NCBI GenBank assembly: GCA_006384855.1
Contig: VCJN01000151.1
Location: 207,966 to 271,965 of the forward strand
DNA length: 64,000 bases
Direction of reading: 5' to 3'
Source of the DNA: Tetraselmis striata
Lineage: Eukaryota > Chlorophyta > Chlorodendrophyceae > Chlorodendrales > Chlorodendraceae
The notes beneath the pieces are model-generated. The model ran no database searches, was not told the origin of the DNA, and saw only the letters and a program-made list of their open reading frames with translations. Numbering within the stretch: position 1 is the first letter of the stretch; every line of letters starts with the position of its first letter. Below are positions 1-64,000 of this stretch, piece after piece. The translations under genes and the position numbers were made by a program.

Positions 1-692
1 ACCCAAACACCCGATAGCATCGCTTCCGACGCCCCGCCCACGTCGTCCCATATCTACATCTTTTTATGTGCGACCACCCGTAGCCCCAAGAGATATGCCT
101 CTTGCAGCTATGGTGTGATTTTCACGGCTACCCTTGCCCCGAAGGTGGCGTGCTGCAAGATCTTGGTGGGGACCCTGCAACAGCCGTGCAGCAGATACGC
201 GCCGAGCCAATTAACGAAAAAAGGCGCCCATGTCGCCGACTCGGTCGTGCACGGTTTGTGAAGCTGTAAACGCCCTAGGCCATCTACTTGACTTAAACTA
301 GAGTTCTATCCTAGCACTTTTGGCTCTAATGCCGTGTATCGTCGGGAAAACGTGTTGACGTGGGGATGGGTTGAGAAGTCGCGAGGATTAGCGGAGCGGC
401 CACATCCTCAGGACCCTCACACGCCCTTGGTCAACCAAAACCCCACGACCATCCCGCATCTCCGAGGAATGGGTGTTAGTAGCCTACCGAGAGGGTCACG
501 GCTCCTTGTCTCACGCTAGCGTGGGACAAGAAAGTGCGAACGTGTTGGTGGGTACATGCGCTGGTGCGGGCTCTGTAGGCGGGCGGGCGGGCGAGGGGGT
601 GAGCGCGCATGCGCGTGCGGCGGTGATTTGTACCTATGTCCGGGGTTATTTCGGAGCGCGAACTACAGTACGGGTTGTATCGGGAAGCGATG
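1..692. other. no gene recognised
   Basis: No coding region, RNA gene or mobile element is recognised before the minisatellite. Short open frames exist but show no family resemblance. A GC-rich patch with GGGC repeats lies near 578-600. Confidence 0.4.
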
Positions 693-1570
693 TGGATGAC
701 AAACCGTTTCGTCCCACTGATGACATACCGTTTCGTCCCGCTGATGACAAACCGTTTCGTCCCACTGATGACAAACCGTTTCGTCCCACTGATGACATAC
801 CGTTTCGTCCCGCTGAGGACAAACCGTTTCGTCCCACTGGTGACATACCGTTTCGTCCCGCTGATGACAAACCGTTTCGTCCCACTGATGACAGACAGTT
901 TCGTTCCACTAATGACAAACCGTTTCGTCCCACTGAAAACAGACAGTTTCGTTCCACTGATGACAAACCGTTTCGTCCCACTGATGACAGAACGTTTCGT
1001 CCCACTGATGACAGACCGTTTCGTCCCACTGATGACAGACAGTTTCGTTCCACTGATGACAAACCGTTTTCCCACTCAAAACAGAACGTTTCGTCCCACT
1101 GATGACAAACCGTTTCGTCCCACTGATGACAGAACGTTTCGTCCCACTGATGACAAACCGTTTAGTCCCACTGATGACAAACCGTGTCGTCCCGCTGATG
1201 ACAAACCGTTTCGTCCCACTGACGACTGATCGTTTTGTCCCGCCGCTGATGACAAACCGTTTCGTCCCACTGATGACAAACCGTTTCGTCCCACTGGTGA
1301 CAAACCGTTTCGTCCCACTGATGACAGACCGTTTCGTCCCACTGATGACAAACCGTTTCGTCCCACTGATGACAAACCGTTTCGTCCCACTGATGACAAA
1401 CCGTTTCGTCCCGATGATGACAAACCGTTTCGTCCCGCTGATGACAAACCGTTTCGTCCCACTTATGACAAACCGTTTCGTCCCACTGATGACAAACCGT
1501 TTCGTCCCACTTATGACAAACCGGTTCGTCCCACTGATGACAAACTGTTTCGTCCCACTGATGACAGAAC
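693..1570 (+). repeat. 24-bp minisatellite, array 1
   Basis: About 36 head-to-tail copies of a 24-bp unit, consensus GTTTCGTCCCACTGATGACA followed by AACC, with substitutions such as ACAG for ACAA and GCT for ACT. Because 24 is a multiple of three and the unit has no stop in several frames, long open frames run through it on both strands (for instance repeated TDDKPFRP). These look like artefacts of the repeat rather than genes. If the small minus-strand exon at 1947-2007 is real, this array falls within or beyond its first intron. Confidence 0.95.
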
Positions 1571-1946
1571 TATTTCCAAGACATTATGTACTGCGGTTTA
1601 ATAATGTTATGTCTTTAAGTACTGCGCTTCACACTAATATAAAACCACTCCTTACGGCGGAGTACAGGCATAGGGTCCACCTCGCCGCTCTCCACCCCCA
1701 ACCCCCTCCGACAAATTATTAGCATCCTTATTGAACTTGCCGCAGCTGCCTCGACGGGGCGTAATACTACTGTGCATGACCCTGATGCCGCTCGTCTCGT
1801 TTGGGTTTCTATTCCCACTCGTCTGCCTACACCTCGAGCGGTCCTAGATTACACCGCTTCTACAGGGAACCCTAACCGAACTCGCTAGATCTGGCCGCAT
1901 CACGCGTCGAGCAGGCATGCAGCTACTGTACGCGCGCGCAACTCAC

Positions 1947-2007
1947 CTGGGGTGGCGTCGTCCTTGTCTTCCTTGACCTTGGCATGCTCGTTCTTCTTCG
2001 GCGCCAT
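1947..2007 (-). CDS. possible isolated first exon (unknown protein)
   Basis: On the minus strand an ATG in good context opens a short, lysine-rich frame, MAPKKNEHAKVKEDKDDATP, that ends at a canonical donor (CAG followed by GTGAGT). This is what a first exon of a GC-rich algal gene looks like. No following exon could be recognised in the 350 bases before the 24-bp array or beyond it, so the gene may be truncated by the window edge, disrupted by the minisatellite, or spurious. The peptide is too short to assign to a family. Confidence 0.35.
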
Positions 2008-2514
2008 TCTGGCGGTAGGTAGGTTGACGCGGTAGATGAGCGGGTTTCTTGGTGGGAAGCGGTGAGGGAGAGGTGGAAATGACGTGGTTTCTGTCTGCCG
2101 CCGCTCTGACCCCTGCTGGACCAACGGCGCGCGTGCGCGCACTATAGTGCACCTCGTCGTCGTCATCAGGTTCATGTATTTTGCTCCGCGACTAATATAC
2201 AGGGATAACTACTGCGACTATATATTACTATTACTGGAAGATAAAATATTCCCTACTCGAGAGTCATAACGGTACGAGAATACAGTGGCGTGGCAATAAT
2301 ATTCCTTCATGGGATGATATATTCCTTGGATTGGATTCGGGTGTACTTACTAGTATAGAACTATTACCGACGTACGAAAGAAACACGAAATAATTCGGTA
2401 TTTGAGTCATCAATTATTTTGACCCGTAGCTGGATATTATGCACCCCGGTCAACGGCCCGTCCGAGAACGGTCATCGGCCGTCAGTCTTCCTCACCACAA
2501 ATCACAGCCCTTCA

Positions 2515-2537
2515 CCCCCCCCCCCCCCCCCCCCCCC
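2515..2537 (+). repeat. poly-C tract, 23 nt
   Basis: A run of 23 cytosines lies about 35 bases upstream of the likely start codon of the DUF7869-type gene, on its sense strand. It is one of about fifteen long C or G homopolymers in the window. Confidence 0.9.
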
Positions 2538-2573
2538 ACTCGCCCCACACTGGAGCATAGCGGCGGTCGAAAG

Positions 2574-5500
2574 CATGGCCTCTTCTCCAGGATCCGGCGC
2601 GTCGGACACTACAGTTACATTACCGCCGTGTTCGTACGTGCCGCAGCGGATACTCGTGTGATTGCGACGCGCGTGCTAGTGATCGTAAGGAGCCTGAGAA
2701 AAGTAAGTACACGTGGGGCAAGGGCTCCGATGAGGTCGCCGAAAGCGGTACTGGCAAGGTCTCGTCTCTGATCAGCAAGCGCACCTCTCGCGACTGTATC
2801 CGCCTCATGCTCGCCAAGGAGGCTAGCGAGCAGTCGCCGTGCTGTTCGCGCAAGTGCGTGCACAAGCTATACACACAGTGCGGAGAGGTCCTCGTTGATG
2901 CCGTGATGGACCGTGCGTTGACCGTATACTATGGCAATCAGAAGCGCTCCTTTGACCGGCTCGCTCAGGTTCTCAGGGGTGGCTACGAGTCGGCATCCGA
3001 CAAGCTCGATTACATGTTCGATCACGGTGGCTACTTGCGATCTTTCGATCATCGAGGCCCCCTCTACTCGTGTGGGCGTGCGTGGGAGGTCTTGCATCAG
3101 GTCTCGAAACACGGACGTCTCGTGATCTAGCGGTCGGTGGTGGATAACGAACCCACGTACATCAGGCAGCGCAAGCAATACGAGAGCAGACAAACCGGAC
3201 CGAGGGAGCATGTGCGCATGTTTCTCGAGCACTTCTTCTCGGATGACCTCGGTCACGTCGAGATCATGCCTTTTCACGACGGCAACAGCGAGACCTTCAA
3301 GAAGCACCTACCTCCCTGGATGACCAAGATTTGCGTCTACTACTACTACAAGTCGTGGGCCGAGGACGACAACGCCATTCTCCGTGGTGAGGCCCATTTT
3401 GTCCCACTGATGACAGACCGTTTTGTCACGCTGATGACAAACCATTTTGTCCCACTGATGACAAACCGTTTCGTCCCACTGACGACAGACCGTTTCGTCC
3501 CGCTGATGACAAACCGTTTCGTCCCACTAATGACAAACCGTTTCGTCCCACTGATGACAAACCGTTTCGTCCCACTGATGACAAACCGTTTCGCACCGCT
3601 GATGACAAACCGTTTCGTCCCACTGATGACAAACCGTTTTGTCCCGCTAATTACAGACCGTTTTGTCCCGCTGATGACAAACCGTTTCGTCCCACTGACG
3701 ACAGATCGTTTTGTCCCGCTGATGACAAACTGTTTCGTCCCTCTGTTGACAAACCGTTTTGTCCCGCTATCGCCAGAACGTTTAGTCCCACTGATGCCGG
3801 ACCGATTTCGTCCCACTGATTACATAACGTTTCGCACCGCTTATGGCATACCGTTTCGTCCCACCGACCACAAAACCATTTGTCCCACATATTAGCCGAT
3901 ATCGTCCCACTGCAGAGAGAACGTTTTGTCCCACAAGTGAGAGACGGTTTTGTCCCACTACCGACATACCGTTTCGTCACACTGATAGATTGTTTCGCCC
4001 ACTGCTGATTACAGAATTATTCACCCACTATTGATATAATTATTTCGACCCACTTTAGACCGAACTTTTCTGTCTCGCAGTATGAGACCTTATTTGTATA
4101 CCGACCTATCATGCCCCTGCCCCTTTGTAGATTTGGCTACCGAGAGCGAAGTGAAGCTCGCATCGTTCGACACTTTCCGCCGGACTTGGAAAGAAGACTT
4201 CCCGGATGTCACCACGCCAAAGGTGAAGCGATTCAGCCACTGTCCCATATGCGCGGCGGGCAAAGCACTCAGAGCCCAAGCTCGCGAGATTTGCACAAAG
4301 GACATGACGCCAGAGGAACGTCAAGTGCACCGTCAACAGCAGCAGCTCGTGAGGCGTCAGGTCGGAGCTGAGCAGAATATATACCTCGAGAGGGTGCGTC
4401 AGGAACGAAGGGATCTGAACAACGCCGTCTTCCAGTCGCGCCTTGGCCATGGAAACTTCTTCTTCTTCGAAATTGATAGCATGGACTCCGCGAAGACCCT
4501 GCTGCCTCACTGGGTTCGCATCCCCAAGACTGTGAAGCCCGACATGCTCCTCAAGTACCACCTCACCTGTGTGAAGTACGACGGATACCGCCCGGACGAC
4601 ATCTACTACTACACCAACACCATCCCCCACGACTCGTCCACGACGTGCACTCTAATATGGATCACGATCATGAAGGTGAGCTCGTTAGCCTCCCGATAGA
4701 TTCGCCGTGGTTGTCCGGTAGCCATGGACTGATGAAATCTGATCTGCGATGCAGGAATTTCAACACCGTGGTAGAAAGATTCCGTACATCAGAATCTAGA
4801 TGGACAACACCGTCAGGGAGAACAAGAATAGGAACGTGGCGGCCCTCTGCAATTGGCTTGTGTCTATAGGCATCTGCGACGTCATTCATTTGGTCTTCTT
4901 GCCTGTCGGGCACACTCACAAACGGGTTGACCAGATCTTCAGCCGCATTAGTCTTGCGCTATCTCGCAGCTCCGCCTACACAATCGAGGCCTTTCTTGAC
5001 TTGGTGGCGAAGGCGTTCTCGCCCACTCCGGAGATTGCTGAGCCCTCATTCTCCCTCGACTTCTCTGAGTGGTTAAGGCCCAATTTCCAAGACCACATTC
5101 AGGACATCCGTAAGCCGCACAAACTCGAGTTCACCCGTGACGACGCAGCCGCGTCTCGCGGCTCGTTGCGCACCGCCTTGTGGTCCAACACACCGCTTTC
5201 TGAGCCCGTGCAGATCTTGAAGAGCGCGCCAACTGGGACGTCCGAGATTCGTGCGGGCCGGCCTCTTTTGTACGCTCTCTGCGACAAAAAGAAGCCCGAC
5301 GCGGTGAAGGTCCAGAGGTACTTGGATGATTTCAAGAAGGTCAGGTCGTACATCACGGACCTGGCGGTCCAGTGGCACTTCTCCCCAGTCGACCGCGAGA
5401 GCTGGAAGAATCTGCTCGACGACTTGGATGAGATGCAAACTGCTCCTTCGGCAGCTTTCTCCAGGTTATGGCCGCAACGGAAAGAGGAAGTTGACGACTT

Positions 5501-6383
5501 CTTGCGCGAGGACGGGTAGACCGCGCCTGCTGAGGCACGTCACACGATGGCTACCAACGCAGACCTCAACAATGCCGAAGCCGCTCGCGTTGAAGCCGAG
5601 GTTCGTGCTCAAGTGCTTCAAGATGGCAGCGCCTTCCGGGGAGTTCACGCCGGCGCCAAGGAGAGGCTTCATGACAACACATCGCCCAGCGATGCAAAGG
5701 GCTCGAACCTCGTCGTCATCGACGTCTCCGATGTGTGTCCCATTGTTTGTCATTTTTGTCCTTTACGGGACAAAACAATTGGTTCATCTACCTTGCTTGT
5801 TATTTTGTCCGAACTTGGACAAAAATGGCGTGGCGTCTCGCTCGGGACTAACATAGCTCGCGGTCTTGGCCATCGTTAGGTGCATGAGGAAGACAAGTGT
5901 CCTGAAACTCTTGGTGATTGGGAGTCGAGATTCGTCATCGGGCTTGTGAAGTCGCGCGAGACTACCGAAGACACGTTGACCGTGGCCGTATACGAGCCCT
6001 TCCATGCCGATGCAAAGGGCAAACCCCTCATGCCCCTATGGTTGTACGCGCAGACAAAAGGAGGGAAGAAGCCATTTGACACAAGCTGGGAGAAGTGCCT
6101 GACGCTTCCTTGGAAGCTTGTCGAAGCCGTCCCCCTATCGTACGCGAAGGCCATCCACGACGCGTCGGGAAGTCGAGAGGTGTTCAACGAGGACGGCACC
6201 ATGGTCAGAAAGAAGTGGTACGGAAAAAGCGTCCAAGTCGTGAAGACATATGCGCAAACTGGGTGGCTAATCAGCCAGCCACGAAACAACTGCGTCCACG
6301 TCATGTCAACCACCCCGGCGCAACGCAAACCCGGCGGAGTCGTCAAGTTTAACGCAGCCACGAAGAAGGACTTGCTTGAGTAG
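2574..6383 (+). pseudogene. DUF7869-type element gene, multi-exon, probably decayed
   Basis: The pieces, in order, match the architecture of DUF7869-domain proteins, which are multicopy, transposon-like genes in algae, dinoflagellates and animals. From 2705 a Cys-rich segment carries CCSRKCVHKLY; from 3137 a region includes LPPWMTKICVYYYYKSW. From 4082 comes SFDTFRRTWKEDFPDV, followed by a CPIC pair. From 4800 comes the diagnostic MDNTVRENKNRNVAAL and VGHTHKRVDQIFSRISL block, an RNase H-like fold. From 5547 to 6383 lies a C-terminal domain. Likely introns are 3387-4080 (holding a minisatellite), about 4674-4799 and about 5735-5879. The start is probably ATG at 2574. Damage includes an in-frame TAG near 3127, and the 3386/4081 junction does not keep frame in a simple model. 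No terminal repeats were found. The function is unknown; a DDE-like transposase role is only inferred. Confidence 0.7.
3395..4060 (+). repeat. 24-bp minisatellite, array 2, inside an intron
   Basis: About 27 copies of the same 24-bp unit as the array at 693-1570 and in the same + strand orientation; copies become divergent after about 3780. It begins 8 bases after a GTGAGG donor (3387) and ends just before a pyrimidine-rich acceptor (TGTCTCGCAG, ending 4080). It therefore fills almost the whole intron of the DUF7869-type gene. Related motifs (TTTTGTCC and GGACAAAA) recur near 5755-5825 and 6460-6480. Confidence 0.93.
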
Positions 6384-6804
6384 GGGATAAACTATTAGCA
6401 ACGTCTTGTGGCTAGCTAGCCGGTGGATGTAATCATCATCATAAATACTGATTTGCCTCATCTTGTCCCATTTTGGACAAAATGCTCCAAAACCAACATT
6501 GGATATGCATCGCGGCTGGCCTGCATGCTGATGAATGTTGCACTGCACCCAAGGTCTACAAACCCAAGCTACAGTCTTAAGTACTGATAGTAGACCCGGG
6601 AACTAGGGTATAAACAAACCCTACGGTGCAAAATGAATTCCACGGTGCATAATAGGTTAAATTACTGTTAAATGCAGCAGTGCAGTGTGCGGCGGCATCT
6701 GACAGCTTGTCGTGGACTTCATCACCACATCCAGAACACAACCCGAGGTTGCCTTTCGTGCCCGGTGTGCCCCTACCCCCCCCCCCCCCCTACCGTATGG
6801 TGTT
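6384..6804. other. spacer with TTTGTCC motifs, no gene
   Basis: No gene is recognised between the DUF7869-type gene and the 62-bp array. It holds a TTGTCCCATTTTGGACAAAA inverted motif near 6463 and a 15-nt C run at 6776-6790. Confidence 0.4.
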
Positions 6805-8300
6805 GCTCTCCCCCTCCCATACTTTGAGTCCCGCAGCCCATATGTCATGCCCCTCGCCGCATTTTCCTGCTCGCCCTCCCATACTTTGACTCTCCCAACC
6901 CATACTTCCAGCCCCGCGCTGCATTATGCTGCTCGCCCTCCCATACTCTGACTCCCCCAACCCGGACATCCAGCCCCGCGCTGCATCATTCTGCTCGCCC
7001 TCCCATACTTTGACTCTCCCAACCCATACTTCCAGCCCCGCGCTGCATTATGCTGCTCGCCCTCCCATACTCTGACTCCCCCAACCCGGACATCCAGCCC
7101 CGCGCTGCATCATTCTGCTCGCCCTCCCATACTTTGACTCTCCCACCCAAACACCCAGCCCCGCTCCGCATTATGTTGCTCGCCCTCCCATACTTTGAGT
7201 CCCCCAGCCCATACATTCAGCCCCGCGCTGCATTATGTTGCTCGCCCTCCCATACTCTGACTCCCCCAGCCCATACATCCAGCCCCGCGCCGCATTATCA
7301 TGCTCGCCCTCCCACACTCTTGACTCCCCCAGCCCATACATCCAGCCCCGCGCCGTATTATGCTGCTCGCCCTCCCATACTCTGACTCCCCCAACCCGGA
7401 CATCCAGCCCCGCGCTGCATCATTCTGCTCGCCCTCCCATACTTTGACTCTCCCAACCCATACTTCCAGCCCCGCGCTGCATTATGCTGCTCGCCCTCCC
7501 ATACTCTGACTCCCCCAACCCGGACATCCAGCCCCGCGCTGCATCATTCTGCTCGCCCTCCCATACTTTTACTCCCCCAGCCCATACATCCAGCACCGCG
7601 CCGCATTATCCTGCTCGCCCTCCCATACTTTTACTCCCCCAGCCCATACATCCAGCCCCGCGCCGCATTATCATGCTCGCCCTCCCACACTCTTGACTCC
7701 CCCAGCCCATACATCCAGCCCCGCGCCGCATTATGCTGCTCGCCCTCCCATACTCTGACTCCCCCAGCCCATACATCCAGCCCCGCGCCGCATTATGCTG
7801 CTCGCCCTCCCATACTCTGACTCCCCCAGCCCATACATCCAGCACCGCGCCGCATTATGCTGCTCGCCCTCCCATACTTTTACTCCCCCAGCCCATACAT
7901 CCAGCACCGCGCCGCATTATCCTGCTCGCCCTCCCATACTTTTACTCCCCCAGCCCATACATCCAGCCCCGCGCCGCATTATGCTGCTCGCCCTCCCATA
8001 CTCTGGGCCCTCCAGCCCATACATCCAGCCCTGCGCCGCATTATGCTGCTCGCCCTCCCATACTCTGACTCTCCCAGCCCATACATCCAGCCCCGCGCTG
8101 CATTATGCTGCTCGCCCTCCCATACTCTGACTCCCCCAGCCCATAGATCCAGCCCCACGCCGCATTATGCTGCTCGCCCTCCCATACTCTGACTCCCCCA
8201 ACCCGGACATCCAGCCCCGCGCTGCATTATGCTGCTCGCCCTCCCATACTCTGACTCCCCCAGCCCATACATCCAGCACCGCGCCGCATTATGCTGCCTG
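6805..8300 (+). repeat. 62-bp minisatellite (about 24 copies)
   Basis: Tandem 62-bp units built on TGCTCGCCCTCCCATACTCT, then GACTCCCCCAGCCCATACAT, then CCAGCCCCGCGCCGCATTA. Subtypes alternate: a CCCAACCCATACTTCCAG type is followed by a CCCAACCCGGACATCCAG type at 6868-7115 and again at 7440-7560, giving a 124-bp higher-order period. The overlapping 70-111 residue open frames in this stretch are by-products of a 62-bp unit (two bases short of a 64-base unit, so the frame shifts each copy). The array ends about 90 bases before a splice acceptor of the MULE remnant. Confidence 0.95.
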
Positions 8301-8393
8301 CCCCCAACCACCCCCCCTCCACCCCCTCTCCAACACGCCGACTCCCCTAGCCCATATATTTTCTGACAGTTCCATGTGATTGTGCTATTACAG

Positions 8394-9831
8394 GTGGGCA
8401 CTTATGCTGGCTAGATATCCCAGTGCGGAAAGCTACATCAAGAAGCAACTTGGCTCGAACTTTCCACGATGGGGGGCACACTGGTTGCAAGGCTTTACTG
8501 CATCATCGTTCGCCAGCAGCCGGGGCGAGGGCGCCAACAAGGACTACAAGCATGGTGTCTTCCTGGGAACCTTACACTGGAGGAGGCATTTGACCGGGTG
8601 CGGGAGGTTCAGGCATGCAAGGCAAAGAAGACGGAAATCCGCGAGATTCATGCTGGGACATCACGGGTGGACGCGGACAAGCTGTGCAAGCAGTGGTTCC
8701 CAGACATCACCGACAAGCTAGCTGAGCACGTCTCTCAACTATGCCATGAGGAGATGGGGAGCAGCGGAAACTACGGTGTGGTGGCTTGCCATGAGGCGGC
8801 GGCGGTACCTGATGACGAAGACATGGAGGGCGAGGTCACTCTTCATCCTGTGGCGGAGGTCCCGCAAGTTGATCATGGGACGCTGGACCTCAGGCGCTTC
8901 ACTGAGCACCTGGATCGCGTTCTACGATCCAGTCCGCGTGCAGTGCAACCGGGAGAGGGACAACGTCACGGTTTTCTAGTCGCACTGGTGTACCTGTGGG
9001 ATGTGTATCACAGCCGGCCTACCATGTCGTCACTTCTACGCCGCCCATCGTGACCTAGCTTGGGCGGGCTTCCACGTGCACCTCATCAACAACAGATGGC
9101 ACAAAACTCAGCTCGAGTCGTCCTTGCTATGGACTTATGGCACCAACGCTACTAGAGTTTCCGCGACTGTCGCAGCCCCACTGTCGGCCAAGGTATCCCA
9201 TGTTCTCTGCGCTGGCCTCCACCAGGTGCTGGACATTCCTGTGGACCAGCAACGCCATGCAAGGCAGTTGTACGGGAAGATGTGGGGGAGGTCGCGCACC
9301 GTCACGTCTCTTACATGCGTAGACTACGGATACGTCGAACAAGATGAGGCGGAAGAGCTCCTCGCCTGCCTGGTGCGCATTGAGGACGGCATCCGCAAGC
9401 GCAAGCCGTTGGAAGCAGCGGCCCCCGCCGACAGGGCACTCATGGCCAAAATTCAAGCTGTCGCCAACGTGCAGGACTACAATCGGCCTGACAACAAGGC
9501 CAAGGGGCAACGGAAATGCAGCAAGTGCGGGTCTGCTGGCCACAACTGTGCCACCTGCCCCAAGAGGGAGCCGGCGCAAGATAACTTGCCGCCCTTGGGG
9601 CCCCACGACTGGCGATGGCGCTCCGGCGACTTATGCAGCAGCAGGCGCCGCCCCTTGATGCCGCGCTTCGCTACTCGTACTGCCGCATCGCGTCCAGCAG
9701 CAGGAGCAGCATATTATATATCGGCAATCGTCATAGTACTCGTGCCTGTACCCGCCATAGCAGTTGTACGAGTATGTGCTATCCAGACTTGGACACTCTC
9801 GGCGACCCTGTCTGGACTTGAAAAATTGTAA
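8394..9831 (+). pseudogene. MULE (Mutator-like) transposase, C-terminal half, decayed
   Basis: After an acceptor (TGTGCTATTACAG, ending 8393) the frame reads WALMLARYPSAESYIKKQL and then a FTASSFASSRGEGANKDYK-type block, as in the end of MULE transposase catalytic regions. A SWIM zinc finger follows at about 8986-9055 (WCTCGMC then GLPCRHFYAAH), then FHVHLINNRWHK, and a CCHC knuckle near 9520 (CSKCGSAGHNCATCP). The DDE part is absent upstream, where the 62-bp array sits. A frame change near 8570 and an in-frame TAG at 8977-8979 break the frame, so this is a relic. Terminal inverted repeats were not found. Confidence 0.8.
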
Positions 9832-10300
9832 AAATCGTGGCTGGATACGTATCCACTGGATACAAGTAAGATTTCCCTTAAAGTAATACGGTAATTTACC
9901 GGTAAGTACTGATTCCGCGGAGGGTCTCAGCGCGGCGCGCGCCCGGGGCCCCGGGACGGGCTGGGCTGCGGCGGAACCGGCGCATCTGCTACGCCTACCT
10001 ATTTATCTGGTGACGCCTAGCAGTACGCGCCTACCATGGTCCAAGCCGCACCCTTCCGCCCCCCATTCCCAAACCACACCCGCTCCCCTTCCCAACCCCG
10101 CAGCCACACCACCGCCGGCGCGCATCCCCGAGTCACCCGCAGCACCGTCCGAGGCAGCTTCACAGCACCTATCTTGGCCCGTCGGTCCGCACTTCACGGT
10201 GATGACTCCGCATGCGCGCCCGCGCGCAGCGGTGTGGGTCTCACCGCCAGCTCCACAAGACATGAAGACGGAGGCGGTGCTAATTCTCGCGTGGCCTACA
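9832..10300. other. GC-rich spacer, no gene recognised
   Basis: Contains a very GC-rich patch (9925-9985, GCGCGCGCCCGGGGCCCCGGG) and open frames on both strands at 10003-10374 without recognisable domains. These may be coding by chance in GC-rich DNA. Confidence 0.4.
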
Positions 10301-10520
10301 TGCAGCTTTATTGAAGTTGCACGAAACGTTGTACTACGCGGTAGTCTCGTGTTGATTGCGCTTTTGTAATCCAAACCAGCAGTTCTGGGGAACTGCCCTT
10401 TTTGTAATTCACACCAGTACGCGCCTACCAGTGGGGTTTAGGCAGCTTTATTGAAGTTGCCCGTAACGTTGTACTACGCGGTAGTCTCTTGTTGCTTGCG
10501 CTTTTGTAATCCAAACCAGT
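10301..10520 (+). repeat. two copies of a LINE-tail-like repeat
   Basis: A unit of about 78 bases (GCAGCTTTATTGAAGTTGC through CTTTTGTAATCCAAACCAG) occurs at 10301-10378 and again at 10441-10519. Between them lies CTGGGGAACTGCCCTTTTTG then TAATTCACACCAGTAC, which is the same 3' tail found on the two LINE copies (14786-14820 and 54120-54155). These are best read as short 3'-end fragments or SINEs borrowing that LINE tail. Confidence 0.7.
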
Positions 10521-10535
10521 ACGCGGTAGGCACTC

Positions 10536-10800
10536 GCTCGCGGCACTTGGTTACGACTGCTACGCCTCGCCTGCGGCGGGCAGCTACGACTACGGCGCGG
10601 CGGGCGGCTCCAGGAGCGGCGACATCGCGGCGGCACCCGGTGTTTTCTCGCTCGCGGCAGTTAGTTACGACTGCTACGCGGCTTGCCTGGGGCGGGCAGG
10701 TACGACTACGGTGCGGCGGGCGGCTCTAGGAGCGGCGACATCGCGGCGGCACCCGGTATTTTCTCGCTCGCGGCAATTAGTTACGACTGCTACGCGGCCC
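10536..10800 (+). repeat. about 118-bp tandem repeat
   Basis: A unit running through GTTACGACTGCTACGC, GGGCAGCTACGACTACGG, CGGCGACATCGCGGCGGCAC and TTCTCGCTCGCGGCA occurs twice in full (about 10546-10663 and 10664-10780) and starts a third time. It is highly similar between copies, so recent. It has no recognised coding role. Confidence 0.8.
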
Positions 10801-11345
10801 GCTTTATATGGCCGACGACATGCGGACGACATGCGGTGTGGTGGGCAGTGGGGCGCACCCTATGTGGCCTACGTCCTGTCGGCGCAAACTTCCACCGAGA
10901 CATGGGCTTCTGGGGCTCCACATTGAGGCGAGGGAGAAGCAAGAGCATCAGCGGGCGACTGCGGCGACCCAGCGCGACGGGAAGCACAAGAAGCGGACGA
11001 AGCGACACCCTCCATCTTGACCTTTGCTGGCTTGTTCTTTGCGTGCCTGCCTTATGTGGATGGCGCAAGGCTGTGTGTAAGCGTGACCTCCATGTTTATG
11101 CTTTGCCCCTTGCCCTCTACTCAGGCCAAGGTTCCACCTGTTCCCTCGAGACCTCGGGGACCCGCGTGCGGTGCTGGAGGCTGCACCGGGTCCTGGCCAG
11201 TGGAATCGCACGCCCCCCTCCCCACACAGGGAGTAGGGTTGCGTGTCCGTTATGGCCCGAGCTGGTTTACATCCCCCACTTGCAACCGAGGGTGCACCCC
11301 TCCCATTGCGGCAGGCGGCTTGCCCGGCGTGAGGCAGTGCGTGCA
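10801..11345. other. spacer before the group I intron, no gene recognised
   Basis: Open frames cross this stretch on the plus strand (10683-11399, 11017-11499), but none shows a known domain and they run on into the structured intron. The exon context of the group I intron must lie at the right end of this stretch, yet it does not look like rDNA or any gene I recognise. Confidence 0.35.
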
Positions 11346-11922
11346 GCCGTGCGTCGGGGTCAAACCTTGCCGTCTAGTCCACTCAGCTCGAATCCCTGAT
11401 GGAGCTGTTTTTCCAGGGCCGGGCTCTCAAATCGCGAGGAAGCCCTTTGAGCCCCCGCTCCCACCCTCCAGCACAACACTTGAGGTTCCGAGAGATTGAG
11501 CAACTCGGGTATGGGCACAACGCGGGAGAGGGGCACGGAGATACACTTCCGTGCAGCGACTGGTTCCCCAAATACCAGCGCCACCCCAGAATCGGGCCAC
11601 ACGCAGCCAAGGCCCTCCACCTATGGCCGAGTGTAGAGCCGTGCCTGGCTATGACACGCAATATGCTCGGAGGGGAAGGTTCAGAGACTAGACAGGAGCC
11701 GGTGCGGCGGGGCACCGCCGTGCTCAAGATATAGTCCCTCACCACATGAGAGGGTGCATGTAGTGAGCTCTTCAGGGAGGGGTGAGCTACAGGGGCTAGG
11801 CCGTTCCTAGCTATGTGAGATCGTATGATATGGAGCTAGTATGGGAGTGAGCTCCGCGGCTCGGGGGTGGAACGGCATGCCGCCCTCGTGACTGCCCATG
11901 TTTGTAAATATATGATCTCGAG
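11346..11922 (+). ncRNA. group IC1 self-splicing intron (copy 1)
   Basis: The conserved core of a nuclear-type group IC1 ribozyme is present in order. P3 5' is CCGGGCTCTC (11419-11428), then J3/4-P4 is AAATCGCGAGGAAG. A P5abc-like region contains GGGTATGG, and a P5/P6-area hairpin is CTGGTTCCCCAAATACCAG. Next comes ACGCAGCCAAGGCCCTCC (11601-11618), nearly identical to the Tetrahymena CACGCAGCCAAGUCCU segment. P7 5' lies in GGTTCAGAGACTAGAC (11679-11693), P3 3' in GGAGCCGG, a P8 hairpin follows, and P7 3' lies in AAGATATAGTCCC (11725-11737). P9 is CCCTC pairing with GAGGG (11735-11754). P3 pairs with one bulged G. The exact 5' and 3' splice sites and the host exon are not determined; neither flank resembles rDNA. 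No homing endonuclease frame was recognised. Confidence 0.88.
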
Positions 11923-12392
11923 GCTCCCACCCTCCAGCACAACACTTGAGGTTCCGAGAGGTTGAGCAACTCGGGTATGGGCACAACGCGGGAGAGGGGC
12001 ACGGAGATACACTTCCGTGCAGCGCCTGGTTCCCCAAATACCAGCGCCACCCCAGAATCGGGCCACACGCAGCCAAGGCCCTCCACCTATGGCCGAGTGT
12101 AGAGCCGTGCCTGGCTATGACACGAAATATGCTCGGAGGGGAAGGTTCGGAGACTAGACGGGAGCCGGTGCGGCGGGGCACCGCCGTGCTCAAGATATAG
12201 TCCCTCACCACATGAGAGGGTGCATGTAGTGAGCTCCCCAGGGAGGGGTGAACTACATGGGCTGGGCCGTCACTAGCTATGTGAGATCGTATAATGTGGA
12301 GCTAGTAAGGGAGTGAGCTCCGCGGCTCGGGGGTTGGTGGAACGGCATGCCGCCCTCCTGACTGCCCATGTTTGTAAATATATGATCTCGAG
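11923..12392 (+). ncRNA. group IC1 intron, tandem partial copy 2 (lacks the 5' part)
   Basis: A direct duplication of 11457-11922, about 97 percent alike by eye. It starts inside P5 (GCTCCCACCCTCC) and so lacks P1-P4 5' strands. It keeps the ACGCAGCCAAGG segment, P7 5' (GGTTCGGAGACTAGAC), P3 3' in the form GGGAGCCGG, P7 3' (AAGATATAGTCCC, 12192-12204) and P9. It cannot fold alone into a complete ribozyme. It ends at TATATGATCTCGAG, where a LINE copy begins. Confidence 0.85.
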
Positions 12393-14905
12393 GCACCATC
12401 ATCCAACGCCACATCGATTGCTCTCCACTACACCCTGTCATCCCTGCGCTCCTAGCCTCCCTCTCCACGGGTTCGTATCTGGTCGTGGACGACCGGTCCG
12501 CCCCTGTGCGGTCGGAGGACGGCGTACAACAGGGCGCACCTTTGGCCACGACTTCCTTTTGCGTCGCGATTCACCCCGAGGTGCAGCAGTGTGACAGCAC
12601 GTTGGAGGTCACTGACGGGGCGGCGCGTTTCAACGCCGACGATGGATTTTTGGTGGGCCTCCCGGAGCACGTTTGACCGTCTCTTCACGCCTTCCGCACG
12701 TCCATCAAGGCGTCCGTGGGGCTTGAGGTGCGCTTCGACAAGATGCAGGCGTACATGGCAGGCATGGAGGCCGCGCGGCGTGAGGCTCCGGCCGACATCG
12801 AGTGGCTCGAGCTAGATGGCCATCACGGCATCGCGGTCCTCAACGTGCCGCTCGGATCGCCAGAGTATGTGCAGACGTACATGCGCGGCAAGGCGGAGGA
12901 GCTACATGAGGAGGTGGACGCTAGCCTGAGCAATCTCCTATCTGCCAAGCCCAGCCGTCGGTACACCCACGCCATGCATAACCACGCATGGACCCTGCTC
13001 AAGCACTGCATGCAACACAGGGCGGGGTATTGGCTCCGCAATTGCCTCCCGTCCGAGGTGGAGGCCTTTGCGGAGGCGGTGGATGCCACCATCCTCGCGG
13101 CGGTCAAGCGGGTGCTAGGGGTCTCGGTTGATCCCTCCACGTACGGCACCGACACCAACCCGGTGGTCACCGATTTCCTTGCGGAGCTTTTGCACGACCC
13201 CGACCCCATGGCAGCGGAGGTGGCTACTTTGAGCGAGGATGCAGTGGCCATGGCGCGCAGCAGGCTTCACCTCCCCACTCGGTTGAAGGGCGCTGGCATC
13301 CGCCGCATGGCTACCGTTCGTGATGCCGCCTTTATCGGCTCCATGAATGACATCCTCCCAAGGTTCCTAACTAGGAACTCCGGCACTAACACCCCCACCT
13401 CTTGTTACTTTGACCCACAGCTCGGGTCCGTACTTGGCCGAGGCAGCTTCAACGCAACTTCTTCCGCCCGCCGGTGTGACCACTTTCTCAACGATGCTCA
13501 TGGGTCGGACAGCTACGCCGCGGAGATGCGCGAGGCGTGGGGCCGCCTCCAAGCGGCTACTGCTGGCCATCTCAGCGATGCAGATGCGCGCGTGATGGAG
13601 CGGGAAGTGGAGACTGCGTCGGGCTCACTAAAGGAGCTGACGGCATTTATAGACCAGGCCAACAACTCTCGGCTTCAAAATGAGGTGTGTGTGCGCTCTC
13701 CCTGTCACAAGTAGGGAACGGATCTTGTTCAACCAGCTCGACGCGGCGTCGGGCATGTGGACAGTGGCCATCCCCACCGCGCGGACGGTCATGACTCCGC
13801 ATGAGCTGCGGGAGGTCGCTGTCGGGTACTTTTTTCTGCCTAGCCTGTGCTTGGCCCCGGTGGCTGGGAGCCAGATCATTCTGCCCTCGACAGAGCACAA
13901 TCTTGTCACTGTTGACCTGTACGGCGACGCGCTCATGAACCTCCCGGCGCCTAGAGACGCCCACTGGCGTGTACAGCACGACGCTATCGCAGTCGCCTTC
14001 CGCTATCACGGTGTTCACGACCTAGGTATCGCTATACGGCGGGAGGTGGATGACTTGTTCCAGTGCCTCACGGCAGTGCCTCTCGGCAACACCGTACCCA
14101 GGGATGAACTCAAGGACCTAGTGCCGGATGCATAGCTCTCCCTTCCGGCGTTCAACGTCGTGACCGGGAGCTCTGATCCCTTGAGCTTGAAGTCCACGCT
14201 GCTGGAGTTAAAGACTATGCGGTACGGGGTCAAGTATATTGCAGTGCCCCGGCCATGGCTGTGGATCGGTTTGAGCGCGCGCTCCCTGTTGGGCGACATA
14301 CAACGGGGGTTGGCAGCGCGGGATGCGGCGTGGCACAACACGGAGCCCGGACAGAAGGGTCCTCTTCGAGACATCCTGGATATGTCGGAGTACACGGGCA
14401 TGGTCTTCGGCACAGTGGGTGAGGTGAGCAAGGGGGTGCGCCGCACAGTGCGCGGTATCGCATGCTTGGCTGCGGATCGGGGTGCCCTCTCATCGCGGGG
14501 CACTCGGTGCACCACCCGGGCTCACCAGGAGGCCGTGCTCACATGAAATTTCCTCGGGGTCCTGAGCTTGGTGGCCGCTCGAGAGCGCGCTCGCTGCCTC
14601 ATCAGACGGCGCAGATTCGTCTGCCATCCCGTTGCTGAAGCTGCACAGCACGTCCGAGGATTACCCTCACACACGTGCACGCGTGGCCCGGACTCTGAAC
14701 CGTGTGCGCATCACTCATCCATCCCGCCTCATGCGGGATGCGGGCCGCTTTTATTAGGCGGCTTGCTGTGTTGATTTTCAAATTCTGGGGAACTGCCCTT
14801 TTTGTAAGTCACACCAGTACGGGTAATCCTTACCTTGATTTTTTAGTACTACTTTTAGTTGTAGGTGGATTTGTTACAACCTTTTTTGTAATTCACACCA
14901 GTACG
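12393..14905 (+). mobile_element. LINE copy, 5'-truncated, degraded
   Basis: Matches the copy at 50.6-54.3 kb from its position 51744 to the 3' tail, about 95 percent alike by eye, with the 5' part missing as usual for truncated target-primed insertion. It carries the reverse transcriptase from GVQQGAPLATTSF through FNADDG to the C-terminal nuclease-like region. The frame is broken: a Trp codon becomes TGA near 12675, two extra bases occur near 13690, a TAG lies at 14133-14135 and a TGA near 14544. The 3' end has two tandem TTTTGTAAxTCACACCAGTAC tails (about 14800 and 14885). The 5' junction is with the group I intron repeat; the 3' junction is with a hAT relic. No target-site duplication was identified. 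Confidence 0.9.
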
Positions 14906-14914
14906 GGTAGTCAT

Positions 14915-15800
14915 CCCGAAGGCCTGCAGCCACGAGAATATAGAACAGCACGAGGCAGAGTACAAGGAGGCTACCAGCTACAAGAATGGCACGCGTGCCG
15001 CCCATGTCCAGCGCTTTCGCGAGCTCGTTGGAAACATGCGCTTTTGGGACCATCTTCAAGCGGCACATGCTCTGCTGTCACCCCTGAAGGACTCCATTCG
15101 CTTCATCGAGGGCGACAACAGCTGCGTGTCGTATGTGTGCGAGCTGTTCACCGGCCTCATGAAGGACTTGCATCAGTGGGTCTGCTCCGCTCTGGACCCA
15201 TACAGTGTGAAGAACTTGAAGCAGTCAGCGAACACTACATTCCTTCGGCGCTGGAAGGGAGAGGACCGGCTGGTTGCCCTTTTCCATCCCATCCATGAGG
15301 TTGCTTTTCTACTTGACCCCTTCATGGCTGAAGTTGGGCAAACATTGAGTGCTTCAACCCGGCAGCACGTGCGTACCATCCTTGAGATGAAATACTGTTC
15401 ATCTCCTGCGGAGTAGCTGGATGCTACAATGCTGGAGTTCAACGAGTACATCGCTGGTGTTGGTATCTCCACTGAGGCCAAGTAGCGTTATGCTCGCCTG
15501 TTGTCCGCCTGGCGGGCTGAGCACCAAGGGGGTGACCCCTCCCACACTCAAATGGTAATAATCATGAGGTGCCATTCATCAGGATGCGCCCTCTTGTGGT
15601 GGACTAACAACATACCCAACAAGTCGCGCATGAAGCAGATCGCCCTCCGTGTGCTCTCATGCTCCCCCACCCCGTGCCATGTGGAGCGCATGAGCTCTTT
15701 TCATATGCGCGTGGTCAGCAAGGGCCGTGCATCTCTTAAGCATGAGAATGTTGTCAAGTTGTTGTATAAATCTGTCAACTTACGTCTGCTTGAAAATTAA
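14915..15800 (+). pseudogene. hAT transposase, C-terminal region, decayed
   Basis: One frame reads HVQRFRELVGNMRFWDHL, then LLSPLKDSIRFIEGD, LMKDLHQWVCSALDPYS, HEVAFLLDPFM, and finally IALRVLSCSPTPCHVERMSS with RASLKHENVVKLLYKSVNL. This is the order of the catalytic end and the hAT dimerisation region (usual consensus: LP.LA..VLSIP.SS..ERxFS, then RL..ENV..L.Y...NL). Two in-frame TAG codons at 15414-15416 and 15483-15485 interrupt it. The N-terminal BED finger and RW.S-type segment are missing; the LINE tail lies directly upstream. It is a relic. Confidence 0.8.
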
Positions 15801-15929
15801 GATAAGGATGAGCTTAGACATGGTAGAGGATGCGCTAGTTGATGCCATGGAGGCTGTAGATAGGGAGGCGGAGCAGCGTGCCCAGCCGGCAGCCCCAGCC
15901 GCCACCGGCCCCCCAAGCAAATGTTGATG

Positions 15930-17880
15930 GGGCTATCGCTCTACAGCGATGTAGGACGAGTGCAGTATGGTGCAATGTATCAATTCCCCGTGGCCCTATT
16001 TGTGTTCTGCAAGTTTGATGAGGCATTTTACACACTCCAACAATATATTACACCGCATGTGTGCTTAACACATGGGTAATTGTAAATATGGGGGGTGTTA
16101 ATTAATGGTAAAAGACTATTAATTTATAAAAAGTAATTTTCAGTAAATTACTCGTCTCAGGTATATTCTCAGCAGACATTATTACATAAGGTAAAGTTCG
16201 CCCCGGGACATCGGCCGAAGCCGCCCGCACAGCACTTGATGGACTGAGCGTTTTCAGATACCGTGGATGTAGCTGTACGCAGCTTGCGGAGCTGGATAAG
16301 ACCGGTGTCTGAAAATGCCGGTTTTAACTGCTGTTGGCCCGCCTATATAAGGCGCCCGCTACTGAGGTAGCATTGAGGTAGCGCCTGGCTCCACGGCGGC
16401 TGAGGTCCCGGTACTTAAGTCATACCTCGCAACATCGTCTCCTTCGCCGTCGCTGTCGCTGCGGCTTTCATCAGAGGGGTTGCCTTCCACAACCCCTGCG
16501 ACAATGCCTTCGGTGTCGCTATCGGCGTCGCTGTCGGCGTCGAGAAGTTCGCGTAGGTCCTACCAGGTGCAAATATGCGCGCAAGCATCTAAACGAATGC
16601 GCATGTAATAAGGATGAAGCACAACAAATCAGCGTTTACACGTTGCCAGTGCGATACTCTCACCCCTACGCAAATAACTAAGCCCCCCCCCCCCCCCCCC
16701 CCCGAAAGCACTGGCGGTGGGTGCGGAAGGGGCGCCGGCGGCTCGCAGCGGCGGTTGTTGGTAGGGGCTAGTCAACTGGCGCTCACGCACTCGTTGCGCA
16801 TTGTAAAGTGCCATCCGCGCCACTACAACGACGACTGCATAGCCGGCTTGAGACCTACGGTACCGTTGGCCCTTGCGTCGTCACGGAGCTTGTGAGGCGT
16901 TAAAGTACAGTGTGGCGAAATCCGGAGCAATTACGGGTAGCCGCGCGAGGCGCGATGTGGGTTCAATGTACTATATATGGGGATGGCACAACAGTCATGC
17001 TACCGGTGGCATATTACGGATCGCGGGCGAGCCGGGCACGTCATATTGCGACTACTGAGCCTAGCAAAAAAGTGGCGATTACACGGTAGATACGGCGATT
17101 ACACCTCCATACCCTGGGAAAATCGCGGTTACGGGCCATCATGGTATATCTACGAGACAGTCCGGGAGGCTAGTGTTTAGCCCGCCGCACATGTATCGTC
17201 CCATTGCCTAGCAGCTCTTAGGGGTGCGGTAGAGCCCATGAGTGGCCCATGAGGTGGCCGGTGCGCGCTGCCCCATCTCACCCCGTATTTTTGAGCCGAG
17301 ATTATTGGATTAACGGGTTGAATGGGAGGGGGGGGGGGGGGGGGGGGCGGTCAACCACCACACGTCGATGAGTGGTCGACGCGCCACCCATCTACCTACG
17401 CCTACCGAAGGCCACTATACCCCTATGCTAGCGATAGAGAGCAATATGGGTCGATTCGCCAGCCTGTAGTTACACCGGGAGCCGGTGGAGTGACGGGTAG
17501 CTGTGATAATCTAGAAAAAGCGGGGATACGGTTAATGGGCGGAGGTGAGACACAGGCTGAATCGCACGATTCTTCACCCATGCCTCATCAAATCCCACAC
17601 GACTCGTACCATATCCCATCCCTAGCCCCTAAGGGGCCATGGGTGGCGGTCTAGAGGTTATTGTTCTTGTCGTATGAACTGCTAATGGCCGATTCGGGGG
17701 TGGGATGCAGGTGGCCCTTGTACGGGTACAAGAGGCACCGTACGCGCGCTATATTGCCGACTTTAAACACCATGCGGGTGCCCCGTGCCGATAAGGCCGT
17801 CAACCGCCGCTACCTGGAGCTGGGGTGCCGCGGGGACAGCGCGTCCCCCACGCTGACGTGGACCATCACCCCCAATCACG
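15930..17880. other. intergenic stretch with hairpin and homopolymers, no gene recognised
   Basis: Holds an AT-rich patch (16085-16150), a hairpin (16250-16315), a poly-C run (16683-16703) and a poly-G run (17328-17347). A minus-strand open stretch at about 16380-16556 reads as an acidic Asp/Ser repeat (LRELLDADSDADSDTEGIV) that might be a remnant of a transposase N-terminus, but nothing confirms it. Confidence 0.4.
16250..16315 (+). repeat. imperfect inverted repeat / hairpin
   Basis: GCGTTTTCAGATACCG (16249-16264) is mirrored by CGGTGTCTGAAAATGC (16302-16317), a 16-bp stem with two non-Watson-Crick positions and a loop of about 37 bases. It may be a small foldback element or an RNA hairpin. 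Confidence 0.6.
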
Positions 17881-20800
17881 CCGCTGACTGGGCGGAATGG
17901 TACCGGAGTCAGACCGGGTCACCGACAGCATCCGCGACGTCTACATGCCCGGCCTCCGCATAAACATTGCAGCCATGCTGTTGAGCCCACATGTGCCATC
18001 GGACCTAAAGGCGCAGCTTCTCGAGGGCGCCTCTCATGTGGACGGGCCGCCCCCCGCGCTCCCGCAAAAACAACTACAAGTCTTGCTTCGACAACAACAA
18101 CGCCGCCGGCGTCGATTTCGACCGCATTATCGCGCTCGGCTTTTGTGAAGGGCCCCTTCACTACCTTCTGTGGATCGTCAACCCGATCGCGTGCATCATC
18201 AAGACCGTAGTACCATCGTACAAGGTCCGTAACGTCGCGGACTTCAAACAATCCGGTGTTAATTAATGACTTTTTATTAGCCCGGGTTTCTGCCATCTCA
18301 GATATATCCACGGTGTACTTGAGTCTCTGCAGCCGGGGGACGCCCTCGGCAAAATTGACCTCACCAACGCCATCTTCTGCAGGCCCACTGCCTCTTCGGA
18401 TTGCGACTACCAAGGTTTCCTGCACCCGGTCACAAAGGAGTACTACCGCTACCGCTACGTCCCGTTCGGTAATCGTCAAACCCCGGCTGTGCATAAGCGT
18501 CGTTGGGCTCATGTCATCCGCGACATCCTGCTAAAGGAAGGTCTCCAATTTTGCGTACCCGGGTCCCCCGAGGCCTCGTACGCAAATTTCGACGTCGCAA
18601 GCATTTACTTTGACTATTTTCTTCTCAAGTTCAACAGCTCCTCATCCTCGTGGCATCATGACTTGACGCCCTTGTCGTGCGTCAACACACTGCACAAGTA
18701 CGGCCTCCCGGTCAAACTGGCCAAGAACGAGTGGCCCTCCACTCGCTGCGAGTTCGTCGGCGTCATCGACACGGTCCGGGGCACGGTCGCCGTCTCTGCG
18801 GCCCGATGCAACAGCTCAGAGTCAGCGCGAACGATTTCCTGACCGAGGTCGACATCTCGGGCACTACAGCTGCCCGGGGTACTTTGGCCTCTTTCATCGG
18901 CAAAGTCCAGTGGACTTGTCCGGTTGTCCTGCCCGGACATGCCCACATGGTCATCCTCTACAAGACACGCGATTGCCTCGTTAGCGTCGCTTCATTCGGC
19001 CAACCCAACCGAGGGCTCGGACCCCGCCGAACCCTGCGTCGTGGACCATGCGCCGCGCGCGGACCTCCTCGGGTGGCGTGACACCCTGGCAGCCGGCGCG
19101 TCGTGCCTGGACCCCTCCCCCGCCGACCCCATCCAGCCCCTCGAGCGCAGCTACCGCCGCGTCCCCTCCTTTCCCAGTCTTTGATCCAAGGCCATGATCC
19201 CCGCCCGCCTCCCCAACGACGCCCAGCTCCCCATGGACGGCTCGGCTGGCTTTGAGGTCATTACATCGGACGCCTCGAGATGGGCGGGCGCTGTCCGGTG
19301 GGGCGACATCCGCGTCCACTACGCCTTCACCCCGGGCAGATCTAGCGGTGGGGCGCGTCCGCGAACCTCCGCGAGCTCTTCATGGCCCCTTGGACCATCG
19401 AGGAGATCGGCGCCCGCCTCACCGGCAGCATCATTCTCTTCCACCTCGACAACACCTCCTCGGTGCGTGCGGTCAACAAGGGCGCTGAAGCGCTTTGCCT
19501 CACCCAGACTCCCTCGCGATGCTCCTGTGGCTTCTCGGACTTTTGGAGCGCTACGACATCGAGCTCATCGCCCGTCGCATCACGGGCCGGGAGAACACCC
19601 TCGCCGACTGCCTCTCCCACTTCGTGGCGCAATCGACGACCAGGACAAGCGCTTCCTCGGCGACATTTTCCGCGCGCCGGAGACCGCCTGTGGCCCCATC
19701 GATGTCGACGCATGCTCCCACCCCCTTGGCCGCAACTATTCTGCCCCGCCTTGTGGTGGGCGATCGGCAGCTGCCTCGCCCATGACTGGGCCGGACTCCG
19801 GGTCTACTGCAACCCCGCCCCGTCATGCGCGGGCTCTCGTCAACCTCCGCCACTTCAGGGCGTGCTACGCCGCCGCCCCATCGACCACGTCGGGCACCTT
19901 TGTGTTCCCGGTATGGGCGGAGGCCCCTTATTCTTGGTGGCGGCTCTAGGGCGGCGCGCAGGTCATCACGTATTTCCGCCGCGGCCACGCCCTCTTCACA
20001 TATCCCGAGTGCAGGGACGCCAATCGGACCAATCCCGTCCCCTCTCGCCGTGTGTACCGGGCCCCCACCACTACATGGGGCGTCGTACTAATCCATGTTC
20101 ACCCCGCTGGCCCAATTGACAGCCTCTCCGCCCAAGCCATCAGCGCGCTGCCGCGCATGACAGGCGATGGCCCCCGGGACCTTCTACACATGCGCCAGTT
20201 GCCGGACGGCTTTGTGCGCCCAGTGCGCGGGACACCTGGACATATGGGTGCCTGAATTTTACACATGCCCCTCGTGTGCTGCCCTGGCGGCGTCTACCTG
20301 AATTTTACATCATGCCCCACCTCCCCGAGTGGCGCCGCCTGCTCACGGGCGCCGGCGGCCTCGAGGTCCTTTGGCTCGGCACATCTAGGACCGACACCTA
20401 CTACCGCAACAGCCGGCGCGACCGCTGCTCCTTTTGCACCGCGGGAGGCGCCACCCCCCCTTCCCGCCACTCTGAACCTCATGCGCGGCTAAATCTACCA
20501 CTGCACGAGCGACGACCGCTCGCTCACCTCGTCCACCATCCCCGGCTGTCTGGCGGCCATCTCCGACTGGCATCGTCGCCAGCTCCCGCATCTGCGCCTC
20601 GCGGGCCGCCCTACGCTCAACCCGTGCAAGGACGAGAGCATCGGCGCCATTGTGGAGCGCCGGATCACGCGCCCCACCAAGGGCCGCCTCCCCCTTCGGA
20701 TTCCGGACCTCCGCGCGATGCTGCATCGTGGCTTCTCCCTGTCGTCGGCTTCCGTCAGGCACCAACGCCTGTGTATCACCTTCATGAACCTAGGGTGCCT

Positions 20801-21985
20801 CCGCCGCAAAGCTGCCGCAGCACTCACCTCCAAGTACCGTGTGTCCGGCTCCGGCGCCGTGTCCTACGCATAACTCAGCGCGGTCTGCGTGCTCTTCAGC
20901 GCGGAGCTGGGTTGCCGCTACATCCGCTTGCAAGTGGACTTCGACAAAAACGTCGACGCCCAACACGAGTGCTTTGCTTAAATCCCAACAACGTGCCTTG
21001 CTAGGCTGTCCGCCCGGTCGACATGCTCGAGGACTACCTCCGCGTGTTCCGCCCACCCCCTGGAAGCCGCATGCTGGCCGCCCCCAAGTCCTCCCGCGTC
21101 GGACCCCAGACCTTCCTCACTACCCCCTACTCGAGCTTCAACTCGGTATTCATGGCCGCCTGCGCACGCGCCTTCCCCGACGACCCCGCCACCCGGACGA
21201 CTCCCCTGGACCGTGTCGGCAGCCACTCCGGCCGCAAGTCCCTCGCGCAGTGGCTTTGGGACCGCTACATATCCGCACGGATCATCGCCCACTTCGGGCA
21301 CTAGGCGTGCCGCCAGGACGCCTACTTAAATACGTCTGCCACCGAGATTCTACGGCTCATCGCCGCCCTCTAACTACTTCTTCTTCACCGGAACAATGGG
21401 AGAGCAGCGGCGTCTTCACAGACACCGCTGTTACTCAGTGACAGGACTTCTCCTACACACCCATGTAAGCGCCCCCCTGTGAGGTCACCAACACATTTCC
21501 TCATGATCTTTTCTGAAAGGCAGGTTTGGCGGTGGCCTCTGGGCCAGGGCCACACCGGTTTTCTGCAGAGATGAAGGATGAGGCAAAAGAAGCTCAAGAC
21601 CAAGATTTATCAGGAAAAAGATATAGTTAGAATGATTAGTGACAATGATTAGTAATTGGTAGTTGGATCCGTGAGGGGACCCGACTGCCAGCGGACCTGG
21701 GGCTGCTCCCGGGGCTGTCTAGGAACGCGTTGCGTTAGTTAGAAACTAGGGGGGCAGCCGGGGTTGTTCCTCACAACAGCCCGTATTTCAGCATCTCCCG
21801 TCCACCCCCTCTGGGGATGATGGATTTAATGGATGATGGATGATAGATTTACCCCCTCCGGGGAGTGCAGCGGCGTCTTCACAGACACCGCTGTTACTCA
21901 GTGGCAGGACCTCCTACACACCCATGTAAGCCACCCCCTGTGAGGTTACCAACACATTGACTCATGATCTCTTCAGAAAAGGTGA
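17880..21985 (+). mobile_element. DIRS-order (tyrosine-recombinase) retroelement fossil with Dam-like domain
   Basis: Recognisable parts in order are: a reverse transcriptase region (about 18036-18850, with PSYKVRNVADFKQSGVN), an RNase H (about 19190-19610, with ITSDASRWAG and ENTLADCLSHF), a Dam-like adenine methyltransferase-type region (about 19640-19990, with GPIDVDACSHPLGRNY and VYCNP), and a tyrosine recombinase (about 20300-21305, with GSHSGRKSLAQWLWD and ARIIAHFGH). RT, RH, Dam-like and YR together identify the DIRS/PAT-type group. Direct repeats of about 120 bases at 21402-21525 and 21868-21985 lie 3' of the recombinase, as expected for the B repeats of split direct repeat ends; the 5' partner was not found. 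The coding parts lie in different frames with several breaks, so the copy is an old fossil. Confidence 0.82.
21402..21985 (+). repeat. pair of about 120-bp direct repeats
   Basis: The sequence from AGCGGCGTCTTCACAGACAC to CATGATCTnTTC at 21402-21520 recurs at 21868-21980 with about ten differences. The 340 bases between them are unlike either copy. Position next to the recombinase suggests a terminal structure of the DIRS-order element. Confidence 0.8.
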
Positions 21986-22379
21986 TAATACCCGTGCTAG
22001 AGGCAGGTTACGGATAGGGTGTGCAATCATGATGCCATACTCATGATGCCAAAACACCGCCTCGTGTAGTCGCTATCAGTTGCTTTGCCCGTGTGTACTT
22101 TCGTGAGGAAGAGCCCCTCTTGGACCCCCCCCCCCCCCCTCGCAGCCCCCCGTTCCAGATCTCTGAATTACACAGGTACCATTACATGTGCAAGCACAAG
22201 TAATCCACAGTGGCATCCTCACCTCACCAGCAAAAGGCTCTTCATTCAAATATTATTCATGCAAAGTTATTGCAGAGTACGGAGCAGGGAGGCGGATCCC
22301 ACATTACGGCCTAGTTACTGCCAAGCGCTTGGTGGTCTATGTAGTGGCATGTTTTGTGGACAGCGTACTGGTTCAAACA
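21986..22379. other. 3' flank of GON4L
   Basis: No gene is recognised. It contains a 15-nt C run (22125-22139) and would include the 3' UTR of the minus-strand GON4-like gene. Confidence 0.4.
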
Positions 22380-25300
22380 TCACTTAAGTTGCTGCAAGAA
22401 CCGATTTTGCAGCCACTTGTATCTTGCAGCAATATGTGCCAATGGCCGGCATCCGCCATATTCAGCTAAAAGCGAGTGTTGCACCTGCTCGTATGTAGAT
22501 GTGCAGTCTGCGGCGTTGCTCTGTAGGCTTGTAATGAGTGCCACCATGATTATTCGATCCTCATCGGCAGACCACCTGACATACCACAGGTTGCAGGGCC
22601 CACAACATTAGGCCCTGCTGTTTTCCCGTACTGGGGAAGTGTATCATAAGCATATCAGGAGACGCAAATTTGCTTACCTTGTCAGAGTCCCATCGATAAA
22701 AAGTACTGCATCATCATCATCATCATCATCATCATTTTGAGAGGCATCCTCGCTACGGCATGTATCATGTTGACTCAAAGCGATATTCTGTCCTTTGTGA
22801 CGTTTTGACACACCCCCACCCCCAAGCGTATTGTCACCTGCATGCAACACAGAGTATACGAAAAGAGCAGTATGGTGACGCAATGTGTTTCTAATCCGAA
22901 TACCAGCGACGAAAAATGCGGGCTGAGATGAGATTTCTCACATATATTTCATCAAGTCAGTAGGCATGAACTCACCTCTGTTATGAGAGGAGGACATTGG
23001 ACTATCTGGTATTTCATCGTGAACAAAGGAAATCTCTGGAGCCCTGCACAATTCCAACACACCGCTATACCGCTCTAAGATACCAGTTGCTAGAGTGCTT
23101 TTAAACAGGTTCCATGCAACAGCTTACCGTGGTACGTGTAGTAGAGGTGTCGCAGTAGCTCCAGAGGCGCCAAGCCCAGCCTCGTCATCTGAGTCGGCCA
23201 AGTCCTCAAGCACAAAAACTCTTGCTGGCCTGTTTGCACATACCCGAATTTATCTGCCGCTGCAGAACAATGCCCTCCGCGTATGAGTACCCGGCATATT
23301 TGTGAATCATGGCCGGCATGTAGCTAGCGCACCGTGGTTTAACGGTGACCCTTTGACATCTGTGTCCGTGTCTGCCTTCCGTAGCACCAGACCTAGGCAC
23401 CAGACCTCCAGTGAAATCAGGGTGAGGCTGCCCAGGGCCTCGATCCTCATATCCATCATAAGGGTCCTGCGAATCACTGAATCCATCCCCTGATGCGTTG
23501 ACCCGACTGAAGTCAACCTGCAATCGCTCATTTAGTATTGGCGCCCCAAGATGCTCATCTGCATGACTGGCCTTGTCTAGACATCCATCTGCACCACACA
23601 GTAAACAGGGGATTATGTAGACACCCATGAGATGGAGAGACAGACCGCTAAATACATGCATCGTCGCACACGTGAGGCAGCCAGTTGTAAATACGGACAT
23701 TGACAGTATATGTGGGTGCAGCACTGCTGGCTACACAACCACGCACCTGCAGCTGCAGCCCAATACTTTGGAAGCAAACTGGCTGGAATGCGGGGGATGC
23801 ATTCCGATGATACTAGTTTCCACCTGCTCAACACGTAAGCACGAGGAAAGTCGTGGCGTCAACCATCGTACAGCCTGTAACGCTCCATATGATATACAAG
23901 AGCCTCTGACGTCATGGTTATAGAGGCAGGATGCAGGAACGCAGGGAGGACTCACCTGTCCTTTCTCTTCCCGTACTTAGCAAGGCCAGCACGCACTGCA
24001 CTGACTTCATCTGGGTTAAGAGGATCACGTAATTTGGCATGTGCTCGGGCAACGCGGCTTGAAGGTATCCGCCGTGAGTTCTTGACTCGCAGCTTGAGCT
24101 TGAGTACACGTGACAGCATAGGCAAGGCTCAGGAAGAAGCAAGTCCTCGACATTCACTACACACATGTTGCACTAAGAGCAGTTGCCGATACAGTACAGA
24201 AGTTGTGCCAACCAACCTGTTGTACGGATTTTGATGGTAAAAAATGCCGTTGAATGTTTTGATACTGCAAACCAAATCGTTCCAAACCAATTGCCAAGAG
24301 GGCATCCTCTGTTGACGTAAATCCATCTCCTCTAGTTCTCTGGGAAATATGTTGAGGCTCAAACTGTGGATCGAAGAATCCCTGCAGGCAATCCATCCAC
24401 ATGAGAGGCCTTCTATGCGGCCTGCAAAGCCAATACTGATTTCTTTTCCTCACCAATGCACACATTTCAAGCTGTGAGACATATACCTTCAGGCGCATCA
24501 TAACACCTGCTGGTTCTGAAGGAGCAAATGCGTACATGCTTGGAGCATGCAGCCCTGACGTCTTTTTAGACCTTCTTGACATTTCGAACACTGATGTCTC
24601 AGGAGGATTTCTCGCCACAGTCTCTGTGAGATTGCCAAGTATTCGGATTGGAGCAACATCCAGAACAGACCTTCAAGGCAACAGTTCACAGTTCAAGATC
24701 AAGTTAGACGACTGCATCCAGTGTTGAGCTACTGTAAACCGCTAGTGAAAATGTGAAGAATGTGCAAATTTCACTAGGAGTAAGTGCCTGTAGTCAGTTG
24801 GGCGGTAGAGTGTGTAAGGCACACCGGACTGGGACTTCAGTGACTGGGCTCCATGCCACGCCGCAAGCTCCGGTGGGCTGCATCTGCTCCGCAGTATGCT
24901 CGCCAATGATCTTCACATTCAATGTGCATGGGTGAAGGAAGGGAGCCTGATCTGCTGACTTTATTGCCACTGCCTGTTCTGATGTACTGACTAGCACTTG
25001 AAGGAGCTCTGAGACCTGCCACAACATCGATGAACTCAAGCTGGACATCAATCTGCAAGGTCAAATAGCTGGTATGCGTCTTAAACATCCTGCAACTGCC
25101 ATACCTTCTGGCAAGTAATGACTCTGTCCTGCATTGTTGCCTTGTAAAGCGATGAAGGACCGTAAATTGATAAAAAGTACACCTGAATAAGCAGCTGAGT
25201 GTGCCTTGTAATCTGTGCATACAGCTCCGCATATTGCCCTTGTGTAAACAGAGGGGAAGCCTTAGGCGCCAGGGGTCGCAGTGATGCTTCCGGGGCATTA

Positions 25301-27048
25301 AGGGTAGCGATCGCCCCCCTGCGGACGTGGCACACATGCAAATGAGGCAAGTAATGAGCCAGAAAATACGGCAGTGTCTAGAAGCAGCGTACACTTATCA
25401 GCAGCATGGAACAATGGAGAGGGGAAGTTCAAGCGGGGAGGGGCTACCTCGGATGCCGCCTGGGCCGGTTTTGCCCCTCCATAACATTAAATTCCTCGTC
25501 GCAGAGATCATCTGGATCAATGAAAAAATCCTCATCGTCGTCCTCGTCTTCCGGCAGGTCTAATCCTCCTGTGAAAAACTGCACAGGAGAGACATGCAGT
25601 GAAATCATAAAACTACAGCACCTAGTGAAGGACGCTAAATAACTCAACACTTTACCTGCAAAAATCTTGAGTACTCGCCATCTGGTCTTCCACCAGCGCT
25701 TCCCAAACCACCGTCAGGTTCATTGAGTAGCTGTTCCAGCTCTTCTATGGACACAGACGTCAAGGACAAATTTGCTCGTGTCCTGCGGCTGATGGCATCC
25801 TCCCTCACTTGGGTAGAGTCTGTGTCACATGCAGCAAATCAACGCTGTGAGGAATATATGGTGTGAATGGGGTTGTTGCACCGTATATCTAACCCAAACA
25901 GAGGCCTATTCACAGTCAAAAATAATCCTTTGATTGCGAAATGTTAAGGTGGTCATCAGAGGCGGGCATTCTACCTGGCGCGTGCGCCGTTTCTGGGATC
26001 CGGCGGGATGCAGTGCATGCAGCGGGTGTAGGTGCAGGGCAAGACTCCACTACTGACGCCTCGTAATCAGGATGTCGGGACTGGAATACGTATGCATGGA
26101 CGCTCTATCAGAAAGCATGCAGCAAATGATAGGTGTGAGGGACAACGGCCTGGTAGTCATCTGTGACGTAGGTTGCCAAGAATGGTGATGGTAGGGCGCG
26201 GGGGGGGATACATGACCGTGCCCTCCATTGTCTTCCTCCTCAGATGTTGGCCATTCTGCTTCGTCATCTATCAGCTCCTCCACAACAACCCCCCCGCCTA
26301 TGCGCCGCCCACACATAGTGACGTCGATGTGACCAAGCATATTGTGCCAAGCGCCATGTAGATGCCCACGAGGTTGTGCAACTCACTCACCTGCCTGCCA
26401 TGGCATTACTCCATCCACACAAGTAAACCCGCCACAAGCGCTAGGGTGTGCAGCAGCTCCGCCATCATCGTCCACCTCCGCTTCCTCCTCTTCATCCTCG
26501 TACGCGTCCTCTTCCTCGCTTTCATCTAGCTCATCCAATTGGAAGTCAGGATCCTCCAGCTCATCTACCTCTTCCCCGTCTGCAGTGTCCCCAGCATCGC
26601 CAACAAGCATTGTCTACTACAGAATAAATAGCCTCATTCCTCCGCTGTGAAGTGCCATACTTCTGCAGTGAATCCTGGAACATGTGGGATGTGTGCGCAG
26701 CGTTAGTGAGCCCTACCAATAGCCATTGACATGTGGCATGACAGAAGTCCCAGTACGTCTTTCTTTGAAGCTGCTTTGCTGAGGTGAAGGCAAATTCCCT
26801 CCAAGTGCTAGGGGCCCAGCTGCAAGGGGGGAATTCTTCCAGGGATGTAGGAACTTGAATATGTGCTGGCAGGGCGTGCTCACCAAACAAACGCTGGACA
26901 CCACACCCTGCGCCGATGCGTGCCGTTGATGTTGAACCCGTGCTGCTAGTCGTTGCACCTTCTCGCGCGGTAGCCTGTCCGTTTCCTCCGGAAGATAGAG
27001 TGCCTGTGCGTCTTGCAGGCCAGCTCTAGCGTTTTGCAGAGCGTTTTG
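22380..27048 (-). CDS. GON4-like (GON4L) chromatin/transcription cofactor, multi-exon
   Basis: Segments match plant GON4L proteins, nuclear regulators with acidic and SANT/Myb-like parts. In transcript order: 26884-27048; an acidic exon 26391-26579 (EDPDFQLDELDESEEED); an acidic exon near 26212-26330; 25656-25819 (RRTRANLSLTSVSIEELEQL); 25448-25568 (acidic); 25105-25318 (HTQLLIQVYFLS, the HVQLLIQVY block); 24487-24670 (SVLDVAPIRILGNL); 24217-24381 (DGFTSTEDALLAIGLERFG, LPSKSVQQ); 23956-24098 (RVKNSRR, then DPLNPDEVSAVRAGLAKYG); 23747-23823 (CIPRIPASLLPKYW); about 23200-23590; 22678-22837 (poly-Asp); and 22380-22575 (WSADEDRIIMVALITSL, a C-terminal SANT-like domain), ending TGA. Key junctions keep frame (for example KDR-WKLV). 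Some middle exons and the first exon are not resolved. The 27048 boundary follows a TTTCAG acceptor, so a further 5' exon is expected. GC is lower than in SPB1. Confidence 0.8.
22709..22737 (+). repeat. ATC trinucleotide microsatellite in GON4L
   Basis: A run of about nine ATC/CAT units in the exon at 22678-22837 encodes a stretch of aspartates on the minus strand. It is likely length-variable. Confidence 0.8.
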
Positions 27049-27112
27049 CTGAAACAAGGTGCTACGCGGATTCGTTCAGACCCGGGCCGTGCTGATAGAC
27101 GCCGCTGTCGGC

Positions 27113-27132
27113 GGGGGGGGGGGGGGGGGGGG
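27113..27132 (+). repeat. poly-G tract, 20 nt (poly-C on the GON4L strand)
   Basis: Lies about 65 bases upstream of the first resolved GON4L exon, with cytosines on the sense strand of that gene. A TATA-like TATATATA lies further upstream at about 27230-27240, so this may be promoter or 5' UTR/intron DNA. Confidence 0.85.
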
Positions 27133-27392
27133 AGCGGGGGGCGGGGTCAATCGACGCAAGGAACGCCGCTGCTGGCGCTGCCCGCTTGGAGCAGCGGCGG
27201 CTGACGACGATGCCACGCGCGGCCTATACTGTATATATATGGCGCAGCTGGAATGGTACGTTTCCGTCATTTTTAAAACCATTGTGGGGCCGCATTTGCC
27301 AAAGATGTGAATCTTTTACATTTTTTGGGTGTGAGTAGGCCCACCGGGCGTACTGTCCGCATTGAAAGGGGAAGCATAGCGGGGTGGGTGGG

Positions 27393-27664
27393 TTGCGCTA
27401 GCTGGTCAGCTGGCGCAAAGACAGAAGGTGGACTCCCCTCGTGGTGCGGGTGCGTCATGTAGCAGGGCTGTCGCATGCTGTCGCTAGCGCCGCTGGACAT
27501 CGGGAAGTCCAAGCGGTACGCGCGCGTACTGCGAGTACATTGCATGTAGCTAGCAGTCAAACTAGAATCGTAGCGTTACCAGTACCGGTGACCGAATAGC
27601 CCGGTATAATCAAACCTCTATATTACCAATATGACCATTTAACCATTGTGGGGCCGCATTTGCC
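27393..27664 (-). repeat. A2 repeat followed by B1, split direct repeat
   Basis: GTTGCGCTAGCTGGTCAGCT through CTCTATATTACCAATATGAC matches 31376-31615 in the same orientation. It is directly joined to the 24-bp B repeat (27641-27664), which recurs at 27279-27301. Confidence 0.88.
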
Positions 27665-30600
27665 ATCATGCCGCCCATGGGCGGGCAGCCTGTCGCTGGC
27701 GGCCCACCCCAAGGGGTAAGGCAGCCGAAGAGCTGCCACGATGCCGCACACGGCAGCGCCGTGGGATTGATGTAGTCGAGCACGACGCTGGACAACTGCA
27801 CCCAACCGCCAAAGTGCTTGATCTTCTGCAGCATCACGCCGATGGCGTACGCCGCAGTGGCCGCGCCTTTGGGAAGAGAGTGTGACGTCCACACAAACTC
27901 TGGAGGCGGGTGCTCCTCCAACATATGTGCCACTAGCTGCAACCAGTCTGTACCAGTGGCCGATGTCCACGATGCCGCCGGCTCGTCGTGGGTCACTGCC
28001 CACCGGGCTGCTGGCAGTCCGCGCTGACCGCAGTAAACTGCGCGTGCGGCATCAAATAGAGCAGCAGGGCCGCAATCCGGGGATGTGCGCGCGCCGGAAC
28101 CTGGCACGGTAACTTACGGTCACGGTGCTGCCCTCGTCTGCCTTTTCAGTCCCGATGGTACAGTAGGATCGTACCATCTGCAGTCACCGTCAATTCGCCT
28201 GTTTTGCAGGCTACGCCGGCCTTGCCACGCGCGTAGAGCACATACATGGCAAAGACTGCCATCTCGGCGCGGAACAAGAAGATACGAGGATGCTGGTCGC
28301 GGGTCTATGTGGGTCCCAACTCTTCACGCAGGGTCTCCGCCAGCCGCAATGTCCGTGTGATCAACCTGGCGGGCACGTCGGCGCGGACCCCAGGCGGGTC
28401 TGGCTCAACCTGCGATGCCGCGAGGCCCTTTCTCACCTTGCTGATGAGGTCGCCTTGCGCCACCGGCTCCGCGCCGTGGTCGCGGTAGAAACCGTTAATC
28501 GCGGAAAGGTAAGGCTGCAGATTGGCTGCCTTGGCAGTCCCCCGCAAACCCTGCCACGCGATATAGCGCGCGACGGTTGCCGCCGTGGCACCCAGGGGCG
28601 GCACACCCTGCTCAGCGCAGAATTGTAGGAACGGGCGGATGGCACTGCCGTACGTACTGGCGATAGTCTCTGCCCACGCCGATGCGTACAAATGAAGCGC
28701 CGTTTCGCGGAGTTGGTCGTTGCCTAGTACTGAACGCATGTACGGACGCATAGTAGCTGCCCACGGGTTCGTGCCGCTCGTCTGGATGTCCAACAGATAT
28801 TTTGCCTGCGGCATGCGTGGCGTGCGCGCGGGCCTGACGACACGCGTAGCACCTCGTACGGGGAACAGCGCCAAGGTCGCGCTCACTGATACGCGGCGAA
28901 GGTGCAGCAATGGCACACGGAAGACACTCATTGCCCAGCGCGGCACTCCGGGCATATCGCGCCATGCCCTCCGCCCCGGCCGGAAAAGATCGCGGCGAGG
29001 CAGTACCACGCGCTCCGCCACCGCCATCTCGGTAAGTGCATGGTGCCACACCTTGTCCTCCCAACGAGGGGGCACGACGGTAGCGGCCGCGCCGCTTTGC
29101 CGCAGCTCTGCACCAGGTCCGGCGGAAGCGGCCAGGGGGTGTTGCAGTAGTTGTTCTCGCGACGCCACTCCGCATCGGACAGGTGCAGGGAGTCCACCGC
29201 CTCGCAGCCGGGGTCCAACCACGCAGCGTTGTAGCGTGGTAGCATCGCGGTCATGGCTAATGCGAACCGATCGACGGAGTGCGCACCCCACACGGCCTCC
29301 AGCTCTGCGAATAGGACAGGGTCCAATTGCCAGTCGTCGCTGTCGAGGTGTCGGCTCAATCGATCCGCCCAGACGTTCGCGGCGGATTGGATGTAGCGGG
29401 CTCTGATGTGTACGCCGTTGCTGTCCGACAGGTACCATAGCTTGCGTAGTTCCGCCATCATCGCCGGAGAGCGGGAGGTGAGGCCAGCAAGGACGCTGCA
29501 CGCCGCTTGGTTGTCCTCGTGCAGCAACACGCGGCGACCGGCGAGGTGCGGCAGGAAAGACTCCACTGCCAGCCGGACGGCCTTTAGTTCTTTCCATGCG
29601 ATGTGCTGGCGCTCGTCGGCTGCCCCCCAGAACCCCCGCGCCTCTAGCATGCCATTCAGCACCGCACCCCAACCGTAGTCGGAGCTGTCGCAGTGCATGT
29701 AGGCCGTCTATACATGGCGGTGGATAGGGCGGGCGTTGGCCTGAGTCGGCACGGCGGTCCACCACTGCAGGTCGCGCCGCAGCTGGTGTATCATGCGCAC
29801 TCGGCCGCCCCACTTGGAGCCCACCACGTCGTGGAGCTCCCGCAGGTAGAAGCGCGCGGCCGGGATTGCTAAGTATAGGTATTGAGTCCGCCAAGCGAGC
29901 GACTGCAGCTTCAGCACGGGCAGCCAACGGGCGTCGCGGGCCGTGCGCTGCAGCAGTTGCTTGGCTTGGCGCGCGAGCCGCTGCAGTTTGTCCGCCGTGG
30001 CAAAAAGCATAAAAATATCCCGTGGCCGTGTCGATGTCCACCCCCAGGTGCTGGCCGTACTGGACCGGCTCCGACAGCCCTTTGGCGGGGTTGCACTGCA
30101 TGCCCAGGCTGTCCAGCAAGTCGGCGACGCGCTGGCGGAGCTCCAGCGCCTCCGGGTCCGACGAGGCGAACAGCAACAAATCGTCGACGTATGGCAAGAT
30201 GCGCGCTCCCCTCCACCGCCCGCGGCGCAGCCAGCGGCGCGACCGCGGGACATTGCCAGGCGCAGCGGGGGTAGTCGGAGAGCGTAGGTGCTTGACGAAC
30301 GTCATCGTGAACGTCGTGAAGTAGTAAGGGCTGAGCGACCAGCCCATGGGAAGCCCGCACAACCGGTAGAGGGTCCCGCGGATGTTGACCGTGAAGTAGT
30401 CGCGGTCGGAGGGCGCGATGCCCAGGGCATAGAAGCCGTCTTGCAGGTCGAACGAAAACATGTAGTCCCCTTTCGCGGTCAGGTGTCGGACGCCCATGAG
30501 TGTCTCCATCCGTAGTCGCTTGCGTGCGCAGAAGGTGTTGATTACGCGGAGGTCGATGATGAAACGCCACTGGTTGTCGCCGGGCTTCGGAACGAAGAAT

Positions 30601-30901
30601 GCCCAGGACACCCACCATGCGCACGACGACTTCTCCCACGCGCCGGCCGCCGTAAATCGTCTTAGTTCGGCGGTGAGGAACTTGATGCGAGTTGGGCAGG
30701 GGTTGCGTCGTTGAACGGGGGGTATCGGGCGCGCGAAGCGTAGCCAGAGCTGTCTTAGCCGCCGCGTTAGCGGCGGCGCGGTAGACGCCATAGCACATCA
30801 TGTGGCGGTACTCGTCGCGCGACGCAGTCTTGTTGGCCTCAGTGAGGTAGCGGTCGGCCTCGTCGTTACGGGCTAGAGGCTCGGGCGTGTGGCGCCCGAC
30901 C

Positions 30902-30926
30902 GGGGGGGGGGGGGGGGGGGGGGGGG
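30902..30926 (+). repeat. poly-G tract, 25 nt
   Basis: Within the gag-like region of the DIRS-order element; the element's sense strand carries the cytosines. Confidence 0.9.
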
Positions 30927-31375
30927 CAGTCTTGGTACACCCGGGGCAAGAGGTCTTCCCAATCCCGAGGGTCGATGAACACGGCCGTGGCGCCGCGCGC
31001 GCCCCCCGTAGCAGCGGCTGTCCGGGCGTCGTGCTCCGGCTCCTTGCCACCCTCGCCGACTTCGTCGTCGTCCGAGGGAATGTCGCGCTGCTCATTGTGC
31101 TTGTTGTTGTCTTGTTCGTCCAAGCGGGTCGATAAAGCGTCCACCTTCAACGCAAGCGCTTGCAGTAACGCAAGCGTTGTCTTGTCCCGTGTCGTCTCTG
31201 TCGGCTCCGCGGGCGTTTCGGCCATACTGTCGGCTGGCGTTGCCTTCGTAGGGTCTGCCGCATTCTTGCCGCCTGCCATCGTAGCGTGCGCAAGTGTCGT
31301 GGTGGAAGACTAGTCGTCGAGACCGTCCACTCGTAGAGATGTTCACACCTTGCACACCTACGAGAGGTGCGACGC

Positions 31376-31615
31376 CGTTGCGCTAGCTGGTCAGCTGGCG
31401 CAAAGGCAGAAGGTGGACTCCCCTCGTGGTGCGGGTGCGTCATGTAGCAGGGCTGTCGCATGCTATATGTCGCTAGCGCCGCTGGACATCGGGAAGTCCA
31501 AGCGGTACGCGTACTGCGAGTACAGGTAGCTAGCATGCAAACTAGAATCTTAGCGTTACCAGTACCGGTGACAGAATAGCCCAGTGTAATCAAACCTCTA
31601 TATTCCCAATATGAC
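31376..31615 (-). repeat. A1 repeat of the DIRS-order element
   Basis: Partner of 27393-27640, in the same orientation, marking the 5' end of the element on the minus strand. Confidence 0.88.
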
Positions 31616-32495
31616 CAGATAGGCAAGCAACAGTAGAGAGCACCCGATTAAGAGCCATATCATACGGACATGGCGTCATCAGATAATTCTTGTCATCATC
31701 TACCGTTCGCGCACCGTGGGCTGCCATGTAGACAGCGCTAATGCATGACAAGAGACATGATTCATACGGACAAACATCAAATTCGTTGGTCTGCCATTAA
31801 ATATCGCACGCCGCTTCTACTTCGGCCGCCGCCATCGCGCCCGCAAACACAGTCTTTTCTACCACACACATGCATGTCTCGTGTCTCCCGCCCCGTACCT
31901 CCCACCCATTCAGACTGTACAGTCATAGAGCGTCCCAGCTTTGCCGTAGATGAAGTAGGAGGGCTTGCACGCATCTACGGCACGCGCAGTAGGAGGGCAG
32001 CGCGTTCCCTCGGATGCTGGCCGTTGCCGGGGCCGCACTGGACATGATGGACACACCGCACACAGACGAAACGTACACCAACGAGGACAACAAGGGGGCA
32101 ACATGACCCTCCGTAGTGGGGGGAGGGGGGGTCACTATGTGGGTACGCCCCGCCTGGGTGTCCGTTGCGGAGATCGCTCGGTGGAGCCTGCCATGGCGTC
32201 GGCGCGTGCCGGGCAGGTGGGTGGACTAGGCGAAAATGTTTTGAAAACGGGCCGGCCGAGGCCGCTATCTGATGACGCGTGTATATTGTACACGGGGGCA
32301 TTTCGATTTGTAAATGCCCCTGAAAGCAATTCAAAAGATCCAATCATGTCATATACACGCGAGCAACCGCATATATAGCCATACAGCCGGTACACAGGCA
32401 GCCGAGTACAGGTATACCGCGCTATACTAGTATCGATACCGGGCAGCCGAGTATCGGTACGAGTATACCTAACATTCCATCCTGTCCCATCCATG
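31616..32495. other. intergenic, no gene recognised
   Basis: Moderate-GC DNA with short open frames lacking domains. Near 32465-32485 the minus strand reads GGATGGAATGTTAGG, identical to the junction before the LTR at 37736, hinting at a fragment of the same Ty3/gypsy family in reverse orientation. Confidence 0.4.
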
Positions 32496-32504
32496 GACGA
32501 CTGA

Positions 32505-32605
32505 TTCGATTCTCCGGGTGATAAGGAGTTTCGAACCGGTGACCTCCTGGATCGCAGCCAAGGCTCCGAGAAACCAGTGAAAGCAATTTAAAAGATGTAT
32601 TGCCG
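32505..32605 (-). repeat. tRNA-derived SINE-like head
   Basis: The minus strand reads CACTGGTTTCTCGGAGC, then a 17-base anticodon-arm-like CCTTGGCTGCGATCCAGG with a 7-base loop, then AGGTCACCGGTTCGAAACTCC, which fits a pol III B box. The D-arm and anticodon-arm pair with few mismatches but the T stem and acceptor do not. That suggests a tRNA-derived SINE or pseudo-tRNA rather than a working tRNA gene. Confidence 0.4.
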
Positions 32606-32732
32606 CCGCCGATAACCATCGAAGTACTGACCGACACCGCCCGTTGGCCCGTGTAATCCGGGCCGAGCTGGCCATGCCCACGACCCGCGCCCTAGCCACG
32701 GACATCACCCGCGCATTACCATTTAACGTCAC

Positions 32733-32733
<1 letters not shown>

Positions 32734-32765
<32 letters not shown>
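32734..32765 (+). repeat. poly-C tract, 32 nt
   Basis: The longest C homopolymer in the window, within the gag part of the old Ty3/gypsy relic and on its sense strand. Confidence 0.92.
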
Positions 32766-32767
<2 letters not shown>

Positions 32768-33704
32768 CCGCACGCTCCCCCACGCCACCACGCATCCCAC
32801 CGCCACTAACACTCGGCAAATGACCGAATATAACGGCATATGCAATGGATGTCGCCGAACGGGCAACTCCGTCAAGAAATGCTCGTCGACGAGCAAGGCA
32901 CCACAGTGGCACCAGACATTGGCTGCCAGAAGGCAGCTAAGGGACTTACCTAGCTGAACTCGCACCGCCTTGCCGGTTAACGACGGTCTGGGGCCAGCCT
33001 AGATTTGATTTCGAAATGAAAACCAATCGACAATCTGTCTTACTGGCCGTATTGTTCCCCATTCCCGAGACTATGCCTGTTGCCCTGCCCCAGTGAGCGA
33101 GTTAACTCCTGAGAGTGCGGCCGAGCCCCTCGGGCCGGTGTCTGCGCATGACGGGGCTCCTCGTCAGGCCCGTTGCCTGTCGAGTCGGCGCACTCGTTGC
33201 CTTCGCGCGAGCTGCGTCGGTTCCTGCTAGCATCTGCCCGCTGTGCCATCCCAGCTGACACAGCTGCTGCCACTTGTTATCCGCAATAGCGAAACATGTT
33301 GCTATCCCAAAATGTTGCGGACTTCACCGCCCCGCCCCGGCACTGGCAAAACCCAAACCTGCCTGGCCATCTGCCTGCCCGCCCGCCGCCACGGCGCCAC
33401 GAGTCATCGTACTAACCCCACGTGCATGCCTATAGTAATTAATTAATAACGACTGGCGCCTGACCTGACGAGTACATGTACTTACATGAGCTAGCAGCAG
33501 AAGGCAGTAACAGACGAGTACAGGTACTGGTAACGACTACAGTTCGCTGATCGTTAAATGTTTTTCTTTTGCGTTACCACGGTCTATCCGAGTTTTTGTA
33601 CATGCGATAGTCAGTCTACTACATCGTCAGTATCATTCATACTGTGTTTATTCACCTGCCACATTAAGCATGTGCGCCATGTATGAAAAGGATTCGTAGG
33701 CATG

Positions 33705-34188
33705 CTGTTCATGAGTCATAGTAACGACCAAATCACTGATAATATATCCTATCTACTCAGCATAATAATATGCGTAGGACGATAACAGCACGCTATACCA
33801 CACCCATAATTTTCTTCCCCCGCTACAGATTTAGGGTTTGCGACTAAACCGCTACAGATAGAGGTAACGACTATTAACTGTAACGAGTATAGTGCCGTCT
33901 CGCGAATTTAGTCTTAAAACTCGGGAAGTCCCATAGCGCCCCATAGCTGTTCATGAGTCATAGTAACGACCAAATCACTGATAATATATCCTATCTACTC
34001 AGCATAATAATATGCGTAGGACGATAACAGCACGCTATACCACACCCATAATTTTCTTCCCCCGCTACAGATTTAGGGTTTGCGACTAAACCGCTACAGA
34101 TAGAGGTAACGACTATTAACTGTAACGAGTATAGCGCCGTCTCGCGAATTTAGTCTTAAAACTCGGGAAGTCCCATAGCGTCCCATAG
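33705..34188 (+). repeat. 242-bp tandem duplication
   Basis: The sequence from CTGTTCATGAGTCATAGTAA to GGGAAGTCCCATAGCG at 33705-33946 is repeated at 33947-34188 with about one base difference. It contains ATTTAGGGTTTGCGACTAAA. It is a very recent duplication inside an otherwise old relic. Confidence 0.92.
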
Positions 34189-34358
34189 CGCCCATCTAGT
34201 TCAAACCGCCTCATCCCCTATTACCATGTCGACGCATGTTTGGACCACATACATCGCCACATCTGCCACTAACAACCTGCCTATGCCACCGACCAACTGG
34301 GTCGTCGATACCTACCCGGGTACCTTGCGGATAGCACTGTCGATACGCATGCGACCAC

Positions 34359-34418
34359 CGCGCACAGCCGCAGCATGCGGTCTGCACACCGCGCACAGCC
34401 GCAGCATGCGGTCTGCAC
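34359..34418 (+). repeat. 31-bp tandem duplicate
   Basis: CGCACAGCCGCAGCATGCGG then TCTGCAC occurs at 34361-34387 and 34392-34418. Confidence 0.85.
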
Positions 34419-35497
34419 GCGTCAGGGCTCGTGAGCTAGAGCCTGAAGGTAAGACATATATGGGCGATATTAATATCGCCATCAGCCCCGCTTTGAAAAC
34501 CAAAAAACGCTTTAGTAACCTCTACAGGTACCAGTACGTCCAATAATTATATTTACTCCTACCAGGTAATGCTAAAACAGAAATTGCCCGGCCGTCCACA
34601 CTGGTTTATAAAATGCTGTTAGGCTCCGGCGATGCGATACACTGTTTGAACATAAATGCCGCCTGCCCGCATATATTTAATGATCCTGGTACCGGTAGTC
34701 GCTACCTGTACCGCGCCGCTGGGAAATTACGCCGTACAGCCCTACGTTATTATTACCATACGGATGGCCGCGCCCGCAGCCGTATCAACTATGCCTGTAG
34801 CGTCTGAGTCCGGCACATTTCAGTTGCGCATTACTAGATACTGCTGAGCATGGGTTAAATTCGTCTATATACTGTTTAACCAACTTTAAGAACAATTTCA
34901 ACGGTGTTCTCGCGTGTCATTTCTCATAATTACCACCTAGCCAATAGATGAACTACCGGCACCCAAATTACTACGCTCCCCGGCGGCCACACTTATATCA
35001 CTTATATCCGGCCGAACCCCGCTATATTTATAGCGAGGTGCTATACAAGCTAACACCACGACCTTAAAGGGATCCCAATGCTATATTCTCTTACACCGTG
35101 ATTCACGTGTACCACGCAATGACCGCACTGTCGCCAGTCAATTAAATCGCGATTTTTTCGTTGTTACCACCGACTGGTATGCTAATGATGTACTAAAACG
35201 AATTCGGACCTTCATACTTAAACATATAAACAAGCATGCCAGCCATTAAATCCCCGTTAAGCAGTGCCGCCCCGGCTTCAACTTCAAAATACCATTGCTC
35301 TACGATGCCCACCTACCACCCGGCAAAACATATTGCCACTCACTTCCCGAATCAGAAAAACACACAACGCAATTAAGCGACCGTTTCGACACAGAATTTA
35401 TTGGGTAATGGCTTCCGCCTTATGCTGCACTTATCCTATTTGACCGAGCATGCAATGGTAGCATGCGCATTTGCATTGACTACCGACAGATTGCACA

Positions 35498-35550
35498 TAT
35501 ACATACATACATACATACATATATATACATATATACATACATATATATAA
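35498..35550 (+). repeat. ATAC/ATAT microsatellite
   Basis: Runs of CATA and TATA units (ACATACATACATACATACAT, then ATATATACAT) within the RT region of the old Ty3/gypsy relic. Confidence 0.85.
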
Positions 35551-37735
35551 CCGCCGAATAATACTCCAGTACCACACGCCACCATGCTCGTAGTGGATAT
35601 GCTGTCCGGCTGTATTGTATACATTCCGCCCTCGACAGAGTTTTGGTCTAACACCAACTTGCAATCAAACATATACGATGCCCGCACAGTATCGTTCAAA
35701 ACTCGGTTCGGGGGCTCGAATTCCAGACCATGGCATTTGGACTGTCCATCGTCAATTTAATGCTTGATGCTGGGTAACGTTGTTTTGCATTCGCATAACA
35801 CCGCGTTTATTCTTGTCTAGTTTGACAACGTTTTGATATTGTGTATCTCGCTCAATGAACACTTCATACACCTCAAAACCACGCTTGTTTTGCTTGCCAA
35901 ACATCGCATACTGCTGCAACTGCCTTAACGAACACGAATATTTGGGCCATTACATAGCCAACGGGACACGCGCCCTTCCAAACAGTGTTGCCATTCGCAA
36001 TTGGCCCCCGCACCACAATTAACGATTTTTTGGAATTCGGCGGTTCATATCGTAAGGATGGAATGAATATACATACTTTTCGCATGACCACACCCCTTCC
36101 ATAATATTTGTGGCAATACACAAAAGTTTCTGGAAACCGCACGGACATGTAGCTTGCCTTTTACGCGCTTACAAAAAATATAATAAAACCTATGCCCAGT
36201 AAGGACTTTTTCGCATGAATACGCTTTGACAATATGACGCTTTTCATACAAAATAGTTCTTAGATCACGCTCAGACCACACTATATATGCATGCCACTCT
36301 CCGTCACCTGCCCGCCCAAGCCGCCGTCACTCACTACCATACATGGCAAACCACTGACCCCCGCCCGCACCCGCCGCACCCGGACATATTATATTGCAAT
36401 GAAAGCTCTTAGAATGAGACCGATGCCCGGTCTTGTCGTCCGGATTTACGCCAAGAATTAACAAACAACGACATTCAACTGCTTGACACAGATCTACGGA
36501 CACGTTGCCCGATTTTCTCTCGTATTTACCATGCGCTACTTCCACCTTCAAGTTAATCTAGAATTAACAATCGACCATGTCGCCACAACAATACCATCGA
36601 AGCAAACTACGACTATGGTAACCGTATTCACAATCACGTAATATAATTGCAGCAACGGGTTATGCTTATAAGTATGCCTGCCCGCCTCGGACAAATTCTG
36701 TCTTGATTTGGTCATTCCAAAAGTACTGTACCCACGCTGCCGGCCACCTTGCTTGATGCCGCACGCACTACTATTTGGGAAACATATGATGACCCATTAT
36801 GCGCAATAGGATTTGCCCACAGACTTGCCCATCGTACCAACCTGCGAAAATTTTCATATCAACCCATAGGCTCCGTGTCTCCCGTACACCCACACATATG
36901 CCCCTAGGTAATTATTCCCATGAACTTTGCTTATCACTGGCATGCCGCCCTCTGCGAAATATCTTTGCCGCTACACCCACACGTGTACACGCATTTACAG
37001 TACGAGCCCACTTCATCCCTTGTCGTATCCACGTAGACGCTCCTCGGCTTGCCCGTTTTACTTATTTACAATATTTTCCGCCCTTACAACCTTTATCGCA
37101 TAATATATATCCCCGCTTCACCTCGGTTATGACAAAACATTTACCGCTCATGCTCGTTATGTGATAACGCCTGGCAATATACCTTCTCCCTCGTTGGTTT
37201 TACTTTATGCCACGATGCCTGCCAATCCGCAACTACATGCACTCCGCTTGACGCCCGCTACGGCGCAAACCCGCTCACACCCGCTAACTTGTTATACCAA
37301 CACGTGGACTCTGCGGATTACATGAACATCGCCAAAATACCCATATGCAGAAAATACATGACTGAAAGTTAGAACTCGCCAATACATGTGTATCAAGCAT
37401 ACGTAGCATATGCCAAACTCGCCCTAATAAAGTCTGGATTTCAACGTCACACATATTGCTTTGCAGTCAGCTTGCCACACCCCGCCTGCCAACTCCTGCC
37501 AACTCCGCTTGCCCTTTGCTATGCACTGCCATCCCGTATTCCACAATTCCTGGGCGACATATGCTAACCTGACAAGTCGTAATGATATGCTCCATGATTT
37601 TGCCACGACACAATCTACTTGTCCCTGTCGCAATGCTTGCGCACACTGATCATCGTGCCCTGTCCGCCGAATACCCCACCCGCTTCCCCTGCGAATCATT
37701 CCCATGGGTCTGCTTTTTTGGGGGCCGGGATGGAA

Positions 37736-38108
37736 TGTTAGGGTTACCACCACAACCCTACCTGCATACCTATACCCGCATTCATGTGTACACCCATACC
37801 CATACCGTCCACTCACTTATATACTAGCACGCCTATATACATACTGCTCATCCGCCCATACATGTAGACTGCGCACATGCTACACGTAATCACGCCCACG
37901 TGATCATGCCCTCGTCAGCCATTACGCCCCGATGGCTCCCTGATGACTCCAAGCCTAGATTTGCATACCCAAGCCTGATGCCTGCGCATGCGACCGACTG
38001 CTGAGCCGATAGTTGTATAAAGCCATGTACACCCCGGTGCACTGTAACAATCTCCTTTGCTACAAACCTTTTCCTTGCCTATGCTAAAGTCCCTCGCCTA
38101 AGCTTACA
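37736..38108 (+). repeat. 3' LTR of the old Ty3/gypsy relic
   Basis: Starts TGTTAGGGTTACCACC after GGGCCGGGATGGAA and ends TAAGCTTACA. It aligns along its length to the LTRs at 41600-42019 and about 47693-48162, with roughly a quarter of positions different by eye. Confidence 0.8.
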
Positions 38109-38988
38109 ACGATGCACGTGCGTGCTTCATATCATATGCGATATGAAGTCCCATAGAATGTTGTGGTCGTTGTACTTCGCGATCCTTGTTCCCGCCATGC
38201 GGCGGTCCCTTTTGTAATCCGGGCTTACCCCTTTTCTGCATGCCCTCTGACCATTGTTCTCCGGTCCGTATGATGCCCGAAAACTCTGCACTAAAATCTT
38301 ATAACCTCCGCAGCTCACGGCTCATTGTCTTAATTCCGGGTTGGGCGCCCTCCGTATTTATTCGGTGACAAGGTATGTGCAGGTATTTATCCGGACACAT
38401 CTCTCCTGATGGAGCTAGCGTCTGAATAATAACCCCGTGCAAGTGTGCAACCCCCATTTTTGCCCAAACCAGAGATTTCCGTAATTCCGAAGTAAATACA
38501 ATTTGCTTACTGGGATAACGCTGGACAGTTGCCTTACTACTAGCTGCCGTGATTTGTCCCCGTTATCCGAATCCCCGAAATCTGATCTTCGATATATGTT
38601 CTTCCGGTGCCTCTGCGCAGTCTGATGAATTCCGGATTTACTCTCATCCGTATCTGGTGGTGTTCGCCCACGAGATTCTCGTCTTTGTCCGGGAGGATCT
38701 ACATTTATTTTTACTTGCCGAGCTTGATATGTTCTTGTCTCCCGACATAGTTGGGGTGGTGTGGGTACCCTTCCTAGGCTCATCATACCCTGTCCTCAAC
38801 TTCTGGCTCTCGTCCGCCTAGCCACTGCTACAGCCCTTGTGGCATGCGCCTATTTATTGGTGCTGATGATTTTGCTGAACTACATGTTGATCTTCCCAAT
38901 TATTATGCCCCAACTAAGGCTTTTCTAGCCCTTTTGGTGTGGATCTCGGCATTGATGTTGTTAGCAGTAATCCAGAATGCTCGCTGCA
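38109..38988. other. spacer, no gene recognised
   Basis: Open frames on both strands (38415-38786 minus, 38549-38821 plus) have no recognised domain. The minus-strand frame is rich in Arg, Asp and Gln. Confidence 0.4.
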
Positions 38989-38989
38989 A

Positions 38990-40668
38990 CGCCCGGATGC
39001 TGCCCAATATGGTCGCTATTCCAGCTCAAATCATGGTGGCATAGTGGACTATATATAACCAGCACATGGTATGATTTGCAGCTCGAAACGTGGCGATTGC
39101 TATCCGAGTATATATTTGCTGCCGCTCCGTAGTGTGCACCGCAGTGTTTACCGCACAATATGGCAGTGCATGTATACCACCAATCCTAAAGTGCGCAGAA
39201 TATGTTCTCGCGCTGGGGATCGCTAGACTATATATATGACTACGTATCGGCACATACAAACAGTTTGGGTGGGGAAGCTAGGGCCCCCACACACGGAATG
39301 CTCGCCGGGAACAACGCAACTCCAAATAATGCTCCGAAACCATTGCTGAAACCGTCGCCGCAACTCCCGGATGCTGCCCAATGTGGTGGCTATTACAGCT
39401 CAAATCATGGTGGCATAATGGACTATATACAGCCAGCACAGGGTATGATTTGCAGCTCGAAACGTGGCGATTGCTATCCAAGTATATATTTGCGGCCGCT
39501 CCGTTGCGTGCACCGCAGTGTTTACCGCACAACATGGCAGTGCATGTATATCACCAATCCTAAAGTGCGCAGAATATGTTCTCGCGCTGGGGATCGCTAT
39601 ACTATATATATGAAGTAACTTGACAGTTGAATCAGCGATGCGTCGATTTTTCAGAAAAATTTAAAAGAATGGGTTCTATATCACTGGCCTACAGTTCCAT
39701 GAATTGCATTGCCAGCGATTTCAAGTACCAGCAGCGAGCGTTTGCATTGCCAACGCTTTGAAGTACCAGAGTTTTTTTTCCGTTACCAGCAGCGAGTACC
39801 AGTACCAGTACCAGTACCAGCAGTACCAGCAGTACCAGCAGCGAGTAGTGAGTACCAGTACCGGTACTAGCAGCGAGCGTTCGCATTGCCAGCGCTTTGA
39901 AGTACCAGAGTTTTTTTTTCCATTACCAGCAGCGAGTAGCGAGTACCAGTACTCATAGCCTCTCAACCGTGAGATCGTAATCGGACGGCTGTGTCATTAA
40001 GGACCGTGGGTGGGCGGGCGGGTGGGTGGGTGGATTATAGTAATTAGTAGTACATGCCAGTAGATAAGCGCTTTAGTCATGCACCTATAGGCCCGATCCG
40101 CTACACCATACGGGTACCCGTACGGCAATAAGGCTCACCGCCGAAAAATCGATGGCGCTTCGCTGGATGACTACATATCGGCACATGCAAACAGTTTGGG
40201 TGGGGAAGCTAGGGCCCCCACACACGGAATGCTCGCCGGGAACAACGCAACTCCAAATGATGCTCCGAAACCAGTGCTGAAACCGTCGCCGCAACGCCCG
40301 GATGCTGCCCAATATGGTGGCTATTCCAGCTCAAATCATGGTGGCATAATGGACTATATACAGCCAGCACATGGTATGATTTGCAGCTCGAAACGTGGCG
40401 ATTGCTATCCGAGTATATATTTGAGGCCGCTCCGTAGCGTGCACCGCAGTGTTTACCGCACAACATGGCAGTGCATGTATACCACCAATCCTAAAGTGCG
40501 CAGAATATGTTCTCGCGCTGGGGATCGCTAGACTATATATATGACTACATATCGGCACATACAAACAGTTTGGGTGGGGAAGCTAGGGCCCCCACACACG
40601 GAATGCTCGCCGGGAACAACGCAACTCCAAATAATGCTCCGAAACCATTGCTGAAACCGTCGCCGCAG
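38990..40668 (+). repeat. 374-bp tandem repeat, interrupted
   Basis: Units of about 374 bases (marker CCCGGATGCTGCCCAATATG) start at 38992, 39366 and 40297, with a part copy at 40168-40296 and another after 40545. Each unit contains several TATATA stretches (GACTATATATATGACTAC, GAGTATATATTTG) and a conserved tail GGGTGGGGAAGCTAGGGCCC. Identity between copies is very high. The array is split by an insertion at about 39614-40170. The repeat has no recognised coding content. Confidence 0.88.
39614..40170. mobile_element. MITE-like insertion in the 374-bp array
   Basis: About 557 bases interrupt a repeat unit. Near the ends are inverted repeats: ATCAGCGATGCGTCGATTTT then TCAG at 39631-39654, matching the complement of CGAAAAATCGATGGCGCTTC then GCTGGAT at 40142-40168, with a 3-base indel and two mismatches. 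ATGA flanks both sides (39610-39613 and 40167-40170), a possible 4-bp or TGA 3-bp target duplication. The interior is made of GTACCAGCAGCGAG-type simple repeats. It is non-autonomous; the superfamily is not clear. The left inverted repeat starts about 17 bases inside the insertion. Confidence 0.55.
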
Positions 40669-41599
40669 AGCACTGCACGGCCGCTGCGTCGCCGGGACAT
40701 CACCCAGTGGATATGCTGTTGGCATGTGCAAAGGGCTGCGGGGCAACAGCTCGGCGGCAGTAAGCGGCGATGCGTGTTGCACGCTGAATTTGTTGCAAAT
40801 CCAATAATTCAATACACGGAATGATGGAACCGCCACCGCAGCGCACCGCACGACCGCTCATGCGTTGCTGAGACGACTTTCAACAGAGCCAGTATCCAAA
40901 ACCAGCACTACAGCAGCCGCGGGAAGCCCGCAGCACCGCCAGGTGCCCTCCGGTAGGTCGCCGGGGCACGACTCAACGCTTGATCTCTCAAATTTCCCAC
41001 CCCCTCCGCATGTCAGTTGCTTGATAACATTGGCAATTGGGGTGGGGGAGAGGCATGGTGCATCGCGTTGTTGTTGGAAGCGCATGCCACATGTCTAAAT
41101 GAATTACATAGTGTGTCGCAATATACAAAGTACTAGAAAATCCTTACAAACAAACCGGAGGGGGCTCAATATGGAGGGGGGTGACCTAAACCACGTCACT
41201 TTGTCGGAATGGCCTAATGGAGTCTATGCAGATTCAAGGGCCGCATGCAGAGTTACGGGGTCATGAGAGCAGTCTCTCGGCGAACCAAATTGGCACCGTA
41301 CAAAAGATACAATAGGCACAGCAGCAGCAGCAGCATCAAGGCAACAACGCCAGGCATGTGCGACCCGGACAGAATATGTATTAAAGCACGTTTCAGGATT
41401 ACAAGAGCAGAATAGAGTGGCCTCAAAAATGACCGCCCAGCTTGTCACGCAAGCGCATGACCAGGACAATGTCATGCATAACATCATCGGCATTGTGTAT
41501 CTCTAACAAGCTAACTCAGTCTATAATGTAATAATACCCTGCCTCAACAACTGCCCGATGGGACGCGAAGCCCTACTACTGCTGGCCCACTACGCTTGC
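40669..41599. other. spacer, no gene recognised
   Basis: Short open frames only. Nothing with a recognised domain lies between the 374-bp array and the LTR at 41600. Confidence 0.4.
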
Positions 41600-42019
41600 T
41601 GTTAGAGTTACCACCATAACCCTGCTTGCATACCTATACCCACACACCTATACCGTCATACTCATACCACTCACTCCCTTATACTAACACAAGAACGCTC
41701 AACCAAGCTGCTCGTCCGCCCACACACATATGCTTGCCACATGTCTGTCACATGCTCGCCACATGCTTACCACGTGCCTGCCACATGCCTGTCACATGCT
41801 TGCCACATGCTCGCCCCATGCCATGCTTTCACCAGCCATGACAACCCGATGACCCCTGATGACATCAAACCTAGATTGCCTACATGAATGCCTACATGTA
41901 AACCGACTGCCAAACAGATAGTGGTACAAAGCTGTGTATGCCTTGGCATACTGTAATAATTTTCCTTTGCTGCAGACATTTCCCTTGCCTGTGCTATACT
42001 CTCTCGCCAAAAGCTTACA
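41600..42019 (+). repeat. 5' LTR
   Basis: TGTTAGAGTTACCACCATAA at the start and AAAAGCTTACA at the end. It contains a run of CACATGC(T/C)-type repeats (GCTTGCCACATGCTCGCC). A TGGTTTCG motif follows just inside and could be a primer-binding site. Confidence 0.88.
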
Positions 42020-45000
42020 TTGGTTTCGCTGAGCTCTGTTTAAGATCCCCCGCTGCGTTTCTACTGCGTATGCCCGTCACCCGCCGCCGCCGCTGCCGCT
42101 GCTGCCGCTGGCTTCGAGGCCATGGAAATCGACACCCACGTCTGCCCGCGTCATCCAGGTGGAGCTCGCCAAAACTAAAACCCGCGTCCCGACCCGAGAC
42201 ATCATCAACGCCTCCCGCATCCTCGGCGACCGCCGTGAAGTCCGCCAACTCATCGCCTTTTTTATAGAACTCCGTGAGCTCATCGCCGGCATCTAATGGA
42301 CCCCTGCTCTTGAGGCGTGGATACTCCGCCAATTCCCTCCAAAGAAGGACGCTGGCATGGCCTCTCGCAGCCTCACTGCCGACAACTCCATGTATCACGC
42401 GAGGTCGCGCCCGGCGTGAGCGTCTCCACCATGCATCTTCGCGGACATCGACGACTTCCAATCCAAGCTCGTGGCATGCTTCCACTCCAATTCCAACATG
42501 CATGGCGTCATTATGCGTTACGCCACTGCGCTGCGCATCGCCCCAAACCATCCCCACCTGCCGGGCACCGCCATCAATCTCGCCCAACACCTGCGGCGCA
42601 CCTTCGACATGCTTCCAGTAGATCGCCGGTACGACGAATTCACCGTCGTTGGCGTCATCCTAGCGTGCCTACCCCACTCAGCTCAAGTCGCCCTCGAGGC
42701 TGCGAGCCGTGGCGCCGACGAGCCGATCGACTCCTACTCCACCAACTGCCGGCACCTTGAGGCCATCGATCTCGAGTTCGCCGCTGCCGCCAACGGCAAA
42801 CGCAAATATGCTGCCGATACCTCCCCCGCACCGCTACATCCGCCCGGGTGCTGGCCCGTTTCCCCCCGCAGGCCCATCCACCCCCTCCCCCTCATCCCGC
42901 TCCAAGACCCGCCACCCCCCGTCTTTTTGGCTATGACCGCTATGACGGCAAGTGCGATGGCTGTGGCCGAATGGGCCACCCCATCATGAAATACGCGTCG
43001 ACGAGCGAGGCTGACAAGCATGCTTGGCGCCAGACAGTGGCTGCCAACAAGGCAGCTAAAGGTATCACTAAGCTGAACTTGAACCGCCCTGCCGGTCAAT
43101 GACGGTTTGGGGCCAGTCTAGATTTGATGTCGAAATGTAAATCAATCGATAATATTTCTTACTGGCCGACTTTGTCCCCCATCCCTGAGACTATGCCTAT
43201 TGGCTTGCCGCCAGTGAACGAGATAATAACTCCTGAGAGTGCGGCCGAGCCATGCATGCCGGTGTCTGCGCACCACGGGGCCTCCTCTTCAAGCCCGTTA
43301 CCTGGCCTTCGCGCGAGCTGTGCAAGTTCCTGCTTGCTACTGCCGACTTTGCCATCCCAGCCGACACGCCCACTGCCAAATTATCCGCGATTGAAAAACG
43401 CGCTGCTGTCCGGCAATATTACCGGGGTCGCCCCCACACTGCCACTAAAATCAAACCTGCCCGGCCACCTGCCTGCCCACCCGACTCCACAGCCTTTGAT
43501 TGACCGTGATGAGTTTGCCCGCCTTAATTTCAGTTACGGCCCGGTTACCCTTGACGCTTGCGCTTCGGCATTTGACGTGGTCTGCCCTAATTTTTGTTCG
43601 CGTGATAATCCGTTTACTGCTACGTCGGCTGTCGGCCATACCGTGTTTATCCCCTCCCCGATGAATCTGCCTTGCCCATACTCGAGCACTTTGAGGCTCG
43701 GCGACAGGAGTGCCCTTATGACACCCGGGCTATTATTGTTTTACCCCGCTGGAATAGCGACCTCGGAAAATCATGGCGTCCCATCTTGTCTAAATACCGC
43801 CTCATCCACTCATACCCCGCCTGCACTTACCTGTTCCACACTGCCACTACTGCCACTGACGACCTGCCTATGCCACCAACCAACTGGATCGTGGATGTTT
43901 ATCTCGCCGACAACACTGTCGACGAGCAGGCGGCCACAGCGCACCACGACGGTATGCGCTCTGAACACATCAAAGCTCTTGAGCTAGAGTCTAAAGGTAA
44001 GTCGTATATACCAAGTAAGACCTTTAAGAAAACCCACCAACCCCGTTTTGAAACTGATAAAGCTTTCATAACATCAATGTCCGATCACGACTTACTACTG
44101 CTAAAAACCCAAACTACCCGACCACCCAGATTTACCCCCGCTCACTATGCTCCTAGATTCCGGCGCTACACTATGTTTTATTGACGAGGCCTTCGTCCGC
44201 CTGCGCAAATTTAATACCGTACCGCTACAAAATAAAATACGTATTGTTATCGCAGACGGCCGTATGACACTGGCATCGCAATCCTGCACATTACAACTCG
44301 AAATAAATGGATATCAAGCAAACGTTGAATTTATTATAACCTCCTTACATAATAACTTCGACGCCGTCCTCGGCCTTTCCTTTCTCAAAAACCACAACCC
44401 AAATATTAATTGGACCACCGGTTCGCTTGCGTTCTCCGACGGACACACCGTGACATGCCCTATTGAACCTCGCTCAAGTAACGTCGACGTAGTTCACGCC
44501 AACACTATGGCTCGTGAGATACTTAAAAAAGATCCCGACACCGTGTTCTTTTGTGCCGTGCTGCGCGAGTACGACGCCACGGAACACACTACTGCCCTTT
44601 CCGCAGATAGTGATATAGCCAGCATTACTACCGACCAGTCTGCCGAATATACCCATCAAATCCGTTCCCTCCTACTTAAACACAAAAGTAATTGCCAACC
44701 ATTGGATTGCCTCCCGCAAATCCGCCCGGGCTTTGATTTCGAAATACCCCTACTCCCCGATGCCCATGGACCACCCGGCAAAATATATCGCCTATCCCCT
44801 GCCGAGTTGGATGAGTTAAAAAAGCAGGTAAATGACTTTCTAGACAAAGGCTTTATTAGAGAGTCGCTCTCACCTTACGCTGCACCCGTCTTGTTCGCCT
44901 GAAAGGGGAATGGTGGCCCGCGCATGTGCATTAATCATCGCCATCTAAATAAAAATACGCGCCGAATAGAATCCCCAACTCCACACGCTGACATGCTGCT

Positions 45001-47692
45001 AGATATGCCTCTCCGGCGCTGCAGTTTACTCAGCTCTCGACCTTGCCCTAGGCTATCACCAACTCCGTATCAAACACTCCGACGTCCAGAAAACGTCGTT
45101 TAAAACTCAGTTCGGCCAGTTCGAATTTCTGGTTAATTTATGCCATTCGCCCTGTCTAATGCCCCCTCGGCGTTCCAACGGTGGATGAATAGCGTTCTTC
45201 AACCGCACAAAAAACACATTTATCCTTGTTTACCTTCACGATGTACTAGTATTTAGCAGCTCACTCGATGACCATTTGATACACCTTGATGGCACACTCA
45301 GCCTCCTCACCGACAACAACATACGGCTGCGATTGCCCAAATGCTTCTTCGCCAAAAATGAGCTGGAATATTTAGGTCATATGGTTAGCCAACATGGCAC
45401 ACGCCCTTCCGAAAATGAAACTGCTGCAGTTCGCGACTGGGCCCCGCCTAAAACCGTACAACAAATACAACAGTTTCTTGGATTATGCAATTCTTATCGT
45501 AGATATGTCCACAAATATTCCCACATGGCGGCCCCTCTCTATGATATTTGCCGCAAGACTAAAAACATTACTTCGGGGGGACGCGAGCACGTCGCCTTTA
45601 ATGCTCTTAAACAATCACTATGTTCAGCCCCGGTCTTAATGACTCCTAAAACAGGCCCAGACGCCGAGTTTGTAGTCTCAACAGATGCTTCGAAATATGC
45701 CCTGGGCGTAGTCTTACTGCAGAAGGACTCCACCGGCCACCTCAGACCATGCGCTTACTATGCCAAAGTTTTACAACCTGCCCATACTCGATACCCCACC
45801 TATGATCAAGAACTTTTAGGTGTGGTCTGCGCATTAAACGAATGGCGCTGCTATATCGAAGGCAGCTGCCGCATAACTGTCATCACCGACCACGCGACAC
45901 TCCGCCACTTACCCGATCAACCCGCGCTAGGCCGCCGTCACTCCCTATGGCTTTGCGTTATTTCCCCATACCTTGCTAGTCACCCCCGCACCGGTAAACC
46001 CGTCCTACAAATATTATATCGCAAAGGATCCCAAAATGAAGCTGATGCCCTGTCCCGCCGTCCGGACTTACACCATGCCTTAACTGAACACGACACCCAA
46101 CTTCTTGATAAAGATAAGGAGGACATGCATGATTTCCTCTCAACCATGTGCCACCTACAAGTTAACCCTGAATTACTTGTTCGCATCCGCCACGGCTACA
46201 CAACTGACGCGAATTATTATGGCAATCGCATTCCCATTGGCGTTACGTTCGATACCAACGACAAATTGTACTGGATGGCTGATAAAGTCTGCTTACCAAC
46301 GTCGGATAAAACCCTGCTTAACTTAATTATCCAATAATTCCACGACGCGGCCGGTCACCCCGATGCAGAACACACGCTCGCCAACATCTCTAAAGCATTC
46401 TGGTGGCCCCACATGCGCAAAACCATAAAAAAATACTGCCGCACCTGCCCGACCTGCCAACGCATTAAAAATTCCACCCAACGCCCCATGGGCTCTTTGT
46501 TGCCTCTACCCAAAGGCACACGACCCTGGGAAGTTATTTCCATGGATTTCATCACCGGCCTCCCTGCGCAAAATGGCTTCGACACTATCGCCACATTTGT
46601 CTGCACTTTTACTAATTAACAAGCCCACTTCATTCCATGCAGTATTAATATAGACGCCCCCCAACTCGCCCGCTTGTTTATCGATAACATTTTTCGCCAC
46701 CACGGCCTTTGCCGCACCATAATATCTGACCGCGACCCCCGCTTCACCTCGACCTTCTGGTAAAACATGTTCCGATCTTTACGTTCGAAATTAAATATCA
46801 ATTCCTCATACCACCCCCAAACAGACGGACAAACCGAACGTACGTACCGCACCATTGGACAAATCCTCCGCTCTCTCGTGCCCCAAAACCACACTGAATG
46901 GCTTAATGATTTGTCTCTCGCCGAATCGAGTTATAGCAACGCCTATCACTCCGCAATTAAACGCACCCCGTTCGAGGCATGCTACGGCATGAACCCGCTT
47001 ACACCCGCAAACATCTTGTTTCAACCGGTCGACCCCGCGGATCACATTGATATTGTTACACGGATACAACATACCCATGCCGTCATCACAGAAGAACTAA
47101 AACTCGCCGACGCATACTTAATAGCATATGCCAACCGTAGATCTCGTCCCGATGAATTCACCGAGGGCGACATAGTGTGGCTTTCTACGCAACACCTATT
47201 GCTTCGCAACCAACCAGTTTGCAAATTTCGCCAACGTTACATCGGCCCGTATCCCATCGTCCGCAAAATTTCCTCATAGGCCTACCAACTTCGCCTGCCC
47301 CCAAGCATGGCCTGCCACCCCGTGTTCCACATCTCTCACCTGCTCCGCTGTGCATCCCCAGATACTCCCACCGATAACATACCTGGCCGCATTGAGCCCC
47401 CGCAAGACGAATATATCGTCGATGCCATTCGCGACCACCGCATTGACAAACACTCGCCACACCATGCCCGCGGCCCTGCCCTTGTGCATTGGTCCGGCTA
47501 CGACGATCCCACGATTCATGGGAACCCTACGCCAACGTCAAAAATGTCGATATGCTGCATGTCTATGCCCGTAAAACACATTCCCTCCGCATTATGCTTA
47601 CGCAACTTGATTATCATGTCATGTCTGCCAAATACCACGCCCACTTTCCTTTACGTATCCCGTAAGGCTACTTTTTGGGCCGGGATGGAATT

Positions 47693-48162
47693 TTAGGGTT
47701 TCCAGCATAACCCTGCCTGCATACCTATGCCCACACACCTATACCGTCATACTCATACCATTTCACTCCCTTATACGAACACAAGAACACTCAACCAAGC
47801 TGCTCGTCCGCCCACACACATATGTTTGCCACATGCCTGTCACATGCTCGCCACATGCTTACCACGTGCATGCCACATGCTTGCCACATGCCTGTCACAT
47901 GCTTGCCACATGCTCGCCACATGCCATGCTTTCACCAGCCAATCCAATGACCTGATGATTGCATACAGTCATCGATGACAACCCGATGACCCCTGATGAC
48001 ATCAAGCCTAAATTGCATACATGAACCCAAATGCCTACATGCAAACAGCCCGCTAAACGAGTAGTGGCACAAAGCCGTGTATGCCTTGGCATACTGTAAC
48101 AATTTTCCTTTGCTGCAGACATTTCCCTTGCCTGTGCTAAAGTCTCTCGCCTAAAGCTTACA
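47693..48162 (+). repeat. 3' LTR
   Basis: Aligns to 41600-42019 with about 50 extra bases, made of further CACATGC repeats and a segment near 47942-47975. It follows the purine-rich GGGCCGGGATGGAA. Confidence 0.88.
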
Positions 48163-48600
48163 TTTGCTGTCCCGTATGCTAGATCACTTCTGTTACTGCG
48201 GCTTGCGCCTCGCCGTTGCCTCCTGCTGCGGGCTGCGGCTGGCTGGCAGTCCTTCGCATTTGGCTGACAGCATAGCGCTTCCGCCGGGAGCGCTCGAGAC
48301 CTACCGTTGCTTCCCGTCGTACGTGGCATGGCACAGCCTGCCGTACACCGTGAGGGACAGCTCCGGCATGAGAGGCGCTGGATACTCTGGGTACAGTGGG
48401 GCGGCATTGCCCGACCGAATCTCCCAGGTAAAGGTGCAGACTTCCCTTAAAGTGGCGGAAGCACGGGGTTATGTTTAGGCGGTAGCAGCGGACGATTGAG
48501 TACCGACATGCAAGACTACGCAAATGCGCAGGACTAAGCAAACGGGCGCAGGCCGGCGCACATCGCAGACGGACCACAGCGGAAAGCATGAAGGGTATGT
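48163..48600. other. spacer with unassigned open frames
   Basis: Open frames on both strands (48164-48478 plus, 48179-48604 minus) with no recognised domain. Confidence 0.35.
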
Positions 48601-48634
48601 TCATCGTCTAGAGGCAGGCTACATGCACCACTCA

Positions 48635-49115
48635 CCTGCCCTGCGAGTCCGTTAGGACGTAGTCTCTAAGGATACCACTAGCGAGGCCGCCTTTGACTTC
48701 CGACACGGTGACTGCCTCGTCTTGTCCCTCCAGCAAGAAGGACATGTTGAGCCATTGCCTGGGATCAAGCAACTGCAACTCGGTTACCACCTCCTCCGCC
48801 GACGCGTCAGGCTTCTCCACTTATTTCCAGTGCATTTGCGAAATCTATATGTTCAGCCTCGCGTTCGTCGGCCTCACGCTTCGCCGCCTGAACATCCCGT
48901 CTCCTGGCTTATACTTGCTGCAAACCGAAGCAAGGCTCTCTCCGGTGTCTCTGCTTAAGCGCAGCAACAGTGGTCCCGGTTGCAATCCAGAAATCCTCGC
49001 AATGAAGGCAGTGCACGAAACTACTAGCACCGCCGGCCACCGTGGAAACCCAGAAGTCGGAATCGCAACGGGCCCGTCTAGACATTGCTGCATCCTTCGG
49101 GTTGGTGAGCAATGA
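48635..49115 (-). pseudogene. unassigned gene or transposase fragment
   Basis: On the minus strand one frame at 48645-48820 reads EEVVTELQLLDPRQWLNMSF and runs to a canonical donor (GGCAG then GTGAGTG at about 48640). Just upstream another frame reads KREADEREAEHIDFANALEI. Further upstream there is a Cys/His-rich piece, FVHCLHCEDFWIATGTT with a downstream HRRE, which resembles a BED-type finger of hAT transposases. Frames differ between pieces, so introns or decay are needed. The family remains uncertain. Confidence 0.3.
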
Positions 49116-50580
49116 GGCGTGCGCGTGAGTCGGTGATGGAGCGCGCGGCTGATAATGACGAGTTAGGTTTGGCGGCGCAACGGACATAGTCGCTACATGT
49201 GTCGATCGGTACCGGCGACGCTGCAGGGACATGTGACCGCGCCACGCCGTATTGGCCGCGTGCAACGCGCGCGCACCTACCCCCACCGGCACGAATAATG
49301 GTACGAGTACAGGTACGTGCGCGGGAGCCAAAATATATACGGCCACCTACGGTACGGTACTAGTCGATGATACACTATATGGGGCGCACATGGTACGGGT
49401 ACCGGTCGCCGGTACATTTAACGGCTATCGACGGGGTGTCACGGGGCTCACGGGGCGTCACGGGATGGTCCTCGGTCCGAGTGATCATGTCGCGAGGGTA
49501 TAGTTGCGGCGGGGGAATGCCGGTATATCGAGCATGAAACTTCAGATAGAAATGACGGCTCGGGCAGCGAATGTTGCATCTAGTGCCATCTCTGTATCAA
49601 CGCTCGGTCGACTGTGCTTGACGTCCGGGACCGGGTGTCGTCGTGCGGTGGAATACTTACTCTGGCTACCCTCTTCCATATATCCTCGGTATGAGGTGGA
49701 ACGGCCCGCTTGGCTGGTAAGGTGACCCGGTCGCATGAGCCGGCGGGTGGGAGCTGAGCTGCTACGGGACGGCCCCATTGGCCGTTTCCGAGTGCTAAAT
49801 GCGCCGGGCTGTCGGTCGGTACGCAGTGCCGCTCGTCAGTGCGGAACGTTGGGAGCACGAGCCGTGACGGAGAGTTTGAATCTACAGGGCTATGGCCCGC
49901 TACGTGTACACATGGTCTACGCCTGCGGGGATCGTGGTGGCCGAAGCGGCGGCCCTGCCCTTGGTGGATGCCTACGGCGCGGTACTCCCTCCCTTTGCTG
50001 GTCAGGTTCCCATCCTCGTCGGAGCCGGTGGTCAGGTCGGCATATGTGCTGCAACCCCTTCTCTTCGGCTTGGGCGGGCCCGCGTCTCTAGCGGGTACGA
50101 GCTCCCCCCCCCGGCATGATGTTCACCTTTCCGGCCATTGTAGCTTATTGCTCGTAGCTTGTAGGGAAAAACACATAACGGGGGGGGGGGGGGGGGGGGG
50201 GGGGGGGGAGGGGGTAGCGTGCCGTGGTAGCGGGGTGGACCTGTGGCCTGGTGTGACGTCGCACTATTGTTTGGTCTGCCTTGCGCCCCGCTACATGTGT
50301 ACCTATGCGCTGCTATGCATAGCCTTATTTCGAACCATTGTATGCTCCTCTCGTCCCCGTGCCTACTCATGTGCAACGCTCCGAGCGCTTTTCCCGACAG
50401 CTCCCTTCGCCTGTTGTTTTAAAACACATGAATAGATTTGGCCCGGCGACGTTCTACTTCCCACGGCGGTACGCCACTTTCATCTGATTTAGGCAAGTAT
50501 CACAATGCACGTGCGTGATTTTAGGAGCAGTCCTTCTCCTAGCAGTCCCTCCGATGAGTATTCGCTACGAGTCGCTACTG
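49116..50580. other. spacer with poly-G run, no gene recognised
   Basis: Open frames at 49839-50435 and elsewhere have no known domain. Contains GGTACCGGT-rich patches (49200-49420) and a 29-nt G run. Confidence 0.4.
50180..50208 (+). repeat. poly-G tract, 29 nt
   Basis: A 29-nt G homopolymer, interrupted afterwards by a single A (AGGGGG). Confidence 0.9.
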
Positions 50581-50606
50581 GTTTAGGGTTTAGGGTTTAG
50601 GGTTTT
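50581..50606 (+). repeat. interstitial telomere repeat (TTTAGGG)3
   Basis: GGTTTAGGGTTTAGGGTTTA then GGGTTTTGG: three and a half units of the plant-type telomere repeat, G-rich strand on +, immediately before the LINE body. Confidence 0.9.
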
Positions 50607-53600
50607 GGCGCCGCGTGGGCGCCGAGGATTGACGCCGCAGCCAGGTCGCTCCAGCCCGCCCGCGTCAGGCACCACCCGGCCGATGTGCTGGCTTTCACCG
50701 AGGTCGCCGCCGCGTGGCTAGCCAAGGCGCGCGCCGTGTTGGCCGAGCGGCACCGCCGTCGGGGGGCGCGCCGCGCCGGTGGAGCTGGACAATCGTCGGT
50801 GCTGCCGTCGCCCGCACTGCCGTCCGTCGCTGCGTTCCGGGGCGTCGCAGCGCCCCCGGTTGTTGCCCCCACGCCGCCAAAGGGCCCCGAGCCGAGGCGG
50901 ACGGCGGCGGCTGCAAGCCTTGGCGTGGCGCTTCCGCGCTTTCGCGGAGAGGCGCATGACCGAACACGTGCGCTCATGGGACGACGCGCGCACTGAGGCG
51001 TTCTACGCCGGACATGCCCGCCAGCGTCGGACGGACGCCGATCTCTTTGCGGCGCTGCTCGTGGGCACCGCGGACACCGTTGTGGCGTTGGTGGAGGACG
51101 GAGAGCTCTCCCGAGCGGCGGGCCGACTATCTTCTAAGGGTATGGGCGACTTGTCCGATCCTGCTATCCTCGCCCAGCTGCGCGACAAGCACCCGTCCCG
51201 TAGCCACCCGATCCCAGACGCCGCGTATGCCATTCCGGTGGACGAGGCCGCCCTGACGGTGGACATGCGCGTGCCGTACCAGCAACTCAAGCAGCACGTG
51301 GCGGCGGGGCCCTCAGGCATGCGCAACGAGTATCTCCGCTGCTTGGTGGGCGAATACGCCCCGGCGTCCGGGCCCGCGGCAGTCCGCGCCATGTCGGAGG
51401 TTGCCTCCATGTACCTCCAAGGCCGCCTGCCCGGGTGGTTCAACCGGCTCTTCGCCTCTGCTAGGCTCGTGGCACCTGTCAAGAAGCTAGGCGAGGGGAG
51501 GGCCCCGGACGTGCGGCCTGTGGCAATCGGGGAGGCGGAGCGGCGCGCAGCGGAGCGGGCAGTGGTTGACAACATGAAGGAGGCATACGTGTCGGTGCTC
51601 GCTCCATCTCAGCTCGGCGTTGGCATTCCCGCGGGCAACTCTGTGCTCATCCACGGCGTCCGGCTCATCGCCGAGAAGCTTGGCCCACGTGCCGTCATCG
51701 TCCACACAGACCTTCGCAACGCTTACAACGAAGCATGGCGCCGCACCATCATCCAGCGCCACATCGATTGTTCTCCACTACACCCTGTCATCCCTGCGCT
51801 CCTAGCCTCCCTCTCCACGGACTCGTATCTGGTCGTGGACGACCGGTCCGCCCCTCTGCGGTCGGAGGACGGCGTGCAACAGGGCGCACCTTTGGCCACG
51901 ACTTCCTTTTGCGTCGCGATTCACCCCGAGGTGCAGCAGTGTGATACCACGTTGGAGGTCAATGACGGGGCGGCGCGCTTCAACGCCGACGATGGAATTT
52001 TGGTGGGCCTTCCGGAGCACGTTTGGCCGGCTCTTCACGCCTTCCGCACGTCCATCAAGGCGTCCGTGGGGCTTGAGGTGCGCTTCGACAAGATGCAGGC
52101 GTATAGCGCAGACATGGAGGCGGCGCGGCGTGAGGCTCCGGCCGACATCGAGTGGCCAGAGCTAGATGGCCATCACGGCATCGCGGTCCTCAACGTGCCG
52201 CTCGGATCGCCAGAGTATGTGCAGGCGTACATGCGCGGCAAGGCGGAGGAGCTACGAGAGGAGGTGGACGCTAGCCTGAGCAAGCTTCTGTCTGCCAAGC
52301 CCAGCCGTCGGTACACCCACGCCTTGCATCACCACGCATGGGCCCTGCTCAAGCATTGCATGCAACACAAGGCGGGGTATTGGCTCCGCAATTGTCTTCC
52401 GTCCGAGGTGGAGGCCTTTGCGGAGGCGGTGGATGCCACCATCCTCGCGGCGGTCGAACGGGTGCTAGGGGTCTCTTTTGATCCCTCCACGTACGGCACC
52501 GACACCAATCCGGTGGTCACCGATTTCTTGGCGGAGCTTTTGCACGACCCCGACCCCATGGCAGCGGAGGTGGCTACCTTGAGCGAGGATGCAGTGGCCA
52601 GGGCGCGCAGCAGGCTTCACCTCCCCACTCGATTGAAGGGAGCTGGCATCCGCCGCATGGCTACCGTTCGTGATGCCGCCTTCATCGGCTGCATGAACGC
52701 CATCCTCCCAAGGTTCCTGACTAGGAACTCCGGCACCAACACCCCCACCCCTGGTTTCTTCGACCCACAGCTCGGGTCCGTACTTGGCCGAGGCAGCTTC
52801 AACGCAAATTCTTCCGCCCGCCAGTATGACCACTTCCTCAACGATGCTCATGGGTCGGACAGCTACGCCGCGGAGATGCGCGAGGCGTGGGGCCGCCTCC
52901 AAGCGGCTACTGCTGGCCATCTCGGCGACGCAGATGCACGCCAGATGGAGCGGGAAGTGGAGGCTGCGCCGGGCTCGCAAAAGGAGCTAACGGCATTTCT
53001 AGACCAGGCCAACAACTCCCGGCTTCGAAATGAGGTGTGCGCTCTCCCTGCCACATGTAGGGAACGGATCTTGTTCAACCAGCTCGACGCGGCGTCAGGC
53101 ATGTGGACAGTGGCCATCCCCACCGCGCGGACAGCCATGACTCCGCATGAGCTGCGAGAGGTCGCTGCCGGGTACTTCTTTCTGCCTAGCCCGTGCTTGG
53201 CCCCGGTGGTTGGGTGCCAGATCATTCTGCCCTCGACGGAGCACAACCCCGTCATTGTTGATCTATACGGCGACGCGCTCATGAACCTCCCGGCGCCTGG
53301 AGACGCTCACTGGCGTGTACAGCACGACGCTATCGCAGATGCCTTCCGCGATCACTGTGTTCACGACCTAGGTATCGCGGTACGGCGGGAGGTGGATGAC
53401 TTGTTCCAGCAGGCAGTGCCTCTCGGCAACACCGTACCCCGGGATGAACTCAAGGACCTAGTGCCGGACGCAGAGCTCTCCCTTCCGGCGTTCAACGTCG
53501 TGACCGGGAGCTATGATCCCCGGAGCTTGAAGTCCACGCTGCTAGAGTTCAAGACTATGCGGTACGGGGTCAAGTACACTTCGGTGCCCCGGGCCACAGC

Positions 53601-54290
53601 TGTGGATCGGTTTGAGCGCTCCCTGTTGGGCGACATACAACGGGGGTTGGCTGCGCGGGACGCGGCGTGGCACAACACGGAGCCCGGACAGAAGGGTCCT
53701 CTTCGAGACATCCTGGATATGTCGGAGTACACGGGCATGGTCTTCGGCACAGTGGGTGAGGTGAGCAAGGGGGTGCACCGCACAGTGCGTGGTATCGCAT
53801 GCTTGGCTGCGGACCAGGGTGCCCTCTCATCGCGGGGCACTCGGTGCATCACCCGGGCTCACCAGGAGGCCTTGCTCGCAAGAGATTTCCTCGGGGTCCT
53901 GAGCTTGGTGGCCGCTCGAGAGCGTGCTCGCTGCCTCATCAGACGGCGCAGATTCGTCTCCCATCCCGTTGCTGAAGCTGCACAGCACGTCCGAGGATCA
54001 CCTACACACACACGTGCTCGCGTGGCCCGGACTCTGAACCGTGTGCGCATCACTCATCCATCCCGCCTTATGCGGGATGCGGGCCGCTTTTAGGCGGCTT
54101 GCTGTGTTGATTTTCTAATTCTGGGGAACTGCCCTTTTTGTAATTCACACCAGTACGAGTTGTCATGCAACGAGTCGCTACTGGTAGTCGCTACCTGCAC
54201 GTGTATTGATCTTTTAGTGCTGCTTGTAGGGGTGGATTTTTACGACTGGCCCTTTTGTAATATATTCACACCAGTACTACCAGGTACTAC
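50607..54290 (+). mobile_element. non-LTR retrotransposon (LINE), near-intact ORF, RLE-like C-terminus
   Basis: Coding DNA begins directly after the telomere repeats and the 3' end carries two TTTTGTAATxTTCACACCAGTAC tails (about 54140 and 54265). It shares about 95 percent of its sequence by eye with the 5'-truncated copy at 12393-14905. The main frame is intact, so activity is plausible. The 5' end may still be truncated: open coding-like sequence in another frame continues up to the telomere tract. The clade is not assigned; Dualen/RandI, Utopia or a related RLE-bearing group are candidates. Confidence 0.88.
50956..54093 (+). CDS. LINE reverse transcriptase with C-terminal PD-(D/E)XK-like region
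   Basis: From ATG at 50956 (the frame is open from 50779) an uninterrupted protein of about 1045 residues runs to TAG. Reverse transcriptase motifs in order: AAGPSGMRNEYL, RPVAIGEAERR, LGVGIPAGNS (about 51612-51641), VIVHTDLRNAYNEAWRR (catalytic Asp), GVQQGAPLATTSF, and FNADDGILVGL at about 51980, a variant of the YADD box. Far downstream, LVPDAELSLPAFNVV (about 53458) and STLLEFKTMRYGVKY (about 53533) fit the PD...ExK pattern of a restriction-like endonuclease, inferred from pattern only. No APE endonuclease is seen upstream. The product would act at target-primed insertion. The ORF is undamaged, unlike the copy at 12.4 kb. Confidence 0.85.
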   Translation: MTEHVRSWDDARTEAFYAGHARQRRTDADLFAALLVGTADTVVALVEDGELSRAAGRLSSKGMGDLSDPAILAQLRDKHPSRSHPIPDAAYAIPVDEAALTVDMRVPYQQLKQHVAAGPSGMRNEYLRCLVGEYAPASGPAAVRAMSEVASMYLQGRLPGWFNRLFASARLVAPVKKLGEGRAPDVRPVAIGEAERRAAERAVVDNMKEAYVSVLAPSQLGVGIPAGNSVLIHGVRLIAEKLGPRAVIVHTDLRNAYNEAWRRTIIQRHIDCSPLHPVIPALLASLSTDSYLVVDDRSAPLRSEDGVQQGAPLATTSFCVAIHPEVQQCDTTLEVNDGAARFNADDGILVGLPEHVWPALHAFRTSIKASVGLEVRFDKMQAYSADMEAARREAPADIEWPELDGHHGIAVLNVPLGSPEYVQAYMRGKAEELREEVDASLSKLLSAKPSRRYTHALHHHAWALLKHCMQHKAGYWLRNCLPSEVEAFAEAVDATILAAVERVLGVSFDPSTYGTDTNPVVTDFLAELLHDPDPMAAEVATLSEDAVARARSRLHLPTRLKGAGIRRMATVRDAAFIGCMNAILPRFLTRNSGTNTPTPGFFDPQLGSVLGRGSFNANSSARQYDHFLNDAHGSDSYAAEMREAWGRLQAATAGHLGDADARQMEREVEAAPGSQKELTAFLDQANNSRLRNEVCALPATCRERILFNQLDAASGMWTVAIPTARTAMTPHELREVAAGYFFLPSPCLAPVVGCQIILPSTEHNPVIVDLYGDALMNLPAPGDAHWRVQHDAIADAFRDHCVHDLGIAVRREVDDLFQQAVPLGNTVPRDELKDLVPDAELSLPAFNVVTGSYDPRSLKSTLLEFKTMRYGVKYTSVPRATAVDRFERSLLGDIQRGLAARDAAWHNTEPGQKGPLRDILDMSEYTGMVFGTVGEVSKGVHRTVRGIACLAADQGALSSRGTRCITRAHQEALLARDFLGVLSLVAARERARCLIRRRRFVSHPVAEAAQHVRGSPTHTRARVARTLNRVRITHPSRLMRDAGRF

Positions 54291-54559
54291 TGGTATCCCA
54301 ATATGCCCGGCCCGTGCGCCGCGCCCGTCACCAGATTGACCGTTGTGTAGCAACTAAGCCCACCACAGTGGACCGTGCACTACGAAGCCTGTTTGAGTTT
54401 CCTGCCCCAATAGGTCCACCTCACGGGTGCCGGGAATTCAACCCAACAAGGCAGCGCCGGGCCTACAGGCCGTGGGGGGTTGTCCCGAGTGGTGGACTGG
54501 AGGCGGCTTCGGCTGGATCAGCGGCCCGGGAGTAGCAGATCGCGGCGAAGCCAGCGCAG

Positions 54560-55961
54560 ATGGCAGTTGCCAAGCCGCCACTGAAGGCGGCGGGGAGGGA
54601 CAGTGGCGGCCGGGGGGACAAGGAGGACAAAGATAGGGAGGGCCGGGCGGCTGTGTACGCGGCACTGGTGCTGGCGCAGGTGGCCTTGAGCTTTGGTGCG
54701 GCGTACCTGCGACTCAGCCTGCAGGCGGGCGAGGAGCCGCTGGAGCCAGTGATCTTCGCGATGGCTCGTGAGATGCTGGCCAGCCCGCCATTGCTTCTGC
54801 TGTCCTGGTACAAGTCGGGCGTGGTGCTGCCGCCATCCGCAGACCTCGGCTGGTTCGCGCTGCTCGGGTTGTGCCTCTTTCTCAACCAGCTCTTCTTCCT
54901 GCTGGGCCTGCAGTTCAGCGGCGTGGTGGTGGCCACCTGCATGCAGGTGCGAGTTCTTGGGGCCCTCCTGCCCGTCCACCTACGCTGTGCAATGGGGCAA
55001 GCTCTGGCCCCCACCATGGCCCGGGGGACGCTGCGTATGGGGTGCTGTCCGCGCTCTAACCGCCCTGCGCTTGCTGATGCAGCCCTCAGTGCCGGTTTTC
55101 ACGGTGGCGCTGGCGGTGCTGGTGTTCCGGACCGAGGCTGGCTCCCGCCAGAAGCTGGGCGGCATCTTCTTGGCGGTCGGCGGCGCGGTGGTGATGGTGT
55201 TTGGCAGCAGCAGCGGAGCCGCTGTGGGCACGGGCGACACGCCGGTGTACGGACTCAGCGGCCGCATGCTGGCGGGCAACGCCTGCCTGCTGACTAACTG
55301 CCTGTGCGCCTCGGGCTTTTTCATCACCGCCAAGCGGCTCACGGGCCGGCACCACGCCGCCAGCGTGACCGCCTGGGCCTACTGTGGGGCCTCTCTCTGC
55401 ATGCTGGCCACCGCCATGGCGACAGTGCCTTGGGAGCGCTGGTCGCTGCCGCCCCACATGCTGCCGGCGCTGGCATACTGGGTGGTGGTGTGCTCCGTGG
55501 GCGGCTACGCCTGCCTGACCTGGGCCACCAGCCGGCTCCCCGCCAGCCACGTGGCCGCCAGCCAGTGCCTGCAGCCGTTTGTGGGCACTCTGCTTGGTTC
55601 CATGCTGCTGGGAGAGCCCATCACGGGATGGGACCTCGGCGCACTTGCCATCCTGGCCGGCCTCGCTGCGGTGGTCACCGACAAGCCGCGGCGGCCCCAG
55701 TGGCTGCTTCCAGGCGCCGACCTGCAGGATGCCGAGGATGGGGAGCTGGGTGGCAGCAATGGGGCTGTAAGCGGACCGCCCTCCTTCAGCCAGCGCCGCA
55801 TGAGCGCGTCCGGTAGCGGCGGCATCTCGCGTGCTAGCAGCCGGCAACTTTCGCAGGCGCTGTCGCCACCGGGGGCCAATGAGGGCGGCAGTCTGGCGAG
55901 CATCCCTCGCATGGAGAGCGATGGCAGCCTCTCGCGACATGGCCTGCGATCACCGCAGTAG
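54560..55961 (+). CDS. EamA/drug-metabolite superfamily transporter (WAT1-like)
   Basis: Two exons: 54560-54946 and 55083-55961, joined in phase 0 (VVVATCMQ then PSVPVFTVALAVLVF), giving 421 residues. The donor is CAG|GTGCGA; the acceptor is GATGCAG. The protein has about ten hydrophobic segments, a first EamA repeat (AREMLASPPLLLLSWYKSG through LFFLLGLQFSGVVVATCMQ) and a second (TAWAYCGASLCMLATAM through LGEPITGWDLGALAILAGL). The QPSVPVFT and GSMLLGEPITGWDLGA signatures are typical of plant WAT1/UmamiT-type members. A hydrophilic Ser/Gly-rich C-terminal tail of about 80 residues (RRMSASGSGGISRASSRQL) may be phosphorylated. It is probably a membrane exporter of small metabolites; the substrate is unknown. 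The LINE 3' end lies 270 bases upstream of the ATG, so its promoter may include LINE sequence. A longer reading in another frame from 54768 ignores the intron. Confidence 0.88.
54947..55082 (+). other. intron of the EamA transporter gene
   Basis: 136 bases, GTGCGAG...TTGCTGATGCAG. Removing it joins two hydrophobic halves of one EamA repeat in frame. Confidence 0.85.
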
Positions 55962-56692
55962 CGCCCAGCTGCCATGGCGGCAGGAGGAGGGAGAGAAGAG
56001 TGCAGCAAACGAGCTGAGGAAGGCGCATCGGCGTTCCTGCCCCATGCGTGTTTTCATAGAAGCAAATAAGTAGGGAATACGGACAATTTAACGGAGCGCA
56101 ATGAATGCTTTAACAAATATACAGATGGTTGCCTTCAATGGCGGCAACGCCCCTGCTCTCCGTGGTCATGAGCAGCTAGCCCGCGCGGCCTCGGCTAGCC
56201 ACCAAGGCGTGGCTGGGCCATATCGAGCCGTGCTGAGCTGAGGGGTGGGGAGGGTGGAGAGCCACAGCAGCAGCAGCTGGCTGGCCCTAGCGATAGTGCA
56301 ATATGCCCCCCCCCCCCCCCCCCCCCCCGGCCCATCCACCTCGGGCGCGCCCCGCAGTGCCTACAAAAAGGGTTGGGTGGAATCCTGAATAAGTCTATAG
56401 ACCCTGAGCGAGCCCCTTAACCCCCCTGCACAGCCCAGAGGTTGGCTCAGCAGGCATCAACACTGCGGTAGGCATCGCCATTACATATGCGGCACATGCA
56501 CATGCCTTGAGGCCGCGCCAGCCGCCCCGGGATAGTGACCCATGGGGATGAAGGTAACAGAGAAGGAGGGGGGGGGGGGGGGGGGGGGGGGGGCAACTAT
56601 CTACCAGACTGGGCTGCGCCCTGGGTTTAGCGGGTCTGGCCGGCTAGCCCGTCCGAATGCCCACACGAGCGCTCGGCCCTGGCTGCGAGCCA
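55962..56692. other. convergent intergenic region with poly-C and poly-G tracts
   Basis: Separates the 3' ends of the transporter (plus) and SPB1 (minus) genes. It holds a 23-nt C run (56306-56328) and a 27-nt G run (56568-56594). A TGTAA-type polyadenylation signal was not located with confidence. Confidence 0.6.
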
Positions 56693-59600
56693 CTAACGCT
56701 TGCCTCCTCCCTTCTTGGCGGCGGCCTTCTTCAGCTTCACGGCCTTCTTGCCGCGTGCCTGATCCGCGCGAAGCCGGCCATCCTTGGGTGGCCCGCTAGT
56801 CTTCTGCCGCTCCATGCGCGTCGGCTTCTTCTTCCCCTTGGCCTTGTAGCCCGTCGACTTTGCCTGCGCGTAGAGCTTCTCGATCTCGCGCAGCTTGGCG
56901 CTGCTCGGCAGGTCGTCGTTGCCCGCAATGGTCGTGGCCTTGGAGCGCGCCTTCTCCAGCCGCACCCCCATCCGCTTGCGCTTGCGCGCCTTGGCTTCCG
57001 CCACCTTTTTGATAGGCCGCGAGTCGATCGCCTTGAGGCGGTCGCGCTCCGCGTCCATCTCCCCCTTGCTCAGGATGGCGCCCGGGCGCATGTGCCGAAA
57101 CTCATCCGCCTCAAACCACTTGGGCAGCCCCTCATCGTGAAACGCGTATCGATTGTACGCCGCCTCCACAATGCTATCCTTGGCCTGCGGGGAACGAGGG
57201 TTGGGGGGCGGGGGGTGGAGCGCAAGCGCGCGGAGGGAGATTCAGCATCTACAGGAAGGGACAAGGCGAGTGTCGCTGAGGATTGCACACCATTTGGGTA
57301 GGTAAGCTAACAGCACATTGCCGTATGGGGGAGGCGCCGGGGGGGAGGCCGGGGAGGCGGGGTAGTCCCGCACCTTGCGCCGCATCATCTTCTTGGCGAT
57401 GGCCAGGATCTCAGCTTTGGCGTCATCACTGAGGTAGTCAAACTCGTCATCTGAATCCGAGCCGCTGTCGCTGTCGCTGGGCGCCTGCGGCACCACCTCA
57501 AAGTCGCTGTTCTCCGATGCTGCCCCCTCCGCCTCCGCCGCCTCCGCCTCCACCTCGGCAGCCGCCCTCCTCAGCGCACCGCCCTTGCCGCGGGAAGCTG
57601 CTGCCGTCGGCGGCGCGGCCTCCTCGCCGTCTGCCTTTTTGGCCTTCTTGGTCGCCGTCGCCGGCTTGGCCCGCTTGGCGGCCGCCGCTGGCAATGGCTG
57701 CCCGGCCTCGTCCATATCCTCTAGCGACTGAAATACATCCTGGCTGAACCACTGGCTGGCAGCCACCGCCTCCGCGCCGCCTTCCCCGCCGCGCGCCTCC
57801 TTGTCCAGCGCCACCACCAATTCGTTGTCCTCCTCATCGCTGCTGTCAAACCGGTTGTCCGCCAGCTCACCGGTCTCCTCGCCCTCCACCTCAGCCTCGT
57901 CCTCGTCGCCCACACGGCGGCGCTTCTTCTTACGACCCGTGTCCTTGTTCTGCCCGCGGCGCTCCTGATACTGCTTGTACGACTCCTCCAGGTACTCGTC
58001 CATCAGTGCGTCGTAGCGCCTATGGGACGGCAGTCACGGAATAGGAGTTGGGGAATAGGGGGATACTCAGCACCTGTTCCATCAGGCCACAGGGGGCCAG
58101 GGCCAGGAAAGGAGGTGAGGAAGCAGGGCCCTGGGGGGGGGGGGGGTGTCCTGTCCTCCAGGCAAGGCGCTGCAGCCCGCCCAGATGCGCTCACCTCTGC
58201 TCCTCCTCCATGTCAATGCTACTGTCGCTGTCCGCGTCGGATTCGTTCGACTCCTCGTCGCCGCTCTCTAGCGCTTCCAGAGCGCCAGCATCCGGCGCGG
58301 GCGCGCTCTCCGAGGCCTGCCAGGCAGAAAAAAAGGAGCGAGAGGGAGGAGGGGGGGGGGGGGGGGGGGGGGGGGATCGGTGCGTGAATGCCGCGCAACC
58401 ATGCCGACTGCCACAGTGCAGACTTTGAATGTCAACTTCCGCCGCGCTAGTGAGCGGCGCTGGCAACGGTGCGCTTGTCGCTGGCCCGTGTGCGAGGTGC
58501 ATGACAGGGCGGCCACAGGGAGGGGAAGCAGGCGCATAGCCATGACAAGAGGGGGGGGGGGGGGGGGGGGGGTGGGACCTGCACAGCGCCCTTCCCACGG
58601 ATGCTTTTCAGAGAGAAGAGCCCCTCCGCCTGTGCGTCCAGCAGGTCCTCTGCCGTCCCGGAGGCCGCGGCCGCGCGTTCGCGCGCCTTCTTCTTTAGCT
58701 TGTGCTTGCGCTTCTTCGCGCGGCGCGCGTGCGCATCCATGCGCTCCTTGATGGCCTCCATCTCGGCCAGGATCTCCGCCTCAGGGTCCGCCTCTGCGCC
58801 CTCGTCCTCCCCTTCATCCCCCTCCTCCTCCTCGCTCTCCTCGCCCGCCTCCTTCTTGCGCCGCGCCACCTCCGCCAGCAGGTCCTTGCGCACCGCCAGC
58901 CGCCAGCGCAGAAGCTGCTTATACTCCTTGCGGCCCAGCACCTGCAGGTCCTCCACCAACGACTGCACCTCCAGGTTTGACGTCGCGTGCGACGCCACAA
59001 GAGAAGCCTGCCAGGCGGCGTCCTCGCCGCCCTCCTCGCCTTCCGGCACCGCCGCGCGGCCGGTCAGGTGGAACTTATTGTACACGCCCAGCATCTCCAC
59101 CGGGCTTTCACCCATCACAAACTGCAGCGCCGACGTCTCCTGCCAGGGGCAAGCACGATCCAATGGCCCGTGAGCCCACTTCCGGGCACCCGTCCGCCTT
59201 CTGCCGCCCACCATCCGCCCTCACACCGACCGTCCAGACCACGCCTGCAGCAGTGGCATAGTACCCACCTTGCGCAGCAGCGAGACGCCCTCCTCGTAGC
59301 CGTCGCGGTGGCGGCGCTGCTTGATCTTGCCCTTCACCAGTGCGTCCGGGCCCGTTGGCACGTGGCTGTCCTCCACCTCGGAGAACAGATGCCTGATTCC
59401 GAGAAAGTGGTGGTTATTGGGTGAGAGGTAACCCAAGGGGGGAAGAAGGGGGGGGGGGGGGGGGGGCATAGAGTTGCAGGCCCGCAATACCCAATAGCTC
59501 CAGGGTGGAGCTGGGGGACATGTGCAAGAGCCACATGCTCGTCCAGTGGGGCTAGGGGAGGCTGGCAGACATATGGGGCATCGGTCTGTTAGGGGTAGGA

Positions 59601-60503
59601 GCAGGCAGGTACCTGTGGTCCAGCAGGCGCGGGTCGATCTTGGCAGGCGCCTTGTAGCCCAAGCACACCACAAAGATCTCCGCCGATGTGTTCCGCGACG
59701 CGGCGGGCTTGTGTGCCTCCACCTTGTTGAACAGCTGCTTGAAGGCGTACAGCAGCGCGTTGTAGTCCTTGGACCTGCGCGGGGGGTAGTAGCAGCCGGC
59801 GGATTATCAGCCGCAGAGATACGACACAGTAGGATGGGGTTGCGCATGCCCCACGCTGATGTTGGCCGGCTCGTCTGCCCGCTGCAGTGTGGGTGAGTGA
59901 GCGGTTGGGGGGTGGCAACATCCGCACCTGAAGATTTTGGTGACAAAGGAGCCTTTGGGCACCAGGAATTCAGTGGCCAGCTTGAGAGATTCCAGCACGA
60001 GCGTTGTCTGTGTGGCAGCCTCAGAGGACCAGGCGCCGCCGACATTGGGCGCGCCGTCGTGCAGCACCGAGTCGCATTTCTCGCCGTTGAGCATCTTCTT
60101 CAGCGTCGCGCGGCATGTCTGCGTGGTGATGTCGCCCACGAAGGTCTGGCAGCCACGGATGGGGCGGATGGGGTCCAGGTCCACGCCGATGCAGAGGCTG
60201 TTCACCGGCATGTGCTTGGCGGCCACCTGCAGCCAGCCGCCGGGAGCAGCGCAGAGGTCGATGACGCTCTTGCAGTTGTTGAGGAACCCGTAGCGGCGGT
60301 TGAGTTGGATGAGCTTGAAGGAGGCACGAGAGCGGTACCTGGGGCCACAGCAGATGCGACATAAGGGCCGGCGAGAGCCACAAAGCGGTTTACCAGTCGC
60401 GGGGAACGGGCGACGGGGCGGCGGATGCTCGGCCGCACCCTTGCTCCTTCGCCAAATGATAGAACTTGTCCAACCTATGCTTTCCACGCGCTTTCTTCCC
60501 CAT
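56693..60503 (-). CDS. SPB1: SPB1/FtsJ3 pre-60S rRNA 2'-O-ribose methyltransferase
   Basis: Eight exons keep frame at every junction and give 860 residues, close to yeast Spb1 (841): 60439-60503, 59928-60338, 59613-59774, 59269-59392, 58579-59139, 58195-58316, 57374-58019, 56693-57184. The N-terminus [20 protein letters not shown] is the family start. The FtsJ domain has the SAM site [18 protein letters not shown], the catalytic Asp in [13 protein letters not shown], a Lys in [12 protein letters not shown] and a Glu in [14 protein letters not shown], completing the K-D-K-E set with the Lys of [10 protein letters not shown]. The DUF3381 region spans exons 4-5, acidic and Lys-rich stretches exons 6-7, and Spb1_C exon 8 ([37 protein letters not shown]). 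In yeast the enzyme methylates the 25S A-loop guanosine during 60S assembly in the nucleolus. All catalytic residues appear intact. Several introns carry long C runs on the sense strand. Confidence 0.96.
57185..59612 (-). repeat. poly-C tracts in SPB1 introns (G on + strand)
   Basis: G homopolymers on the + strand, hence C on the transcript, lie in the introns: 58133-58146 (14 nt), 58351-58375 (25 nt), 58551-58572 (22 nt) and 59448-59466 (19 nt). The 58351 and 59448 tracts are roughly 35-60 bases upstream of 3' splice sites, and the 58551 tract starts just inside a 5' splice site (GTCCCACC then C run). Confidence 0.88.
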
Positions 60504-61200
60504 CGTGCAGCTACTCGATCAGACTTGGGGTGGCCTGCACGCCAAGCGCGGCACTGCGTTGGTCCCTCGCACTCCCGCAAGTAACCCGTCGACGGAATGT
60601 CGGCGGCGGCGGCGGCGGCGGTGGCACGGCTATGATATGACGCAATGCACGGGCACGGACATGTTCACACCACATTGGACAGTTGTGAGACGGAGATGCA
60701 AAGTATCGTACCTGTAAACGTAAACTGAAGGGGCAGTTGTGGAAGGGAGAGGCGTCGTGGGCCAAAAATCTCGGCGACGTTCCTTCGCAGACGTGCGGGC
60801 TACTGGTTGTTCCCGCGCGGCGGCGGTAGGCTGAGGAGTGGCGGCGGCGAACCCGAGGAGGTGTTGATGCGCTGGGTTAGCGCCATTTATAGCGCAATCC
60901 ATAATCACGACGACTACAGTATAGATGTATCTCAGGGATTATATTATCATAGCGACTAATCCTTACTGCTAGCTCGTAGGTGGCAAACAATTGTATCGAA
61001 TGGCGGGGCCGCCGCCTTGTCTGGCCGTGTTTTGCCACCCTGCTTCTAGCAGCGTTTTCGAAACATATTCTGCACTTCGTCCCTATCTCCATGGGAGGGA
61101 GATTTGGATACACCATTTTTTGGATACACTTGGGCAGTTTTTCACCCATAACTTGGTGCAGACTGACCCAATCATGGAGGTTGTCGGATCATTTTGAGGC
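60504..61200. other. upstream region of SPB1; no gene recognised
   Basis: Carries a GGC trinucleotide repeat near 60601-60625 (CGGCGGCGGCGGCGGCGG), likely in the 5' flank of SPB1. Short open frames at 60980-61210 have no recognised domain. Confidence 0.45.
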
Positions 61201-61237
61201 ATTTCAATAGGGCTTCCAGGCAAGCATATGCACTGAT

Positions 61238-62780
61238 ATGCTACGGGCTGCTCTTCGGTCGCAGTGGGGTCTCCAAGCCGGGTGGGTTAACCCGATTTTT
61301 GAAATCCGTCGCGACGACAGCCGGAGCGACAGGTCCCCCAGCGCGCACCACCTCCACCGAAGCCAGCCTCACGCGACTATGCGACCCCCTAAGCCCGGCA
61401 AGGGCAAGCAAAAGAGCAAGGCAACGGATGAGGATGGTCGTGGGGAGTACAAGAAGTACACGAGCGCCGACATTGTGCATGCCGTGAGCGCTGTTGTGAA
61501 CGGAACGCACTCGTTCCGCGCTGCCGTGCAGTGCTTCCGCGTACCCAACACCAGCCTCCAGCGCAACGTCGCAACCGCTAGGAAGGCTCGTTCGATGACC
61601 TCGTTTTCCAACCTTATTATCTTCAACGAAGAGGAGGAGGCGCAGATGGTTGCTGCTATCATTTGTCGTGGGAAGGCAGCGTTGCCATGGACTGTTTAAA
61701 AGGGCCTGCGACTTGAGGTGTTGGAGGTCGTAAAAGGTGCTCGCTCGCCATCAAGACCGACCGACAACAAATGATCATCCAAGGCTGGATCCGCCGTGGC
61801 AGTGCTGGCAAGGATTGGTTTAAAGCATTCTTGAATCGTCACAGGAACGAACTCTCAGTCCGTTGCTCCGACAAACTGTAACAAATTCTTACGGCAACAA
61901 GCTCTTCATTCCCGCATGCTCGCCCTGTGCCCAAGGAGCGCAACCGCCGCAGTTTCTAAAGGGCCGGCTACCCTAACGGAGACACGGGCCAGTGGGACGT
62001 CCACCCTTAGGCCGTACGCAACAAGGTGTACCAGACAATCAAAGAGCAGAAAGATGGCGGCGCCATTACATCAGTCAACACGATCGCGCAACCCGGGGGC
62101 GCCGCCGAGCGGGAGACTGCGATTGAATCGATTATGGACAACGTCACTGGTATGCCCAGCGATCTTCTTCAGCTCCTATCGCATGTTGTGTGCATCAGCG
62201 CGCTGCCCAATTGAAGAGTGCTGCAGTGAAGTGCACCTATCAAAAGAGCATGCACCACGACGCGAGACCGATCGAGCGCCTTCGCCAGGAGCTGATCGTG
62301 CAGAACTTACCTGAGCACCCGCCCATATGTGCGGTGCTGACGCTTACGCCAGACAAGGATAAGTGTTCCAAGCGTTACAAGATGCCTGGGCGCCGTCGCA
62401 TCATGGGCGAGGATGCCCAAATGCTTTGCGGCGAAAGAGCCATGCGCGCTTTGTACACGAAATGGCTAAAGAAGACTGCTGGGCATGCCTTGAGGAGGTG
62501 GAGGGCTATGTCCAAGAAGACGGCACGTCACAAGTTGGCGCAAGAGCGGGCACGAGACAAGGAGCACCACGCCAGGTGCAGGGCTCAAAAGGCCGCCACT
62601 CGTGCGCATGACTGAAGGCACATGCGCAGAAGGCACGCGCTGAGATGGAGAAGCGACGGGCGGCAGCTGCTACAAAAGCTGAGAGGAAGCGTGCAGTGGC
62701 AGCCGCCAGGCGCGTTGCAGTTGCTGCGAAAAGGAGGCGCGCGCAACCGATGCAATCACCGAGCACCTAGAAGTCCTCGA
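61238..62780 (+). pseudogene. pogo-like (Tc1/mariner superfamily) transposase relic
   Basis: From 61379 the frame reads YKKYTSADIVHAVSAVVNG then FRAAVQCFRVPNTSLQRNV, a psq-type helix-turn-helix, followed by FNEEEEAQMVAAIICRGKAA and a stop at 61697. A piece in another frame near 61778-61880 reads GKDWFKAFLNRHRNELSV, the CENP-B-like DNA-binding block of pogo/Tigger proteins. The DDE catalytic domain is not recognisable; what follows (62026-62214, 62190-62615, 62622-62766) is mostly basic, Lys/Arg/Ala-rich sequence in changing frames. Several stops and frame changes mean it cannot be one protein today. Terminal repeats were not found. Confidence 0.65.
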
Positions 62781-62962
62781 TGGACTTCAAGCATCCATGG
62801 CGTTGGCAACTGAAATGAACATACCCAAAACACCACTGAGGTACGGTAAGGAGCGCCATATGTACTTCAGCCTCAAGCTTTTGGAATTTTTTATGGATTA
62901 TTGCATGCATGGAGAGTGACAATGAAGGTAGTGAGAAATAACATGGTTTTCATCTTTGCCCG

Positions 62963-63289
62963 GTGGAACTCGAGCATGCAAGACAACACCGCATAAGCCA
63001 GGTCAGCGCAGACGCTGCAGCCGCAAAGAAAGCCTTGCAAAAGCTGCAGGCAGCAACAGCCATGGCGTCAAAGTGGCTCGTTCAGGTGGAAACCCCGCCT
63101 ACCTCCCCGTCAGCAATCAGCCCCGACAGCTTCGGACCGAGAACATGCCCCTACTACTCCCCGTCGCCGATACAAGAAGGTGACCTGTCCCCATATCAGG
63201 GCAGCGACAGGGGGCGCTGGGGAGACGACGAAGAAACACCCTCATCGCAAGATGCAACCCCGATGCCTGCCCGCCAGCTCGTCATGTAA
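62963..63289 (+). CDS. unassigned open frame, possibly the 3' part of the pogo-like element
   Basis: A 109-codon frame with a short coiled-coil-like start (SADAAAAKKALQKLQAATA) and a Ser/Pro/Asp-rich tail (PIQEGDLSPYQGSDRGRWG). It begins at a GTG in the frame, without a clear ATG before residue 33, so it is more likely a terminal exon or relic than a whole gene. No domain is recognised. Confidence 0.3.
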   Translation: MELEHARQHRISQVSADAAAAKKALQKLQAATAMASKWLVQVETPPTSPSAISPDSFGPRTCPYYSPSPIQEGDLSPYQGSDRGRWGDDEETPSSQDATPMPARQLVM

Positions 63290-64000
63290 CGGTACTGGAC
63301 CGGCACCGAGGACCAAACCGACTGGTCAAGCCCGTACGAGGCCAGCCCCCAGCACCCCTCAGCTGAAACAGAAGACTCTTTTTGGGACTCCGACGAATTT
63401 TAGTGGACCCGAACTGGGGTACTGAGTGGTGCCGTGTTTAGAGTACATGTGGTCACGGCTGCCCACCTGAACTGACGCCACCGTCGCTCCCGCCCCCGCA
63501 GCGCGAGTACACCCCGACGCGGGTCAAAGCCCTAGGCTTAGCACCTGTGCTCTAGACGTATGTAACGAATGGTTCCTTATTTACGTGGCTGAGGTGCTGG
63601 GCGGTGGAATAGAGAGGGGGGGTATGATGGCACACGCTGTGGTGGGCCGACGCGGGTTGTTAGGGTTGCGACTAGCGACTACCCTAATACCACCATAAAC
63701 CATTGACGCCGAGATTATGGCCAAGTATTCAGCACGCGCATGTACTGCCGTACTGATATTTCAGCACGCGTATTATTTACTGGTACTTCCACAACCAGAC
63801 GCCAGTAATATTCCTTGTAACATACAGTACGCGCTACAACTCCTTAATCATCATGATACTAGCTGCCTGTCCGCGGTGCCGAGTCGGACCGCAATAGGAT
63901 AAATATCGAATGCCACCAGCAACTTGTAAGAGATTACATTCAGCAACCAACTCAATTCGCCAAACGCTATGAGTAAGAGCCATGTTTCACTTAGTACTAG
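63290..64000. other. no gene recognised
   Basis: Right edge of the window. Contains GTTAGGGTTGCG near 63658 and CCCTAATACCACC near 63684, loosely telomere-like but not a repeat array. No open frame with a recognised domain. Confidence 0.4.

Follow-up and report, generated by a model that had tools for sequence, protein, structure and literature searches.

What is a group I ribozyme doing at a locus of Tetraselmis striata that is full of mobile elements and shows no resemblance to rRNA on either side? The window, that is, the whole stretch of 64 kb analysed here (contig C118 in our genome searches), had been read in a preliminary description as carrying one group IC1 self-splicing intron at 11346-12392, outside rDNA or any known gene. 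Three origins had been offered for it: a transposed rDNA fragment, an intron reverse-spliced into another transcript, or an independent mobile repeat.

Judged by covariance matches and the alignment of copies, the group I core is genuine and presumably catalytic. The RF00028 model matches the window at 11351-11758 (plus strand) with 29.2 bits (E 3.2e-5). This is below the gathering score of 50, which is reached nowhere within the 64-kb window, but three of the four genomic relatives scanned (L005-L008) pass it, namely L005 (53.6 bits), L006 (52.8 bits) and L008 (52.2 bits). From the RF00028 alignment of L005 and the alignment of copies, P3, P4, P5, P6, P7, P8 and P9 can all be named, in the order expected of group I and with P7 adjoining the 3´ strand of P3. 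The catalytic core thus delimited spans 11422-11758 (+) and includes P3 (11422-11428 with 11694-11700), P7 (11686-11690 with 11732-11736) and P8 (11701-11724), besides P4-P6 and P9. The presence and order of these elements, claimed in the preliminary description, held beyond this locus: in an alignment of 30 copies (79-100% identical to L060, on whose row alone the helices were named), each helix from P3 to P9 is paired in 89-98% of cells and the remaining hairpins in 87-96%, figures that stand without a slid control.

Around the core, helix alignment and fold prediction place hairpins at the positions of P2.1, of a P5abc-type extension and of P9.1/P9.2. A P2-like hairpin of up to 13 bp (11323-11358, +; copy alignment and fold) follows the candidate guide discussed below. 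The 3´ domain with hairpins of P9.1-P9.2 type occupies 11759-11922 (+), as defined by copy alignment, junctions and fold. Its final helix, GAGATCGTAT/ATATGATCTC, stops 3 nt short of the cut point; these three nucleotides are GAG (11920-11922) and the terminal G is 11922. The predicted fold of the whole region is weakly better than that of 20 shuffles (z -1.54). RNAalifold over-predicts on 17 close copies and was left out of the evidence.

The interval 11346-12392 proved to be composite. It consists of a long ribozyme copy ending at 11922 and a second, 5´-truncated copy at 11923-12392 (+), joined at CCCCC^GCTCCC of the element's own sequence and lacking the 5´ strands of P1-P4. The end originally proposed was well chosen, 12392 being the ribozyme's conserved final G; the single unit and the start at 11346 had to be given up, the latter since homology to other copies extends upstream to a block of monomers at about 10533. 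Directly after the second terminal G follows a 5´-truncated LINE, LINE-A (12393-14819, +), comprising a reverse transcriptase ORF and the 3´ end; in the intact LINE, the point of joining reads GCGCC^GCACC. It is 94% identical to the LINE-A copy in L047, whose ORF matches RVT_1 (E 4.5e-10). The 3´ flank is therefore a LINE reverse-transcriptase gene, and the locus does not lie outside known genes. Another LINE-A piece lies in the window at 51643-54155, where it is 99% identical to L047 and continues upstream; no ribozyme match was found at it.

By homology limits, the whole chimeric insert (element, second partial ribozyme and truncated LINE-A) spans 10524-14819 (+). The word ACCAGTACG occurs at 10515-10523 and again at 14813-14821, but as a target-site duplication it is weak, because just its last 2 nt lie beyond the LINE's own 3´ end. 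Repeat detection and comparison of loci show that the element begins with tandem monomers of about 116 bp (10533-10798, +), variable in number among copies, continues with a leader that may or may not contain an ORF, and ends with the ribozyme, the core forming the 3´ half. A 5´ boundary at 1176 bp in L060, considered as the element start, proved to be a truncation private to that locus. In the window, a 3´ remnant of the leader ORF remains (10822-11020, +, with TGA at 11018-11020), short of some 570 nt that other copies have. Some copies encode about 270 amino acids here. The leader ORF, the one part scanned in this respect, matches no Pfam family and hence no homing endonuclease domain was seen in it; one partial gene model is homologous. 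Many copies are without most of this ORF, so that it is apparently dispensable and does not seem to be needed.

Dispersed copies, which the preliminary description had proposed to look for, are abundant, and of its three origins the independent mobile repeat came nearest to the outcome. We searched 224 Mb of genome sequence, and the copy numbers are lower bounds, as such searches score the best candidates only. At least 45 matches were obtained for a 466-bp unit. A 20-nt pattern from the 3´ end of the element has 131 matches with at most two mismatches, versus none for the reversed pattern. On this evidence the family is a dispersed nuclear repeat built on a group I ribozyme, of which the window holds one copy. 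Two short exact element patterns found no match in viral contigs. Several gene models with Tetstr1/TSEL names match the protein of the accompanying LINE at 98-100% identity.

We saw no sign of a transposed rDNA fragment: the 3´ flanks that could be identified derive from LINEs or from the element. The sole 5.8S match above cut-off has no group I or large rRNA match within 1.5 kb. This match (L129, C870:181294) covers a full 5.8S rRNA, and neither SSU nor LSU rRNA matches occur within 1.5 kb on either side of it. The four best RF00028 matches in the genome (L001-L004 on contigs C780, C1557, C2317 and C1674; 78-84 bits) represent a different, small intron of about 205 bp in an LSU rRNA gene, to which the bacterial model fits. 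The contigs measure 23-25 kb; this intron presumably resides in an organelle and has no relation to the element.

What, then, lies downstream of the ribozyme? The common 3´ end of the element is CTCGAG^, and the sequence after it varies widely between loci. Identified 3´ flanks are internal pieces of at least three LINE families, LINE-A, LINE-B and LINE-C, or of the element itself. The LINE-B protein is related to that of LINE-A (E 3e-8) and the LINE-C protein to that of LINE-B (E 3e-7); neither the LINE-B nor the LINE-C protein has a Pfam match. If the element had inserted into LINEs, the upstream part of the same LINE should be met on its 5´ side, and this was found at none of the 19 loci with a mapped LINE tail. 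Four of these 19 have another ribozyme copy there, and three (L007, L017 and L027) have scattered, non-adjacent similarity to LINE reference loci. The loci are therefore chimeras and not insertions into LINEs. The same result bears on the notion of a plain group I intron that resides in LINE genes and has spread along with them. Adjacency to LINE coding sequence speaks for it, but a homing intron should sit between the two halves of its target gene, an arrangement seen at 0/19 loci; in addition, the junctions fall at 53 different sites and the 5´ ends vary. We consider this explanation highly improbable.

The chimeras were most likely inserted as units by LINE machinery, to judge from repeats at their termini. 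Among 11 loci tried, the LINE end was within reach in five, and in four of these five a common word recurs at the two ends, with a length of 13 nt in L012 (flush with neither end), 11 nt in L017, and 8 nt in L021 and L024. In the latter three, the initial bases possibly belong to the LINE's own end. LINE on LINE insertion was encountered as well. In L047 (1-4404), a reading frame of 1239 codons passes through the 5´ joint of LINE-A; the two reverse transcriptase domains in this ORF represent LINE-A inserted in LINE-B and bounded by the 12-nt repeat ATGCTACGACCA. Two LINE-B junctions, at L047 positions 4291 and 4144, are common to seven and five copies, respectively, which makes them either hot spots or families retrotransposed together with their tail.

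The junctions between ribozyme and tail obey a simple rule. Loci were drawn from 100 of the 131 pattern matches, at least six of these 100 being left out, and from other loci of the genome searches. They gave 127 junction occurrences, some of which represent one place in overlapping loci; 86 are distinct by the first 60 nt of flank. Flank in common with another locus occurs in seven of 60 short loci. Among the matches listed, the base after CTCGAG^ is G in 84 of the 86 distinct junctions, and the first two bases are GY in 80 (GC 57, GT 23, GG 3, AG 2, GA 1). The two junctions with A after CTCGAG (L106 on C421 and L117 on C1440) have near-identical continuations and may reflect one shared event or the native 3´ flank. 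For 77 of the 86 junctions an intact counterpart could be found, and these correspond to 53 distinct sites; the nine junctions without a counterpart are omitted from the site count. At the intact sites, position -2 is C in 44, T in 7 and G in 2; position -1 is C in 47, G in 3, T in 2 and A in 1; position +1 is G in 46, T in 4, A in 2 and C in 1; and position +2 is C in 36, T in 15, G in 1 and A in 1. Beyond two bases on either side, composition is near background. Exact CCGY is present at 33 of the 53 sites and 20 deviate from it. For the first 39 sites, CCGY was found in 22 versus a background of 1.6% (P 1.6e-29), and shifts of 3-12 nt reduce it to 0 or 1 of 39. Because the +1 G belongs to most of the intact targets, the ribozyme ends, in group I style, at the G before the cut.

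The 5´ ends of the insertions concerned provide a control. Exact CCGY occurs at 0/23 of them versus 33/53 at the junctions (Fisher P 7.6e-8), and three of the 23 have a CCGY at most two bases away. Five of these ends (L005, L006, L009, L011 and L017) are internal breaks, without which the count is 0/18; L037, which begins in the monomer block, is omitted. CCGY thus does not act on the LINE enzyme as a general signal to stop. A further comparison set 14 used CCGY sites against 64 unused ones, all from LINE-A or a portion of LINE-B. Over the 45 nt upstream, the predicted structure is weaker at used sites (-10.9 versus -14.0 kcal/mol, P 0.011), while predicted accessibility of the site itself does not differ in the same 14 and 64 sites (P 0.42).

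If the rule reflects base pairing, the ribozyme should contain a guide. In IC1 introns the guide is placed ahead of P2, and the element has GCGGCAGG at 11308-11315 (+), whose GCGG precedes the P2-like hairpin and is complementary to CC^GY. The degeneracy at positions -2 to +2 fits Watson-Crick and wobble pairing with GCGG, which we regard as the candidate guide. Pairing between target and guide is no longer than 4 bp, and a search by complementarity alone gives no unique answer, as many RCGG/RUGG stretches fit equally well or better. GCGGCAGG also pairs in cis with 11366-11373 in 94% of cells, and folding the window copy by itself predicts most of these pairs.

The cis partner overlaps a site at which the element appears to target itself or to be processed at its 5´ end, CCTTGCC^G (11365-11372, +, the cut falling between 11371 and 11372), as suggested by junctions on contig C1398. 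There, five ribozymes stand in a row, with four joints at CCTTGCC^GTCAAG; the 5´ end of L012 lies one nucleotide inside a site of this type. The five units group as u0, u1/u4 and u2/u3, where u1 and u4 differ in 6 columns, u2 and u3 in 5, and all other pairs in 12-29. Rolling-circle origin of the array was rejected, since differences of 12-29 columns exclude one common source molecule; the array probably drew on several source RNAs. Chains of ribozyme, ribozyme and LINE, such as that in the window, largely obey the junction rule, with the self joints of L023 and L032 departing from CCGY in the counterpart examined. At position 680 of L126, a diverged element copy ends with ...TTTACATCC and is followed by GTTTTTCGCG; this joint is also CC^G, yet the element is on its 5´ side.

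No forward splicing was seen in genomic copies: all 45 exact matches of GGGTCAAACCTTGCC and all 23 of ATGCTTTGCCCCTTGCC continue into the element. The patterns do not cover contexts that have T as their final base, and the counts take in exact matches only, the mismatch rows including some unrelated sequence. The interrupted copies L126-L128 gave no clear spliced product.

We suggest that the family is a non-autonomous nuclear retroelement formed around a group I ribozyme, which grafts itself onto LINE RNA and is copied by the LINE, and we assign this reading a probability of about 0.58. The order of events we propose is as follows. Element RNA, composed of leader and ribozyme, would end at the terminal G with a presumed free 3´ hydroxyl group. 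This G would attack LINE RNA at CC^GY, guided by GCGG through about 4 bp, and would attach the element to the LINE's 3´ portion. Such an attack would correspond to the first step, or one half, of reverse splicing; the earlier suggestion of an intron reverse-spliced into another transcript is close to it, albeit not identical. LINE reverse transcriptase would then start at the LINE 3´ end, copy the chimera and insert it, often with 5´ truncation. Transcripts of the new copy could be cut again at the same G and take a new LINE tail.

The most serious competitor leaves the joining to the LINE enzyme. The ribozyme would only trim its own 3´ end, and the reverse transcriptase would stall before CC and jump onto it. 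Group I ribozymes are known to hydrolyse their 3´ splice site as a side reaction, the repeats at both ends of some chimeras suit LINE insertion, and a stable hairpin is predicted with the repeated self site of C1398 at its base. There is also a precedent in the MINE elements of Magnaporthe, whose GCC^A/U rule was read as pausing during reverse transcription (PMC2104539). However, the rule in Tetraselmis is symmetric about the cut and two of its bases never enter the copy, and a stall would not lead one to expect pairing-like degeneracy at +1 and +2. The absence of exact CCGY from 23 5´ ends made by the same machinery, and the weaker predicted structure upstream of used sites, contrary to pausing at hairpins, point in the same direction. 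Template jumping seems to us the less likely of the two. Grafting is favoured because the rule extends to uncopied bases, 5´ ends lack it and used sites are less structured. It is held back because position -1 is C (47 of 53 intact sites), whereas group I introns normally have U just ahead of the 5´ splice site, and because pairing is limited to 4 bp. Also counting against it are the 20 intact sites that deviate from CCGY, the many alternative guide stretches, the equal accessibility of used and unused sites, the three 5´ ends close to a CCGY, the lack of forward-spliced genomic copies and the weak signal of the whole-region fold.

The same junctions would result if a host nuclease or RNA ligase cleaved LINE RNA at CCGY and ligated it to the 3´ end that the ribozyme had cut. 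Two extra activities would be required, however, the joint is nearly always at the ribozyme's terminal G, and we know of no host enzyme of this cut-and-join kind; this makes the explanation improbable. Repeats are prone both to assembly artefacts and to recombination at the level of DNA, but a single rule governs 86 different junctions spread over many contigs, and whole chimeras are flanked by repeats at some loci. Misassembly is therefore unlikely, and as an account of the whole family neither of these two processes is one we would defend.

The element can be compared with several known systems. In IStrons, too, a group I ribozyme is joined to a mobile element, but these are bacterial DNA transposons of IS605 type. 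SINEs and retrozymes are likewise non-autonomous retroelements, LINE-dependent or ribozyme-bearing; here, in contrast, the internal site at which the LINE 3´ part is attached varies, and the ribozyme is group I, not hammerhead. Nuclear rDNA group I introns of IC1 layout have a comparable P3-P9 core, terminal G, P2/P2.1-like region and long 3´ domain, whereas the Tetraselmis copies are dispersed beside LINE pieces and show no forward splicing in the genome.

In U6-L1 and other mammalian LINE chimeras we know of no ribozyme. They are similar in that a cellular RNA is joined to a 5´-truncated LINE, at sites thought to be random according to PMC2104539. A close parallel described in this source is MINE (WEIRD-MGL): an RNA of about 1.1 kb is fused at its 3´ end to 5´-truncated LINE pieces at many sites, with flanking direct repeats and no solo copies found. 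The paper lists 33 chimeric elements at 28 sites with the rule GCC^A/U and without micro-homology, ascribes the junctions to pausing or template switching, never mentions ribozyme or intron, and describes WEIRD as a non-coding RNA without assigned function; for transcribed MINEs it cites accessions EF585235-EF585237 (PMC2104539). The combination typical of MINE, a constant 5´ RNA fused to a 5´-truncated LINE at many sites, was found in the Tetraselmis element too; what differs is that a group I ribozyme makes up its 5´ part, with the joint at the terminal G and CC^GY as the motif. In the titles and abstract beginnings of open-licence literature that we searched, no group I ribozyme joined to LINEs is described.

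Spread of group I introns by reverse splicing at the RNA level, followed by reverse transcription, has long been suspected, with few genomic footprints. We put at even odds the broader proposition that a ribozyme has here turned into a mobile element by RNA grafting at CCGY, taking over the 3´ end and reverse transcriptase of a LINE in a natural form of reverse splicing, and that WEIRD is maybe a second, independent case. With dozens of junctions in one genome following one simple rule, spread at the RNA level becomes directly testable in vitro. If the assumptions above are true, the family would represent natural group I reverse splicing with dozens of genomic footprints, a new route for a parasite RNA to gain a LINE tail, and a reason to read anew those junction motifs that have been credited to pausing of reverse transcriptase.
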